From: Rhizophagus irregularis
Taxonomy: Eukaryota > Glomeromycota > Glomeromycetes > Glomerales > Glomeraceae
Direction: 5' to 3'
DNA length: 64,000 bases
NCBI RefSeq assembly: GCF_026210795.1
Contig: NC_089445.1
Span: 1,798,001-1,862,000 of the forward strand
In this document: piece after piece, positions 1 through 64,000 of the stretch
How the letters are laid out: each line of letters begins with the position of its first letter
How positions within the stretch are numbered: the first letter of the stretch is position 1
Translations under genes and position numbers: made by a program
The notes under the pieces: model-generated
Seen by the model: only the letters and a program-made list of their open reading frames with translations
Told to the model about the DNA's origin: nothing
Database searches by the model: none

Positions 1-1259
1 TGTTCACTATTTCTTTGACCTAAAAAAAATTGTAATATAAGTCACGATGATGTGTTAATTGTTAATCAATTTCTAAAAATGGAATAAGAGATACTAAGAG
101 CGAATCAAAATCAACCAACTTTCAAATCCAAGTATAAGTAACAAGGTGAAGGCTGAATAAATAATTCATTCGGGATTATAATAAAGGATCTAAAATTTTA
201 TTTTAACAATTGTAAATAAAAATAAATTAAAAAAATTAATAAATTATGCTAAGCAACCGAATTGTGGCATAATTTCAGGTTAAAAAACCAGAATTACTTA
301 CCCTGTTCATAAAACCCTTTTAAATTAATCTATATAAACAAAAAGATAATAAAATGTAGTAAGATCGTTGAATTGTTTTCTCGGGATCGCCACACAATGC
401 TAAGCAACCGAATTGAGAACATATTTTCAGGATATAGAACCAGTATCTTTTTTCATAAAACGGTTGTCAATAATTTGATTGAATTAGGAAATTAATAAAA
501 TAGAGGGTCAATCAAAGAGATCATACAAAATCATACATGTCATTTTCTGGCATATTTTCAGGATAAAGAACCAGATTTACTATTCGCCTGTTCATAAAAT
601 CCTCGCACATAAACTAAAAAGCTGATAGTTAGACATTGAAGCTTCTCGGATAGACGGACGAAATCGCCACTCAATGCTAAGCGACATATTTTCAGGATAT
701 GGAACCAGAAATATTAATACCTTTTAATACCTTTTCATCAATAACTTGATTGAATTAGGAAATTAATAAATTAGAGTGCCAATCAAAGAGATCATGCATG
801 TCATTTTCTCGGTTACGGTACATCCATTTTCTCGGGTTAAATAAGATCGCCATCCAATACTAAGCAACGAATTGTGGCATATTTTCAGGATAAAGAACCA
901 GAATTATTATTCACCTGTTCATAAAACCCTTACACATAAATATCATTGAATTTTCTCGGATAGACGGACGAAATCGCCACTCAATGCTAAGCAACCGAGT
1001 TGAGACATATTTTCAAGTTGAACTACTACTCGCCTGTTCAGAAAACCCATTTAAATAAACTAAGAGAGAATAAAAAAGTGGAGATCGTTGAATTAATTCT
1101 TGAAGATTTAGTTCGTTAGCAGCAATTAAGACTTTTACAATATCCAAATATATCATATTCCTCCAAAGAAATTTTTACACCATAAATATACCATTATTTC
1201 TCGGGATGAACAAAATCGCCACTCGATGCTTGAGACATATTTTCAAGTTGAACTACTTA

Positions 1260-1583
1260 GAACGGGCAGTTAGTCAAGTTTACTCGTAATTATCCGTCTC
1301 CCAGAGAGCGTAAACATTTCCTTGCATCTGACGACTCTGACGTCACGGCTAAGAATTGATTAAGTACGTCTTCCGGGCAGTGATGTAAATTGGATTCGCA
1401 TAGTAGGCGCAGCGTATAATACTTTTATTTCCCGCGTATTTCGTTGAAAATATTAGGCGGCATTTTTCTTAGTAGCGTCTATCATTATATAAAGCGCATA
1501 TGAAATTAGTAGGTTGCGCATATGAATTTTATTAATGATATGCGCGTATAAGAATTTTTTGAATTTATAACACTGCGCGTATG
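1260..1583. mobile_element. Probable insertion in the repeat field, less AT-rich
   Basis: The repeat unit at 1017-1040 runs uninterrupted from 'gttgaactacta' to 'cgcctgttcag'. In the next unit these halves are separated by about 325 bp that are visibly richer in G+C than the surroundings. A short 'ctta' occurs at both junctions. The insert contains a perfect CRE-type palindrome TGACGTCA at 1338-1345 and several 'gcgcatatga'-like repeats near 1495-1580. There is no open frame and no clear terminal inverted repeat, so its class is unknown. Confidence 0.4.
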
Positions 1584-1867
1584 TCTTACTCACCTGTTCA
1601 GAAAACCCTTGCAAATTAACTTAAATAAACTAGGAGATAAGTGGGTATATAAAGTATAAAAAGAGGAGATCGTTGAATGATTGTCTCGGGATAGACAAAA
1701 TTGTTTCGGGATAACCACTCAATGATAAGCAACCGAATTGAGGACATATTATAAGGTTATAACTTATAGAACCAGAATTTACTATTTATTTGATTATGGA
1801 AACAAATAATTTAAATAAATCAGAAAAGTAATAATCATGTTATTTTCTCGGGATTAACAAAATCGCC

Positions 1868-2330
1868 AAAGAGTGCCAAAGTGACATAATTTCAAGTTAG
1901 AAATATTACTCACCTCAATACTTGGCAATAACTTGAATAAATTAAATGGTAAACTGGACTGGTTATTAAAAAAGAGATCATCGTGTCGGATTAGCAAAAT
2001 CGCCACAGAGTGCCAAAGACTTGGCAATAACTTGAATAAATTAGCGATAAAATGATAATTAAAAAAGAGATCATCGTGTCAGGATTAGTAAAATCGCAAA
2101 GAGTGCCAAAGTGACATAATTTCAAGTTAGAAATATTACTCACCTCAATACTTGGCAATAACTTGAATAAATTAATGTTAAACTGGATTGGTTATTAAAA
2201 AAGAGATCATCGTGTCGGGATTAGCAAAATCGCCACAGAGCGTCAAATACTTGGCAATAACTTGAATAAATTAGCGATAAATTGATAATTAAAAAAGAGA
2301 TCATCGTGTCGAGATTCACAAAGTGCCAAG
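1868..2330. repeat. Tandem repeat, period about 230 bp
   Basis: A block starting 'gagtgccaaagtgacataat' at 1871 recurs at 2101 almost unchanged. Within each unit a shorter module ('agagatcatcgtgtcg' followed by 'aaaatcgcca' and 'cttggcaataacttgaata') is repeated about twice. This is the best-preserved part of the surrounding repeat field, so it is probably the youngest. Confidence 0.75.
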
Positions 2331-2450
2331 CAACCGAATCATAACATAATTTCAGGTTAAAGAATCAGAATTACTACTTTAACTATTCATAAAATCACTT
2401 ACCAATAACTTAAATAAATTAATAAAATGGAGTGGATCACAAACGAATCG

Positions 2451-5400
2451 TAACAATTCAATTAGAATTACAATTGCAATCACCCGTTAATTTTCAATGT
2501 ATTTTGTGAATAGTAATCTGTCATTTTGACGAAAACGTCATAAGAAGACGCCGTTCAAGTATAGATTTTTTTTCAAAAATAACAGTTTCTCTGATTCTTT
2601 TTTTGTTTTTTGATTATATTTTACATTTTAGTAAGAGATTAACAAGATTAACGAGATTAAATTTACACGTTTTTATATAAATAAACAAAAATAGGAAATA
2701 GTATGATTATTTTTAAAAAAAAAATGTAAATATATAGAATCTATGTATAGTAAAATTTGATACATAGATTTTCTCAAAAAGATCGATTTTTAATTGGACA
2801 AAAGAAAGTTCCCGCAAAAATTCGATGACGCAAAAAAAAGATCTACACTACATAAACTACCAAAAATATTTTTAAGATTTCATTGAAAAGAAAAAAGAGA
2901 TATGTAGATATATAATAATAAGTAGATTTGGTTTGATTGTTATTTTTAATTTTTTTTTTTTTACAATCAATGAAAGTAGATAAGATCACTTGATACATTA
3001 ATTTATTTATATTTATCATAATAATAATCATAAACAAATAAGAGAATGAATGAATGAATAAAAAAAAAAAAAAATTTTATAAATGATTTTGTTAATTATG
3101 GTTTAAAATGAATGAAAAGGAATAAATGAAAAAATAAATGGAGTAGAAAATGATAACGATTTATTATAGGTGATTTTTTTTTAAAAAAAAAAAAGATTTC
3201 TAGGAAAAAAAAATAATAATAATATTTATTTGAATGGGGGTTAAAATTCAAAATAAAACGCGTTGTTTATTTTATCATACAGTTTACACAAGTTTACACA
3301 GAAAAAAAAATATTCTTTTTCACAAGAAAAAAAAATAAAAAAATCTCTTTCATAATAAATTCTATTCCCTTTTTACTTTCCTAATATGGTTAATAAACTA
3401 ATAAATAATATAAAAAAAAATCTCAAAAAAAGGAAATAACAATGAAAATGAAGTTTCATTTTCAGCAAAAAAAGAATTTTTTGTAATACGATATTGAGAA
3501 TATTGAGAATATTGAGAATATTGAGAATAACCCAAGAACCGAGCATACTTGTATAACGATAAATATTGAAATAACCAAATATTTTATATATATTTATATA
3601 TAAATATTGTGATTAATTTTATAATAATCTTATATATTGTTCTTATTAATTGGGAAGGTTTTTCTGATAAAATTATGTAAAATTATGTAAAATTAGGATA
3701 ACACAGTAAGTACAGGCGAACGTTACCTTTGGATGATCTTTTGATTTTTATGTCATACGTTTATTTAACGTTTAAAGTTGAAATTTCAAATTGAAATCTC
3801 CAATTAATTTTTTAAAGTTGAATCCCAATTAATTTTTTTAAAGTTGAATCTCCAATTAATTTTTTTTAAAAAAAAATGACCCCCGTAATAACATGACCCC
3901 ATAAGAACAATATGGGAAGAAAAACTTTATCACGTAAGAAACGTTATTTTAGTATAACCCATGTGAAAAAAAACTTCTAAAATATTCTAAATAGAAAGAA
4001 GTCATAGATTTAGATAAATAAATAGGAGATGAATGAAAATAATAATAATAATAATAACAACAACAACAACAATAACAATAATAATAGTGATAAATTTATA
4101 CTTATTGTGGTTCAATCAGAATTTATTTTTCATACACGTTTTTTTTTTTTTATTCTCTCCGTCTTCTCTCAAGAACAAATAATACTTGGTGTAGTTTTTA
4201 AAAAAATGATTTTTTATTACTATCTTTATCTTTATTTAATTTTTTTTTTTTTTAAAATTTGAACTTTTTTTTTTATGTTACAAAACTTAATTTGGTAATC
4301 TCAATAAAATTTCCGATTTAGAAATTATCAATAAATTTGAATGAATGAATGAAGATATCGATGATGATACCATACCTACAAACTAATAAATAATTTTTAC
4401 GGAAAAATATTTATTGCTTTTTAACCCTAATTTTTTTTTTTTACATAATGACTTATTAGGAAATTTTATGAATTGTCCAGAACTGCAAATGTAACCAGAT
4501 TATATATATATATGATTATATTGCAGATATTTTATCCTTATCTCTTCTTTTTATTTTTCGAAATGAATATAATGAATATCACCCGAATTATATATATATA
4601 TATATATATTTAAATATAAACTGAAAATAGATTGTTCCAAGAAAGAATTCTATTTTATGGGCTAATTAAAAAAAAAAAAACGAAAATTGACAAAATAACT
4701 TGGACCCGATTATACGCGTCCAAAAAAGGTAAAATACAATGAAATAAAAAAGTAAATAAATAAATTCACCTTGTGATATACTGATATTTAATTTGATTTC
4801 AAAAGTTAATAATTATCAAATAATTTAAATATTAATATTTAAAATAATTATCGTTATAAAAACGATACGTGAAAAAGAAAAATTACGTGTAATTATGAAA
4901 CTTATGAAACTAAAAGGAGATGTTTTAATTAAAAGTTCATAAAAGTTCGTAATACCATGGGGTCATGCATATAGTATTATATGATTGAGATTATCGTAAT
5001 GTGTATTAAGTAATATATCACATTATACACATTATATACACATTATTATACATTATACACATATATTTACCAGTTACCACACTGAAAAAATATTTAGGTT
5101 CTTTGAAAACAATGAAAACATGTTAAATGTATGCATTTTAAAATGTTACAGAATTTTTAGTTAAACGAATATAGACCCATATATTTATTATATATGGACA
5201 TATGTATCAGTGTAAACGGTACATATATGGTATAGTTAATTGTGTCCTTTGTCCTTTGTTCAAAAAACAATATTTTACTGTTTAAGAAATTTTACTTATT
5301 AAGAACAAGGGGGATTTTCTGATAGGAATAAGAGCATATACGGTTAACCATATTTTTTTATTTTTAAAGTTCAAAAATTTATTGCTTCACAATTTTCCAT

Positions 5401-6578
5401 AAAAGTGCTTTTTGATAAAATTTAATTATCCCAAATACTGTATAATCACTTTACTATAATATCACATTATTATTTAACGTTTATCGTTTATCGATAAAAA
5501 AAAAAAAAAATTTTACATGAATGAAAAAATGAAAAATGAAAATCATTTTTTTTTTTCGATAAAGTTAACTTGACAAAATCATTACTTCATTACTCCATCA
5601 TTCGATTTACTCGATTATTTGATTAATGTATTGTATTTTAGATAAACCATACCGAGAATTTGCCGAAAATCTTACTAAATTATTAATTAATTTATACAGA
5701 AAAGGGATTATTGTAAACAATAATACAACGATTAAAAAGAGGAAGTTATTGAAACCCTGGTAACATATAAAAAAAAAATATATATATATATTTTTTTTCT
5801 TTGTCAAAATATTTCTATATATTATATAATAAGTTACGTGTAATACTTTCTTTAAAAGTGATTGATTAATGTGTAAAAAATGTAAAAAATGCTACACATG
5901 TATCATATTCTTACCTTACAGTTTAACGGTAAACTATTGTTACACAAACTTCCAAAAATAACCAATTATTTTTTTATAATGATTACTTAAGTATTAGATT
6001 TACCAATTCAGTGTTCAACAAAGCAAATTGAATTTTACATATTGGGTAAAGTGTATTTTATAATAATATACGTACAAAAGTTTCGGATTACGGCTAAAAA
6101 GTAAACAAATTAACGTAAAGGGATTTTATATTGGCTGAAGATTTGTATGCATAAATAACATTTTTGCTTGTCCAATCCAATTATCCTGATATATGATATA
6201 TAATATAAATATTATCAAGATAATATTGTAAATATATATTATATAATAATAACTTATATTAACATAATTAACATATTAACTAAAATGATTTACATTATAA
6301 TACATACAAAACTTGAACGTTTTGCTTAGAGATAATTTAAACTTTTAAGAAAGTAACCTAAAACAGGGCTTATAATCTTTGAATTTGGAATCAAACACGT
6401 GATAAATCTGTAATCAGGGATTAATGGTGATAATAAAGAAAATAACTAAAAAATTATGATGTGAAAAAAAAAAAATTTTTTTTTTCTTGTCTCAATGGGC
6501 AGTAAGATTGTGAAAAAAAAAAAATTTTGGTAAACTAAGCGAAAAAGAATATCCGGATTAGAATCAAGTTTTACATTT

Positions 6579-6620
<42 letters not shown>

Positions 6621-7560
6621 TACATAAATATCACATACACATATATATATATCAGTACACTTTATACATAAAAACAAATTTTTAAAAAAAAAGTAAAACA
6701 AAATGTTAACTTTACTTTATTTATTCATTTCTTTAAATAAACAAGATTCATTTTAAAAAATTTTTGGAAACTAAATAACCATTTATTGCAACAAATCGTC
6801 CTTTTCTTTTTTGAAAAAAAAAAGTTTTTTTCCAAAAAGAAACAAAATAGTTTTTTTGAGAAAAAAAAAATTTTTTAATTTATTTATATATATATATATA
6901 TACATGATTTTTTTACTTTTATTTTACATTTTTACATTGTATATTGTATTATATATATATACATTACATATATATACACGGCTGAATAAAGAAACACAGC
7001 ATTTTTTTTTTTTTTTTAAGTGCGTGCGTGAAAAAAAACAACTTGTGGCGTTTATTATTAGAATATAATCATTTTATTTTTATTTTTATTTTTTTTGAAA
7101 CTCTACCAAAAGGAACGCTTTTTTTTTTTTTTGTTTTTCTATCCGTTTAAAAAAAAAACAAAATCTGTAATCCGTTTAAAAACAAAAAAAAAAATTAATA
7201 ACAAAAAAAAAACACCACGAAAATTTTAGCGTTTTGTTTTTTTGTTTTTTATTTCAAAATATCAAAAAATAATAATATCCAAGCCTCATTGAACTCATTG
7301 AAATTGTGTTTTTTTTATATTTGGGACTATTTGGATTAAAATTTTTTTATTTTTGGGTTTTTTCCTCCCTTTTTATCCTTTTTTATTTTTAATAATAATT
7401 CGGATAATAAAAAAAAAATAAATAAATAATTATAAATATCATTTATTTTTTTCTTGGTCCCCTTTTTTTTCTCCTTTTTTTTCTAGGATTTTACTTTTTT
7501 TTTTTTAAAAAAAAAATAAAAAAAAAAGTTATAAAAATAAAAAAAAGTAATAATAAATTT
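2451..7560. other. Non-coding AT-rich DNA with simple repeats
   Basis: No gene is supported over about 5 kb. The stretch holds long A and T homopolymers and several simple repeats: a 12-bp unit 'gagaatattgag' (about four copies, 3492-3529), a 26-bp unit containing 'aaagttgaatctccaatta' (three copies, 3775-3865), an AAT/AAC triplet run (4035-4090) and TA/TATA runs near 4600, 5780 and 6590-6655. The open frames here, including one reading poly-Asn at 4029, are made of simple sequence. Confidence 0.7.
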
Positions 7561-7625
7561 TATTTATTTTAAAAAAAGAAAAAACAAATTAAGATTTTTT
7601 TTTTAAAAAAAAATAAGAAATAAAT

Positions 7626-8737
7626 ATGAGTAAAAAAGCAAGTATAGCGAACTTATTAAATGATAATAATCACATATCATCTATATCATCTGAACCTCAA
7701 AATTTGACAAACGCGACAAGTTTAAATAAAAAACCATCATCATCATCATCATCATCGTCGTCGTCTTTGTCATCACATCAACAACATCAACAACATCAAC
7801 AACAACATCATCAACATCATCAACATCATCATCAACACCATCAATACCAACAACATCATCAACAACATTATCAACCACATCATTATCATCATCCTAACAA
7901 TACCACTACATCCGCCCCTATTCCTACCAGATTAAATTATTCACCTCGTTCACCTGATACAAGAATCGGTGTACAAATTGTTGCAAATGGTGATCTAACA
8001 TTCAACCAACCTGTATGTATTCTTATTTTATTAATTCTTTCCTTTTTTTTTTTAATAGTAAATAATCCTTTTCATTTTAGTTTGCTCATCAATTTTCCGA
8101 ATTTTCCGGTAATTGGATATCACCTCTACATCCTCTTTATACATACGATCCTCTACCTGAAGCATTAAGAAAATCTAAAAAAAAATCTCATAAAAGAACC
8201 AATGATATAATTGATACTCCTCCTCCCCCTTTATCGGAAAATCTTTCAGAAAATAATACTACTACTACAATACGTCCTAAACGTAATTATACAAAAAAAC
8301 CTCTTGATAGGTTAAAAAGACCAAGAAATGGTTATATGATATATATGAATGAAGTTTATGATGATGTTAAACGTAAACATCCTAATTTAAAATTCGGTGA
8401 ATTAAGTTCTTTAATTGGTGTTCAATGGAAAGAGATGTCCAAAGCTCAACAAATGGTAATCATTTTATATGTATATATTATCTATTCTTTTTTTTTTTTC
8501 TAAAAAAAAATTTTTTTTTTATTAGCCTTATCATCAAAAACATGAAGAAGAAAAAGCCGCTTATGAAGCAGCAAAATTAGCCATGTCGAGAACAAATTTA
8601 CAAATTGTTGAAGAAACGATTGATATTGAACAACAAGTTAAGGCTGCTGAATTAAGAGCTTCACAACCAAAAAATAAATCAAATAAACGTTCAGATCATT
8701 CAAACGTAGGAAAACAAAAATCTAGTACTCAACAACA

Positions 8738-8777
<40 letters not shown>

Positions 8778-9530
8778 CAAGCTTCTAAATCTAAAGAAAA
8801 TCCTTTTGTTATTCCAAACGTAGAACCACCTGAAACTATTTCAACTTATATAGTTACAGATAGATCAAAAACTAATAAATTAAGACATGGTATTCCAATC
8901 ACACCAACTTCACCGGATTTTAGCGATATAACAAAAAAACTTGCAACTCCTACTCAACCAATAGCAAGTTTAACAAGGCGAAGGACTTCTTTTAATCAAT
9001 CTTCACGTGAATCTAAAAGAGATGAATATTTTAAAAAACATTTTCCAGAAACCGATAAATTAATTGGAGATGATAAAATTGTTGAAGGAAATAAGGATTC
9101 ATGTACTGGCGGTCTTCAACAATCTGATGAGAAAATTATATCAATGTCTATTTCTTCCCCTGATGAGAACATGTCAGATTATGAGGATGATGAGGAAGAA
9201 GTAGATCAATTACAACCAAGTGATCGATCTGATTCTGAAATGGAAGGAGTTGAAGTTTTCAGTAAATCTTTATCAAATAGTAATCATATTAATAATATTA
9301 TTAGTAAATCATCTACGGAAACATCAAGTCGAAAAAATGGAAATGGTGATTTAATGTCAATTGATACGTCAAATATTTGGCTTTTACCAATTGAAGGTAC
9401 AACAGTTTCACCTGGATTAACTCCTCACAGGAAACGAAAAATTATTATAATAGAAGATTCAGATGATGATAAGTTTAACTCTAAGATATTAGATATAGAT
9501 AATTCAAAAAAGTGCAAGAATAATATTTGA
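7626..9530 (+). CDS. HMG-box transcription factor, three exons
   Basis: Spliced product of about 588 residues from exons 7626-8012, 8081-8455 and 8526-9530; both introns are GT-AG and phase 0. The N-terminus has a Ser run and then a long Gln/His tract (about residues 37-90). The HMG box is at about residues 207-275 and is split by intron 2. Visible signatures are PRNGYMIYMNEVYDDVKRKH, FGELSSLIGVQWKEMS and PYHQKHEEEKAAYEAAK, the usual three-helix DNA-binding fold of the MATA/Sox-like class. The C-terminal half is low complexity, with an Asn run (around residue 326), an acidic stretch (DYEDDEEE) and a basic HRKRK that could be a nuclear-localisation signal. It is likely a nuclear sequence-specific DNA-binding protein. 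The target is unknown, and nothing shows it to be a mating-type gene. The start is the first ATG in the open first exon. Confidence 0.85.
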
Positions 9531-10560
9531 ATTTTTTGGATTCTTATGTAATATATTAGAGAGTTATAAAGATAAAGATAAAGATAAAGATAAAGTTATA
9601 TAAAAAAATTGACATTTTTTTTTCTGTAAAATAACTTTTTTTTTATTCTTAGATTTTTTTTTAAAAAAAAAAAAATTGTTTTTTATTTTTTAAACATCTC
9701 AATTAAGATCAAGCATAAAAAAAAATTTAGAATATTTTTCATTTTTTTATTTCTTTTTTGTCACCTTTTTTTTTTAATTTCAATTTTTATGTTATTTTCT
9801 AAAAAAAAAAAGCATATCAATATGTATAGATATTTTTTTAGGATGTTTTTTTTTATGAAAAAAAAATAGTAATAATGATACTTGTATTATATACATTAAC
9901 ATTTTTGATAAAAAAAAAATAAATAAATCATTATTATTATTATTATTTCAATTAAATATAAAATGATTTTTATATTGATACCATAAACAGTAATTTTTGT
10001 GAATTATCAACATTATACATTATTAAACATCAAACAACAGTAAAAGAAAAAAAAGGTTTAATTTAACTATATTAAGTAAAATTAAAAATAATTAAAATTA
10101 CATTTTTTTTTTTAACATTTTTTAATTCTGGTCAGAAATCTAAAAAAAAAAAATTAAAAAAATTCAAGATAATGCTTGATGATTCTATAACATTTTTAAT
10201 GGTGATACGAAAAAAATCAAAAAAATTCAAGATAATGCTTGATGATTCTATAACATTTTAATGGTGATACGAAAAAAATTGAAAAAATTCAAGATAATGC
10301 TTGATGATTCTATAACATTTTAATGGTGATACGAAAAAAATTGATCAGATAAATTAAAAAGGTGAAAGTTTCAGAAATGTTTCAGTCTAATATAAAACTT
10401 GCATCCCAAACATTTCCCTTGATTCGTTAAAATTACTAAAGTATAATCAACGCATATAAACATGCCGATTTTCGGAATTTTATACATAAAACAAGATCAT
10501 CAAAGTCCGAAAATTTGTGTAAGGAATTATTATTATAGGTTAATAAATGAACCTTTATAT
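9531..10560. repeat. Gene-poor stretch with tandem 62-bp repeat
   Basis: Downstream of the HMG gene there is AT-rich DNA with homopolymers and a hexamer run (gataaa, about 9565-9595). At 10161-10345 a unit of 62-63 bp starting 'aattcaagataatgcttgat' occurs three times (10161, 10224, 10286) with near identity. No coding sequence is seen. Confidence 0.7.
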
Positions 10561-10610
10561 ATGGAGAAATAAATCAGTTTGGAAAATATTCGTCAATCAT
10601 GTACTGTAAA

Positions 10611-10642
<32 letters not shown>

Positions 10643-12400
10643 TATGTACTGTATATGCAATTCTTGGATCCGATAATCCTTTAGTGTATAAAGATAATGA
10701 GGTCGTTAAAAGAGATCTTGCATATTTAAACAATACAAATAAATATATATTTGTAATTGATATGTTTATAATTTATAATTTATTTATAAATAAAATTTTT
10801 TTGATGATAATGAATATGATTTGATTGATATAATCAAGAATTTTATGTCGAGCAATAGAAAAAAAAAAAAAATTTTTTTTTGATTATTCATGTGCCAGTT
10901 GTGATACAATCATGGAAAACCGAACGGGTTTTCCTAAAAAAAAATTTTTAGGAATGTAAACAAATACCAAATTCGTATAGATAATAAAACTTTGGACGTG
11001 TGTAGGTATGTTTTAAGAAATTATTTTTCAATTATATAGAATAATATAAACATGGCATGATTTTTAATTATTAAATTCTTTTCATTTTTTTTTTTCACAC
11101 ATTACTGTATAAATATCAAACATATGAATATTAATAATTGAAACAATGAATTATAACATAATTAATTAAAAATTAATTAAATTATTTTTAAAGTTTGAAA
11201 TTTTTTAAAATATTAATCCCTTGAATTTTTTTTTAAAAAAGAGTCATATTGTCCCACCATAAAAAGCAATTCTATATTTCTATATCGATAATAAATTTAT
11301 CCAAATGGATAAATGGATCAATTCAAAATCCCATCTATCTATTCTATATCTGATACGTTTATCTCCGGTAAAAAAAATTATTATTATTTTTTTTTTTGAT
11401 ATACTGTAAAAATTTATGTATTGTAAAAAATAATTAAAAGATGTTTTTTTATTTTATTTTATTGTAATTAAAGTAATTAAAATAATTTTATTGTAAATAT
11501 TGTAAATATTGTAAATTAAAAATAAAATAAAAATAAATTTTAAATTAATCGAAAAAAAAAACAAAAAAGCGTAAATAAAGTTTTTTTTTTAAAAAAAAAA
11601 AAAAATTGTACTTACTACTAATATTATATTTTATCGGCATTTTACGCGTGTTAAAAAAAAAATTTCAAATTTTAAAATTTTTTTTTTTTTTTTTGGCAAA
11701 ATATTTTTTGTGATACTAAAAAAACATTGAACAAATTGTTTTCGATGATATCAAACTTTCTATTTTTGTAAAGGAACTGGAAAAACTAAAGCTTGTTTAA
11801 TGATAGAATTTTTTCCGAAAATGACATAATGACATAATGATAATGTAATGGTAACGGTAATTTCTTTAAAGCAATGATTTTTTACGAAAAGTAAAAAAAA
11901 ACGGTACGACATTATCATTGAAATTGTAAAAACGAGAGGGAGAGAAAAGTTCAATTAATTAATTCCTAGAATTTTGGAAACCTGAAAAACCTGGAATATA
12001 AAAAACAATCTTTTAAGGTAAAAAAACAACACAAAAAAAAGATTGTTTTTGCCTTTATTTTTTATTTTTTTTTCTTTTTATTCATAAATATTTTTTTAAA
12101 CACAATATTTATTTATCACCACACCCAATATTTATTGTATTAAATTAGATTAATATTTTATTTTTTCAATTTATTCATTCGAAATCCCTCCTCATCTTTG
12201 TAGAGATGAAAATTAAATAAAGATAATAAAGATGCTTTTTTCATTTTTTACGTCCAAGTGTATAGTATTTATTTTCAGTTAATAAATAAATTTCTCATAT
12301 ATCTCAATGTTTTTTTTTAATTATCATCTAGCATTGCATAAAATACCTACGAATAATGAGAATATTTTATTGAGATGTATGACCATTTTACCAGAATGTT
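10561..12400. other. Non-coding AT-rich stretch
   Basis: No gene recognised. There is a short open frame at 10579-10824, but it contains a TA microsatellite and matches nothing I know. The remainder is homopolymer-rich, with a 'tattgtaaa' microrepeat at about 11490-11515. Confidence 0.55.
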
Positions 12401-12424
12401 TGAAGTATTCTTTAAAGGAGGATA

Positions 12425-13065
12425 TTTAGAAAGTAATATTCAACAAATTACGCGGATTAATTCTACAAATTATGCGGACTGATGTCTAAAATACTCCTAC
12501 AGTAGTATTCTACAAATTACACGGGTTGATTGTCTACTCCTAGAATATTTAGACAGTAATATTCTACAAATTACGCGGATTGATATCTACTCTCAGAGGT
12601 ATTTTACACAGTAATATTCTACAAATTACACGGACTGTCTACTTCAGAGGTATTTTAGTATTCTACAAATTACACGGATTGATATCTACTCTCAGATGCA
12701 TTTTAGACAGTAATATTTTACAAATTACGCAGATTAATGTCTACTTTCAGAGGTATTTTAGGCAGTAATATTCAACAAATTACGCGGTAACATTCTACGA
12801 ATTACACGGATTAATATCTATTTTAGACAGTAATATTTTACAAATTACGCGGATTAATGTCTACTCTCCGAGGTATTTTGGACAGTAATATTCAACAAAT
12901 TACACGGATTAATGTCTACTCTCCGAGGTATTTTGAGCAGTAATATTCAACAAATTACACGGATTAATGTCTACTCTCCGAGGATTTTGGGCAGTAATAT
13001 TCAACAAATTACGCGGTAACATTCTACAAATTACACGGATTGATGTCTACTCTCAGAGAAAGTTA
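12425..13065. repeat. Minisatellite array, 'acaaattac(a/g)cgg' unit
   Basis: A unit of about 55-65 bp recurs about ten times with variable spacing. It contains 'cagtaatattcaacaaatta', 'cgcggattaatgtctactct' and 'cgaggtattttg'. The best-preserved copies lie at 12840-13050. Units differ by short deletions, typical of a variable minisatellite. The open frame at 12580-12768 is a product of the repeat. Confidence 0.8.
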
Positions 13066-14165
13066 ATTAGAATCTACCTCATAGTTACGGGTGACACAAG
13101 AAATTTGAAAATACCACCTTAACCGGTAAAACACTATTCCTTTCATTCTCTACTAGTATCTTTTCTTTTATTTTATTAAAAAATATATTTAAATTTATTT
13201 AATTGTAATCAATTATTAATAAATAATAAGGATATCATCCAGTTTGTGGTTAAAAAACGCGATTATTAATACTTTGTAAATGATTGGGTAAGGGGAGAGG
13301 ACGTTATAACTCCGAAACGCTTTTCAATTAGCATATGTATCTTCTATGTATATTGCAAAACAAATGATCAGAAAAACATTCATTCGTACTGTAACAGAAT
13401 AATTTCGTTCATCGTCCGCGTAAAGTGCTGAAACAAGAGATAAGGGTAGATGTATTAGATTATTTATTATATTGATACTTATTCTTAGAAAATCAAGGAC
13501 CACACGCACGCAATTAAGATTATTAAGATTTAAACTCTTGTTACGTGTGATCGGTAACATCCACCAAAAATATAAATATACATGATCTACATGATCCTGG
13601 CTGCACTATAAATGATATGCATCAATCTAATTTTCTGTTTTTGGACAAATTTACAAAATTTGTGAGACTTTGGGACGTCATTATTTATATGATTATAGAT
13701 CACAGCGCAGTTAAAGTACAAAATTGCTAATCAAGTATTTTTTTCTTGTAAAATAATATTTAATAAAAATATTTTAATAAAAATATTATTATATACTATA
13801 ATTACGCGACATACTATTAATATGAAATTTTATTTCTATTATTAATTCGTTTCAAGATTCGAATCAAAAAAAATCATCAATACTTTTAATACTTTTAATA
13901 CTTTCAATACTTTTTCATAATTATCATGTTCACATAAAACATTCGTCAATTATATATAATATTAGTACTATTTTTTATTTTTTTTATACAGTATTTAGGG
14001 AGAAAAAAAAGGTAGATTTCATTAGTAATACCCTGATATAAATTACAGTATATAAATTTCAAATACCGGAAATTTGTCATCTTTATCACCTGATAATTTT
14101 GATAATTTAAATATTTAAGATATAAAATTTCAGCTGTCATAATCTTGGCTGGAATTAAAGAATCT
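13066..14165. other. Non-coding stretch
   Basis: Nothing with coding character is seen. A 'taatacttt' microrepeat occurs near 13880-13905. Short open frames on the minus strand (13324-13560, 13946-14140) match no family I recognise. Confidence 0.5.
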
Positions 14166-14441
14166 GAATTTCAAATTAAGTTAAAAATAACTTCAAATGT
14201 ACAATGCAATTTAAATTAGTAATCGGTTATTGTTCAGTCGATTAGGAATATGTGAAGTATTAGTAGCACTAATTTATTAGTGGGGTAGTTAGCACTAATT
14301 ATTATTGGTCACTGCAGTATTCCTACTATGTATAAATTGGTTATTTCTGTCTTTGACTATTTCCTCATCCAATGATTATTTATTATTAATCGGATAAAAT
14401 AATTCACATATCACAAATCGCAAATTATATTAACCATACTA

Positions 14442-14639
14442 CACTGGTCGAAGTGGTATGGATTCCACTATGGAAATCTTGGTATACGTGTCCAATTTAC
14501 ATAAAATTTCCATAACATTTCCACAAAAACTGGAAACTTCATTGAAATCTGGCGTACACCATGGAAATTGAACAGGTTTCCACCAAATTTTAATAGTATA
14601 AACTTCATGTAAACTAACCATATATCCCTTCGATCTGTG
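14442..14639. mobile_element. MITE copy 1, 198 bp
   Basis: Terminal inverted repeats: left CACTGGTCGAAGTGGTATGG, and the right end reads the same inward with about 16 of 20 matches. It is flanked by a direct repeat ACTA (14438-14441 and 14640-14643). The third tandem unit has the empty site with a single ACTA ('ccatactataaaa', about 16158-16170). It is non-autonomous, with no transposase frame. The superfamily is undecided: the CACTG start recalls CACTA elements, but a 4-bp duplication is unusual for them. Confidence 0.8.
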
Positions 14640-15324
14640 ACTATAAAAATTTTTAAATTCAAACATAATTCGATTATTTAAAAAACATATGTCACATAAT
14701 ATCATGATTGCCTGTTTAAATATATATTATTTTAATCTCACTGGGAACAGTAACTTTATTAAGAAATAAAATTATACATAAACATAAAACATTTCTTTGA
14801 TAGCACCTCATCCAACCAGCAGATGTATCCAGAGAGCATTAAATATATATATTATTAATAAATATTTAAAATATATTGCCATTCATTTAATTAAATTTTG
14901 AATCCACTCCTGTACTGTATGTCCGTTTAAGACTTAATATCTTCGTGATAACGTCTTAAGACTGATGCGTTAAATAATAAATATTAGATAATGGATAGAG
15001 ATGTTAGAATATCACCGAACTACGAACTGAATTTCAAATTAAGTAAATTAAGTTAAAGATAATTTCAAATGTACAATGCAATTTAAATTAGTAATTGGTT
15101 ATTGTTCAGTCGATTAGGAATATGTGAAGTATTAGTAGCACTAATTTATTAGGCCAGTATCACTAAGTTAATTAGAACTAAATCCTATTGGTCACTACAG
15201 TATTCCTACTATGTATAAATTGGTTATTTCTGTCTTTGACTATTTCCTCATCCAATGATTATTTATTATTAATCGGATAAAATAATTCACATATCACAAA
15301 TCACAAATTATATTAACTATACTA

Positions 15325-15520
15325 CACTGGTCGAAGTGGTATGGTTTCCACTATGGAAACCCTGGTATACGTGTCCAATTTACATAAAATTTCCATAACA
15401 TTTCCACAAAAACTGGAAACTTCATTGAAATCTGGCGTACACCATGGAAATTGAACAGGTTTCCACCAAATCTTAATAGTATAAACTTCATGTAAACTAA
15501 CCATATCTCTTCGATCTGTG
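15325..15520. mobile_element. MITE copy 2, 196 bp
   Basis: This is the same element as at 14442-14639, at the homologous place of tandem unit 2, with the same ends and the same ACTA flanks. It is a passenger of the segmental duplication rather than an independent insertion. Confidence 0.8.
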
Positions 15521-16460
15521 ACTATAAAAATTTTTAAATTCAAACATAATTCGATTATTTAAAAAACATATGTCACATAATATCATGATGCCTGTCTTAA
15601 TATATATTATTTTTAATCTCACTGGGAGCAGTAACTTTATTAAGAAATAAAATCTTACGTAAACATAAAACATTTCTTTGATAGCACCTCATCCAACCAG
15701 CAGATGTACCCAGAGAGCACTAAATATATATTATTAATAAATATTTAAAATATATTGCCAATTAAGTATGTCCGTTTAAGAGTTAATATCTTCGTGATAA
15801 CGTCTTAAGACTGATGTGTTAAATAATAAATATTAGATAATGGATAAATATTAGAATATTATCAAACTACGAACTGAATTTCAAATTAAGCTAAAGATAA
15901 CTTCAAATGTACGTGTAATTTAGCAATCGGTTATTGCTCAGTCGATTAGGAATATGCGCAGAATTAGTAGCACCAATTTATTAGGCCAATGCCACTGGAG
16001 TAGTTAGCACTAATTCCTATTGGTCACTGCAATATTCCTACTATGTATAACTTGGTTATTTCTGTCTTTGACTGATATCTCTATTCTCTTATCCAATGAT
16101 TATTTATTATTAATCGGATAAAATAATTCACATATCACAAATCACAAATTATATTAACCATACTATAAAATTTTTAAATTCAAACATAATTCAATTATTT
16201 AAAAGAAGTATGTCACATAATATCATGATTGCCTGTCTAAATATATAGTATTATTTTTAATCTCACTGGGAGCAGTAACTTTATTAAGAAAATTTTACAT
16301 AAACATAAAATATTTCTTTGATAGCACCTCATCCAACCAGAGACGTACCCAGAGAACACCAAATATATAAGTGTTAATATCTTCGCGATAACTGTGTTAC
16401 ACATTTAATGCTGATGCGTTAAATAATAAATATTAGATGATGGATAATATCACCGAATTG

Positions 16461-17385
16461 TGAAGCAGTTTGAATGATATTTTAACATTCCTATTCAATA
16501 ATTGTGTTATTATGCGGACGATGTTTTATATAAATAACTCAATAAGTTTAGTTAGCATGTATTTTGCGTGTAAAATTTAATATATGTAATATTTTTAATC
16601 TAAATGATGTAATGCTTCAAAGATATTTATGCAATAGTAATTTACTTGTACCTTAGTCAAAAATATCAGCTGCATAATAAACTATGTTAAAAGGTCATTA
16701 CCTATAAAAATTATTATCATCCCCGTTTTCGAATTATTGTAATTCAATATTTCTTGCTTATAAATTACGTTGATTACTCTAAATTTTTTAGTGTTATTAC
16801 ATCATTGTTTAAATTAAAATTATCGTGTAACCTTAAAATTATGATTTTCATCTGAAAATAACAAATAAATTTAAGTAATCAAAAAATATACTAGATCACA
16901 CTAATTCGAAAACGGAAATAATTGATGCCAACTTTTTCGATTGATGCCAGCGTAATAAGCATATACCTGCCTATTATTTTCTCTTGGCCATAATGATTAG
17001 TAATTAATTTATTTGTATATTCACACACTAAATTATAATATTTAAATAAATAGAGTAGCTAAACGCCTTATTTATCTTAGTTATTGTTGATTATTATTTA
17101 TTATTTATTTATTTTTTTCTTTTTACTTTTCCATTTTTTTATTTCACACGAATTTTAAGGAATCAAAAAAAAGTAAGGACAATAAGAAAGAAAATAAAAA
17201 TGGGAATTATGTTCATATGTTAGATATTTATTATCATTTTATCTTGCTTTTATATAGAAGCTAAAAAAAGTTTAAAAGAAGCTTATCAATAAAAAGCAGA
17301 TATTATCATAAATATTTAAATATTTGTAATACAACCCTTAATCTTATTACATAATTCTAATCTAATTTCCTTATAAATTAAAAAT
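16461..17385. other. Non-coding stretch
   Basis: AT-rich DNA with no gene, RNA or clear repeat that I can support. Confidence 0.5.
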
Positions 17386-17387
17386 GG

Positions 17388-17516
17388 AAGGGTCCAGAAA
17401 TTACGTGTTTAGAAGGGTTTCTTTATTTATCACACCTATATATAGTAAATATCATCCTACCTTTTAGATCACAAGAGGGGCCATATTAACTTATAAACAC
17501 GTGATTTCTGGCCCTT
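17388..17516. mobile_element. Small TIR element (MITE candidate), 129 bp
   Basis: Left end AAGGGTCCAGAAATTACGTG (17388 onward) and the right end, read inward from 17516, AAGGGCCAGAAATCACGTG, are inverted copies over about 24 bp with one indel and one substitution. There is no coding content. A target-site duplication is not obvious. Confidence 0.5.
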
Positions 17517-17520
17517 ACCT

Positions 17521-18326
17521 TAGTTAATATTAGTATATAAAATCCTTCTATTCACGAGAGATTTATTTTTCTTTGATTCGATTTTTGTTATTTTATTTAT
17601 TTTCACTCCATGTTACCTTAACCTCAAAATGTAACATATCCCCGGAACTTATAACATAAATTCGTGAAAATTTATTCGGCTTGTATATATTTGGATAATT
17701 AGGAGTTCCTTTTCCAAATTCTGGTCTGAGACTCTGAGTCCATTACATATGACTAATGATAAACTTACAATCATGTTTTTTTATTGTAGAAACTAGAAAA
17801 GTGGGTTTCCAGATGATATATATATACATACAAAGGTTATACGGACTTTCCATCCTTTTTTTATTGATGATATGACTATAAAATGTGCTGATGTAATACC
17901 CAAAACTCATTTATGTAAGTTCAGAAAACAAATTTTCAAGTTCAATTACATCATTCCTGTATTGCCGTCATTGTATAAATTACTAAATTAATTTAGTAAT
18001 TACCAAATTAACATAAATGTTGTAGTCCAAATCTAACATGGAACAAGCCATATCCGAAATTCAATCTTACCCAAAGTTTGATCATGTTCCAACTTAAATA
18101 GGTTAATGTCTAAATCTTGGTCAGGTAGGAATAACTGTGATTAGTAACCAATAACGCTATTCGGATTATCACTGTGATTTTTAATTTTAGATAATTGTAG
18201 GACAGCATTAGTACAGCATTATAGCTTACATATTTGTTATTTGCCATGGTGTTACATAGATAGATACAGTACATCGAACTTCAAAAAAAAAAATTCGAGA
18301 ATTTTTTTTTTCGGTGAAAAATTTTA
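17521..18326. other. Intergenic and 5' flank of the CCDC47 homologue
   Basis: No gene is seen. The last 50 bases before the ATG at 18327 are an A/T-homopolymer leader. No recognisable core promoter motif can be asserted. Confidence 0.45.
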
Positions 18327-20281
18327 ATGATGACAACTCGTTTACCAAAAATTATTTTTTCATTAGTTGCAATACTACTGTTATTACAAGTAATAACAAG
18401 AGTAGTGGTTGCGGGTATGTAAATATAACTGCAATCTAGACATTTTCTTCATTTCAGTAAGAGATTTCATTTATGTAGATCTACTTTTTAGATGAATTTG
18501 ATGAGGAAGAACTTAAATTCTCACCAGAACCAGAAAAAGAAAGTTATCAAGAAGTCCCTGAACCAAAGCCTCTCTATGTACCTCCATGTTTGTATTTATT
18601 TTGTTTCCCCTCATATATTTTCAGCTATTCTTCTATATTTACTTAAACATTATTTTATACAATTAGCGCGACCAAAATTCGAGTTATCAGAATTTCGTCG
18701 AGAAATATTTATGATATGTTGCATTGTTGCATATTTGATTAATTATCTCATTGGCAAAGAGAAAAATGAAAAAGTTGCAAAAAAATGGTATTTTATTTTA
18801 TTTTTATGTTGTTTAAAAATTGTTTCTGAATTTCTCTTAAACAAAAGATTCTATTATTCTTATAGGATGGAAACTCATATTTCATTATTCAAAGATAATT
18901 TTGCACTTGTCGGATTTGCGAATGATAATAGTAAGCCTCTTATAAGGGATGGTCCAGCAGATTATGTTTTTTATCTTAGCGGTCGTAGAAATTGTCAGTT
19001 TGTTCATGGAAGAATTACGGTACTTGATTTTAAAAATTTTCTTCTTTTTATTTATTTATTTATTTATTTTAATTAAATTTTATTACCGAATATTATAATT
19101 ATCTAGCTTAAACCAAGACATAATTTGATTCAAACAATTACAAACATTATTATTTCTCAATTTAGCAGTAAAGTCATAGAAGATTCAGTGGTTAGTAAAA
19201 ATTTTTTTTGTCTTTTTTTCTTCTCTTTGGAGATATTTTCATCTAATTAGTTAATTTGCAACCATACTCTAGTCACTTCATGTTTATATGAATGGTGATT
19301 ATGAAGATTTTGTTTTCGGCGTTACAAAAAAAGATCGTTCTAGAGAATTCCGAACATCTCGATACGATTTGGTACGAATTTTTGTTTAAATTTATAAACT
19401 TAATATTTTATATATTAACATCTTTTTTATACATGTATAGAGTGATTTCACAAAACAAGTCAATAATAATCATCTTCCAGGAAGTTTATATGCACAAACT
19501 GAATCTTCTGATATTACCGATACTTTTCTTACCAGGCAAGTTGTCGATTTATTACAAAAGTCGGAACCTTATTTAAATGCTCTTATCGTGACAGATCAAC
19601 CACGTGTCAGACCAGAAAAGTAGGCATTTTATAATAGAATATGACTTTGACATACTAAGACAAGATTACTAAAAAGCTTATTTTAAAATTGTTTGTAGAG
19701 TTGTTGAGAATCAACCAAAATTGTTGACAGTTTATTGTTCTATTCCCGAAGATCTATCTAAACTAGACGACACTTTATATGTTTCAGAATTAATTATGTA
19801 TTTGATCGATTTCATTCCTGAAAGATGTTCATTCAAGATAGAGGTATATAACATTATTTTTTTAAAAAGAATAATTTTATCATATTTGTTACTTATTTTT
19901 TTTATAATTTAGACAAAGAATAAACTTAAGAAAAATAGAGAAGAGGCAGATAAAATAATAAATAAGGCTTTGGAAGCTGAAAGACAAGAAGTAATTAAAG
20001 ATCTATTATTTTTCTATTTTTACATGATTATCAACTAAATCAATTTTTTTTTGACATTTAAGGCTATTCAACAGAAAAAGGTTGAAAAGAAACGTGCTGA
20101 AGCTGAACGTGTTGCTAAATTATCACCTGAAGAACAACGAAAGGTAAGAATGTTTATTTTATGTATTCGTTTGGTCAAAGAATAAAATATTTATTTCATT
20201 ATAAATTTATTTTAGTATGAAGAAAGAGAACGCAAACGAGAATTAAAAAAGAAACAAAAGAAATTGATTAAGAAAGCATAG
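18327..20281 (+). CDS. CCDC47-like ER membrane protein (PAT complex), 11 exons
   Basis: Exons 18327-18414, 18492-18587, 18667-18787, 18866-19019, 19107-19190, 19273-19371, 19441-19619, 19699-19843, 19913-19990, 20063-20143 and 20216-20281 give about 396 residues; all introns are GT-AG and 48-88 bp long. The order matches the CCDC47 family: an N-terminal signal peptide (residues 1-29), an acidic lumenal segment, one membrane helix (IFMICCIVAYLINYLIG, about 74-91), the cytosolic core (GFANDNSKPLIRDGPADYVF, LPGSLYAQTESSD, YCSIPEDL, LIDFIPERCSFKIE) and a highly charged C-terminal coiled coil (about 323-396). Known CCDC47 acts with the multipass translocon at the ER, in membrane-protein biogenesis and ribosome binding. 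Human CCDC47 is longer (483 residues), mainly in the acidic part. The start is the first of two adjacent ATGs that open the signal peptide. Confidence 0.9.
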
Positions 20282-20548
20282 ACAATATGCATTTCATATG
20301 ATTATCATTCTGTTGATCGTTTGATATGCGTGTTATACGGGTCGCTAAAAGAATATTTCTATTATCATTTTATATTATTTACTTTATTTCATTGTATAAT
20401 TTTAATATAAACATTTCCATTAATAGAATTTTGATTGTAAAAAAAAAAAATAATAATTTTTTTACTTAATAAAAAAAGAACACTTAAGGTAATGATAATG
20501 ATGATTATTATTCCGTGATGACAAATATATTATATAATATTATTTGAA

Positions 20549-21413
20549 TTAAGTAATCAAAGACTTTCCAGTACGAGCACTAGTTGGAATCAATGGTAAT
20601 AATGCGGTCGCAACATTTCTGCCTTCTTCGGCTAATACATTAAATGTTGCTAAAGCATTTCTCTAATGGAATAATTAGAAAAGTATTTTAAATTTATAGT
20701 ATAAATAATAAAATAAATTAATAAATATATTAATAATGAGATTATTTACCGTATCTACTATTTCAATCTGTATTCCTAAACCATTAAGGTATTGTCTAAT
20801 ATGTGATGGAATCGGAACAACCGATTTTCCAGTCCCAAATATCAATAATTCTTTATTAGGTATTTTTTTAAAAAAAAATTTTATATATTAGTTATTATTA
20901 TTAATAAAAATAAAATCATGCAGTAATATATATAGTAAGCTCACCTGGCCTAGGTTTTATAACTTCAAACACTTTTAAAAAATCAGTGGTCCAATTATTG
21001 AATACGCTACCTTTTCCGTGATCACCTTGAGGTACATCCCACATAATTAAATCACCATTCAATAAAATAACAGGACCTTTAACTTCAATTTCATTACTGG
21101 TTATAAACCCATCATTTGTTAATCTAGATAACATTTGAATAGAATGTATTGCTGAACCATCAAACATATTCTTAAATGCTGAAGCCATTGGTGTTGGAAC
21201 GATCGTATCAGAAACTGGTGGTTTTTCATAATTGAATTTTGAGGAAGAAGAGGAAGGTTTGGAGTTTGAATCGTCAAAGAATGGTAAAGAGGTATGTAAA
21301 GAACAAAGTGGGTATAAGTTGGGAGACTGTCGAAAGAATAATTTTGTTGATGCAACTCGATTAATTGGGAATGTTTTCGGAGACCGAAAAGATAATTTAA
21401 CTAAAAAGTTCAT
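20549..21413 (-). CDS. NDUFAF3-like mitochondrial complex I assembly factor
   Basis: Exons (minus) 21413-20945, 20850-20750 and 20662-20549 give about 227 residues. The N-terminus (about 45 residues, Arg/Ser-rich, no acids until FFDDSN) looks like a mitochondrial presequence. The Mth938/DUF498 domain follows: IQMLSRLTNDGFITSNEIEV, GPVILLNGDLIMWDV, the exon-2 core ELLIFGTGKSVVPIPSHIR and the family signature NALATFNVLAEEGRNVATAL in exon 3. NDUFAF3 helps assemble the membrane arm of NADH dehydrogenase. It is convergent with the CCDC47 homologue, with 267 bp between their stops. A fungal gene of this family is expected; it is a single copy here with no defects. Confidence 0.9.
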
Positions 21414-22694
21414 ATTTATTAAGCATGTATGTAAAAGAAAATTGCCCTCGTGACATTAGATAATTTCAATCTCGATTAGATGTAATTAAAATAATTAAAA
21501 ATGTAAATGTAACATGACGTAACCAATCCTCGGATAGTATACTGAAAAGTGGACACGGAAAAAAGTACGGAAAACGCACGACTCCGTAATTTAATGCGTC
21601 TTTTCTTTGTATCAAAAAATCATGTGACGCATAATTATAACAGAGTTTCGCATTGTTTCGCATAATGTATATGAAATTATGAAATGTTTGTTTGTCAGAC
21701 GTCTTCTGATCAATTCTTTGATCGCTAAAAATTTTTTGATTGGTTCAAAATTCTTTTTTTGACTTTTTTTAGACGAGTAAATATGGGGTTTAGCGTGAGA
21801 GCAACGCCAAGACTTTATTTATATTTTTTTGTCATTTTTTTATCTGCTTTACTAAAAAAAAAAATATTGTGGCTGTTTATGATAAAGATTTACAGTATCA
21901 AAAATAAACGAAGCATAAGTGATATTCTTTTAAAAAAAGAGAGACTTTTTTCAGCGAAAAAGTTTTTATTCTTCATATGAACGAAATAGTTTATGTAGAA
22001 ATTCTTTATTCTTTTTTATCCTTCTTTTGAACGAATAAATCCTGGATAAACAAAAAAAAAGGAATCATCACCAAATATGGATAAACGACCCTTGTCATGA
22101 GATCGGGGATTGAACGTTTAAAAGGTCAGAAGGACACAATCGGTCGATTAATTATTACTGATTGTCTTAGTGGCTTTGTATTGTAATTTCAGGTTTTTAT
22201 TGTTATTAGAACTTTCGATACATTAAAAAAAAAACTTTAAATTAAAAAAAAAAACTCCTTTGGAGACTGGATTACTGGATTACTGGATTGGAGAAGGATT
22301 GAATAAATTGTATTTTAACTTATTATTATTAAAGCATACAAATTAGTGTAATATGTTAATCACATGAAACCATTTGTTTATCGTAATAGATGATTACTCA
22401 CATGATTTCGGTGATTTCGGTAAATCTGATTATTTAATTATTTTATTTTTAAATAGTAAAATTGAAAGACGTTTTAGATATAAAAAGAATCAAATTTTTT
22501 TTTTTCTTTTTTTTTAAAAAAAATTCTCTCTTATAAAAATTAAAAAATCTAGTAATTTTAATATCTAATTTTAATATACAAAATTTTTCAAAAAAAAAGG
22601 AAATTTTCGATTTCTTCCTTGATTTGTGAAAACACTAATATACTAATACAATTAAATAACAAACAAAAATATTTTTTTGGGAAAATAAAGAAAA
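21414..22694. promoter_or_regulatory. Divergent intergenic region between NDUFAF3 and MFS genes
   Basis: About 1.3 kb separates the two divergently transcribed genes, so it should contain both promoters. Visible features are homopolymers and a 'tggattac' microrepeat (about 22263-22292). I see no firm TATA box. The open frames inside (21466-21663, 21759-21980) have no recognisable product. Confidence 0.4.
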
Positions 22695-24538
22695 ATGAAT
22701 TTACGATCAATAAAATTAACTTCGAGCTTTTTAGCTGCGCTTTTTATATCTTCAGTATGTGGTACACAATATCTTTTCTCAGCATATAGTACTTCATTAG
22801 CAGAACGTTTAGATTTTAGTTCTGTTGAAGTAAATACAATCGGAAGTGCTGCAAATTATGGTGTTTATTTGTGTAAGCCACTTTTTGGTTATATTGCCGA
22901 CAATTATGGAGGAAGAAGGTACTTTAAATTACGTACCGTCACGTGCCAACTGACATGAACATTTTATTAAGATTATTTTGATTTATTATAATATAGGACA
23001 ACGTTTATTGCTTCCTTTGGCATATTCCTAGGATATTTTTGTCTTGCAATGACATATAATGGAAATTTTTCTGATTCGTCATTCTTACTATGTGCTTTAT
23101 ATGTGTTCATTGCGGGAATGGCATCATCTGCAGGTAAATTCTTGCTTACGTTATATCCGCAGTACCGAATTCATTTTCGTACCAATATATAATTATTTTT
23201 TTTTTTCCTTTGTAGGTTTGGTATCAAGTCTTGTAACAATCGTAAGAATTACTTTAATTTTTAAATCTTTTCATCGCTAAAATAATTTTTTTTATTTAAC
23301 ACGACATAAAATTGTTTCCTTTTCTTCTGATACACATGTAATTTAGGCGAAAAATATTAAATCCTTCAGAGGAATAGCATTTGGAGCTCCAATAGCATTG
23401 TTCGGATTATCCGCAGCAATATATTCAGAAATAAATACACTTTGGTTTAAAAAAGATACATACCATTTCTTACTTTTTATTGCTATAAGTTCGGGAGTAT
23501 GTATGTTTATTGGAAGTTGGTTTCTAGTTGTAGTACCACCACCGAATAATCAAGACGAAATTGTTGTAGAAGAAGAAGGTTGTTCTTCTCATGTCACTTC
23601 GAAAGTAAATACAGTTGGTAAATCTGATAAATCTGAAAATACGCCGTTGTTAAATAAAGTAAAAGAAGAAGTTGACATTGGTGGATGGGACTTATTTTAT
23701 AACCATGATGCTAAAGTGTTGGCCATGTCTATGTTTTTTATTGCTGGTACAGGATTAATGTACATTAATAATGTCGGTTCGATAATTAAATCGCTATATT
23801 TCGCTTCATCAACTCATCCTCATACTACGTTACCGAACTCTGAAGATAATTCGTCTTCATCACATATTCAAGAATTACAAAATATGCATGTATTTTTTCT
23901 TTCAGTTTTTTCTTGTTTAGGAAGATTATCTGTCGGAGTTATATCGGATTTAGCGGGATTATTATTTAACTTACCTCGATTATGGTTTTTTATAATTTCT
24001 GGTTTTTGGTTATTTTTGGCTCAATTGTTAATTTTATTTTACGTCAATGACTTGGATAAATTATTGATCGTTACCATATTGGTCGGATTTGGTTTTGGTA
24101 ATTTATATGCTATTGGTCCCACAATTGTTAGTGAATGGTTTGGCACTAAAAGATTTGGATTGAATTGGTAAGTTTTTTTTTAAACCAAATTAAAAAAAAA
24201 TTTCATAACGATAATTATATCTAATTTATATTTTAAAACTTTTTTAAAATAATAGGGGAATGATTGCATGCGTAAGTACAATATTTTTTTTTCTTCATGC
24301 AGGTTCCAAATATGTGAATTTAATTAACACCGTTACATTTCTCTTTCTATAGATTCCAGCGTTTGGCGGACAATTATTTAATTTATTATTTGGTTTTAAT
24401 AATGACCAACATCAACATCATCACTGTTTAGGGCAAAATTGTTATGATTCCGTATTTTATATTAGCGCATTCGCTTGTCTATTCAGTATTTGCATTTCTT
24501 TAAGATTATTATATACTAAAAAAATAGAAAATAATTAA
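22695..24538 (+). CDS. Major facilitator transporter, Mch1/nodulin-like type, six exons
   Basis: Exons 22695-22918, 22997-23133, 23216-23241, 23347-24167, 24256-24271 (only 16 bp) and 24353-24538 give about 469 residues with about 12 hydrophobic segments and a hydrophilic central loop (about residues 205-245). Motifs: the N-terminal GTQYLFSAYSTSLAERL, the loop-2 signature LFGYIADNYGGRR, RGIAFGAPIALFGLSAAIYS and the C-terminal half signature LGRLSVGVISDLAGL. This pattern is typical of the fungal Mch1 and plant nodulin-like/NFD4 branch, whose substrates are mostly unknown, so no substrate is claimed. The terminal exon has a His/Gln-rich loop. Its 3' end and trailer are reiterated several times downstream, which is unusual. 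Confidence 0.85.
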
Positions 24539-24539
24539 T

Positions 24540-25800
24540 TTTTATTTATTTATTTAATACATCCAATTTTAAAAAAATTCTCTAGCCTGGAGATACAAAA
24601 TACAAAAAAAAAGTTGTCGATATAGATATACAGTACATATAATACATACATACATAGACATTTTTTTTTTATTTTTAATAAAAAATATATATTATATACA
24701 ATATATATAAACACGTTGACCATTATTTGTTATGATTCGTCCGTATTTTATTTTAGCGCTATTCAGTATTTGCATTTCTTTTTATTATATACTAAAATAG
24801 AAAATACTAAAATAGAAAATAATTAATTTTTTTTATTTATTTAATACATCCAATTTAAAAAAAAAAAAATCTAGCCTATCATACTAGAGATTGTCGATAT
24901 AGATATACGCACATATTTTTTTTATGATTCCGTCCATATTTCATATTAGCGCATTCGCTTGTCTATTCAGTATTTGCATTTCTTTAATTTCTTTTAGATT
25001 ATTATATTCTAAAAAAAATAGAAAATAATCAATTTTTTTATTTATTTAATACATCCAATTTTAAAAAAATGTTCTAGCCTACCATACTAAAGATACAATT
25101 GTCGATATAAATATACAGTACACATACACACATTTATTTTTTTTTATATCATATTAATTAAAAATATATATTATATACATATATATAAACACGTTGACCA
25201 TTATTTGTTATGATTCGTCCGTATTTTATTTTAGCGCTATTCAGTATTTGCATTTCTTTTTATTATATACTAAAATAGAAAATACTAAAATAGAAAATAA
25301 TTAATTTTTTTTATTTATTTAATACATCCAATTTAAAAAAAAAAATCTAGCCTATCATACTAGAGATTGTCGATATAGATATACGCACATATTTTTTTTA
25401 TGATTCCGTCCATATTTCATATTAGCGCATTCGCTTGTCTATTCAGTATTTGCATTTCTTTAATTTCTTTTAGATTATTATATTCTAAAAAAAATAGAAA
25501 ATAATCAATTTTTTTATTTATTTAATACATCCAATTTTAAAAAAATGTTCTAGCCTACCATACTAAAGATACAATTGTCGATATAAATATACAGTACACA
25601 TACACACATTTATTTTTTTTTATATCATATTAATTAAAAATATATATTATATACATATATATAAACACGTTGACCATTATTTGTTATGATTCGTCCGTAT
25701 TTTATTTTAGCGATATTCAGTATTTGCATTTCTTTTAAATATACTAAAATAGAAATTGTTTATTTGTTTAATACATATAACTTAAACAAAAATTTCTAGC
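24540..25800 (+). repeat. Tandem copies of the MFS gene 3' end and trailer
   Basis: Fragments matching the last exon from 'gttatgattc' to 'ttcagtatttgcatttcttt' recur at about 24729, 24926, 25207, 25404 and 25683, each followed by the trailer motif 'ctagcctaccatactagaga' and a TA-rich tract. A composite unit of about 477 bp, starting 'cgttgaccattatttgttat', occurs at 24716, 25194 and 25670. The first two are nearly identical and the third is truncated. Frames are broken, so these are untranslatable tail copies. Confidence 0.85.
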
Positions 25801-26201
25801 CTACCATACTAGAGATACAAAATAGATACTGTATATAATTTTTTAATTTTGTATTAATAATAAAAATATATTAATACAAAATTGTTATGGTACTATGGTT
25901 ATGTATGGTAATATATTTTTTTTAATAAAGGCGTAACTTCTATGAAGCTGATATAAGATCATCAAACCACTTGGCAGGTATATTCTTTTTTCTTAAATCT
26001 ATCGAGAGTGATGATAAAGATTTATCCTAATTCTAATCCTAATCGAAATCGTATTCCTAATCGATTTGATAATAGAGTAGCAGGCACTAGCAGCCAACCT
26101 TCCTTAACTTAGGATACCGAAAATTACGTAACAATAAATTAAATGATAAACAATCCTCTAACATCTAAATACTAAAAAATTTGTCAAAAAAAAAATTAAA
26201 A

Positions 26202-26270
26202 TGTGAGTGAGATCTTAGGCTAGAATCGAACTAGCCAAAACACGATATGCTCTCCACCAGGATAACATTA
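26202..26270 (-). repeat. tRNA-derived SINE-like head, unit A
   Basis: Read on the minus strand, a box-A-like 'tggtggagagc' is followed about 30 bases later by a T-arm 'ggctaGTTCGATTCtagcc' (26218-26236) with a perfect 5-bp stem and a box-B-like loop. The rest does not fold into a complete tRNA, so I read it as tRNA-derived (SINE or tRNA relic), not a functional tRNA. Confidence 0.4.
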
Positions 26271-28123
26271 AAAAAAAAAACTAAACTTATCTGTTTTCTT
26301 AATCTTTTTAACACTTAGTAGAAAGAAAAGAATCACCTTTATGTGAAAGAAAAGTGTGCTAAATTTTTTATTTAATGGTAAAGAAGGTACCTAGCCAGTT
26401 CCTCCTCCAGAACTAACAGACTTTACCAATAACAAAGTTAGGATGTTCCTCTTAAGTCAAAAAAGGAACTCCCCGACTAAATTGAGTTATGCGCATGCTT
26501 AGGAGTTACCTTCACTTTGCAAAATAAAAAAACACACTTAATAACTCAGCTGACTAGCTGGGGAGCGATTCTCATAAATCAAAAAGGAACTCACCGACTT
26601 AACTTGCTTGAGTGTTACCCCACTTTGCAAAATTGGCAAAATCAGCTGATCAGCTGAGAGACAAGGGCAATTCCCCTTAAGTCAAAACAGGAACTCCCCG
26701 ACTCAATTGAGTTATCCATTCCTTAACTTGCTTAGGAGTTACCCAATAAAAAAAATACCTAATTGAAAGAGATCGTCTACAAACAATTACATGTGTACAT
26801 AATCAAGAAAATTGATTGTTAGCAATAAAAAATATTTAGCAGTAAATGTATGATGTTAGCAGAACACTCACTCTTATTTCTGCTTCATTTAACGCAACTA
26901 TACAAGCTCTGTAGAACTCTATATATTGAGACATAAATATCTCACTCGTGTTAAAAAGACTACGAATATAATTCTCTCTCTCTCAAAATAATATTCTCAA
27001 ATATTACTACCTTCTCAACGATAACAACAAGTTCACAACAAGTTAGATGTCCAAGTCTTCCTCGAATTTCTACTTCAAGGTTTTCGTTTTTAACTTATTA
27101 ACGCAAATTCTATTTCCTCTGCAGAACCATAAATGGGTCATATAAAAAATGAGGCTCAGGAGCGTGTTACGCAATTATGGCTCAGATGTGGCGTTACGGC
27201 TGTTACGCGATTTATTACTATCTTCTGATATGATATCAATATCGCATCATTACTATATTTCTTCGTTGAGAAATTAGCATAGTTTCGTTGTAATAATATC
27301 ACTGTATGGGGGCGATTAATTTTTTATTTATTTAATACATTCAATTTTAAAAAAAAAATCTCTAGCCTATCATACTAGAGATTGTCGATATAGAGATACA
27401 TACACATTTTTTTTTATGATTCCGTCCATATGTTATATTAGCGCATTCGCTATTCAGTATTTGCATTTCTTTAATTTCTTTAAGATTATTATATACTAAA
27501 AAAATAGAAAATAATTAATTTTTATTATTATTTAATACATCCAATTTTAAAAAAAATTCTCTAGCCTACCATACTAGAGATACAATTGTCGATATAGATA
27601 TACAGTACACATACTGTACATACATATTTTTTTTTATTTTTTTTTATATTAATAAAAATATATATTATATACATATATATAAACACGTCCATTATTTGTT
27701 ATGATTCGTCAGTATTTTATTTTAGCGCTATTCAGTATTTGCATTTCTTTTTATTATATATTAAAATATACTAAAATAGAAAATTTTTTATTTGTTTAAT
27801 ACATCTAACTTAAAACAAAATTTTCTAGCCTACCATATTAGAGATACAAAATAGATACTGTATATAATTTTTTAATTTTGTATTAATAAAATATATATAT
27901 ATCATTGTTTAATACAAAATTGTTATGGTATGATTATGTATGGCAATACATTTTTTTTAATAAAGGCGTAACTTCTATGAAGCTGATATAAGATCATCTA
28001 AACTTGGCAGGTATATTCTTTTTTCTTAAATCTTTGAGAGTAATGATTTAAAATTAGAATACGATATCCTAATTCTAATCCTAAATCGAAATCGTATTCC
28101 TAATCGATTTTATAAAATTAAAA

Positions 28124-28192
28124 TGTGAGTGAGATCTTAGGCTAGAATCGAACTAGCCTAAGCGCAGATATGCTCTCCATCAGGATAAGATT
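28124..28192 (-). repeat. tRNA-derived SINE-like head, unit B
   Basis: Paralogue of the unit A element. Here the T-arm stem extends to 9 bp (cttaggcta/tagcctaag around GTTCGATTC, 28136-28162). The box-A-like segment has one base change. Confidence 0.4.
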
Positions 28193-28712
28193 AAAAAAAA
28201 ACTTCTGTTTTCTTAATCTTTTTAAACACTTATTAGTAGAAAGAAAAGAATCACCTTTATGAGAAAGAAGCGTGTGCTAAATTTTTTATTTAATGGTAAA
28301 GAAGGTACCTAGCTAGTTCCTCCTCCAGAACTAGCAGACCTTACCAATAACAAAGTTAGGATGTTTCTTTAAGTCAAAAAAGGAACTCCCCGACTAAATT
28401 GAGTTATCCGCTCCTCGACATGCTTAGAAGTTTAAAAAAAACACACTTAATAACTCAGCTGACTAGTTGGGGAGCGATTCTCATGTCAAAAAGGAACTCC
28501 CCGACTTAACTTGCTCAAGAGTTACCGCACTTTGCAAAATTGGCAAAATCAGCTGATCAGCTGAGAGACAAGGGCAATTCCCCTAAGTCAAATCAGGAAC
28601 TCCCCGAGACCCCGATTGAGTTATCCGTTCCTTAGCTTGCTTAGGGTTACCCAATAAAAATACATAATTGAAAGAGATCGTCTACAAACAATTATATGTG
28701 GTCTAGAAAGTA

Positions 28713-29341
28713 CACTCCCCGGTAAAAAGTATCCGACCACCCTAAAATCAATAATGCCAGGGTTTTTAATAAAAAATTTTTCATTTATATTAAACTTTAT
28801 AGTGAAAAAACCTAATTTGAAGTGTTTATTTGCTTAATTGTTAGTAAAATTTCGCAGAAATATTTAATTTTCATGGTGGTAAAAAATTTGACTTATTAAC
28901 CAGGACAGATACAACAAAACTGACGCCAGAACTTGATTCTTTGACATAAAAATAGCTTATGGGCCAAAAATCAGGACGATTGGATCAGCAGTTGTTGAGA
29001 AATCCACCATGAATTTTTATGAATTTCATATGTAAATCATCATTTTTACCGATTTTTGATGATTTTCAGATGTGGATTTCTTAACAACTGCTGATTTTTG
29101 GCCCATAAGCTATTTTTATGTCAAAGAATCAAGTTCTGGCGTCAGTTTTGTTGTATCTGTCCTGGTTAATAAGTCAAATTTTTTACCACCATGAAAATTA
29201 AAATATTTCTGCGAAATTTTACTAACAATTAAGCAAATAAACACTTCAAATTAGGTTTTCACTATAAAGTTTAAAAATTTTTTATTAAAAACCCTGGCAT
29301 TATTGATTTTAAAGTGGTCGGATACTTTTTACCGGGGAGTG
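28713..29341. mobile_element. Fold-back (long-TIR) Tc1/mariner-like element, 629 bp
   Basis: Nearly the whole element is an inverted repeat: an arm of about 300 bp, a central loop of about 55 bp, then the complementary arm. Ends are CACTCCCCGGTAAAAAGTAT on both sides, flanked by TA (28711-28712 and 29342-29343), the Tc1/mariner target. The corresponding place in unit A ('atgtgtacataatcaag', about 26789-26806) is uninterrupted, giving an empty site. No transposase frame is present. The left arm carries an extra 'gacgattggatca' near its tip, so the arms are not identical. Confidence 0.85.
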
Positions 29342-30019
29342 TACATAATCAAGAAATTTGATTGTTAGCACTCACTCTTATTTCTGCTTCGTTTAACGCG
29401 ATTATACAAGCTCTGTCGAACTCTATTGAGACATAAATATTTTCACTCGTGTTAGAAAGACTACGAATATAATTCTCTCTCTCTCTCAAAATAATACTTC
29501 TCAAATATTACCTTCTCAACGATATCAATAAGTTCACAACAAGTTAGATGTCCAAGTCTTCCTCAAATTTCTACTTAAAGGTTTTCTAAAAAACAATACA
29601 ATAAAGTGTTTTTAACTTATTAACGCAAATTTAAGAGAAAATGGGTCTTATATATAAAAATGAGGCTTAGGAGCGTGTTACGCAATTATGGCTCAGATGT
29701 GGCGTTACGGCTGTTACGCGCTTATTATTTTACTATCTTCCGATATCAATATCGCATCATTACTATAGTTCATCGTTGAGAAATTAGCATAGTTTCGTTG
29801 TAATAATATTACTGTATGGGGCGATTGATTTTTTATTTATTTAATACATCTAATTTTTTTTTTAAAAAAAACATTTCTAGGCTACATAGGTTACATACCA
29901 AAAAAAAAAGTTGTTGATAAAGTATATACAGCACATTTATAATTTTTTAAATTTATTTGGATTTTTGATTTTTTTTATATTAATAAAAATATATTAAATA
30001 TATATATAGTATAAACACG

Positions 30020-30978
30020 TTGACCATTATTTCACATCAATATCGATACAATAAATATAAAATTATAGAGGCGACGGAAGATGTGAAATTACCGGCGTTA
30101 AAAAAAGAGTTGATAAGTTGTAAGGATGTGATAGCGGAAGTGAAAATTAATTTAAATAATTTGATTATAGATGAATTCAGTTTACGTTGGAATTATATAC
30201 CTATAGAAAGGGCGTTCAGGCGTTGGTTTAAAGAAATGACGTACAATACTATAAAAATTGATATAATGATGCTGGATTATGTTAAAGAGTGTTTCATTGA
30301 ATCAGGTGGCTCGAATTTACTGATTGATTGGAAAGAAACTTTCGCGTTAATTAATAACGAAGTTAAGGTTTCAAGAAATTCTACAAATAGAGTAGAGCTT
30401 CCATAAGATGCTTTAGAGTCAAAAATTTTTTAAAGATTCTTCCAACATATGAAATTTTGTGGAGTTTGGGGAATTCCGAATAAGAAATGTCCACGTTGTG
30501 CTATAGAAGAAGAAACATGGGATCATATTTGTGTTTGTCTGAAAATAAAGAAAATCAATTAGGAGTTCGAGATTTTCGAGAGTAGTACTGGGCGAACGTG
30601 CTGAAGAATGGGAGAAAGAAAAAATGACGAATTTTAGAGAAAAGATGTTATATGTAGCAAGTGATAAATCATAATGATGCAAGAAGGAATTTTGAAAGAA
30701 TTGACAAGAGGGTTGGTTAACGAAAAATAGTGGAATTTATGTAAAAAGAAAGATGATAAATCAATAATCAAAGAAATAATCGATGAATATTTATTGAATA
30801 TACAAAAGAAAGTATGAATGAGCGATGCTCGGAGACGATAGAATTGGAAAAGCAACTGGGAATCTTCAAAGATCTAAAAAGGAAAAAGAAAAGAATAGTA
30901 GAGAGTGACGATGATTTGTTAGATCAATTAGAAAATTACGAAAACAAGAAAAAAATAATAAAAAAATTAAAAATATAA
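30020..30978 (+). pseudogene. Retroelement-type C-terminal relic (zinc-binding RT-tail)
   Basis: The first open part (30020-30406) encodes RWNYIPIERAFRRWFKEM and MMLDYVKECFIESGGSNLLI. After a stop and frameshifts come LPTYEILW, then NKKCPRCAIEEETWDHICVC, then a Lys/Glu-rich tail up to about 30978. The CPRC...TWDHIC signature and this order correspond to the RNase H/zinc-binding C-terminus of reverse-transcriptase-type elements abundant in Rhizophagus; this is recognised from memory, not searched. At least two frameshifts and several stops make it non-functional, and the polymerase part is absent. Confidence 0.6.
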
Positions 30979-31067
30979 TAAAAATGGATTTAGAAGGAAA
31001 ATTTAATGATGACGTATTTAGACTAGGAAAAACAAATAGAAGCTCTTGGGGTAACAAAGTTGGTTTT

Positions 31068-31338
31068 GGTACGAAATCTCGAAAATCATTTGAGCGACTG
31101 ATACAAGACCGACAACAAAATCTCGACAATCCAATATCTTGACAAGTCAAAATCCTGATAAGTCAAAATCCCGACAAAATTATAACACATTTAAACTAAA
31201 TATTACATATTGCAAAAATTATTTTATTAGAAACACACATCACAAAATTGTCGATTGCCGAGATTTTGGATTGTCGAGATTTTGTTGTCGATCTTGTGTT
31301 AGTCGTGCAAGTGACTGTCGAGATTTTGATCGGATACC
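31068..31338. mobile_element. TIR element, about 270 bp
   Basis: Inverted repeats of about 70 bp: left 'gacaacaaaatctcgacaat' at about 31109 and right 'attgtcgagattttgttgtc' at about 31272, extending outward to ggtac.../...ggatacc with mismatches. The interior is short and non-coding. It sits just 3' of the retroelement relic and next to a second TIR element. Confidence 0.65.
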
Positions 31339-31340
31339 AA

Positions 31341-31500
31341 TGTTGTGCCCCAAATCTCAATATGCCCCAAATTGACGATAATCATCGATGATTACTATAT
31401 GTGAAAAGTAATGCTTTGAAAATTCTTAAGGCATTATAAAGATGGGCCGATAACTTGGGCTGATCGTCAATTTGGGGCAATCGTCAACTTGGGGCACAAC
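31341..31500. mobile_element. TIR element, about 160 bp
   Basis: Left 'ttgtgccccaaatctcaata' and right '...cgtcaacttggggcacaac' form terminal inverted repeats of about 37 bp; an inner 'gccccaaattgacgat' is also inverted at 31461-31480. ACCAA flanks it on both sides (31336-31340 and 31501-31505), a possible 5-bp target duplication. Non-coding. Confidence 0.65.
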
Positions 31501-31812
31501 ACCAACAAAGGAACAAAGTTATTAGTAATTTAGTAAATACTTAATTTTTATTTTAACAGGCACGAAATTTAAAAGAAGGTTGTACACTGGTATCGATAGT
31601 TTTTGCTTTGCTTGAAGTACAAAGTGTTGATATGGAGAGAATTAATATAGAATTTTTGTATTAATTTTCAATGTAAGATGTGCTTTTATACCTTAGTTAC
31701 TAATAAATAAAATTACGTTTATCAATATATATATATACTGTATATATATAAATATAAAATTATACAATTAAAAAGTAACCGAATGCCAATTATTTAGCGA
31801 ATAGCAATTACA

Positions 31813-31958
31813 TAACGAATGCTAATTATATTAACGAATGCTAATTATATTAACGAATGCTAATTATATTAACGAATGCTAATTATATTAACGAATGCTA
31901 ATTATATTAACGAATGCTAATTAATGCTAATTATATAACGAATGATAACCGAATGGTT
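31813..31958. repeat. 19-bp minisatellite
   Basis: The unit 'aacgaatgctaattatatt' is repeated about six times in perfect phase, with partial units on either side ('gaatgccaattatttag', 'gaatagcaattacata'). Confidence 0.9.
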
Positions 31959-31979
31959 GATCGAAATTAAGACGAGTGG

Positions 31980-32095
31980 ATCATTGTTTAGGACAAAGTT
32001 GTTATGATTCCGCCCATATTTTATATTAGCGCATTCACTTGTCTATTCAGTATTTGCATTTCTTTAAGTTTACTATATAGAAAATAGATAGTTTT
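31980..32095 (+). pseudogene. Detached copy of the MFS transporter last exon
   Basis: Matches the end of the transporter's last exon from about 24423 onward: 'catTgtttaggacaaagttg', then 'ttatgattccg' and 'ttcagtatttgcatttcttt', with a few substitutions and small indels. It lies 7.5 kb from the source and is the longest of the downstream tail copies. There is no start and no preceding exons. Confidence 0.75.
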
Positions 32096-32439
32096 TGAGA
32101 ACGTGGGTTTGTTGCTAAAATCGTATATAGTTAATTTTTAATTACAAAAAATGTATTTAATTACCTCGATATAATGTAACTAGTAACATTTCAATTTCAA
32201 TTTTATTTTTCGGAGGAATTAATTTATTCTAGAGTGCAACAGTAAAAAGGGGGGTTAACTGTTAGTATTATAATAAACTGACTAAAGGAGAGTTGTTTCG
32301 TAGGAGGAAGAATAACAAAGGTTGGTATGCAGGAGTTACATTTCTGATGTGTACAAATGTAGTTATGTAAGTTTTTCTTTGTATTAGTATTACAAATAAA
32401 TAAATTACCATTAAAAAAATAAAAAATAAAAAATAAAAA

Positions 32440-32620
32440 TAGAAAATAATTTTTTATTTTAAAAACAAAATTTCTAGCCTGCCATACTAGCATACTAGAG
32501 ATACAAAAAAATGTTATCGATAAAGTATATACACATATTTTTTTAAAAAAATTTTTTTTTTATATTACAGTAATAAAAAATATATATTATATATATATAT
32601 ATAAAAACACGTTGACCATT
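32440..32620. repeat. Copy of the MFS trailer repeat beside the BTB-TLDc gene
   Basis: Contains 'ctagcctgccatactag', a TA-rich tract and 'aacacgttgaccattatttt', the same trailer elements as the array at 24.5-30 kb. It ends two bases before the stop of the BTB-TLDc gene, so it forms that gene's 3' flank. Confidence 0.7.
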
Positions 32621-32623
32621 ATT

Positions 32624-34072
32624 TTAAATTCGTTCAACTTCAAATACTTCATAATCTTCAACATTAAAAGTTCTAGGCGTAATTATTTTCCTTTCATAAT
32701 TTGTGAAAACACATGTTCTATTAAATATTCGAAGGTCACGACCAAAACCAAGTTTATCATCTTTTGAATCATATATTGCACTCCTTTCATTTCTGATTCT
32801 ACTTAATATGGTTGTTGATGAATCTATAATTGACTGAAATGAAAAAATAAAACTTCCATATGTTGAAAGATAATCATCAGATCCACTCCAATTTAACGGA
32901 TTATAACCTCCAATAATTCTTCCATCTTTGTCTTTCAATTTAATTATTACAATTGTAGCTCCTTTATTATAACACTTTTCTTTAAAAGGTTCCAAACCAA
33001 AACCATCTCTACTTCCACGTAAAAGCAAGTTGAAATCATATTGAAGATTTTTTAATGAATGAGATTTCTTGCCTAACTTATCATCAATCCAATGAGCAAT
33101 TTGATAAATATGATCCATCTTAATAATTAATGAATCTATGAGAATTCTTGGTTGTGATATTTTTGAACTTATTGGTATTTCTGGATCTATAAAATATAAA
33201 TTAATATCTTTTTCAAGTTTTTCTGGTAAAAGTGCAGACAAAGGATGCACATTATCATAATAATCATCTGGTGGAATTTGAAAAAATCTAATATGTGGAA
33301 TAAATTGTTGAATTGTTTTCTTAAAAATCTCAATTTCCTTTGAATTCCAAATAGATATATAAGAACTTACAGTTGGATTTTTTGCAATGGCCCATTTTAT
33401 TAAATTATTCCAAATCTCAATTTCATCCATCCTAAAATCATCATTTTGAATGAGTGAAAGTAAACAATCATTTTCTAATTCTAAAAATAAACTATAATTT
33501 GAATGTAAAGAATCAAAATTATTAAAAATTCTGAAAGCATTTTTAATAATATATTTTTTGACATATTCTTTAATATTTTCAATTTCTTGATGATACATAG
33601 TAAAATTATTAAGAGCATTAAAAAATGAGATCATATTTTTGTAAGATAAATCTGTGATATTTTCATGAATATATTCAATTAATTCATTAAGGTTAATTTC
33701 ATCTGCTGCAATAAGTAATTCACAAATATCTTTTGCATTTTCATCTAAATCTATGATAGTATTATAAATAAATAACAAAATAATTCTAAAGACATCAGGC
33801 CTAATATTCGGTTTTTTAAATATAAAAACATTTCCTTCTTTCTTCGCCCAATTAGGTGATAAAGCAGTATCAAAATATGCTGATCTTCCTCTTAATACAT
33901 CGGAATGTGCTTTGAAAATTTCCAAATCGTTACCTTCCCCAATTTGAATATATACATCATAATCATCATAATCATCATATAAAGGTCTTTTTGACGTTCT
34001 CAATTTTCTTCTTCCAACAATTTTAGTAGGAACATTTTCATCAAAATTATTTAATAATTTGTATAATAACAT
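32624..34072 (-). CDS. BTB-TLDc domain protein (intact copy 1)
   Basis: Single exon of 482 residues. I place the start at the ATG giving MLLYKLLNNF; an upstream in-frame ATG would add 34 residues of unlikely leader. BTB domain at about residues 38-135 (YDVYIQIGEG, FKAHSDVLRGRSAYFDTALS, NIRPDVFRIILLFIYNTIID, ELLIAADEINLNELIEYI). A BACK-like helical linker follows (LENDCLLSLIQNDDFRMDEI, FIPHIRFFQIP). TLDc at about residues 310-480 (IYQIAHWID, LLLRGSRDGFG, CYNKGATIVIIKLKDKDGRI, IIGGYNPLNW, FGRDLRIF, EDYEVFEVERI). The BTB-BACK half is typical of Cullin-3 adaptors; TLDc is linked to oxidative-stress and V-ATPase interaction in other eukaryotes. Any role here is inference. Rhizophagus has a large family of this architecture. 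Confidence 0.85.
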   Translation of the reverse strand: MLLYKLLNNFDENVPTKIVGRRKLRTSKRPLYDDYDDYDVYIQIGEGNDLEIFKAHSDVLRGRSAYFDTALSPNWAKKEGNVFIFKKPNIRPDVFRIILLFIYNTIIDLDENAKDICELLIAADEINLNELIEYIHENITDLSYKNMISFFNALNNFTMYHQEIENIKEYVKKYIIKNAFRIFNNFDSLHSNYSLFLELENDCLLSLIQNDDFRMDEIEIWNNLIKWAIAKNPTVSSYISIWNSKEIEIFKKTIQQFIPHIRFFQIPPDDYYDNVHPLSALLPEKLEKDINLYFIDPEIPISSKISQPRILIDSLIIKMDHIYQIAHWIDDKLGKKSHSLKNLQYDFNLLLRGSRDGFGLEPFKEKCYNKGATIVIIKLKDKDGRIIGGYNPLNWSGSDDYLSTYGSFIFSFQSIIDSSTTILSRIRNERSAIYDSKDDKLGFGRDLRIFNRTCVFTNYERKIITPRTFNVEDYEVFEVERI

Positions 34073-35435
34073 AATTTTTTTAGTTTTTTTTTCTTTAAAA
34101 AAAATTGGTTTTATGAAAAGAACAAAGGAAGAATATATTGTTAACGCTGTACCATTATTTATATATTTGACCATCAGTTGTGTTACAATAAGGATACTTG
34201 TTTGGTTTCGTGCTTGCCAATTTTTGCCAATTATATTATTGTGATTTTTCTTTAATGATATATTAACGATTACGTTTTAGTAAGTTTTTAACCAAACAAA
34301 ACCGATAATTATAAATATGAAAGATCTTTAAATATTAAAAAATGATTATTAGAAATTCTAATGGAAGAAAGTTTGTGAATTTATTAATAATTGATAATAT
34401 CATTGTCGGAATCCTTAAATCACAAATGTCCGTTCAAAATATTCTATAAAAGGTTAATTATATTTATTTAGAGGTCATCATTTACACATTAAAAGTTGTT
34501 ATTGTTAAGAAATAAGACGTAAATTCTGGTGAAACAACTATTTACCATTTAGGCATTTTTGATTGTCTTATATAAAAGAGGTGGACTATTTGTTGTACGG
34601 TATTAGGAAAATTGCTTTTTCGAACTTGGATGTTATATTGAGATTCTTTGGCCTTTAAAAAAAAATTTTATTATGAAAAGATGTCAAATTGTTGGTTGAT
34701 TGTACATTTGTACATCAAAACGTAACAATAACGTTGCACGAATCTGTAAATATAGTTGCCTGAACTATGAAATTATAATCTATGATGGACTTTAATAACG
34801 GTAATAAAAATTTTACTTTTGCAAATATGACTAATATTACCTATCTAATATACAAAATACTTCCCTCATGTAACACAACAACATTAGTACTCGAGACCAA
34901 TACAAATATTTATTTATTTCGCGGATTTGAAATAAAGATTTGGAAAAGTTATTTAAAATAATTTTTAAACTTAGATGTTAGATTTCAATGGAACGACGAT
35001 GTTTCTACATTGTAGATTCCACATTTGGAAGACTGATTATTTTTGATTATCATAATCATCAAAAATCATTGTTCAAGACAAAATGGTTATTAGCATATAG
35101 TCCGCTTGGTACTTGAAACATAAAGAAAAAAAGATTATATAATCCGTTATACTGTTCAATTATTTGATACCTTATACTGCATGAAAATTTAAAGAAAAAA
35201 TCGGTTGTTAAAAATCTGTTTCATTCTTTTCACATACAATACAGTAATATCAAAAACAGAAAAGGAAATAAAACTATAAAATTATACACGTTAATTATTA
35301 TATCTTTATATCAGAATAATACTCTATCTAACACATGCAATAACGCTATCAAAGTATGTAATTAATCAACTACAATATTTATAAATTATTTTAATTTAAA
35401 ATATTTCGTAATTTTTCAAATTGTAATAATTAATC
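34073..35435. other. Intergenic, upstream of BTB-TLDc copy 1
   Basis: AT-rich, with no recognisable gene or repeat. The plus-strand open frame at 34059-34244 overlaps the gene's 5' end on the other strand and is not credible. Confidence 0.45.
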
Positions 35436-35439
35436 TGGA

Positions 35440-36940
35440 ATAGTACAAACATTGTTAAATTTTGTAGGTCATAACCAAAACTATGTTCACCGTAAATAGA
35501 GTCAATTATTGCATTTGTTTCGTTCTTGACTCTAAGTTGGTTGTTTTTCTTTATTATTATTAAATAAGACTTTCTCTTCCAAGACCATCGTCACTACACT
35601 TATGAGAAAATGAATGCCAATTCCCGAACTCTGGACATTTTCATGAAAATACAATTTTCCGAATCCCTATACCAGTCAGAATTTGATTAATTTGCTAAAT
35701 AATATAATTTTTTTATTCATTATCAAGGGAAAAAAGATCAAAATTTTTGGTGAAAATTTTTCGGCATTAATTTCTCAGTTGCACGGCATACTGGAGTGTT
35801 TTTTTTAAAAAATATTAACTTTTTGAGATATTCAAATTGAATTGAATGATAAATTTGTTCATTTTCGCGTTTCTTTTGTGAATGCTATTATAGTTATTAC
35901 ATATTATTATACAAGTACTATTCAAAAAACAAATTATATCAACATATCAATGTTTATTATCAAAGTTTCTAAATTTAATTATCATCATTATGCACAAAAT
36001 TTATTCTATAAAATTATTTATCCTAAAGTTTAAACAGCAGTTTACAGTATACAGGATATTGAAATTCAAAAATATTAGGATTCGAGAAATAGGGATTCGG
36101 GAAATTGTATTTGTTTCAGAAAAGGATCCAGTTTGAGAAATTGGCATTCAGGTAATTGACTTCAGGAAAGTATATTCAGGGAGGGCATTCAGAAATGGTA
36201 CGACAAGGGAGAAAACGATAACATTAAAAGAGCATTGACTTATTATCATTTGTTGAGTATTTGCACCCCAACTTAAAGGATTATACCCTCCAATAATTTT
36301 ACTACGAAAGTAGCTCCTTCATTATAACACTTTTTTGTGAGCTCATATCGAAGACATCTTAGAACAAGAAAACTTTTCTTGATTTCTATAAATCCAATTT
36401 AAACATGATTTATCTTGAATTTATGATAATTAGTGGGGGCAATCACAAGTAATTTAATTTTGTATGAAAATATTTTTAGGGAAATTTCTTGATTTTTATC
36501 AATCCATGGTAATACTTCTGTATTTAGTGAGCTTCCTGGTACAAAATAATGTAAGATAGAAATTTCTTCATTAAATACTTTTGATAAAGTGCAATAGGTG
36601 TATTATATAGTAAAAATCTTTTTGAAGAAATTTGAAATATCAATTTCCAAAGTGGATGTATCATTACTAATAGTTGGATTTTTTGTGATAGCTCATCTTA
36701 GTAAATTATCTTAAATCTTAATTTCTTTCATCATAAAATTATCACTTTGAATAAGTAAAAGCAAAATAACCCTGAAAATGAACAAATAATATCCTTGAAA
36801 TATTTATAAAGAATCTTAAAAACCTTGAAAGAATTTTAAACAAATTAATTGTATTATTCTTAAGTAATTCTTGACTTAATGCAATACCATTTTTTTGAAT
36901 TAGATCCTTTACCAAATTGAATATTTACATCATAATAAAT
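35440..36940 (-). pseudogene. BTB-TLDc pseudogene, interrupted
   Basis: Reading minus, 36936-36240 matches the BTB-TLDc genes: YYDVNIQFGKGS, then directly LSQELLKNNTINLFKILSR (the central BTB part is deleted), then LIQSDNFMMKEIKI followed by stop codons, and ITKNPTISN. The TLDc part continues with the region encoding the 'ggattataaccctccaataat' stretch (36276-36300). It resumes at about 35440-35535 with the segment for the FDK/IYD and TVLSRVKN parts. Between these halves lies about 0.7 kb of unrelated DNA with inverted ends. Multiple stops and frameshifts make it non-functional. Its nearest relative in the window is the gene at 58998-60398. Confidence 0.8.
35611..36150. mobile_element. TIR element inserted in the BTB-TLDc pseudogene
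   Basis: The left end 'tgaatgccaattcccgaact' (35611) and the right end '...gagaaattggcattca' (36150) are imperfect inverted repeats of about 60 bp; 'ccgaatccctat' at about 35656 pairs with 'atagggattcggg' at 36089. The interior of about 0.4 kb has only one short open frame (35842-36033), with no transposase signature. The exact boundary is uncertain because another 'gggcattcag' lies outside the right end. Confidence 0.65.
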
Positions 36941-37397
36941 CTGCACAACTATAAAATTTAAGACTTTAAAATCTTAATAAAGCAACAAAAAGTTATTGCA
37001 CCATATTGCAAAAAGTTTCGCTTTCGCTAGTTTTTTATTTTTAAAAAATAAAATTGAATATTTTACAATAATTCTTTTATGATCATATGAATGGCTTTCA
37101 TATAATTTATCGATGAACGATCGGCTTCATATTTAAGGAAAGACCCTTGTCGATAGTATTTAGTCAAATTTTATTGGGTAATTTACAAAAAAGATGATCA
37201 TGTGATTTTTATTCAATTTTACTAAAATGGTTTAATAAATTACAATTGATGCTGTTTAGTGTTGTACAAACCTAGCTAAACATGCTAAATTAAATTATTT
37301 GTTAATTTTGAGATGAATTAAAATTTGAAATAAAATTGAATAATTGAAAAAAAATGAAAAAGAACGAAACAATGTTTTCTTTATAGAAAAGTATAAT
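36941..37397. other. Non-coding stretch
   Basis: Nothing supportable apart from AT-rich sequence upstream of the dead BTB-TLDc gene. Confidence 0.4.
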
Positions 37398-38109
37398 CTA
37401 GGGGTTAGATAAATATACGGGGGGGACAACTCATAGGTTACACAGGCTGATCAATAAAAACCCGAACTGTCGCCACTATAAATTGGTTACACAAACGAAT
37501 TTTCATATTAAATCGCGCAAAAATTTTACTTTTTTTTGATTTTTTCGACGCGTATAGATAGAGAAGCAGCCGATCTTAAAAGTTAAGGTTGTATATGTTA
37601 GCTCTATGTAAGTGTAGTTTTTTTATCAAAATTGAACCACTGGTTGCTTCGTTCTTAATTTTATATGTATTTGTTCCTTTTATATTAGAAAGCTAGAATT
37701 ATACTTTTTTTTTTTTAGAGATTCCAATAAAAAGTTATAAAATATTTTTGCTTAAAACATTTAAAAATAGTGCTTTCTTCTTTTATTATGTATTATTTTC
37801 AAGTGTGTAATAATTTTTCATATAGTTTTGAGGTATTTCAAATAGCCGATCCTATTTTTTGAAAAATACAGAAAATAAACTAACGAAAAAAAATACGTAA
37901 CGATAAACTTGAGCATTTCGTCATTTCCGAAAAATAGTTTTTATTTTGTGATGGGTTGATTATCGGCAGATCTTTCACTTTAAACATGGGGTATCGTTAC
38001 ATTTTACTAGTAACACATAGTAATTTACATATGGTGACAGTTCTAGCGATCACTAATCAGCCTGTGTAACCTATGAGTTGTCCCCCCCGTATATTTATCT
38101 AACCCCTAG
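37398..38109. mobile_element. Non-autonomous TIR DNA element, 712 bp, 7-bp target duplication
   Basis: Ends CTAGGGGTTAGATAAATATA, perfect inverted copies for about 50 bp ('gggggggacaactcatagg', 'gttacacaggctgat') and then weaker to about 80 bp. Flanked by GTATAAT on both sides (37391-37397, 38110-38116). The interior of about 550 bp contains no open frame of note. The 7-bp duplication does not point cleanly to one superfamily; hAT would give 8. Confidence 0.85.
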
Positions 38110-38116
38110 GTATAAT

Positions 38117-39250
38117 ATGATCGAGCCAATGTCAATACGTATGGTATGGTTTTTCGCAGTGTGGTTTGATCATCAAATGTTGACTAGCCACAAAACATCT
38201 CTTTTAAAGAATTTAATATAAATATTAATATTGACTTTATTTATTTTTAAACTTTCTTCCAGATTCTTTACGTTAAAAATTATAAAAACTTGAATATGTC
38301 AAAGTTTAACAATTTGTTTATCAGTCTGAATGTACCGTTATATTAATTTTATATGTTGATTTTATAATAAAAGTTTATTCGGAAATCTTGATTTACAAGA
38401 TATTTATATTAATGATGCACAAGTTGACAAACGTGTAAACACGTATTATTTGCTTGTTTCTTTTGTTCTGATAAATTGTGGTTTAAATACTATTAGACTT
38501 ATCTTTGTCATGTGTTTATATGCTGAAAATCCATACACGTATGGTTTTTTGTATGGATTTGCATACTACGGATTAAAAACCATACGGGTTTAAGTAATAC
38601 GATACGCCGGAATGCCAAAAATATTTTCAGCATAAATTATAAGACCGCATGAATTGCAGTTTGATAAGTTAGATTGTCATTTGAGTTTAAATTTAAGTTA
38701 CATAAGACTTATGAACAAATGAATCAAAAATAACTTATAGAAATAATATACTATGCTATCAGCGACAATTTCATTGGATATCTTAAAAAAATTATCTGGT
38801 ATAAGCCAAAGAAACATCATACTTCTTTTCTTAATTTCTCGTTAATATTGATCATTTGCTTTAAATTAAATCGGTGTTGAGATTCTTTTACTAACATATC
38901 GATAATAGATCTCAAATAATAAATATCTATCTAACCGATTAAATTATTTACCGTTAATTTTGTAAAACCTACTTTACCCATAAATACGTCTTACTCGTAA
39001 TACCCATAATAGTGATAATTTTTGATATTAAATATAATTTACGTTTATTCTTCTTAAATCTTTAAATTTTACGGTTTGTGAAATTCTTTTTTAGTTTATA
39101 CGAGAATATATATAAATTTTTATTTATTTACTATATAAAAAATACATATAGCTGATAATAAAATAAAAAAAAGTATTATACAAAACGAATTGTAAACTAC
39201 ATACAGCACATTGAATTTTCAAAATGATATTTCTCTTGCGTGGACGTGGT
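38117..39250. other. Non-coding stretch with a small inverted repeat
   Basis: No gene. At 38519-38634 a 12-bp inverted repeat (tatgctgaaaat / attttcagcata) encloses several 'ccatac(g/a)...gtatgg' palindromes. This is a possible tiny fold-back element, not firmly bounded. Confidence 0.4.
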
Positions 39251-39792
39251 TTAATATTCAGCTAATGGAGCGTCTCTCTTAGCCTTTTGCTTGTTACATT
39301 GCTATTGAATAAATATCGAAAAAAGATGAAGAAAATTTTAATAAAAGCAAATTAACAAACATGTCTGTGCAGTATATTATAAAAATAACTTACTCCATGA
39401 GATTTAGTATGAGATTTGATCATATACTTCATTTCTCGTTCAGAGGTTTTTCTTTCTTTTCTTTCTATTTCAATTTCTTTTGATTGTTTATGTTTATAAT
39501 AATTATTACTAACTTTTTTCTTTTTTTTCTCTGGAAGACTTTGCATCTCATTGCCTTTTATTTTTAATAACGCTTCCAATTTATCAATTGCTTCTTTAAT
39601 TCTTTCTTTAGATGGCGGAAGAGTACTTTTGTTATCAAGTTTAATTTCAAATTTTGCTGGTATCGCAATGGTGTTTACACTAATGTATGTGCCAGTTTTC
39701 TTAGCAATGGGTTTTAGATTACGTCCGTCACGACCAATTAGTCTTCCAATATCAATATGTTTAGGAATATTAATTTTAGTTGGCGTTTGCAT
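39251..39792 (-). CDS. KH-domain RNA-binding protein, copy 1
   Basis: Exons (minus) 39792-39394 and 39301-39251 give about 149 residues. The intron starts GTAAGT and ends TAG. Reading through it instead would end the protein at residue 146 with a Cys. The N-terminal half has a KH signature: IPKHIDIGRLIGRDGRNLKP, with the RNA-contacting GxxG loop as G20-R-D-G23, then IAKKTGTYISVNT and a helix ERIKEAIDKLEALLKI. The C-terminal half is Lys/Glu-rich and probably helical or disordered. A role in binding RNA is inferred from the domain. A paralogue lies at 43084-43464, with similar flanking sequence upstream of both. Confidence 0.75.
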
Positions 39793-41510
39793 TTTGTAAA
39801 GTTACTGGATAAACGTTGTCTGTCGGGGTGAAGGAACGTTTATCAATGAATAACTAAGGATTTATATATATGTGTATATAATAAAATTTGTATATTTTAT
39901 ATATTTTTATAATTATCTACAAAGTTTACAAAAATACATTTTTTAACAGAACTTTAGACGAGAAAACTTTAATAAGGTTATGGAGGTTATCATCTGATGT
40001 GGGTTCTGCGGCACAATAATTTCCTTATTGGAATAACAAAAACACAATTAATCATTTTTTTGGGGGAGTATCGGGTATCATGCATGTGTGCATGTGACAA
40101 TTTTATAATCTTATTGCCTATTACCGTTTAGCACTGACCTTTTTCGAATTTTGAGTTTGTAATCAAAAGTTTCTGACGCGAGTGTGAGCGTGATAAATAT
40201 ACTTAAGTACAACTTTTTGCGATCTACAACAATCAAAAATTGAATATTTGAAATGTTACAAAGTTTCTATGTTTAGCTTTATTACTTTTTTTTAAGAGTA
40301 AATTTATCTTAAAAAAGTTAATTGTGACACATAAATAACGAATTAAACATGCAGAGAATTGTTGAATAGTTCTTAAATTATGATTTCTTCTATCCATCAG
40401 TAATATATTATTTTTAAAAAGTAAAATATTCTAGAATTTCTCAAGAACGTAATAATTATCCTAATTGATACTTTATAAACATTTCCATTTGAGAATAGTC
40501 TTCTAGAGTTTAGACTTTAGACATCTTATTATCTTTTTTTTTTCATTTACGAAAAGTATCCTAATAATAAATCTGACACAAAAAAAGGATTAGATTATTA
40601 AATATAGCGAGTAGTCGTGGTTTATTATGGCCAGTATTACACTTTCTATTAATTGAAACTAAATAAATAATTTATTAGGCTTATTTTGTAATAATATTTA
40701 TATAATTATTGTTTGAAAGCGTTAAACGTATTGTGGACAAAAATTTCAGTAAGTTGATGATCATATCTTAGTAATATTACGTTTGAAAATTATTAGGATT
40801 ATTGAAATATAGTGAATTGGAACGTGTAAATCAGTTCAATTATCAAAAGTCACGAGAATATAATGTATCTTTCTATTCGGTATTACGTTATAATATATTT
40901 ATCATAACTTTACTAATTAAAGTTGAGTTCATTGCTATTATTCAATAATTTGTGAGGCGTGAAATTATTCCGTGTTTGATCCGTTGTGTAAATCGGAGTA
41001 AAATTTGTTAATATGGTTGGAAAGATATCTACTAAATAAGTTCAGATGTCTTTTTATTGACGATTACGCAATAAATTATATTTATTTAATATTACCAAAT
41101 ATAAAAATAATTTTAAGTGGTTGGAGAATATGTAATCATTTACTTGTGTAATAAAAAATCATGACATTGTTTTTAATAGGATGTACATACTGATTACATT
41201 AAGAATTAATCATACATACTTTATATCCTCTCTGTAGCAATAGAACATACGTTGAAATACGCGTTTAATTAACTAATTAAAATTGTGATATAATACAATA
41301 TCTGCTTGTAAGTATTGTGATCAAAGACGGGGCAAATTAATTATATGATTTACATGTACTATATATCTGAGCTTCTGAGCTTATATTGATTTATTTAATC
41401 GGATTGTAAGTACATGAGTCATTCCAAATAAGTCATGAGTCATTCCGATTTGATTTGAATTTTTTGGTATTTAGATAACAAAAAACATATAAAAGACCCT
41501 ACTTTCTTTT
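39793..41510. other. 5' flank of KH copy 1 and non-coding DNA
   Basis: The first 350 bp or so resemble the region upstream of the KH paralogue (shared 'ttgtaaagttactggataaa', 'aatttccttattggaa' and 'ctgacgcga/aatg' patterns), showing that the duplication included 5' DNA. The rest has no recognisable feature. Confidence 0.5.
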
Positions 41511-41514
41511 TATA

Positions 41515-42068
41515 TTATTCTCTTTTTTTTAGTCTTTTTTTTATTTTAGGACTTCTCTTTTTTTTCGGTCTTTCTTTTTAGGACTTCTCTTTTTTTTGTC
41601 TTTCTTTTTAGGTTTTTTTCTTTTTTCGGTCTTTCCTCTTTTTTTTTGGTCTTTCTTTTTAAGACTTCTCTCTCTTTTTTTCGGTCATGCTTTTTAGGTC
41701 TTCTCTCTCTTTTTTTTCGGTCACACTTTTTTTCGGTCTTTCTTTTTAGGATTCTCTTTTTTTTATCTTTCTTTTTTTAGGTCTTCTCTTCCTTTCGGTC
41801 TTTCTTTTTAGGACTTCTTTTGTTTTTCGGTCTTTCTTTTAAGACTGTTTTTACCTTTTTTTTATACTGTAGGTTTTCTCCTTTTTTCGGTCTTTCCTCT
41901 TTTTTTTTTGATCTTCTTTTCAAGATTTTTCAGTCTTTATTTTAGGTTTTCTCCTTTTCTTTGGTCTTTCTTCAAGGATTCTCTTTTTTTTTCAATCTTT
42001 CTTTTTTTAGATCATCTCTTCCTTTCGGTCTTCTCATACCATCTGCTTTTTTTTTGGATCTTCTTTTT
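41515..42068. repeat. Polypyrimidine tandem array ('ggtctttctttttaggacttc')
   Basis: About 15-20 imperfect copies of a 25-35 bp unit, (t)cggtctttctttttagga followed by cttctcttttttt, give an almost pure C/T strand over 550 bp. The open frame at 41908-42132 is a Phe/Leu/Ser reading of it and not a gene. Confidence 0.85.
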
Positions 42069-42270
42069 TTTAGTGGAGATTAAGGGCTTGAAATGCATTT
42101 GTAAGATCACTAAGCATCATATTTCATGTTGATGAATATCCTTTGAAATATTTCAGTTATATCGGGAAAAATTTTTGCGTGAAATCTCATCCAGGCTTGA
42201 ATAACAAAATGAATTGTTTGCAACTTTCTTTTTTTCAAGATTTTTCAGAACTAATATTTTTTTTAATTAG

Positions 42271-42626
42271 GAGCGGTATAGTTCTATGCGTGAATGAATA
42301 AGGCCAAAGGTAAGTTTATTGGGTACTTTAAGTTGGAGCAGCATGATGCTATGCATGGGCGGGAGCATAGCGTGCTTACTTTTGTAAGCCTGTGAGTACC
42401 AGCTTTGCTGCAGTCTCACAGTAGGGCTGGTTGGGAATATTTTTGGAGCGGTATAGTACTATGCGAGGGTTGGAGCATAGACGCTTACCTTTAGTAAGCT
42501 CGTAGGTACCAGTTTCTGCTGCAGTCCTACGATAGGACCGGTTGGTTGTGGTACGGCATGGTGCTATGCGTAATTTTAATTGGGAGGAGCATAGTGCGCT
42601 TCTTCGGAAGTCCCTTGTGGCAGGGC
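42271..42626 (+). repeat. Hairpin-rich repeat set, possible structured RNA or fold-back modules
   Basis: A partial copy (42271) and three further copies (about 42335, 42446, 42550) of a roughly 110-bp, relatively G+C-rich unit. Copies 1 and 2 each form the same three hairpins: P1 (c)tatgc/gcata(g) (42348-42371; 42459-42480), P2 GCTTAC/GTAAGC (42374-42389; 42483-42499) and P3, CTGTGAG/CTCACAG in copy 1 (42390-42421) and TCGTAGG/CCTACGA in copy 2 (42500-42532), around a shared loop 'taccag...tgctgcagt'. Four of the seven P3 pairs differ by compensatory changes. Copy 3 keeps P1 but has a UUCG-capped stem (42599-42610) and a CCCT/AGGG stem. No frame is conserved. It could be an RNA or a DNA hairpin element. 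Confidence 0.6.
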
Positions 42627-43083
42627 CGTAAGTAATTAAGATTTCAAAATATGGTAAATCAAAAAATTTGCAAAATTAATTATTTTTGATATAATGTGAC
42701 TATTACTATTATTTCTATCAAGGAACAATATTTTTTATTTTACTTTATTAATTTGGATAAAATGAAATGTTAAATGAAACGTATATTATATTTTTCTTGT
42801 CCAGTTTATTTATTGTGCGCGTTAGTAAGAAACACCAATAATCTTTTCTTAGAATATATTGTTAATTTATATATTTTACTGAAAATACTTTTTATTGTAA
42901 TAATAAGTAATTTTATTTACGTAAAAAAAACAATACATATATAAAAAAAGAAAGTGATATACAAAACTAATTACAGACTACATAGGTATTTTTTCTAAGT
43001 ACATAACTAAATATTTACTTAAACTCGTAATTTTTTTTATATTTTACTTTGTCGTAGTCTATATGAGAGTTGATTTATTTGTG
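42627..43083. other. Non-coding 3' flank of KH copy 2
   Basis: AT-rich. No second exon equivalent to that of KH copy 1 can be recognised here. Confidence 0.4.
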
Positions 43084-43464
43084 TTATTTCCGTTCAGAGG
43101 CTATTCTTTCTCTTTTCAAATTATTTTCTTTCCAACGTTTTGATTTTTCGTAATGATTTTCTTTATGATTGTTATTGTTAACTTTCTTTTTTACAGTATT
43201 TTTTTGACGATTTTTCATCTCAAGATCGATTGTTTTCATTAACTTTTTTAATTTATCACTTGCTTCTTTAATTCTATCTTTACATGATAGAAGAGTAATT
43301 TTTTCATTAATTTTAATTTCAATATGTGGTGGTTTTGCTTCGGTGATTACATGAATATGTGTACCAGTTTCCTCTTCAATGGGTTTTAGGTTACATCCTC
43401 CAGGACCAATCAATCTTCCAAAGGAAATAATTTTAGGGATTTTAATTTTGGTTGGTGATTGCAT
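43084..43464 (-). CDS. KH-domain protein, copy 2 (possibly truncated)
   Basis: Single open frame of 126 residues, paralogous to the gene at 39251-39792. It has the same start (MQSPTKIKIPK), GRLIGPGGCNLKP with the GxxG loop as G20-P-G-G23, EEETGTHIHVITEAKPPHIE, and the helix DRIKEASDKLKKLMK, followed by a basic tail ending ERIASERK. In copy 1 the equivalent SERE is followed by about 30 more residues and a spliced exon. Here the frame stops at once and no comparable 3' exon is seen, so the C-terminus looks truncated. The KH core is intact and may still bind RNA. Confidence 0.6.
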   Translation of the reverse strand: MQSPTKIKIPKIISFGRLIGPGGCNLKPIEEETGTHIHVITEAKPPHIEIKINEKITLLSCKDRIKEASDKLKKLMKTIDLEMKNRQKNTVKKKVNNNNHKENHYEKSKRWKENNLKRERIASERK

Positions 43465-45700
43465 TTTGTAAAGTTATTGGTTAAACGTTATCGGTAGAAA
43501 AGAAATTGAGCTAAAGAGGGCAAGGCACAAATGAAGAGCGTAATGAAGGAATTTTGTTTTTTTTTAAAAAAAAAATAATAATACAAATTTTACAAGAAAA
43601 AAAATTTAATTGTTTTTTTCTAAAAAAAAAGGTAGGGCTTTGATGGGACCCACTTTTAAATAAGTTTATGAACGTACTTAATGATCATCTGGAGTGACAT
43701 GAAAAGCATTTTTTGTTATTGTTAACAGAAAAGATGTCGGGTATTTACGGCAATAATGATTTCCTTATTGAAACAACAAAAGCAACATTGAAAACAAGAT
43801 CTTTTTTTTGAGAATATCTTACATATCTTACATGTGATAATCTTGTAATTTATGCAAGCCATGACTATTATCGACCCATTTTTTAGAGTTTACATCCAAA
43901 ATTGCTGACGCAAATGACGCAAAGGATTAAGAGGGTGATAAACGCATTTGAGTACCACCTTGTGACGATAAACCGCAGATCTTCAACAAAAGAAATTTTT
44001 TAGGTTTCGAGCCTTACTACTCGATTTATAACATAATAAACTTTTATCTGTGACTCTAAAACAGATCATTAATTTGCACTTCTAATAATTGCAATAAAAC
44101 TACAAAAGATCTTTTGATTATTTTAACTTTGAACAACGAGTATCTATTAATAATTCAATTATATAAAAGACTTTGTCGTATCTTAATATATTTGAATGCA
44201 CAAAAAGTTGATATGATAACTATTATATTATATATAAGATTTGAAACGAAGTTTATGTCACTAAAATATGAAGTGGAATATCCTATAAAAAAAGTCGATC
44301 CGTGTTTTATATTCCATCTTTTTCCGTAAAAGGCTTATATTTGCGGAATTAATAACCTTATATCACAGAATTTATCGAATTATTGAATGGATCCGTGAAA
44401 GGCTCATTTTTACGGAGTTTTTACAGCAAATTTTTTATAGGGACGTTTCGAAAACAGCATAAAATAATAAAAAAGCAAATCGTAATATATACAGTATGTA
44501 CATGTATATATTGAATTTCGCAATAGAAAATTCATATCATCATTTGAGTCATAATAAAATATATTACGTTGACGCGTAAATAATTTTTATAATATTATAT
44601 AATTTGTTAAGTATAATTTTCTTACAGTTTTTAAATAAAGCTACTAATCGATGTTTATCTAATCATCATATTTAGTTATAGGTTTCTTTATAAAAATAGT
44701 TTTTGTTTCATGAATATTCATCCTGTGGTATCAATCCATCACCTGATTAATTGATTATAGTTTTTTGTATGAGTTTAATCCTTTAATACAACTTAGCGTT
44801 TTTGTTAAGCTGAAATTTTTTTTATTTGAGATTTGTGATAAAAGACTAATCGAGTATATTATTTTTCAAGTTAGTTTGTCTTTATTCGCGTTAAACTTTT
44901 TTTTTTATTTGGAAAAAATATTTTTTCAAAAAATTATATTAAATTTTCTTGTTTATACATATAATTTTTGCCCAAGAATACAGACTATGCTAAATGACAT
45001 ATTACTGGGTAAATTATTGAAACCGATCGTCTCTAGCTAAACTCCATCATATCCTATTTCTTGCATATTATCAATAATAATTCCGTTATTATTGATCATA
45101 TTATCGAAAGATCATTGTTAAATCGATTCTATTATTATTATTCATGATTTAACTCGTAACATATAGATTGATAAGGGCATATCTTAATTGTGAAATAACA
45201 AATTTTTATTACAATTATTACAATTCTTAAAATACATTGATTTATAAACGTGTTTATATAGTAATCTTATGATCCAGTTAATAATTAAACAATTATAAAA
45301 AAAAGTTATGAATATTAACTTAAACCATTAAATATTCTACCATCAGTCCATGTTTCAGAATACACTTTGGAAATTCATTATCAATTCTTTAAATCTATCA
45401 AATGTTACCCATTCAAGAATCAACAATCAAACTTTTTCTTATTATTATTATTCTATGATGTAATATAAATATCATAATAGGGTATAACAATATTTAATAA
45501 ATAGACGCTAATTATCAAATGAAACGTATTAAGGCGACAGCACTTTATTTCCTAAAAAAAATACAACTAATCGACAATTAACAATTTGATCCGTTCGTAT
45601 AAAGAATCGAAAAGCTTTAAATGTAGCAAGACACACTGTTTTATCAGCGTTATTGGTGACAAATAATGTGATAGACTGGTCTAATCCGGTTAGGTTGTAT
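43465..45700. other. Non-coding DNA
   Basis: The part nearest the KH gene (to about 43940) is a diverged duplicate of the flank of KH copy 1. At 44310-44425 a short segment ('ccgtgaaaggctcattttta' and relatives) is repeated twice. The open frame at 44765-45040 is Phe/Leu/Ile-rich and matches no family. Confidence 0.5.
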
Positions 45701-45706
45701 ATTTTT

Positions 45707-46685
45707 TCACATGATATGAAACGAGACACCATTGTTCTGAACCATATTAGCTTTAACGACATGTGGTGGTGAAGGACCCTTTGTTCTTGGTGGCTTAGGT
45801 TTCGTTATGGCCGGTGAATATGGTTCAGTCGGCTTTGGCTTTTGTACTTTTGATATTCCGCAATTCCTATTTTCAAAGATCTTTAAAAGAGAATTTAAAA
45901 TTTTAAGCAAGAGACGATGTAACGATGTTTTATGCGTAAAATCTCAGACGAACAATTACCTTTCGATCTAATTGATCTAATTGATTAGCCTTGAATCTAT
46001 AACCTCTCATTTCACTTATTTCGCGTTCTTCTGTAGGCAATATACTGAACAATAATCAAATACATTAATAATTAATTACCCGGCTTATGAATGATTTTCG
46101 TATTGAACTTCAATTAATTAATGATGTATAACTTACGTAGTGGATTTAGACCTATATTTAGTACGCAAGAACGGAGATTTCGGTACAGTTAAGGTATTTG
46201 AACGTACTTTACTAGACTTTTTTTAAAAGGAAAAAATTGCGATTGTTAGCTTCAAAATCACGATGTTGATTTTTGAAACGTATTATCATCTGATACCTTA
46301 GTATCGAATCTGGTCGGATTTTCTAAAAATTGTTTCACACTGAGAGCTAAAGGAATAAATGGTGATTTGGGGGAATTTTCTTTATTACGAGAGTTGGCCC
46401 GCGATTCAGTATGAAATTTGAAAGGCTTTGGCACTGTTGGTACGAACGCACGTTTCTAATAGACGAGATATATTATTATATAAACGCGTTAAAATGATAA
46501 TATATAAATATGATAAGCCACTTCAAATTTATAATAATTACCTGTGTTCCACCACTCTTAGCTAAATAATGTTTAGTTTGTTGCGATTGAATACTTGACG
46601 CTACCGTGACCTGACTAATATCTTCCATATATTCAAACTTTTCGGCAACTTCAGGTTTGTCGTTATAAAAATTAGTTGCGTCCAT
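45707..46685 (-). CDS. TPX2-like spindle/microtubule protein, five exons
   Basis: Exons (minus) 46685-46542, 46455-46297, 46216-46137, 46044-45960 and 45880-45707 give about 213 residues; all introns are GT-AG. Signatures of the TPX2 family: PTVPKPFKFHTESRAN (the PFxF.T..R motif), FIPLALSVKQFLENPTRFDT, a second VPKSPFLRTKYRS, then LPTEEREISEMRGYRFKANQ and GISKVQKPKPTEPYSPAIT, in the order of the importin-binding/C-terminal TPX2 region. In animals and plants TPX2 nucleates spindle microtubules and activates Aurora kinase. The protein here is short (human TPX2 is over 700 residues) and lacks an obvious Aurora-binding motif, though the N-terminal YNDKPEVAEKFEYMED is rich in the aromatic/acidic residues seen there. 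The start is the first ATG of an otherwise closed exon. Confidence 0.8.
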
Positions 46686-46689
46686 AGTT

Positions 46690-46795
46690 TTGTTTTCAAT
46701 TTTTTGTTACCAAAAATCAGTTAAGAGCAAAGTCAACAAAGTTTTGTTTTCAGTTTTTATTACCAAAAAGTAGCAAAGTCAACAAAGATTATAAA
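46690..46795. repeat. Direct repeat in the TPX2-like gene promoter
   Basis: Two copies of a unit of about 50 bp run from 'gttttgttttca' through 'ttaccaaaaa' to 'agcaaagtcaacaaag', immediately upstream of the start codon. It may carry duplicated regulatory sites; no known factor site is asserted. Confidence 0.6.
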
Positions 46796-47732
46796 AAGAT
46801 TATTTCTGTACTTAAAAAGGCGCGTATCAGCGTATCATGACGTAAGATTTTTATTCTAATAAACAAGTTTTTAATTGGTCCGTTAAATATGACATGTAAT
46901 TTTATAATAAGCTGTGTAACAACACTCTTTTGCCAAATGGGGATAATTAATTTTGGCCGGAATTAAATTTCGCCCTAATTTATATTATATATACCTTATT
47001 AATAAACTCTATCTATAATTTTAAAATTTTATTGGGCTTTCTAATCAGGCTTTTCTATAATTTTAATGATATTCGGAATTTTTTTCGGTCACAATTGCAT
47101 GAAGATATTACATATAGTGAAAAGTACTTTAGATCTATTCTGACGGAATATCGTTAATTACCACCCCCTTATTCTTTTAACTATAATAAAAGAAATCCGT
47201 ACTAATCTCCCGTTTGGAAAAGTGAAATCTTTAATATTATGGTGAATTGAATTGAATTGAATAAGCTAAAGGTATATGATGATTGTTCTTTGTTCTATAA
47301 TTAAAGTATTTATAATATTAGAAATATTTAAGTGAAGATGCTACTGTATTATACCTATGTAACTGAATTTAATATAAAGAACGGTTATAATTCCAATTTC
47401 ATTTCGGATTCTTTAAAAAGTACGTTATCGTTAACATTAACTGTTAAGTATATTCATATGATAGAATGTTGCTTTAATTAACAAATAATATTATGGAAAT
47501 AGTATTTATTGTTGTCTTGCCACGTTTCCCTAAATTGAAATATTACTTGTTCAACAGATGGAATGTTTCTAGAAAAAAATTCTTTAAATGTCTCGAATCT
47601 CGAGAACCTGCCATAAAAATTTCCGCTAAGATATAATACTAAAATAAACAAAAGTATAAACTAAGTTAATAAAAATTTTTTAAATACTAACTTAAATTTA
47701 TCTGACTATTCCCGAAAAAAACTACCAATAAT
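46796..47732. other. Non-coding stretch
   Basis: AT-rich DNA with no recognisable gene. A 'gaattgaatt' microrepeat occurs near 47243-47260. Confidence 0.45.
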
Positions 47733-49525
47733 TTAAGACTCATTATTCAAATTATCTTCTTCTTGATTAATTTCATTGAGATCTATTATTAAAATAACTA
47801 AATAAAATTGGACGAAAAAACCATTAATAAATAAATAAATTACTTCAAATAAATTATTTTACCTGATTCATAAAATTGAACATCAAAGCATTCTGAAACT
47901 ATAGATTAAGCAATAACGTAATGTTAAATAAAATATACAGTAAATTTATAATTACAAAAATTATTAATTGATTATACTTACTTAGATTTTCTGATACTGA
48001 TGGACTATCATCTATTATTAAAAAAAAATTGGATATTGATAATACTGAATAAGATTTTTTTTATAATCAAAATTGAAGATTTACCTGAATTAATTGAAAT
48101 GATGATAAATCTGAAGAATTTATTGGTTCTGGAAAGTTTTAAAATTTTAAAAATATACTTGTATAGATTGCTTGAGAATGAGTTTTAATATTTTCGGACT
48201 TATTTTCATTCGATCTGTTTCTCAATTTTTTTTTCTATAACATTCCCTCATTTGGCAACGAATTTCATTATTGAATTTCTTATCTTCTTCATGCAATTCT
48301 TTTAATATTTTATACAATTCTTCAGCAGTTGGTCTATGTTCCGCATTAGCATCCCAACGTTTCATAATAAATCAGAAATCTTTGGTCTAAATCCTTTACA
48401 TATTTTAATAGCTAAAATATAATCATAAGGAATATCTTTAACTGAAATTTCTTCAGAAAGGTACTCATTCATAATTATTCCGAATGAATAAATATTGCTA
48501 CTTTTGTATATTGATATTCTCACGAATCTTCTGGTGCCTATAAGTTATTACTCCATAAACTCCTTCTTTTTATCTGATTTTCTTTATTATTTGCTGATTG
48601 TCACGTTCCTAAATCACTTATATACATATGAAAATCTTTATGGACTTTTTCAGCAATATGAATCCCTAAAAGTCCATTTGCAATCCTTGATAATTTAAAA
48701 AGCTTCATATTATCATTAGAATTATTTAAATAATAATTTCTTATTTTCACAATAATCTAAAACCATCATATAATCTTAATGTTTGGATCTTGAGTTATTC
48801 CAAAGCAGTTAACAATATCCAGAATATAAATCTGAAGATAAGATTTAATCTAATATTTTAAAAAAAAATTTAATAAAAATTACAATGACAATTTAAACAT
48901 AATAAACAATAAATTAGTTACCTCATTTAAAAATCTGTACTAATTTCAGAATAATTATCCAAACTTTTTAGTAAAACTTTACGATTTATACTTCTTTGTC
49001 ATTTTTTGATTTTCAATATCCCAATACCAAATATTTCCTTCGCGCCATTCAGCTGAATAAATTTTACCAAAGCCTCCTCTGGTAATTTAAGTGACATTTT
49101 TGAAATTTCTCAAAAGGTATCCATTCAAGGCATTTAAGACAATATACAGCATTAAATTGTGAATGTTGTATTAATTCATCAATATCTTTATTTCCACTTA
49201 AAATTTTCCTTAAATCTTTTAGAAATGCAAGGTTGACTCAACCAAGTTTCTACTGTACCAGGTTCATTACATTCTTCACATATACCATATACTTCTTTCT
49301 TTTTTCTATTTCATCCATCTAGATTACTCTATCATCAGTCTCTTCTGATTTGGTAGTTGAATCAATAGTAGAAATTGTAACATAACCCTAAATAAGTAAT
49401 TAAGTTATTTAAATCATATGATTTATAATTAATTATAAATTGAAATTGCATCTACCTGATATTTATTCCAATCAACAAATTTCCATAAATTTTTTAGATG
49501 TTTTATTCAAATCTCCATACTAGTA
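47733..49525 (-). pseudogene. Rhizophagus-family protein kinase pseudogene
   Basis: Reading minus from about 49525: an N-terminal exon remnant (IKHLKNLWKFVDWNKYQ); a zinc-knuckle-like YGICEECNEPGT; the pre-kinase block KDIDELIQHSQFNAVYCLKCLEWIP; the Gly loop GGFGKIYSAEW; KVLLKSLDNYSEISTDF; an HrD-loop relic (GIHIAEKVHKDFH for the usual IHRDFH); DLG reduced to SDLGT; the C-lobe RWDANAEHRPTAEELYKILK; and the tail FPEPINSSDLSSFQ, SECFDVQFYESG and DLNEINQEEDNLNNES. In-frame stops and frameshifts interrupt almost every block, and the catalytic DFG is not intact. The order is that of the large tyrosine-kinase-like family of this genus. Confidence 0.8.
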
Positions 49526-49529
49526 TTTC

Positions 49530-50290
49530 TTGGCTTTTTTTGTTAACAATTTCAATTAATAATAATTTCACATGTGCATATTACTGTTATTTACTTTATA
49601 ATAAATGAAAATTATTGCCTTTACTTTTCTTTACTTTTTTTACTTCAGAAAAATGAAAATTATTACAACAAATTTAATGAACGTAAATAAAAATTATTTT
49701 GAGAGCTAAAAATATGTACATGTACAGTATCATTGCACATCTGAAGCTTACCAATCAGAATCAACAATTTTGTCAGCCGCAGTCAACCGCACATTTTATT
49801 GCTATTACCCAATCGAATCATTGAAACCATCTAGATAAATAAGGGATCGTCAGATTTTTATTGATCAACTGGAAAAAAAAATAAGATAATTCCATATTAA
49901 AAGTTCGATGTGTACTAACCAATATTAATATTATAATTATAATTATAAAGTAACTTTTGTGCTGCCGATACACTTTTAGTTGTAAATTTGTAATGGCAAA
50001 ACCAAAAGCCGGGCAAAAGATTAAAAAATGTTCGCAAAAGTGAATATTGTCATATATGGAACTATAATAAAAACATGGCAAGATTTAATAATAATAAAAT
50101 GTTATTGGAAATGATAATTAAACTTTATAATTGAAATAAAATCTTTTGAATAAATTCTATTGTCTTTTTTTTTATTTATGATTTTCATCGAAATACTTTA
50201 AAAAAAATCGATTTTACCAACCCGTGTCCGAAGTCATAACTTGCAAATCAATCCGTCTACCATTTTTTACCGGGTGACGCTAGGATGGTT
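49530..50290. other. Non-coding stretch
   Basis: No product recognised. The minus-strand frame at 49818-50081 is Ile/Phe-rich low complexity. A plus-strand ATG at 49993 opens MAKPKAGQKIKKCSQK before a stop; I cannot extend it into a gene. Confidence 0.4.
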
Positions 50291-50297
50291 GCTAATT

Positions 50298-50380
50298 ACG
50301 TATCACGTATTTTCGTAATCTTCAATTTCGAAACTATCATTTTTAATAATTCTATTTTCGTATCAAATATTCGAAAGCCT
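50298..50380 (-). pseudogene. BTB-TLDc 3'-end fragment
   Basis: Bases 50300-50380 ('tatcacgtattttcgtaatc', 'ttcaatttcgaaactatcat', 'ttttaataattct', 'atcaaatattcgaaag') match the 3' end of the gene at 58998-60398 (about 59000-59120), with a deletion of about 40 bp in each of two places. Only the last codons are represented. Confidence 0.7.
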
Positions 50381-50879
50381 ATACTTAGCTCTAGAGTACA
50401 TACAAAATCGAATTGGCCAATTTTTTGGGAATGGGTCATCGAAATATTTCAAGTATATATGTAACACAAAAATACAAGTCCCTACATCCTATATAAGAGA
50501 ATATCTCTCATCTAAGTAAGGTGGAAGTGTTAAGGACTCCAAGATAGCTGGTCGATACACTGTATGATGTAAAAAATGCATCGATGGTAATTGATATCTA
50601 CTTTCATAAAGGTGAATTCATTGTGTTTGATATAGATAAGTCAGAGGAATATCCTCTTGCAATTCGGCTAAGGGTTGACACTCCGTTGAACCCGTAGGAG
50701 ACAGAAGCGCAAAGGAAAAAAGTGCCCCCTGACAATTCACTTCATTCATAATCAGTGACAGTAAACATTTCATAATGCACTTATTTGTCTTGCGTTCTGT
50801 TCGGAACGCCGATCACTTTTTGCAAGAAAAAAATCGAGGTATACACTGCAAAAAGATAGAAAAATTGTTCAGGTCGAAT

Positions 50880-52030
50880 TTTTTTTTCCGATATACAGCT
50901 ACACAACATCTATGCACACACCCCATCTATGCACACACGTGTTTAATATAAAAATACAAGCCAGATATTTTAGACAACACAGATTTCTAAGCATGGAAAA
51001 AACGGTACCGATATCTGTGCAATATGATTCATTGCGTTTATTCATTCTATCCCCTAATAGATCAAGCACATAGAAATCTATTTTATAACCAACACATTGA
51101 AAACCTAATATCTTGATCTCTGTTACTGAATCAACACAGTCCTTCATTAAAATTCCAATTCTGATTAGGCAAAGACAATTTTTGAAACGTTTTTTTTCTC
51201 AGCTGGTCCAGTCACTCCACCCACATAAGGGATAACTCATCACTAAATGAATGATCTCATTTACAAAAACAGATGATACTTTAAATTTTTCTTGATTTAT
51301 TAATCCTTCATTAGTACTCCCACGGCTACCAAGAATTTTGCTAGATTTCTTTCTTCACCATCATAGATTGCCATAAAATCAAAATATCATGGCATAATTA
51401 AATTCTTTCGCCGTTAAGTAACGTTCACCCTAGGCAATATGTAAAGATTCACGATTATCACGCTAATCGCGGATATCATTATGGTTCTAGAAATATAGAT
51501 CAAAGAAAATCCATGACAGGCTTAGCTAGATTACACTTGCTGATTGAGATTGATAGTTAACTGAAATAACAAAGTCTGGCTGTTTCGCCCTTGAACCATC
51601 AAATTTCCTTACTTTACTTTCCGATAAGGCTGTGTTTGGCCATTGTACTATATGATTGTCAGGAACATGGAAAGCATTTTTCATGATGCTGTCTAAATAA
51701 TTATTATTAGGGTTAATTCTCTCGGATCATTTCTTATCTCTTCATATGGCAGAGTTCTTATCAAATCTTAGATCAAAAATACGAAATTATCCATCAATTC
51801 ACTTTTTTCTACAAGCTTAGTACAAAGTAATTTGATACTATTGATGCGCGATCCGTCCAGACATGTTTTGATAACACTTCTATATATGTTCTCAATCTCT
51901 ATATCTAATCGTAGAGATAATCGTGTATATTTCAACCATTTTAGTAGATAAGAGTTCGGTATGAGAACGAGTATATGACTTCCGTTTTTCTGCTGACAAA
52001 ACGCTCCAAAATTCCTTGATTACCCGCGAT
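50880..52030 (-). pseudogene. Degenerate lineage-specific gene
   Basis: Reading minus: KNGSHILVLIPNS-like and YTRLSLRLDIEIENIYRSVI blocks, then FHVPDNHIVQWPNTALSESK, VRKFDGSRAKQPDFVISV, GGVTGPAEKKN, and finally an open stretch MKDCVDSVTEIKILGFQCVG, YKIDFYVLDLLGD. The frame changes at least three times, with several stops. I recognise the VQWPNTALSESK...SRAKQPDF...KVLGFQC...DFYV layout as a repeated gene family in Rhizophagus proteomes, without a known function. The label is from memory and not searched. The longest frame (50899-51147) is a remnant of it. Confidence 0.6.
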
Positions 52031-52062
52031 TACTTTTCATTCTATATAATAGGATATTATAT

Positions 52063-52525
52063 TCAGTAACAGCCAAAAAGAAACAAAATTAAATCATGCA
52101 TCTCCGGTCGCGGTATAAAAGACTGCAGGCAGAACAGAACCACCATGAGCCGCTGATCATCACTTCCGATCGTAGTCAGGAAGTGTGGGTGATTTCCTGC
52201 CAGCCAAGAAAAGAAAAAGTACTTAACTTGAAAAGAAACAAACGCCCTTCCAGCCCGTTTCACTTCTTCCGTGCCTTGTTTATAGTTCAACAAGCTTGAG
52301 AGATTGCATACATATCGAACGTGTTCTTTTCTTTTGGCATACATTTTTTTACGGTGTTACAAAAAGTTTAGCAAAGACCAACTATGATCTAAACTAACTG
52401 AGATCGTTCATAAAGAAAAACTTTATTAATTATCAAGAGGGCGCCGAGAAAAGAATATAAACTTACTTTTTTCTTCTTTCATTACTGAAATCGAAGGTGT
52501 AGGCGTTGTGGGTGTTGCTGACATG
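52063..52525 (-). other. Less AT-rich island with a possible small first exon
   Basis: Bases 52090-52330 are clearly richer in G+C than their surroundings and carry a TATA-like 'ggtataaaag' at 52114 on the plus strand. On the minus strand an ATG at 52525 opens MSATPTTPTPSISVMKEEK followed by a consensus donor GTAAGT (about 52467). It could be the first exon of the dead gene just downstream (50880-52030), but I cannot join them with an acceptor convincingly. Open frames exist on both strands of the island; none is recognised. Confidence 0.3.
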
Positions 52526-52704
52526 AAATTTGAGGATTCCCATATAAAGGAGAGTTTATATTACAATTAAACAAAATAAAAATCATGTGCGCGTGACAAA
52601 ATTGTTACGCTGATCATTTTTGCGATAATCTCGTATATTTGCTTTATGAAATAATTGCTTCTCATCCAAAAATAATGTGATACCTATATATTAAATATAT
52701 TAGA

Positions 52705-53062
52705 CGAACAATTACTTGCTTGAATATGCAGACGGTGGAACATTAGAAAAATATTTAAGAGACAATGGGCATGGTTATATCATAATAAGATTATACATGG
52801 ATATCTTGTAAGTATAATTATATTATTTTTTTACGTATTATTTTTATTTACAATTAACAAATTCTTATTTTTTGGAATTCTTAATGGTATTCCCAACACA
52901 AATGGTAAATTCGTTGCACTTTATAAAAGTAAGTTAAAAAAATTATATAAAACTTTCATAATTTAGATTTACAATCTAAACATTCAACAAGTAATTTCAG
53001 AACTTAATGGCATTGATCTTATTAATCCTACTGATCCTGAAAGCAATAATGAACAGAAGTGA
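52705..53062 (+). pseudogene. Protein kinase relic
   Basis: The window contains NYLLEYADGGTLEKYLRDN, the hinge region typical of the Rhizophagus kinase family. After a large deletion the C-lobe motif PNTNGKFVALYK follows, then NGIDLINPTDPESNNEQK and a stop. The ATP-binding loop, HRD and DFG are absent. It is a different, more decayed copy than that at 47733-49525. Confidence 0.7.
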
Positions 53063-54000
53063 AGTTTTTGACGCGAAGATTATGAGATAAATATCAATTA
53101 TAAATAATTAAAATCTTGGATTATTTTATTTATAATTTGTTCCGTTTTATTAAAAAAACACAATTGAGTTTATGTATTTGTCTTTTTTCTTTTTTTTTTA
53201 GGATTTTTTTCTTCATTTTTATTTCCGTTAACTTTATTTGAAGAAAAGCTTGGGAAAAAGTATTATTACATGAAAGTCTATTTAGTCTATTTTATATAGA
53301 ATAAAGATCTTTCCTTTATAACTTGACAAGTGCGATGAATTATAATTTAAGTATTTCATAATGCCACAAAAGAAATTTTACGATAAATATTTCATAAAAA
53401 TGTTATAAATTTTTTAAACAGAAATCATTATTCTATTACTAAATTATAAATAAATTTTTGCGATTTTTTTTTTTAAATAAAGACGGGATAGTAAAAACTT
53501 TTAATCGAAATAAAAAAATTTTTTTTTTGTTTAGCTAAAGCTCAGGTAGATTGTTAAAATTTAATACTGCAAAGAAAGATAAAAATATAAACTCACAAAT
53601 TTTATTACCGTAAAAAAGTCAGAAAATAAATTTACAGTATTATTATTAGGCAAGATAAAACAAAGCATTACACAAAACAAAAGAAATTTCTCCAAGATTT
53701 CAAAGGGCCTTTAAGTTAATTCTCTTGTTACTACTTGTTTCAAAGGAACGTTTTGTTTTACAATTTACAGTACAAAAAAAGTAACATTGCGTATAAACAA
53801 AAAACTGTCGTTACAAGACTTTAACAAAATTTAATAACATAAGTACATTAAGAAATTCGTGAATTAGGTGGAAATATTAAGAAGGTTATGGTTTAAGAGA
53901 AATATCAAGAAGAAGCATGGGTACATTAGTACTTTAGATGATATTGGTTTATGAATAGATAGCAAAAAACAACGAAAACAACGAAAACTTAGATAGTAAT
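53063..54000. other. Non-coding stretch
   Basis: AT-rich DNA with no recognised gene or bounded repeat. Confidence 0.45.
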
Positions 54001-54002
54001 GT

Positions 54003-54075
54003 GAAGTAGCAGGAAGGAACTCTCATCTTATGAGTTAGGGCTCGAGATGCTTCCTCCCATTAGACCTACTACTTC
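54003..54075. other. Long hairpin, possible small structured RNA or tRNA relic
   Basis: Three nested perfect stems: GAAGTAG/CTACTTC (54003-54009 with 54069-54075), GGAAG/CTTCC (54012-54016 with 54050-54054) and AACTC/GAGTT (54018-54022 with 54032-54036). The 7-bp outer and 5-bp inner stems and the length of 73 recall tRNA geometry, but there is no proper D or T arm. Confidence 0.35.
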
Positions 54076-54437
54076 AATTCTTTTATTACATTTATTTTTA
54101 TTTGCTTATCTGACTTCAGATATTTAAATTAAGCAAAGCAAAGAAGCAAATATAAATTTATTTCAAATTATTGCATTACATAGATTACATAATAAAAATA
54201 AAAGCGTTTAAATATTATAATGGGTAATCAGTTTTTTTTTTCAACTGTGCTGATTACTCCGATTGATCCTTAGCAAATGTAGTAACTTCCGTACATCCAG
54301 TATAGAATCGTGGTTAAAGAATTATTCAAGAAGTTTATCCATAAAAGTTCAGCGATACCTGTAAAAGGCTTAATTAGCAAAGATTAGTATATTTTTTACA
54401 TTATTTTATCAGACGAAATCCTTTTATTTAATTTACA

Positions 54438-54787
54438 TTAATTTTCTGATTTAGCGAATTGACAAGAGCACGGCTTGTTATGATTGTTATGATTGTTATT
54501 AAAATATAATGACATAACCATTTCTGCCATCTGTAAAAAGACATTTCAGTTTTTCACTTGCTTTTTGACTTTCGATTAAAAACTATTATTTTTCTTATAA
54601 TTACCTTATTTTGGGCACCTAATCGAGCAATTTCTTTTTGTAAATCATTATTCTTCAAGTCTAATGTTCCCATATTCATGTCTAGTTGCATGGAATAGTG
54701 AATGTAACAGATGACTTCAATTATATTTGCTATAGCAAGGAATAGGGCTACGTGACAACAATTAATGTCCTTTAACCATGCAAGCAT
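54438..54787 (-). CDS. Small membrane/coiled-coil protein candidate, two exons
   Basis: Exons (minus) 54787-54605 and 54530-54438 give about 91 residues with a GT-AG intron of 74 bp. The N-terminus has one hydrophobic helix (HVALFLAIANIIEVICYIHY, about residues 12-31). A heptad-like segment follows (LDLKNNDLQKEIARLGAQNK), then an Asn/His-rich tail with two Cys (KPCSCQFAKSEN). No family is recognised. A clean splice that keeps the frame and a sensible domain order favour a real gene, but without a homologue it stays a candidate. Confidence 0.45.
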
Positions 54788-54789
54788 TT

Positions 54790-55079
54790 TACGATAATAT
54801 TTCTTTAAGAAAAATTTTACTTTAAGAAAATTTTACTTTAGGTTTATTTTGAAAAGATGAAAGGGAAATGAACAACAAGAAAATTTTACGAGAGAGTAAA
54901 AAAATAATATTTCAATAAATACGCTATACTTTTTGCATATGTCATTAGATTTATAGAATCAAGTTACATCATTATTATTTTTTTTTTTGCAAAGAGTCAC
55001 TAGATTCAGTAGTAGTCGATCGGCATTTTTGATCGCGTTACACTAAAATCAGAACCAAACTGTAGAACGATCAACAAAC
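54790..55079. other. Short intergenic stretch
   Basis: Nothing apart from a duplicated 'aattttactttaagaaaa' near 54815-54835. Confidence 0.4.
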
Positions 55080-55203
55080 TAGTGCCTCGACCCGTATCCG
55101 GATCAATCCGGATTGATCCGGATTTTTTTTTTTTCGGATATCCGGATTTTCAGGATTATAAACCGGATGAAAAATATCCGGTTTGACCCGGGTCGAAGCA
55201 CTA
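55080..55203. mobile_element. hAT-type MITE, 124 bp, with 8-bp target duplication
   Basis: TAGTGCCTCGACCCG at the left and GGGTCGAAGCACTA at the right are inverted repeats. CAACAAAC flanks both ends (55072-55079 and 55204-55211), the 8-bp duplication typical of hAT elements. The interior is made of 'atccggat' palindromes and is unusually G+C-rich for this window. Non-coding. Confidence 0.85.
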
Positions 55204-55211
55204 CAACAAAC

Positions 55212-55905
55212 CAGCAGTAATTTGGCGCAATATATCAAATGTGATATTTTGCGCAGAATCGTACTTGCGATCAGTAAAAAAATCGAAATATCTTAACACA
55301 TTAACATGAATATAAGGCGGATCAGAATGTTGTGAAAATGAATAGCGAAAATATTGCATTTATTATTTTTTTTTAAACCCAATCGTTAATTTCCTTGAAT
55401 TCATACTGTAGTCTCGAAATTACTTGATCTCAGAGAAGTTCCCTTTAGGGGGATATTATTTTACATAGTCTGTGTGGGTGGTAGTGTATGAGTGGGATAA
55501 TTTATTTCGGAAATCTAATATAGTGAAAGCTCTTTGATAGCATCATTTATTTCAATCATTACATTCCTCCGGTCTTTCGATCTATCATTTTTTACTTAGT
55601 TAACCGACCTTTCTCACGTATTACTTTACAAAAATATGATAAAGAATTCATTTGATTTTTAAAATATACGTGTGTTTATTTAATGAATAATAAAATTAAT
55701 ACTCAAACATTGGACTTTATCTTTTTAATTACATATAATGCGTACAGGTGATAGTTTAGAGTAATTAAGAACTTATAAAATTTAAATGAACATTTCGAAA
55801 CTAATGAGTAATAACCAATGGCGCCGGTAATTTCTAAGAATGAGGACTATAAAATTATTAATAATATGATGATTAATATGATAGAAAATCATAAAAAAAA
55901 TGAAA
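55212..55905. other. Non-coding stretch
   Basis: No gene or bounded repeat recognised. Confidence 0.4.
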
Positions 55906-55910
55906 TGTAC

Positions 55911-56250
55911 CTGGTAAGAGTGCCATCATGAACAAAATTATCTATTGATTCGGTCGAACTGCCAGGAAATGCTTGTTGCGAGTTATTCTCTTTGTCGACT
56001 GTTACAGAGGTAACAACTTTTTCATTTATATATAAATTACCATCCTCATTTGTCATTTCTTTGTATAAATTGAGTGGTAGTTCCGGTTACTGTTCCAAAG
56101 TAGACACTTTGGTTAGGATCTGGGGCACCTTGCCCGATCACCAGTTTCAAAGGTTGGGGCTTTAAATTTAGTAGTGAAGGTAGCTCCTTCCTCGGTTACT
56201 GTTACATCAGTACTGGTTTTCTCGATAGGAAGTTTCGGATCGTAAGCCAT
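55911..56250 (-). pseudogene. Frameshifted gene of unknown family
   Basis: The minus strand opens with MAYDPKLPIEKTSTDVTVTE and continues to about residue 37 (KFKAPTFETG). The coding sense then shifts frame to GAPDPNQSVYFGTVTGTTTQ and FIQRNDK, and shifts again to EDGNLYINEKVVTSVTVDKE and FPGSSTESIDNFVHDGTLT, ending at a plausible donor GTACAT (55910). Two single-base-type frame changes in 340 bp suggest a recent pseudogene or base errors in the assembly. VTVTEEG and VTVDKEN may be a repeated motif. No family is recognised. Confidence 0.5.
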
Positions 56251-56829
56251 GGCTATACTAACTATAATGATTTTTAGTGGAAATTCCGTTATATAATAAA
56301 GAATTTTGTTGAGAATAGTTATTTGCTTGTTATTTTATATTGAATTTAAATGAAATGATTAAAAAGGAATATCTTTCATCTAGCCATCACATCAAATTTA
56401 TGAAGATCGTGTGTACTTAGGCTTTTAGGTAGTACATTGTTTTGTGAGATAGTCTAGGTAATATGTGAACCAAATGTTGATAAGATTATTTTTTCCTATA
56501 ATGCACGAAGAGTGCACAAACTAGGACTCTCATTTCAAAATTGGGCATTTTTTTCGTGATAAGAGAATGGGAAATGACATCCTGCGTTAGGATTTTCATT
56601 TAAAATTTTAGGATATTATAATCCAATTAAGACTTCCATTCAACTTTGGGCTATCTATTACTCAGATCTTCAAAAAAATTTGTGCCGAAATGGTTATCGT
56701 TCAAAGGGGCTGTACGTCGTTTACTGACATTGAAGGAAAAATATCGGAATGAATGTTCCGTACGAGACAATTACGTAGGCGAAAAAAAAATAAAGCATGT
56801 GCAAAAATCGCACATATGCAACGATCATA
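56251..56829. other. Non-coding stretch with unexplained open frame
   Basis: An open frame at 56646-56826 reads VPKWLSFKGAVRRLLTLKEK and KHVQKSHICNDH before running into the adjacent transposon. Its composition is protein-like, but I cannot assign it and see no start context or splice sites. Confidence 0.35.
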
Positions 56830-56831
56830 TA

Positions 56832-57441
56832 CAGTCTGACCTCGATATAACGAACCCACGATATAACGAACTCTTGACTTACCGAACTTTTTTTTAAAAA
56901 CCGGGTTCATATTATTTAAAAAAATCTCGATATACCGAATTTCATATAAACTCGATATAACGTATACCGAACTTTTATGATTTACCGTTTATAATTTATT
57001 TCATTTTATTACTAAAAGAGTGTTAGAACCTAGACTATTACAAATAAAAGAGGAAAGAGTTCGGAAAGACTTAAGACTAATATATGTGTATAGATCTTTG
57101 TTCTTCATCCCCTACGGGACCCCACTCTTCGATCTGTACTATTTGATAAAGTAGGACTACGCTAATAAATCAAATGGATTTACCGTTTATAATAAAGCAT
57201 ATAAAAAAAATTCTTTATATACCGAACTTGATCACGTGGTTGAAATTTCACATAATTTATACTGTTAAATCTTAATTTCTGGCCAAAATTAATATTCTTT
57301 AATCACGTGATAACTTTATATACCGAACTGCTACTGTAAAACTTATGGAGTTCGGTACAAAAAAAATTTACATACCGAACTTCTACTATATAACGAACTT
57401 TTGCCCTTGAACCGCGAGTTCGTTATATCGAGGTTTGACTG
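56832..57441. mobile_element. Pogo-like (Tc1/mariner superfamily) non-autonomous element, 610 bp
   Basis: Ends CAGTCTGACCTCGATATAAC (left) and, read inward from the right, CAGTCAAACCTCGATATAAC, flanked by TA (56830-56831, 57442-57443). This TIR is the type seen in pogo/Tigger/Fot elements. The interior has many 'tataccgaact' sub-repeats and no transposase frame. A 182-bp sequence has inserted into it (see 56996-57177). Confidence 0.85.
56996..57177 (-). mobile_element. SINE-like insertion nested in the pogo-like element
   Basis: Flanked by an exact 17-bp direct repeat GATTTACCGTTTATAAT (56979-56995 and 57178-57194), the size expected for LINE-driven target-primed insertion. Read on the minus strand, the 182 bp end in an A-rich tail (...gtaataaaatgaaataa) and near the start contain TAGCGTAGTCC, close to a Pol III box A. 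A convincing box B at the normal distance is not seen. Non-coding. Confidence 0.65.
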
Positions 57442-57514
57442 TAGTAGACATTTAAAGTTTTGAGTTTATTCAATGAGACCCAATTCTCGAAGATGTCCGC
57501 GTTTATAAATATAT

Positions 57515-57658
57515 GGACAAATTTATCCTGAACCGGGGTCCAGGTTCTTTATCCTAAACCCCCTATATAAATAAGTTTTTTCAGAGTAATCGTCACGTGA
57601 TTAATACAGTTGCGGTCTAGGATAAGAAGGTGAACCCCGGTCTATTTTAAGGACACTC
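57515..57658. mobile_element. MITE candidate, about 144 bp, 10-bp flanking repeat
   Basis: Imperfect inverted ends: 'gaaccggggtccaggttctt' then 'tatcctaaacc' at the left, and 'ggtctaggataagaaggtga' then 'accccggtctat' at the right. ATAAATATAT flanks both sides (57505-57514, 57659-57668). A 10-bp duplication would fit Mutator-like elements, though the flank is simple AT sequence and could match by chance. Confidence 0.5.
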
Positions 57659-57668
57659 ATAAATATAT

Positions 57669-58997
57669 ATCTTTTATTTACACACAAACCATTTTTTTAT
57701 TTCGCTTTTTTTTCGAGTTTATTTTTTCCATTTTTATCACAAACGCAACCGTTTCGATATATATATTTTTTTGGGGGTTTTTTCGAGTTTTCACAACCGC
57801 TTCGAATTTTATTGTTGTCTTTTTTTTTGGATTTTTTTCTTCGAGTTTACTTTCGCTTAGTTTTTTCTCTTTCAAATGGAATATTATCTTGTTCATGAAC
57901 ATTCAATTTATATAGAATATAAATAAAGATTTTTTTTCTAGACTTCTACAACTTATTGATAATATACAATAGAAGTAATATAAATTCATTAGCCACTTCG
58001 AAATAAAATTTTGCAATGTCGAAAAATTTAAAATACTTTAAAATGTTACTTAAATGGAAAACATTATTATGATAAAATCGATTTCAAAAATATTTTGATT
58101 TAAATCTTTTTTTTAAATAAACTATAAAACCTTTATACCTTAATCTCTAAGAAAATCTCGAAATTTTGTTAATTTGACGTTTATGTAGATATAAAAAAAT
58201 TGATTTTTTCATTTTTTTTTTAAAAAAAAATAGAGAAAAAAAAGTGCGAATAAGTACATGGACGTCATAATTCATAACCGATCTATCCACGCTCTGATCT
58301 AATCCAATGCTTTCTTCTCTACGCTTCTGAAATTAAGAGTCAATAAAATTTGACATATTCAATCGCGGCTTCCAATAAGAAAAACAATGCAATTTCCAAT
58401 TCAAAAAGTAAATCACTAAAATTTACATTATAGGAAAAAATTTAATCTCCGTGATCATTGGAGTGCGAGAATACTTTCAACAATAATCAATGAAAGTAGT
58501 ACTGTTTGAAACTTCACTTATAAGAAGAAAGTGAGAAAATAAAGGATCGCGATAAAAAAAAAGTATGCATATTTATGTCTAAAATCAATCAATGCGGCAT
58601 ATCAAAAATACGCACTTATTAAGAAGTTATTGTGTCATTTTTAGCAGTGTAAAAGGTCTCAATTGGTGCGTGTTAATCGTGTTATGCCATTTGCCTAAGA
58701 TTAAACGCTTAATTTTTTTCTAAAAATTCGATTCAATTAAAAGTTAAAGATAAATGGCTAAATAAATAAAAGTTCATATAATTTTATTAATTTTCCGTTA
58801 CTTTGCTGTAAAAAATACAATACGATATGTAAAAATATCGAGATATAATGCGCGGAGAATAGTAATTCATTCTGATAATACATCAAATACGCAGAATTTT
58901 TCATCGAATATAAATTTATTTGTATAAATAAGTTACATTAACAACAACAACATTAGACTGATATTGCCAACGTGATCTCGTGATCTCGTGATCTCAA
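57669..58997. other. Non-coding 3' flank of BTB-TLDc copy 2
   Basis: No gene is credited. The Lys-rich minus frame at 57678-57902 follows T-rich low-complexity DNA. 'cgtgatct' is repeated just before the stop of the next gene (58972-58992). Confidence 0.45.
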
Positions 58998-60398
58998 TCA
59001 CGTATTTTTCTTTACAATTTGAAATACTTCGTAATCTTCAATTTCGAAACTATCATTTTTAATAATTCTTTTTTCGTATTCTTTAAGATCACAAACTTTA
59101 TCAAATATTCGAAGGTCACCATCACCAAAACCATGTTTATCATAAGCAGAATCATATATTGCATTTTTTCCGTTCTTAACTCTACTTAGAACAGTTGATG
59201 ATAAATTTAGAGTAGATTGAAATGAGAAAATAAAACTATCATTCGTTGAAAGATATTTACTAGCACCCCTCCAACTTAAAGGATTATAACCTCCAATGAT
59301 TTTATCATCATCTTTCAATTTAATTATTATAAGAGTAGCTCTTTTATTATAACATCTTTTTCCAAAAGTATCAATACCAAAACCATCTCTACTTCCACGT
59401 AAAAGTAATTTAAATTCATATGGAACTAATTTTAAAGAAACTTCACCTTGATTTTTATCAATCCAATGAACAATTTGATAAATATGATCCATATCAATAA
59501 TTACTGATTCTACATTAACTTTTCTTGAAGGTAATACTTTTGTATTTAATGAACTTCCTGGTACAAGATAATGTAAAATAAGTTCTTCATTAAGTTCTTT
59601 TGGTAAAAGTGCTGATAAAGGACGTATTTTATAATAATAATCTTCAGAAGAAATTTGAAAAAATCTAATATGTGGAATAAATTGTTGAATTGTTAACTTA
59701 ATAAAATCAATTTCTTTAGAATTCCAAAGTGTTGTATCATTACTAACATTTGGATTTTTTGTTATAGCCCATTTTAATAAATTATCCCAAATTTCAATTT
59801 CATCCATTTTAAAATTATCACTTTGAATAAGTGAAAGTAAAGCATCATCTTCTAATTCTGAAAATAAATTAAAATTATTCAAAAATTTATCAGGATTATT
59901 ACTAATAAGATCTTCAAAATGTTCATAAAGAATATTAAAAACTCCTTGATAACGTGAAAGTGTATTATATAATTTAATTTCATTTCTCTTAAACCATTCT
60001 TGATCTAATGTAATAATATGATTTTGAATATAATCAACTAATTCATCAAGATTAATTTCATCCGCTGCAATAAGTAATTCAATAAGATTATTTTCTACAA
60101 TTACAGATTTTATATTTATAGTTCCAGTATAAATATATTTTAAAATAATCCTAAAAATATTAGGTTTAATATTCGGTTTTTTAAATGTAAAAACATTTCC
60201 TTCTTTTTTCGCCCAATTTGATGATAATGCGGAATCAAAATATGATGATCTAATTTTTAATATATTAGAATGTGCTTTAAAATATTCTATATCAAATTCT
60301 TCTCCAACTTGAATAATTACATCATAATCATTTGTATCATTATAAAGTCGACTCAAGTCTCTTAATAATGAATTTACTAAAGTTTCAGAAGACATCAT
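58998..60398 (-). CDS. BTB-TLDc domain protein (intact copy 2)
   Basis: Single exon, 466 residues from MMSSETLVNSLLRDLSRL. BTB at about residues 22-125 (YDVIIQVGEE, FKAHSNILKIRSSYFDSALS, NIFRIILKYIYTGTINI, ELLIAADEINLDELVDYI). BACK-like linker at about 130-260 (LEDDALLSLIQSDNFKMDEI, WDNLLKWAITKNP, IPHIRFFQIS). TLDc at about 300-462 (IYQIVHWID, LLLRGSRDGFGIDTF, CYNKRATLIIIKLKDDDKI, IGGYNPLSW, GFGDGDLRIF, IEDYEVFQIV). It shares the lineage-typical NWAKKEGNVF block with the copy at 32624-34072. The family layout suggests a Cullin-3 adaptor-like protein, which is inference. The dead copy at 35440-36940 is closer to this gene than to copy 1. Confidence 0.87.
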   Translation of the reverse strand: MMSSETLVNSLLRDLSRLYNDTNDYDVIIQVGEEFDIEYFKAHSNILKIRSSYFDSALSSNWAKKEGNVFTFKKPNIKPNIFRIILKYIYTGTINIKSVIVENNLIELLIAADEINLDELVDYIQNHIITLDQEWFKRNEIKLYNTLSRYQGVFNILYEHFEDLISNNPDKFLNNFNLFSELEDDALLSLIQSDNFKMDEIEIWDNLLKWAITKNPNVSNDTTLWNSKEIDFIKLTIQQFIPHIRFFQISSEDYYYKIRPLSALLPKELNEELILHYLVPGSSLNTKVLPSRKVNVESVIIDMDHIYQIVHWIDKNQGEVSLKLVPYEFKLLLRGSRDGFGIDTFGKRCYNKRATLIIIKLKDDDKIIGGYNPLSWRGASKYLSTNDSFIFSFQSTLNLSSTVLSRVKNGKNAIYDSAYDKHGFGDGDLRIFDKVCDLKEYEKRIIKNDSFEIEDYEVFQIVKKNT

Positions 60399-63300
60399 TT
60401 TTCAAGTTTTCTTTTTGTTAAAAAAGTTGAATAACAGCTATTTATAGTATTCATTTTTTGGGTATCACTAGTTACAAATGGGTAAATGAATTGCTCAATT
60501 TGGATAGTTGATTGTGTAATACCAAAGATTTTTAAGCCACCTGATTAATCAAAATGAGTTATGCTTATGTCAAAAATCTGTTAAGAATTAAATAATTTAG
60601 CGATTAATGCCTAAATATCGGGGGGGGGAGAAAGAAGGAATTGATCTTAATATACTTATTGTATAGGATATTTATGCTTTGATAGCAGAATCATTGGTAT
60701 ATCTGTTATCATGAAATCTGTAAAATATAAATTATTGAATCATTTACATTTTATAATCAATGAACCCAATTTTGAGTTGTGCAACTCCACTTCGGTAAAA
60801 TTCTATTATTTACTAATTTAATTAATCAATAAATCACAGTATACGAAGCTCGTGCGCATTTCGCATTCAATTCACGTGATGTTCACCGTATTTTCTGAGT
60901 TTCGTTACACGATTCGATTCTCGTGCATATAAATTCGTAAAAAAATTTTTATACTTTTCCTTCTAATGCTGTATTTTACGTAAAGACGTTAATTTCTTGA
61001 ATTATGAGTTCATTTTGGAGCTCGTATAATATAATACATGTAATGCAAAAAACATTTTCGATAAATTAGATAAATTGAAACTAATTATAATGATAATATT
61101 GGATACTCAACTATAATCAAACAAGATAATTTCTTTGATAATTAAAAGGTGAGTTCCTAAATAAATGGTATATTAATTAAAAATTGGAATATATCTGATT
61201 TCATGAATTTTACTTTAACTCTGAAACGCTTAGGTAATTCAAAGAATGTTACGTTAGAATTAATGAGGTATTTTTAAAATGGTATTATCTTTTAACAAAT
61301 AGAGATTACATTAACTAATATTTATGTTGTTAAATTTAAGATCCGAAAAACAAAAATTATACTATACTGATTTGTGAAAGTTTTACGAAATTATTTTGAT
61401 ACAAGTCATGATAGGAAATCTTAGATATTATACTCAACTAGGGTACAAAGAATATTCAATACCATCGCCTCGACCTCGACATTGTTTCACCATCACCCAA
61501 TTTTCTTCCTGTTCCTCCCTCAAAATAACGCTAGTTTCATCATTTAACGACTTCTCCTGGCTTGATTTTATTAAAGTTAATGAAGGATATTTGTAAACCT
61601 GTAGATTAATGAAAATAGTATTTTGTCTTATATGGTACCAAAAGAACCAAAACCAATTATGTATGGTGGATTATCTTCTATATCATGATTTAAATATTTA
61701 CAAGTCATGATACATCAAGGATTTAGGCTGTTTAATATTTTAAGTATTCCAATTAATTTAGCTTAGATACAAATTCATTAAATTAATCAACAACAGAGAG
61801 AATGAAAAAATTTCATTCCTGTGATGGGGAGTATTGATTAGAAAAATTACCATAACAAAATTATAGTCCATGGCAAAATTATAGCCCATGGCAAAATTAT
61901 AGGAGTAGAAAAAAAAGATCAAAGTTTTATTCAACTTTTACCAATTTAGCTTTATTGTATGAAACATATTCAGAAATTATTTAGTTTATTAATAACCTTC
62001 CAGAACCAAAAATACTGATGGACGAAGTTACGACATTGTTGCGTGAACGGTTGTGAAAGAAGTAAGATCATTTGAAATGTTATGAATATTATCCCTCGCC
62101 AAAAATCTCAGAGAATAAATTAAAACGAAATCAATATTTAATAATACAATTATTTAACTTGTATATACATAATAAGCATACGGAAATGTTCAACAATTAT
62201 TAATTATAATTCGGGACATGAAGCTATAACTTTATTTAGGTTATAGTAAGAATAGGGTTAGCTATTAGAAAGCGTAGTAGTTAAGTTACGAATATTAGAT
62301 ATAGTTTATCATGGGTTCGATTCTTAGAATAAGTAAAAATTAACTAATGGATCATACGCATTGGTATAGGTGGATTATTTAATGTTGTAGAAATATTCGA
62401 AGGAGTATTGGAGTCGTCTTGAAGGTGTAGTAGTCAATGTTGATTTCTTTCAAAATAGGACAATATTAGTAAATAAAATAGGACATTGTTCCTATACCCA
62501 TATCCCATTCAGTTTTAGAATAATTTTTATGTTGTGAAAAGGCCTAGCCGAACTTCGCGAAATGCGTTAGGTGAGTTAGGTTAGCGAAAATGCAAATCTA
62601 ATACAGAAGAGAATCTATTCTGTCCTTTGTTTTTACTAAGTATTCTGAGACAGGAAATTTTTATAAAACATACTAGCGACAACAAATTGGCATCAATTAT
62701 CTGTGACACCAATACAACTGAAAAATTAATGATGATGTTTATGGATTCTATTTATTGGATACGAATGATTAACGAGAAATATTAAATCAAACCTTTAATT
62801 GAGCGTATAATTTACACTACTTTTTAATTATGTATTTAATTTCTAAAAATTTGGACACTGAATGTGATCTCGATTAATTTTCAAGAAGGTCACACTTCAC
62901 CGCATCAGTTACTATTCGAAAGACATTTTTTCTTGGGTTAATTAGGTATTTTCTTTAAATTTAACATAGAAATCATTATACAATTTTTTTTTTACATAAA
63001 TGATATATTTTATCTTTAGATACTTAGATACTCAAAAGCATTCATTAGCTTCAATTGTTTTTATTAACGACATTTCCTTTAATTATTTTATGAATTCTAC
63101 AATTGTAGAATAGATTTTTCTTGATATAGTATTAAATCTTTTAAATAATTGGTTTGGTGAGCGTTTAGCAATTAAAATTTAACAAATCTTGATTCCGTAT
63201 ATATTGTACAGTATATACATTTTTGAAAATAATTTCTTTTAAAATAAAAAATCAATTTTTATTTGTTCTTTATAACTGAATGTTTTTTTTTAAAAAAAAT

Positions 63301-63483
63301 AATTTTGGATTTTACTATTCAAATCACAAACAAATTGTTCCATTTTGAAATTAAAATAATAATTAAACCCTAATTATTAATCAAACACATACTAATAAAA
63401 TTCCCAACCATTTTTAATGAAATAATTACTTAAATTTACATATTTTATTGAATTGATTTTTCTTTATTGCTGTTTACAATTTA
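60399..63483. other. Gene-poor tail of the window
   Basis: No gene is supported over 3 kb. Visible items are an 18-bp repeat 'catggcaaaattatag' (about three copies, 61851-61905), a G homopolymer at 60621-60628, and a tRNA-like segment near 62266-62335 ('gtagtagttaagtt' followed by 'gggttcgattctta', box-B-like). The frame at 61396-61596 has no known match. Confidence 0.5.
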
Positions 63484-63998
63484 GTGCGATCACAGCTAGC
63501 ACTCCTATAAAAATATGATTATCAAAATTTTGTGAATACTCATGATTTTTCTAAAAAATCATTTAGAAAATAGTTGATAACCTGTGAATACCAGTGGAAA
63601 TTATAGAAAAATCTCAATTTTTCGAGTAGTTTACTTATACGCAAGTTTTTTAACTTTGTGTAACAATAACAGTTTTTTATAAAATTTTCCATGATTTCCC
63701 CCGGTAATCATAGGTAATCAACCCTTTTCTAGATGATTATTTAAAAAAATCACGGGTATTCACAAATTTTTAAAAATTGATTATTTTTAGTGGTGTTACA
63801 CTATACATGCTGCCCAAATTATTTTGGGATGTCATAATTATAATTTGGGATGCCATAATTCATTCGGTTTATATATAATTTACTATGTAAAGTGCCGAAA
63901 TAATTTGGGATGCCATAATTGAATTTGGGATTTTACTTATAATTACGGCAGTCCAAAATAATTTGGGTGGCATGTATATGTTACGCTATGATCGCACC
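63484..63998. mobile_element. Fold-back element with a nested MITE
   Basis: The left arm (63484-63606: 'gtgcgatcacagc', 'tgattatcaaaattttgtga', 'atttagaaaatagttgataa') is inverted in the right arm (about 63690-63800 plus 'gctatgatcgcac' at 63984-63997). The right arm is split by another TIR element at 63802-63978. Without that insert the element would be about 340 bp with arms of about 120 bp. It is non-coding, and its outer end lies 2-3 bases from the window edge, so the target duplication cannot be checked. Confidence 0.7.
63802..63978. mobile_element. MITE, 177 bp, nested in the fold-back element
   Basis: Ends TATACATGCTGCCCAAATTA and, read inward from the right, TATACATGCCACCCAAATTA. Internal 'aatttgggatgccataatt' copies (about 63842-63860 and 63902-63920) form further repeats. 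It is non-coding. The TATA palindrome at both ends prevents a firm target-site call. Confidence 0.7.
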
Positions 63999-64000
63999 AA

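What the first reader, a model, noticed from the sequence alone, without database searches (positions are those of the whole stretch)
42271..42626. Repeated three-hairpin module with compensatory base-pair changes
Seen: two adjacent copies (about 111 bp apart) fold into the same P1-P2-P3 hairpins. P3 is CTGTGAG/CTCACAG in one and TCGTAGG/CCTACGA in the other, so four of seven pairs change on both sides while the loop sequence (taccag...tgctgcagt) stays. A small stem before P1 also co-varies (GCA/TGC in copies 1 and 3, GTA/TAC in copy 2). A third copy swaps P2 for a UUCG-capped stem. Covariation with a conserved loop argues for selection on structure. Inference: a family of structured RNAs, or a hairpin-type mobile element such as the double-hairpin elements known in fungal mitochondrial DNA (it could even be a nuclear mitochondrial insert).
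Basis: partly seen in the sequence, partly recalled or inferred. Interest (0 to 1): 0.78.

Follow-up and report, generated by a model that had tools for sequence, protein, structure and literature searches.

The report
Repeated cloverleaf RNA in mycorrhizal fungus
The repeated hairpins are cloverleaf-shaped building blocks of an apparently undescribed family of about fifty non-coding RNA genes in the root-symbiotic fungus Rhizophagus irregularis, whose folded shape has been kept by natural selection although its task is unknown.

Summary
The genome is that of Rhizophagus irregularis (assembly figures match the published DAOM197198 assembly). Window 42335-42631 holds three domains of ~80-97 nt, A-B-C. 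A and B fold into the same four-way-junction cloverleaf; C is a shortened relative that is the last domain in 47 of 51 loci. A covariance model (106 A and B sequences) finds 203 domains in 51 of 52 stretches, on 19 of 32 chromosomes. Stem pairs hold in 99.4% of cells, with at least 24 Watson-Crick-to-Watson-Crick double changes on a tree (slid controls 5-9). G-U changes outnumber A-C changes 85 to 7, so the selected molecule is RNA read from the + strand. In 15 loci further domains are set apart by 47 spacers; all begin like introns (GT after A[A/G]G) and 46 keep an AG acceptor. All 32 internal exons have stops in every frame. Elements in most paralogue pairs are far more alike than their flanks. 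Rfam 15 gave no match above its cut-offs. A mitochondrial double-hairpin element or transposon is not supported. Best reading: a new multi-copy, spliced, structured non-coding RNA family, perhaps a multivalent protein-binding scaffold; transcription, splicing and function are inferred, not shown.

The parts
42270..42309 (+). Decayed partial domain (B/C-like 5' half, ends GGCCAAAG); remnants of it, by eye, in the 12 loci of the subfamily to which the window copy belongs
   Evidence: Sequence and the 12 upstream regions
42310..42315 (+). GTAAGT, 5'-splice-site-like hexamer; present in 12 of 12 loci of this subfamily; no convincing acceptor before domain A, role unclear
42321..42326 (+). GGGTAC, leader motif shared by most loci; tentative 5' strand of a helix closing the whole A-B-C element in other loci (the 3' partner RTACT is not recognisable in the window copy)
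42335..42430 (+). Domain A: four-way-junction cloverleaf (P0, P1, P2, P3)
   Evidence: cmsearch 108.0 bits, but this sequence is in the model's training set; its own minimum-energy fold is the cloverleaf; pair counts
42431..42444 (+). U-rich linker between A and B (TTGGGAATATTTTT)
42445..42541 (+). Domain B: same cloverleaf with different stems
   Evidence: cmsearch 105.0 bits, also in the training set; its own minimum-energy fold is the cloverleaf
42550..42631 (+). Domain C: terminal short cloverleaf (TACGGC/GCCGTA closing stem, 9-bp P1, CTTC-TTCG-GAAG P2, CCCT/AGGG P3)
   Evidence: cmsearch 32.3 bits, not in the training set; pair counts on 36 C sequences

Best explanation
A multi-copy family of nuclear, probably RNA polymerase II-type, spliced non-coding RNA genes of Rhizophagus irregularis. 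The mature RNA is a string of cloverleaf domains: A-B-C in the commonest form (31 of 51 loci parsed), longer forms such as A-B-A-B-A-C or A-B-A-A-A-A-A-A-A-A-C in 14 loci, in which each added A or A-B unit lies in its own exon and C is the last domain. Shown here: the domains, their conserved secondary structure on the + strand, copy numbers, the exon/intron-like layout, lack of an open sense frame, and conservation far above the flanks in most paralogue pairs. Inferred: transcription, splicing and mechanism. Most likely mechanism: each cloverleaf with its conserved unpaired residues (GGGNNGG loop of P1, AU and UAGG junctions, bulge and CAG/CTG tip of P3) is a docking site for an RNA-binding protein; the array gives multivalency, and the introns let domain exons be added or lost by unequal exchange without harming neighbouring domains. 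My rough odds: selected structured RNA 0.95; own spliced gene 0.8; multivalent protein scaffold 0.35.
For: Structure: 99.4% of 3034 cells paired, 13 of 29 pairs with both-side changes, slid controls 19.8-42.8%; RNAalifold finds essentially the same fold unprompted; at least 24 Watson-Crick-to-Watson-Crick changes at 15 of 30 pairs on a tree, against 5-9 for slid partners, the A/B split included; more than one Watson-Crick type at 5 pairs within A and 7 within B, one of the latter due to a single hybrid row. Strand: 206 G-U cells against 8 A-C cells, 85 against 7 gains and losses by parsimony. Constraint: in 15 of 17 paralogue pairs the element is 86.8-98.6% identical and the 400-bp flanks 43.7-86.5%. 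Decayed and gapped copies pair in 93.0% of 487 cells. Copy number: 203 hits in 51 of 52 sources, the 106 training sequences among them; 127 exact P1-motif hits in the genome, 0 for the reversed control. Introns: 47 of 47 gaps over 40 nt between neighbouring domains, in 15 loci, begin GT after A[AG]G (38 GTAAGT, 3 GTGAGT); 46 of 47 end AG just before the next leader. Non-coding: stops in all three frames in 32 of 32 internal exons. Upstream: pyrimidine-rich tract (mean 76% against 49% distal) in one subfamily, 12 of 20 loci above 75%.
Against: No RNA data: neither transcription nor splicing was observed. Single-sequence folding is only mildly unusual on the + strand and more unusual on the - strand. 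The window copy and its 11 close relatives lack the promoter-like upstream sequence of other loci, so they may be expressed differently or not at all. A loose TATA-like pattern matched only 13 of 28 upstream regions. In two paralogue pairs (L045/L047, L025/L026) at least one flank is as alike as the element or nearly so, and in L041/L042 the upstream flank (86.5%) about equals the element (87.6%). Other species could not be searched, so depth of conservation is unknown; gene conversion among copies could add to the high identity. Nothing here names a binding partner.
Confidence: 0.65

Rival explanations
1. A non-autonomous mobile element (SINE-, MITE- or hairpin-type, or the mitochondrial double-hairpin kind) whose structure serves its own spread.
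For: About 50 dispersed loci, some decayed or truncated; one orphan C fragment (L057).
Against: No excess of target-site duplications: the longest string shared by the two flanks averages 7.3 nt against 7.1 for mismatched flanks, 2 of 40 loci above the control's 95th percentile, though the exact borders of the element are uncertain. Several subfamilies share diverged flanks well beyond the element. Of 28 genome matches to the neighbouring KH gene (itself included), 7 lie within 100 kb of loci of the window's subfamily, where I reckon about 0.5 by chance (positions, counted by hand), as expected of segmental duplication. Intron-like spacers with kept splice signals are not expected of a retroposed RNA. 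Intact domains are paired at 99.4%.
Confidence: 0.12
2. A precursor of small RNAs (miRNA-like or siRNA), the hairpins being Dicer substrates.
For: R. irregularis is named among fungi with a higher number of confirmed hairpin small-RNA loci (PMC9757828, passages only).
Against: The longest stem, P3, has about 13 pairs broken by an unpaired U and a two-base bulge, short for a ~24-nt duplex; unpaired columns are nearly as conserved as paired ones (2.7 against 2.2 changes per column).
Confidence: 0.08
3. A structured intronic or untranslated-region element of protein-coding hosts (cis-regulatory RNA) rather than a gene of its own.
For: In 12 of 12 loci of the window's subfamily a GTAAGT lies just upstream of domain A with no clear acceptor before it, so those copies could lie inside an intron.
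Against: No shared protein-coding neighbour was evident by eye among stop-to-stop stretches of 90 codons or more within about 2.5 kb of 40 loci; other subfamilies share a promoter-like upstream region and have their own exon series.
Confidence: 0.12
4. A protein-coding repeat family (for example SP7-like tandem-repeat effectors), read in a frame that was missed.
For: Antisense stretches of 90 codons or more without a stop reach into the element in many loci, up to 185 codons; SP7-like effectors of this fungus have tandem repeats (PMC11333574, passages).
Against: All 32 internal sense exons have stops in every frame and their lengths are not held to one phase. On the antisense strand only 3 of 25 elements looked at keep a frame free of stops, and loop lengths vary by 1 nt between copies.
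Confidence: 0.03

Closest known systems
Tandem-repeat structured lncRNAs (Xist A-repeat, hsr-omega and similar; recalled, no call)
   Same: Several copies of a repeated module in one long RNA; function thought to depend on module number.
   Different: Here each module is a covarying four-way junction, added as a separate exon, in a ~50-locus gene family of a fungus.
U1 snRNA
   Same: A four-way-junction cloverleaf (recalled), followed in single copies here by an AAUUUUUUGG-like stretch.
   Different: This genome has three ordinary U1 genes elsewhere; no U1 hit in the window or the element; the Sm-like stretch is shortened in many arrays (GAACTTGG).
Mitochondrial double-hairpin elements (Allomyces; named in PMC7218506, passages)
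   Same: Small hairpin-rich repeats in a fungus.
   Different: Nuclear, ~300 nt or longer, three to eleven domains in loci that end in C apart from one A-C locus, intron-like spacers, no sign of recent mobility.
SP7-like effector genes of R. irregularis (PMC11333574, passages)
   Same: Same fungus, dispersed family, variable number of repeats, a differing terminal repeat.
   Different: Those are proteins; these exons are closed in all sense frames and conserve RNA pairing.
Aphid Ya lncRNA family (recalled, no call)
   Same: A lineage-specific multi-copy lncRNA family of a plant-associated organism.
   Different: No evidence here of export to plants; Ya RNAs are not known to me as cloverleaf arrays.

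Membership tests
Any Rfam 15 family | Covariance-model score at or above the curated cut-off | tested here: not met
   Window: 0 hits; element alone at E<=10: one hit, mir-512, 17.6 bits against a cut-off of 94; four of the other 51 stretches at E<=1: one sub-threshold rli61 hit outside the element
tRNA / tmRNA | ARAGORN detection | tested here: not met
   0 genes in the window
U1 snRNA | Match to RF00003 | tested here: not met
   Three U1 matches, on C9, C17 and C3, none at an element locus
Protein-coding repeat gene | Conserved open sense frame across exons | tested here: not met
   32 of 32 internal exons have stops in every sense frame
Transposon / SINE | Target-site duplications | tested here: not met
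   Flank-to-flank shared strings no longer than in mismatched controls, 40 loci; borders uncertain
Mitochondrial double-hairpin element or NUMT | Copies in mitochondrial DNA | not testable with these tools
   The fungus's mitochondrial genome was not available to search
Structured ncRNA family | Compensatory changes above controls, on one strand | tested here: met
Spliced Pol II ncRNA gene | GT-AG introns between exons | tested here: met
   Sequence signals only: 47 of 47 donors, 46 of 47 acceptors
Spliced Pol II ncRNA gene | Observed spliced transcript | not testable with these tools
   No reads available

The most novel reading that the evidence does not exclude
A previously undescribed RNA family in which cloverleaf domains are added exon by exon, so that splicing assembles poly-cloverleaf RNAs with a fixed capping domain. 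It would be a large covariation-supported RNA family of arbuscular mycorrhizal fungi with its own biochemical role, for instance scaffold of a nuclear body in the coenocyte or an RNA exported to the host plant.
Probability: 0.5. Interest if true: 0.88.

Novelty: new variant of a known kind. Interest (0 to 1): 0.74.

Why it matters
Large structured RNAs with strong covariation are uncommon finds in fungi, and I know of none that grows by adding one folded domain per exon (my knowledge, not a search result). If transcribed, this family gives the arbuscular mycorrhizal fungi, which are hard to transform, a new class of candidate regulatory or exported RNA whose protein partner, splicing and copy-number variation between strains can be tested directly.

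Tried and rejected
Sm-site / U1-like reading of the A-B linker: dropped because many arrays lose it and U1 genes are elsewhere. Viral, bacterial and plasmid collections: exact P1 and P3 patterns gave 0 in viral contigs, the P1 pattern 0 in genome contigs, and blastn 0 in plasmids; these are not fungal collections, so this says little. A 3'-tail hairpin after C: no consensus fold over 37 aligned tails. A whole-element closing helix GGGTAY/RTACT: 4-6 of 6 pairs in the 26 of 40 loci where my patterns found both sides; the patterns themselves build in part of the pairing, 6 of 26 have a C-A break at one pair, and the window copy is not among them; kept as tentative only. SSU rRNA search to confirm the species failed twice. 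Mutual-information scan: within A the two top pairs are stem pairs (79-89, 19-40); within B subfamily signal dominated; no tertiary contact claimed.

Rows dropped. Of 74 A and 53 B instances, nine with large indels, truncation or hybrid make-up were left out by hand and identical sequences merged, leaving 65 + 41. The four dropped A and two of the five dropped B instances were counted apart with seven further loci, most of them decayed (A2, 19 rows, two of them also in A1); the two L030 B instances were not counted; the dropped L041 hybrid has a twin of the same sequence in A1. Two of 38 distinct C rows were dropped.

Superseded counts of mine. One search found 42 spacers, but its pattern demanded GT[AT]A and T[TA]AG, so it could not test them and it missed L044 (GTGAGT); replace it by taking every gap over 40 nt between neighbouring domains. 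In one search, 7 of 30 'exons' were mis-cut inside domain B or were not internal exons; one search replaces it for exons, and only its six-frame count of whole elements is used here. One search was a failed version.

Literature: eight library searches on this fungus, its RNAs or structured RNA families and one on double-hairpin elements showed no listing that describes this family; only listings and, for five papers, passages were read.

Full report
Where it is. The window is C17:1798001-1862000 of a 146.7-Mb, 32-contig genome. Contig C13 is 5,085,394 bases long; the published R. irregularis DAOM197198 assembly has 32 chromosome-scale scaffolds and a scaffold N50 of 5,085,394 with L50 13 (PMC10234402, passages read). 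The window carries two BTB-TLD genes, a CCDC47 exon and a KH-domain gene. I take the species as settled, although the rRNA check failed.

What is there. Domain A is 42335-42430, B 42445-42541 and C 42550-42631. A decayed half-domain lies at 42270-42309. A and B fold into the same cloverleaf: P0 (4 bp) closes a four-way junction with P1 (up to 9 bp), P2 (6 bp) and P3 (7 bp, then an extension with a bulge and a CAG/CTG tip). The minimum-energy folds of A and B taken alone are this structure; that of C alone is not its consensus fold. By comparison of copies C has the closing stem, a 9-bp P1, a 4-bp P2 and a 4-bp P3.

How many. A DNA search gave 75 matches, a P1 motif 127 exact matches against 0 for its reversed control (not all places listed), and further queries added loci. 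I fetched 39 stretches of 5-6 kb and 12 short ones. A covariance model from 106 A and B domains finds 203 domains in 51 of the 52 sources searched (window plus 51 stretches, E<=0.01), the training sequences included; the one without a hit, L057, is an orphan C fragment. In the 64-kb window it finds only the three domains. The loci lie on 19 of 32 contigs (places). Profile parsing of those 51 loci gives 31 A-B-C, 14 arrays such as A-B-A-B-A-C, one A-B-C-A-B-C, and five shorter remnants; C is last in 47 of 51; the longest, L055, has 11 domains. In L041 two domains are C in the 5' half and B in the 3' half, so C and B are homologous. These are lower bounds: the genome search scores only the best candidates.

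Is the structure selected? On 106 distinct domains 99.4% of 3034 cells form standard pairs; 13 of 29 pairs change on both sides; sliding the partners by 1-3 columns gives 19.8-42.8%. RNAalifold finds essentially the same junction without being told (it leaves out 14-45 and adds three pairs in P3). On a FastTree phylogeny of the same alignment at least 24 Watson-Crick-to-Watson-Crick changes are needed at 15 of 30 pairs; slid partners give 5-9. Part of these is the A/B split, but 5 pairs within A and 7 within B hold more than one Watson-Crick type (one of the B cases is the hybrid row). For C, 731 Watson-Crick and 75 G-U cells against 20 unpaired (36 rows; slid controls 31.6-47.1% paired). A set of 19 mostly decayed or gapped copies pairs in 93.0% of cells, as expected when selection is relaxed. 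Results the other way: single-sequence folding energies are unremarkable on the + strand (z -1.88) and stronger on the - strand (z -4.64), so the case rests on comparison of copies, not on energy.

Which strand. In the named pairs there are 206 G-U cells and 8 A-C cells, 85 against 7 gains and losses by parsimony. A G-U pair on one strand is an A-C mismatch on the other, so the + strand RNA is the molecule under selection.

Constraint against flanks. Among 17 chosen paralogue pairs the element is 86.8-99.7% identical. The 400-bp upstream flank is 51.2-86.5% in 16 pairs and 96.6% in L045/L047; the downstream flank is 43.7-84.6% in 15 pairs, 95.4% in L025/L026 and 98.1% in L045/L047, which look like recent duplications. 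Flank values come from forced end-to-end alignments of AT-rich DNA, so I take the lowest ones to mean no homology. In L041/L042 element and upstream flank are about equally alike; the two array pairs L037/L038 and L041/L042 also differ in domain order, which lowers their element identity. Gene conversion could contribute, but it would not make paired sites change together.

Gene structure. Taking every gap over 40 nt between neighbouring domains gives 47 gaps in 15 loci (14 arrays and L030). All 47 begin with GT directly after an exon end A[AG]G: 38 GTAAGT, 3 GTGAGT, 3 GTAATT, 3 others. In 46 an AG lies just before the next leader (TTAG in 44); in the 47th, L038, a deletion appears to have removed it and cut into C. 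The 45 measured are 56-85 nt long; T makes up 68%; 35 of 47 hold CTTCAT. Interiors vary in length while ends are kept, which is how introns evolve. All 32 internal exons have stops in all three frames. One subfamily (20 loci) has a pyrimidine-rich tract at -220 to -80 (76% against 49% distal; 12 of 20 above 75%), and several of its loci share a sequence around TTTATTATAC. The window copy belongs to another subfamily of 12 loci with T-rich upstream stretches and a GTAAGT just before domain A in 12 of 12; its promoter, if any, is not apparent.

How it spread. Flanks of several subfamilies align for hundreds of bases. Of 28 genome matches to the neighbouring KH gene, itself included, 7 lie within 100 kb of loci of the window's subfamily (counted by hand). 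No excess of target-site duplications is seen. This fits segmental and tandem duplication better than transposition.

What it does. Among the most conserved unpaired positions of A and B are the GG before P0, the AU between P0 and P1, GGGNNGG in the P1 loop and UAGG after P3. With the stems this looks like a protein-binding surface repeated along a chain, and I propose a multivalent scaffold. That step is inference and rests on analogy with repeat-built lncRNAs (recalled).

Known or new. Rfam 15 gave nothing above its cut-offs for the window, the element and four other loci. ARAGORN finds no tRNA in the window, and U1 has three matches elsewhere in this genome. My literature searches listed nothing that describes it, but the library lacks many subscription papers and I read passages only, of PMC8647823, PMC10234402, PMC11333574, PMC9757828 and PMC7218506.

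Noticed in passing
window 41500-42075: T-rich degenerate repeats (CTTTCTTTTTAGGACTTCTCTTTTTTTCGGT and the like) just upstream of the element; similar T-rich stretches lie upstream of other loci of the same subfamily.
   Followed up: partly
window 43084-43464 (-): KH-domain ORF (KH_1, E 3.6e-9) with a basic tail; 28 matches in the genome, itself included, 9 of them on C23.
   Followed up: partly
window 32624-34174 (-) and 58998-60398 (-): Two BTB-TLD protein genes.
   Followed up: no
L009, L011, L028 and other loci, antisense strand: Antisense stretches of 90-185 codons without a stop reach into the element in many loci; only 3 of 25 elements are free of stops in one antisense frame throughout.
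   Followed up: partly
L051, about 270-460: A decayed copy interrupted by a sequence containing repeated CCGTGAATGTATCATTTTCA(C/T)GGAATTT motifs.
   Followed up: no
L037 and L040-L047, last A domain of each array: The terminal A domain carries TGTAG instead of the usual TGCAG in P3 in 9 of the 11 arrays shown, so domain copies keep a position-specific identity despite tandem duplication.
   Followed up: no
L060, L061, L062: Three U1 snRNA matches on C9, C17 and C3, scoring 87-101.5 bits.
   Followed up: no
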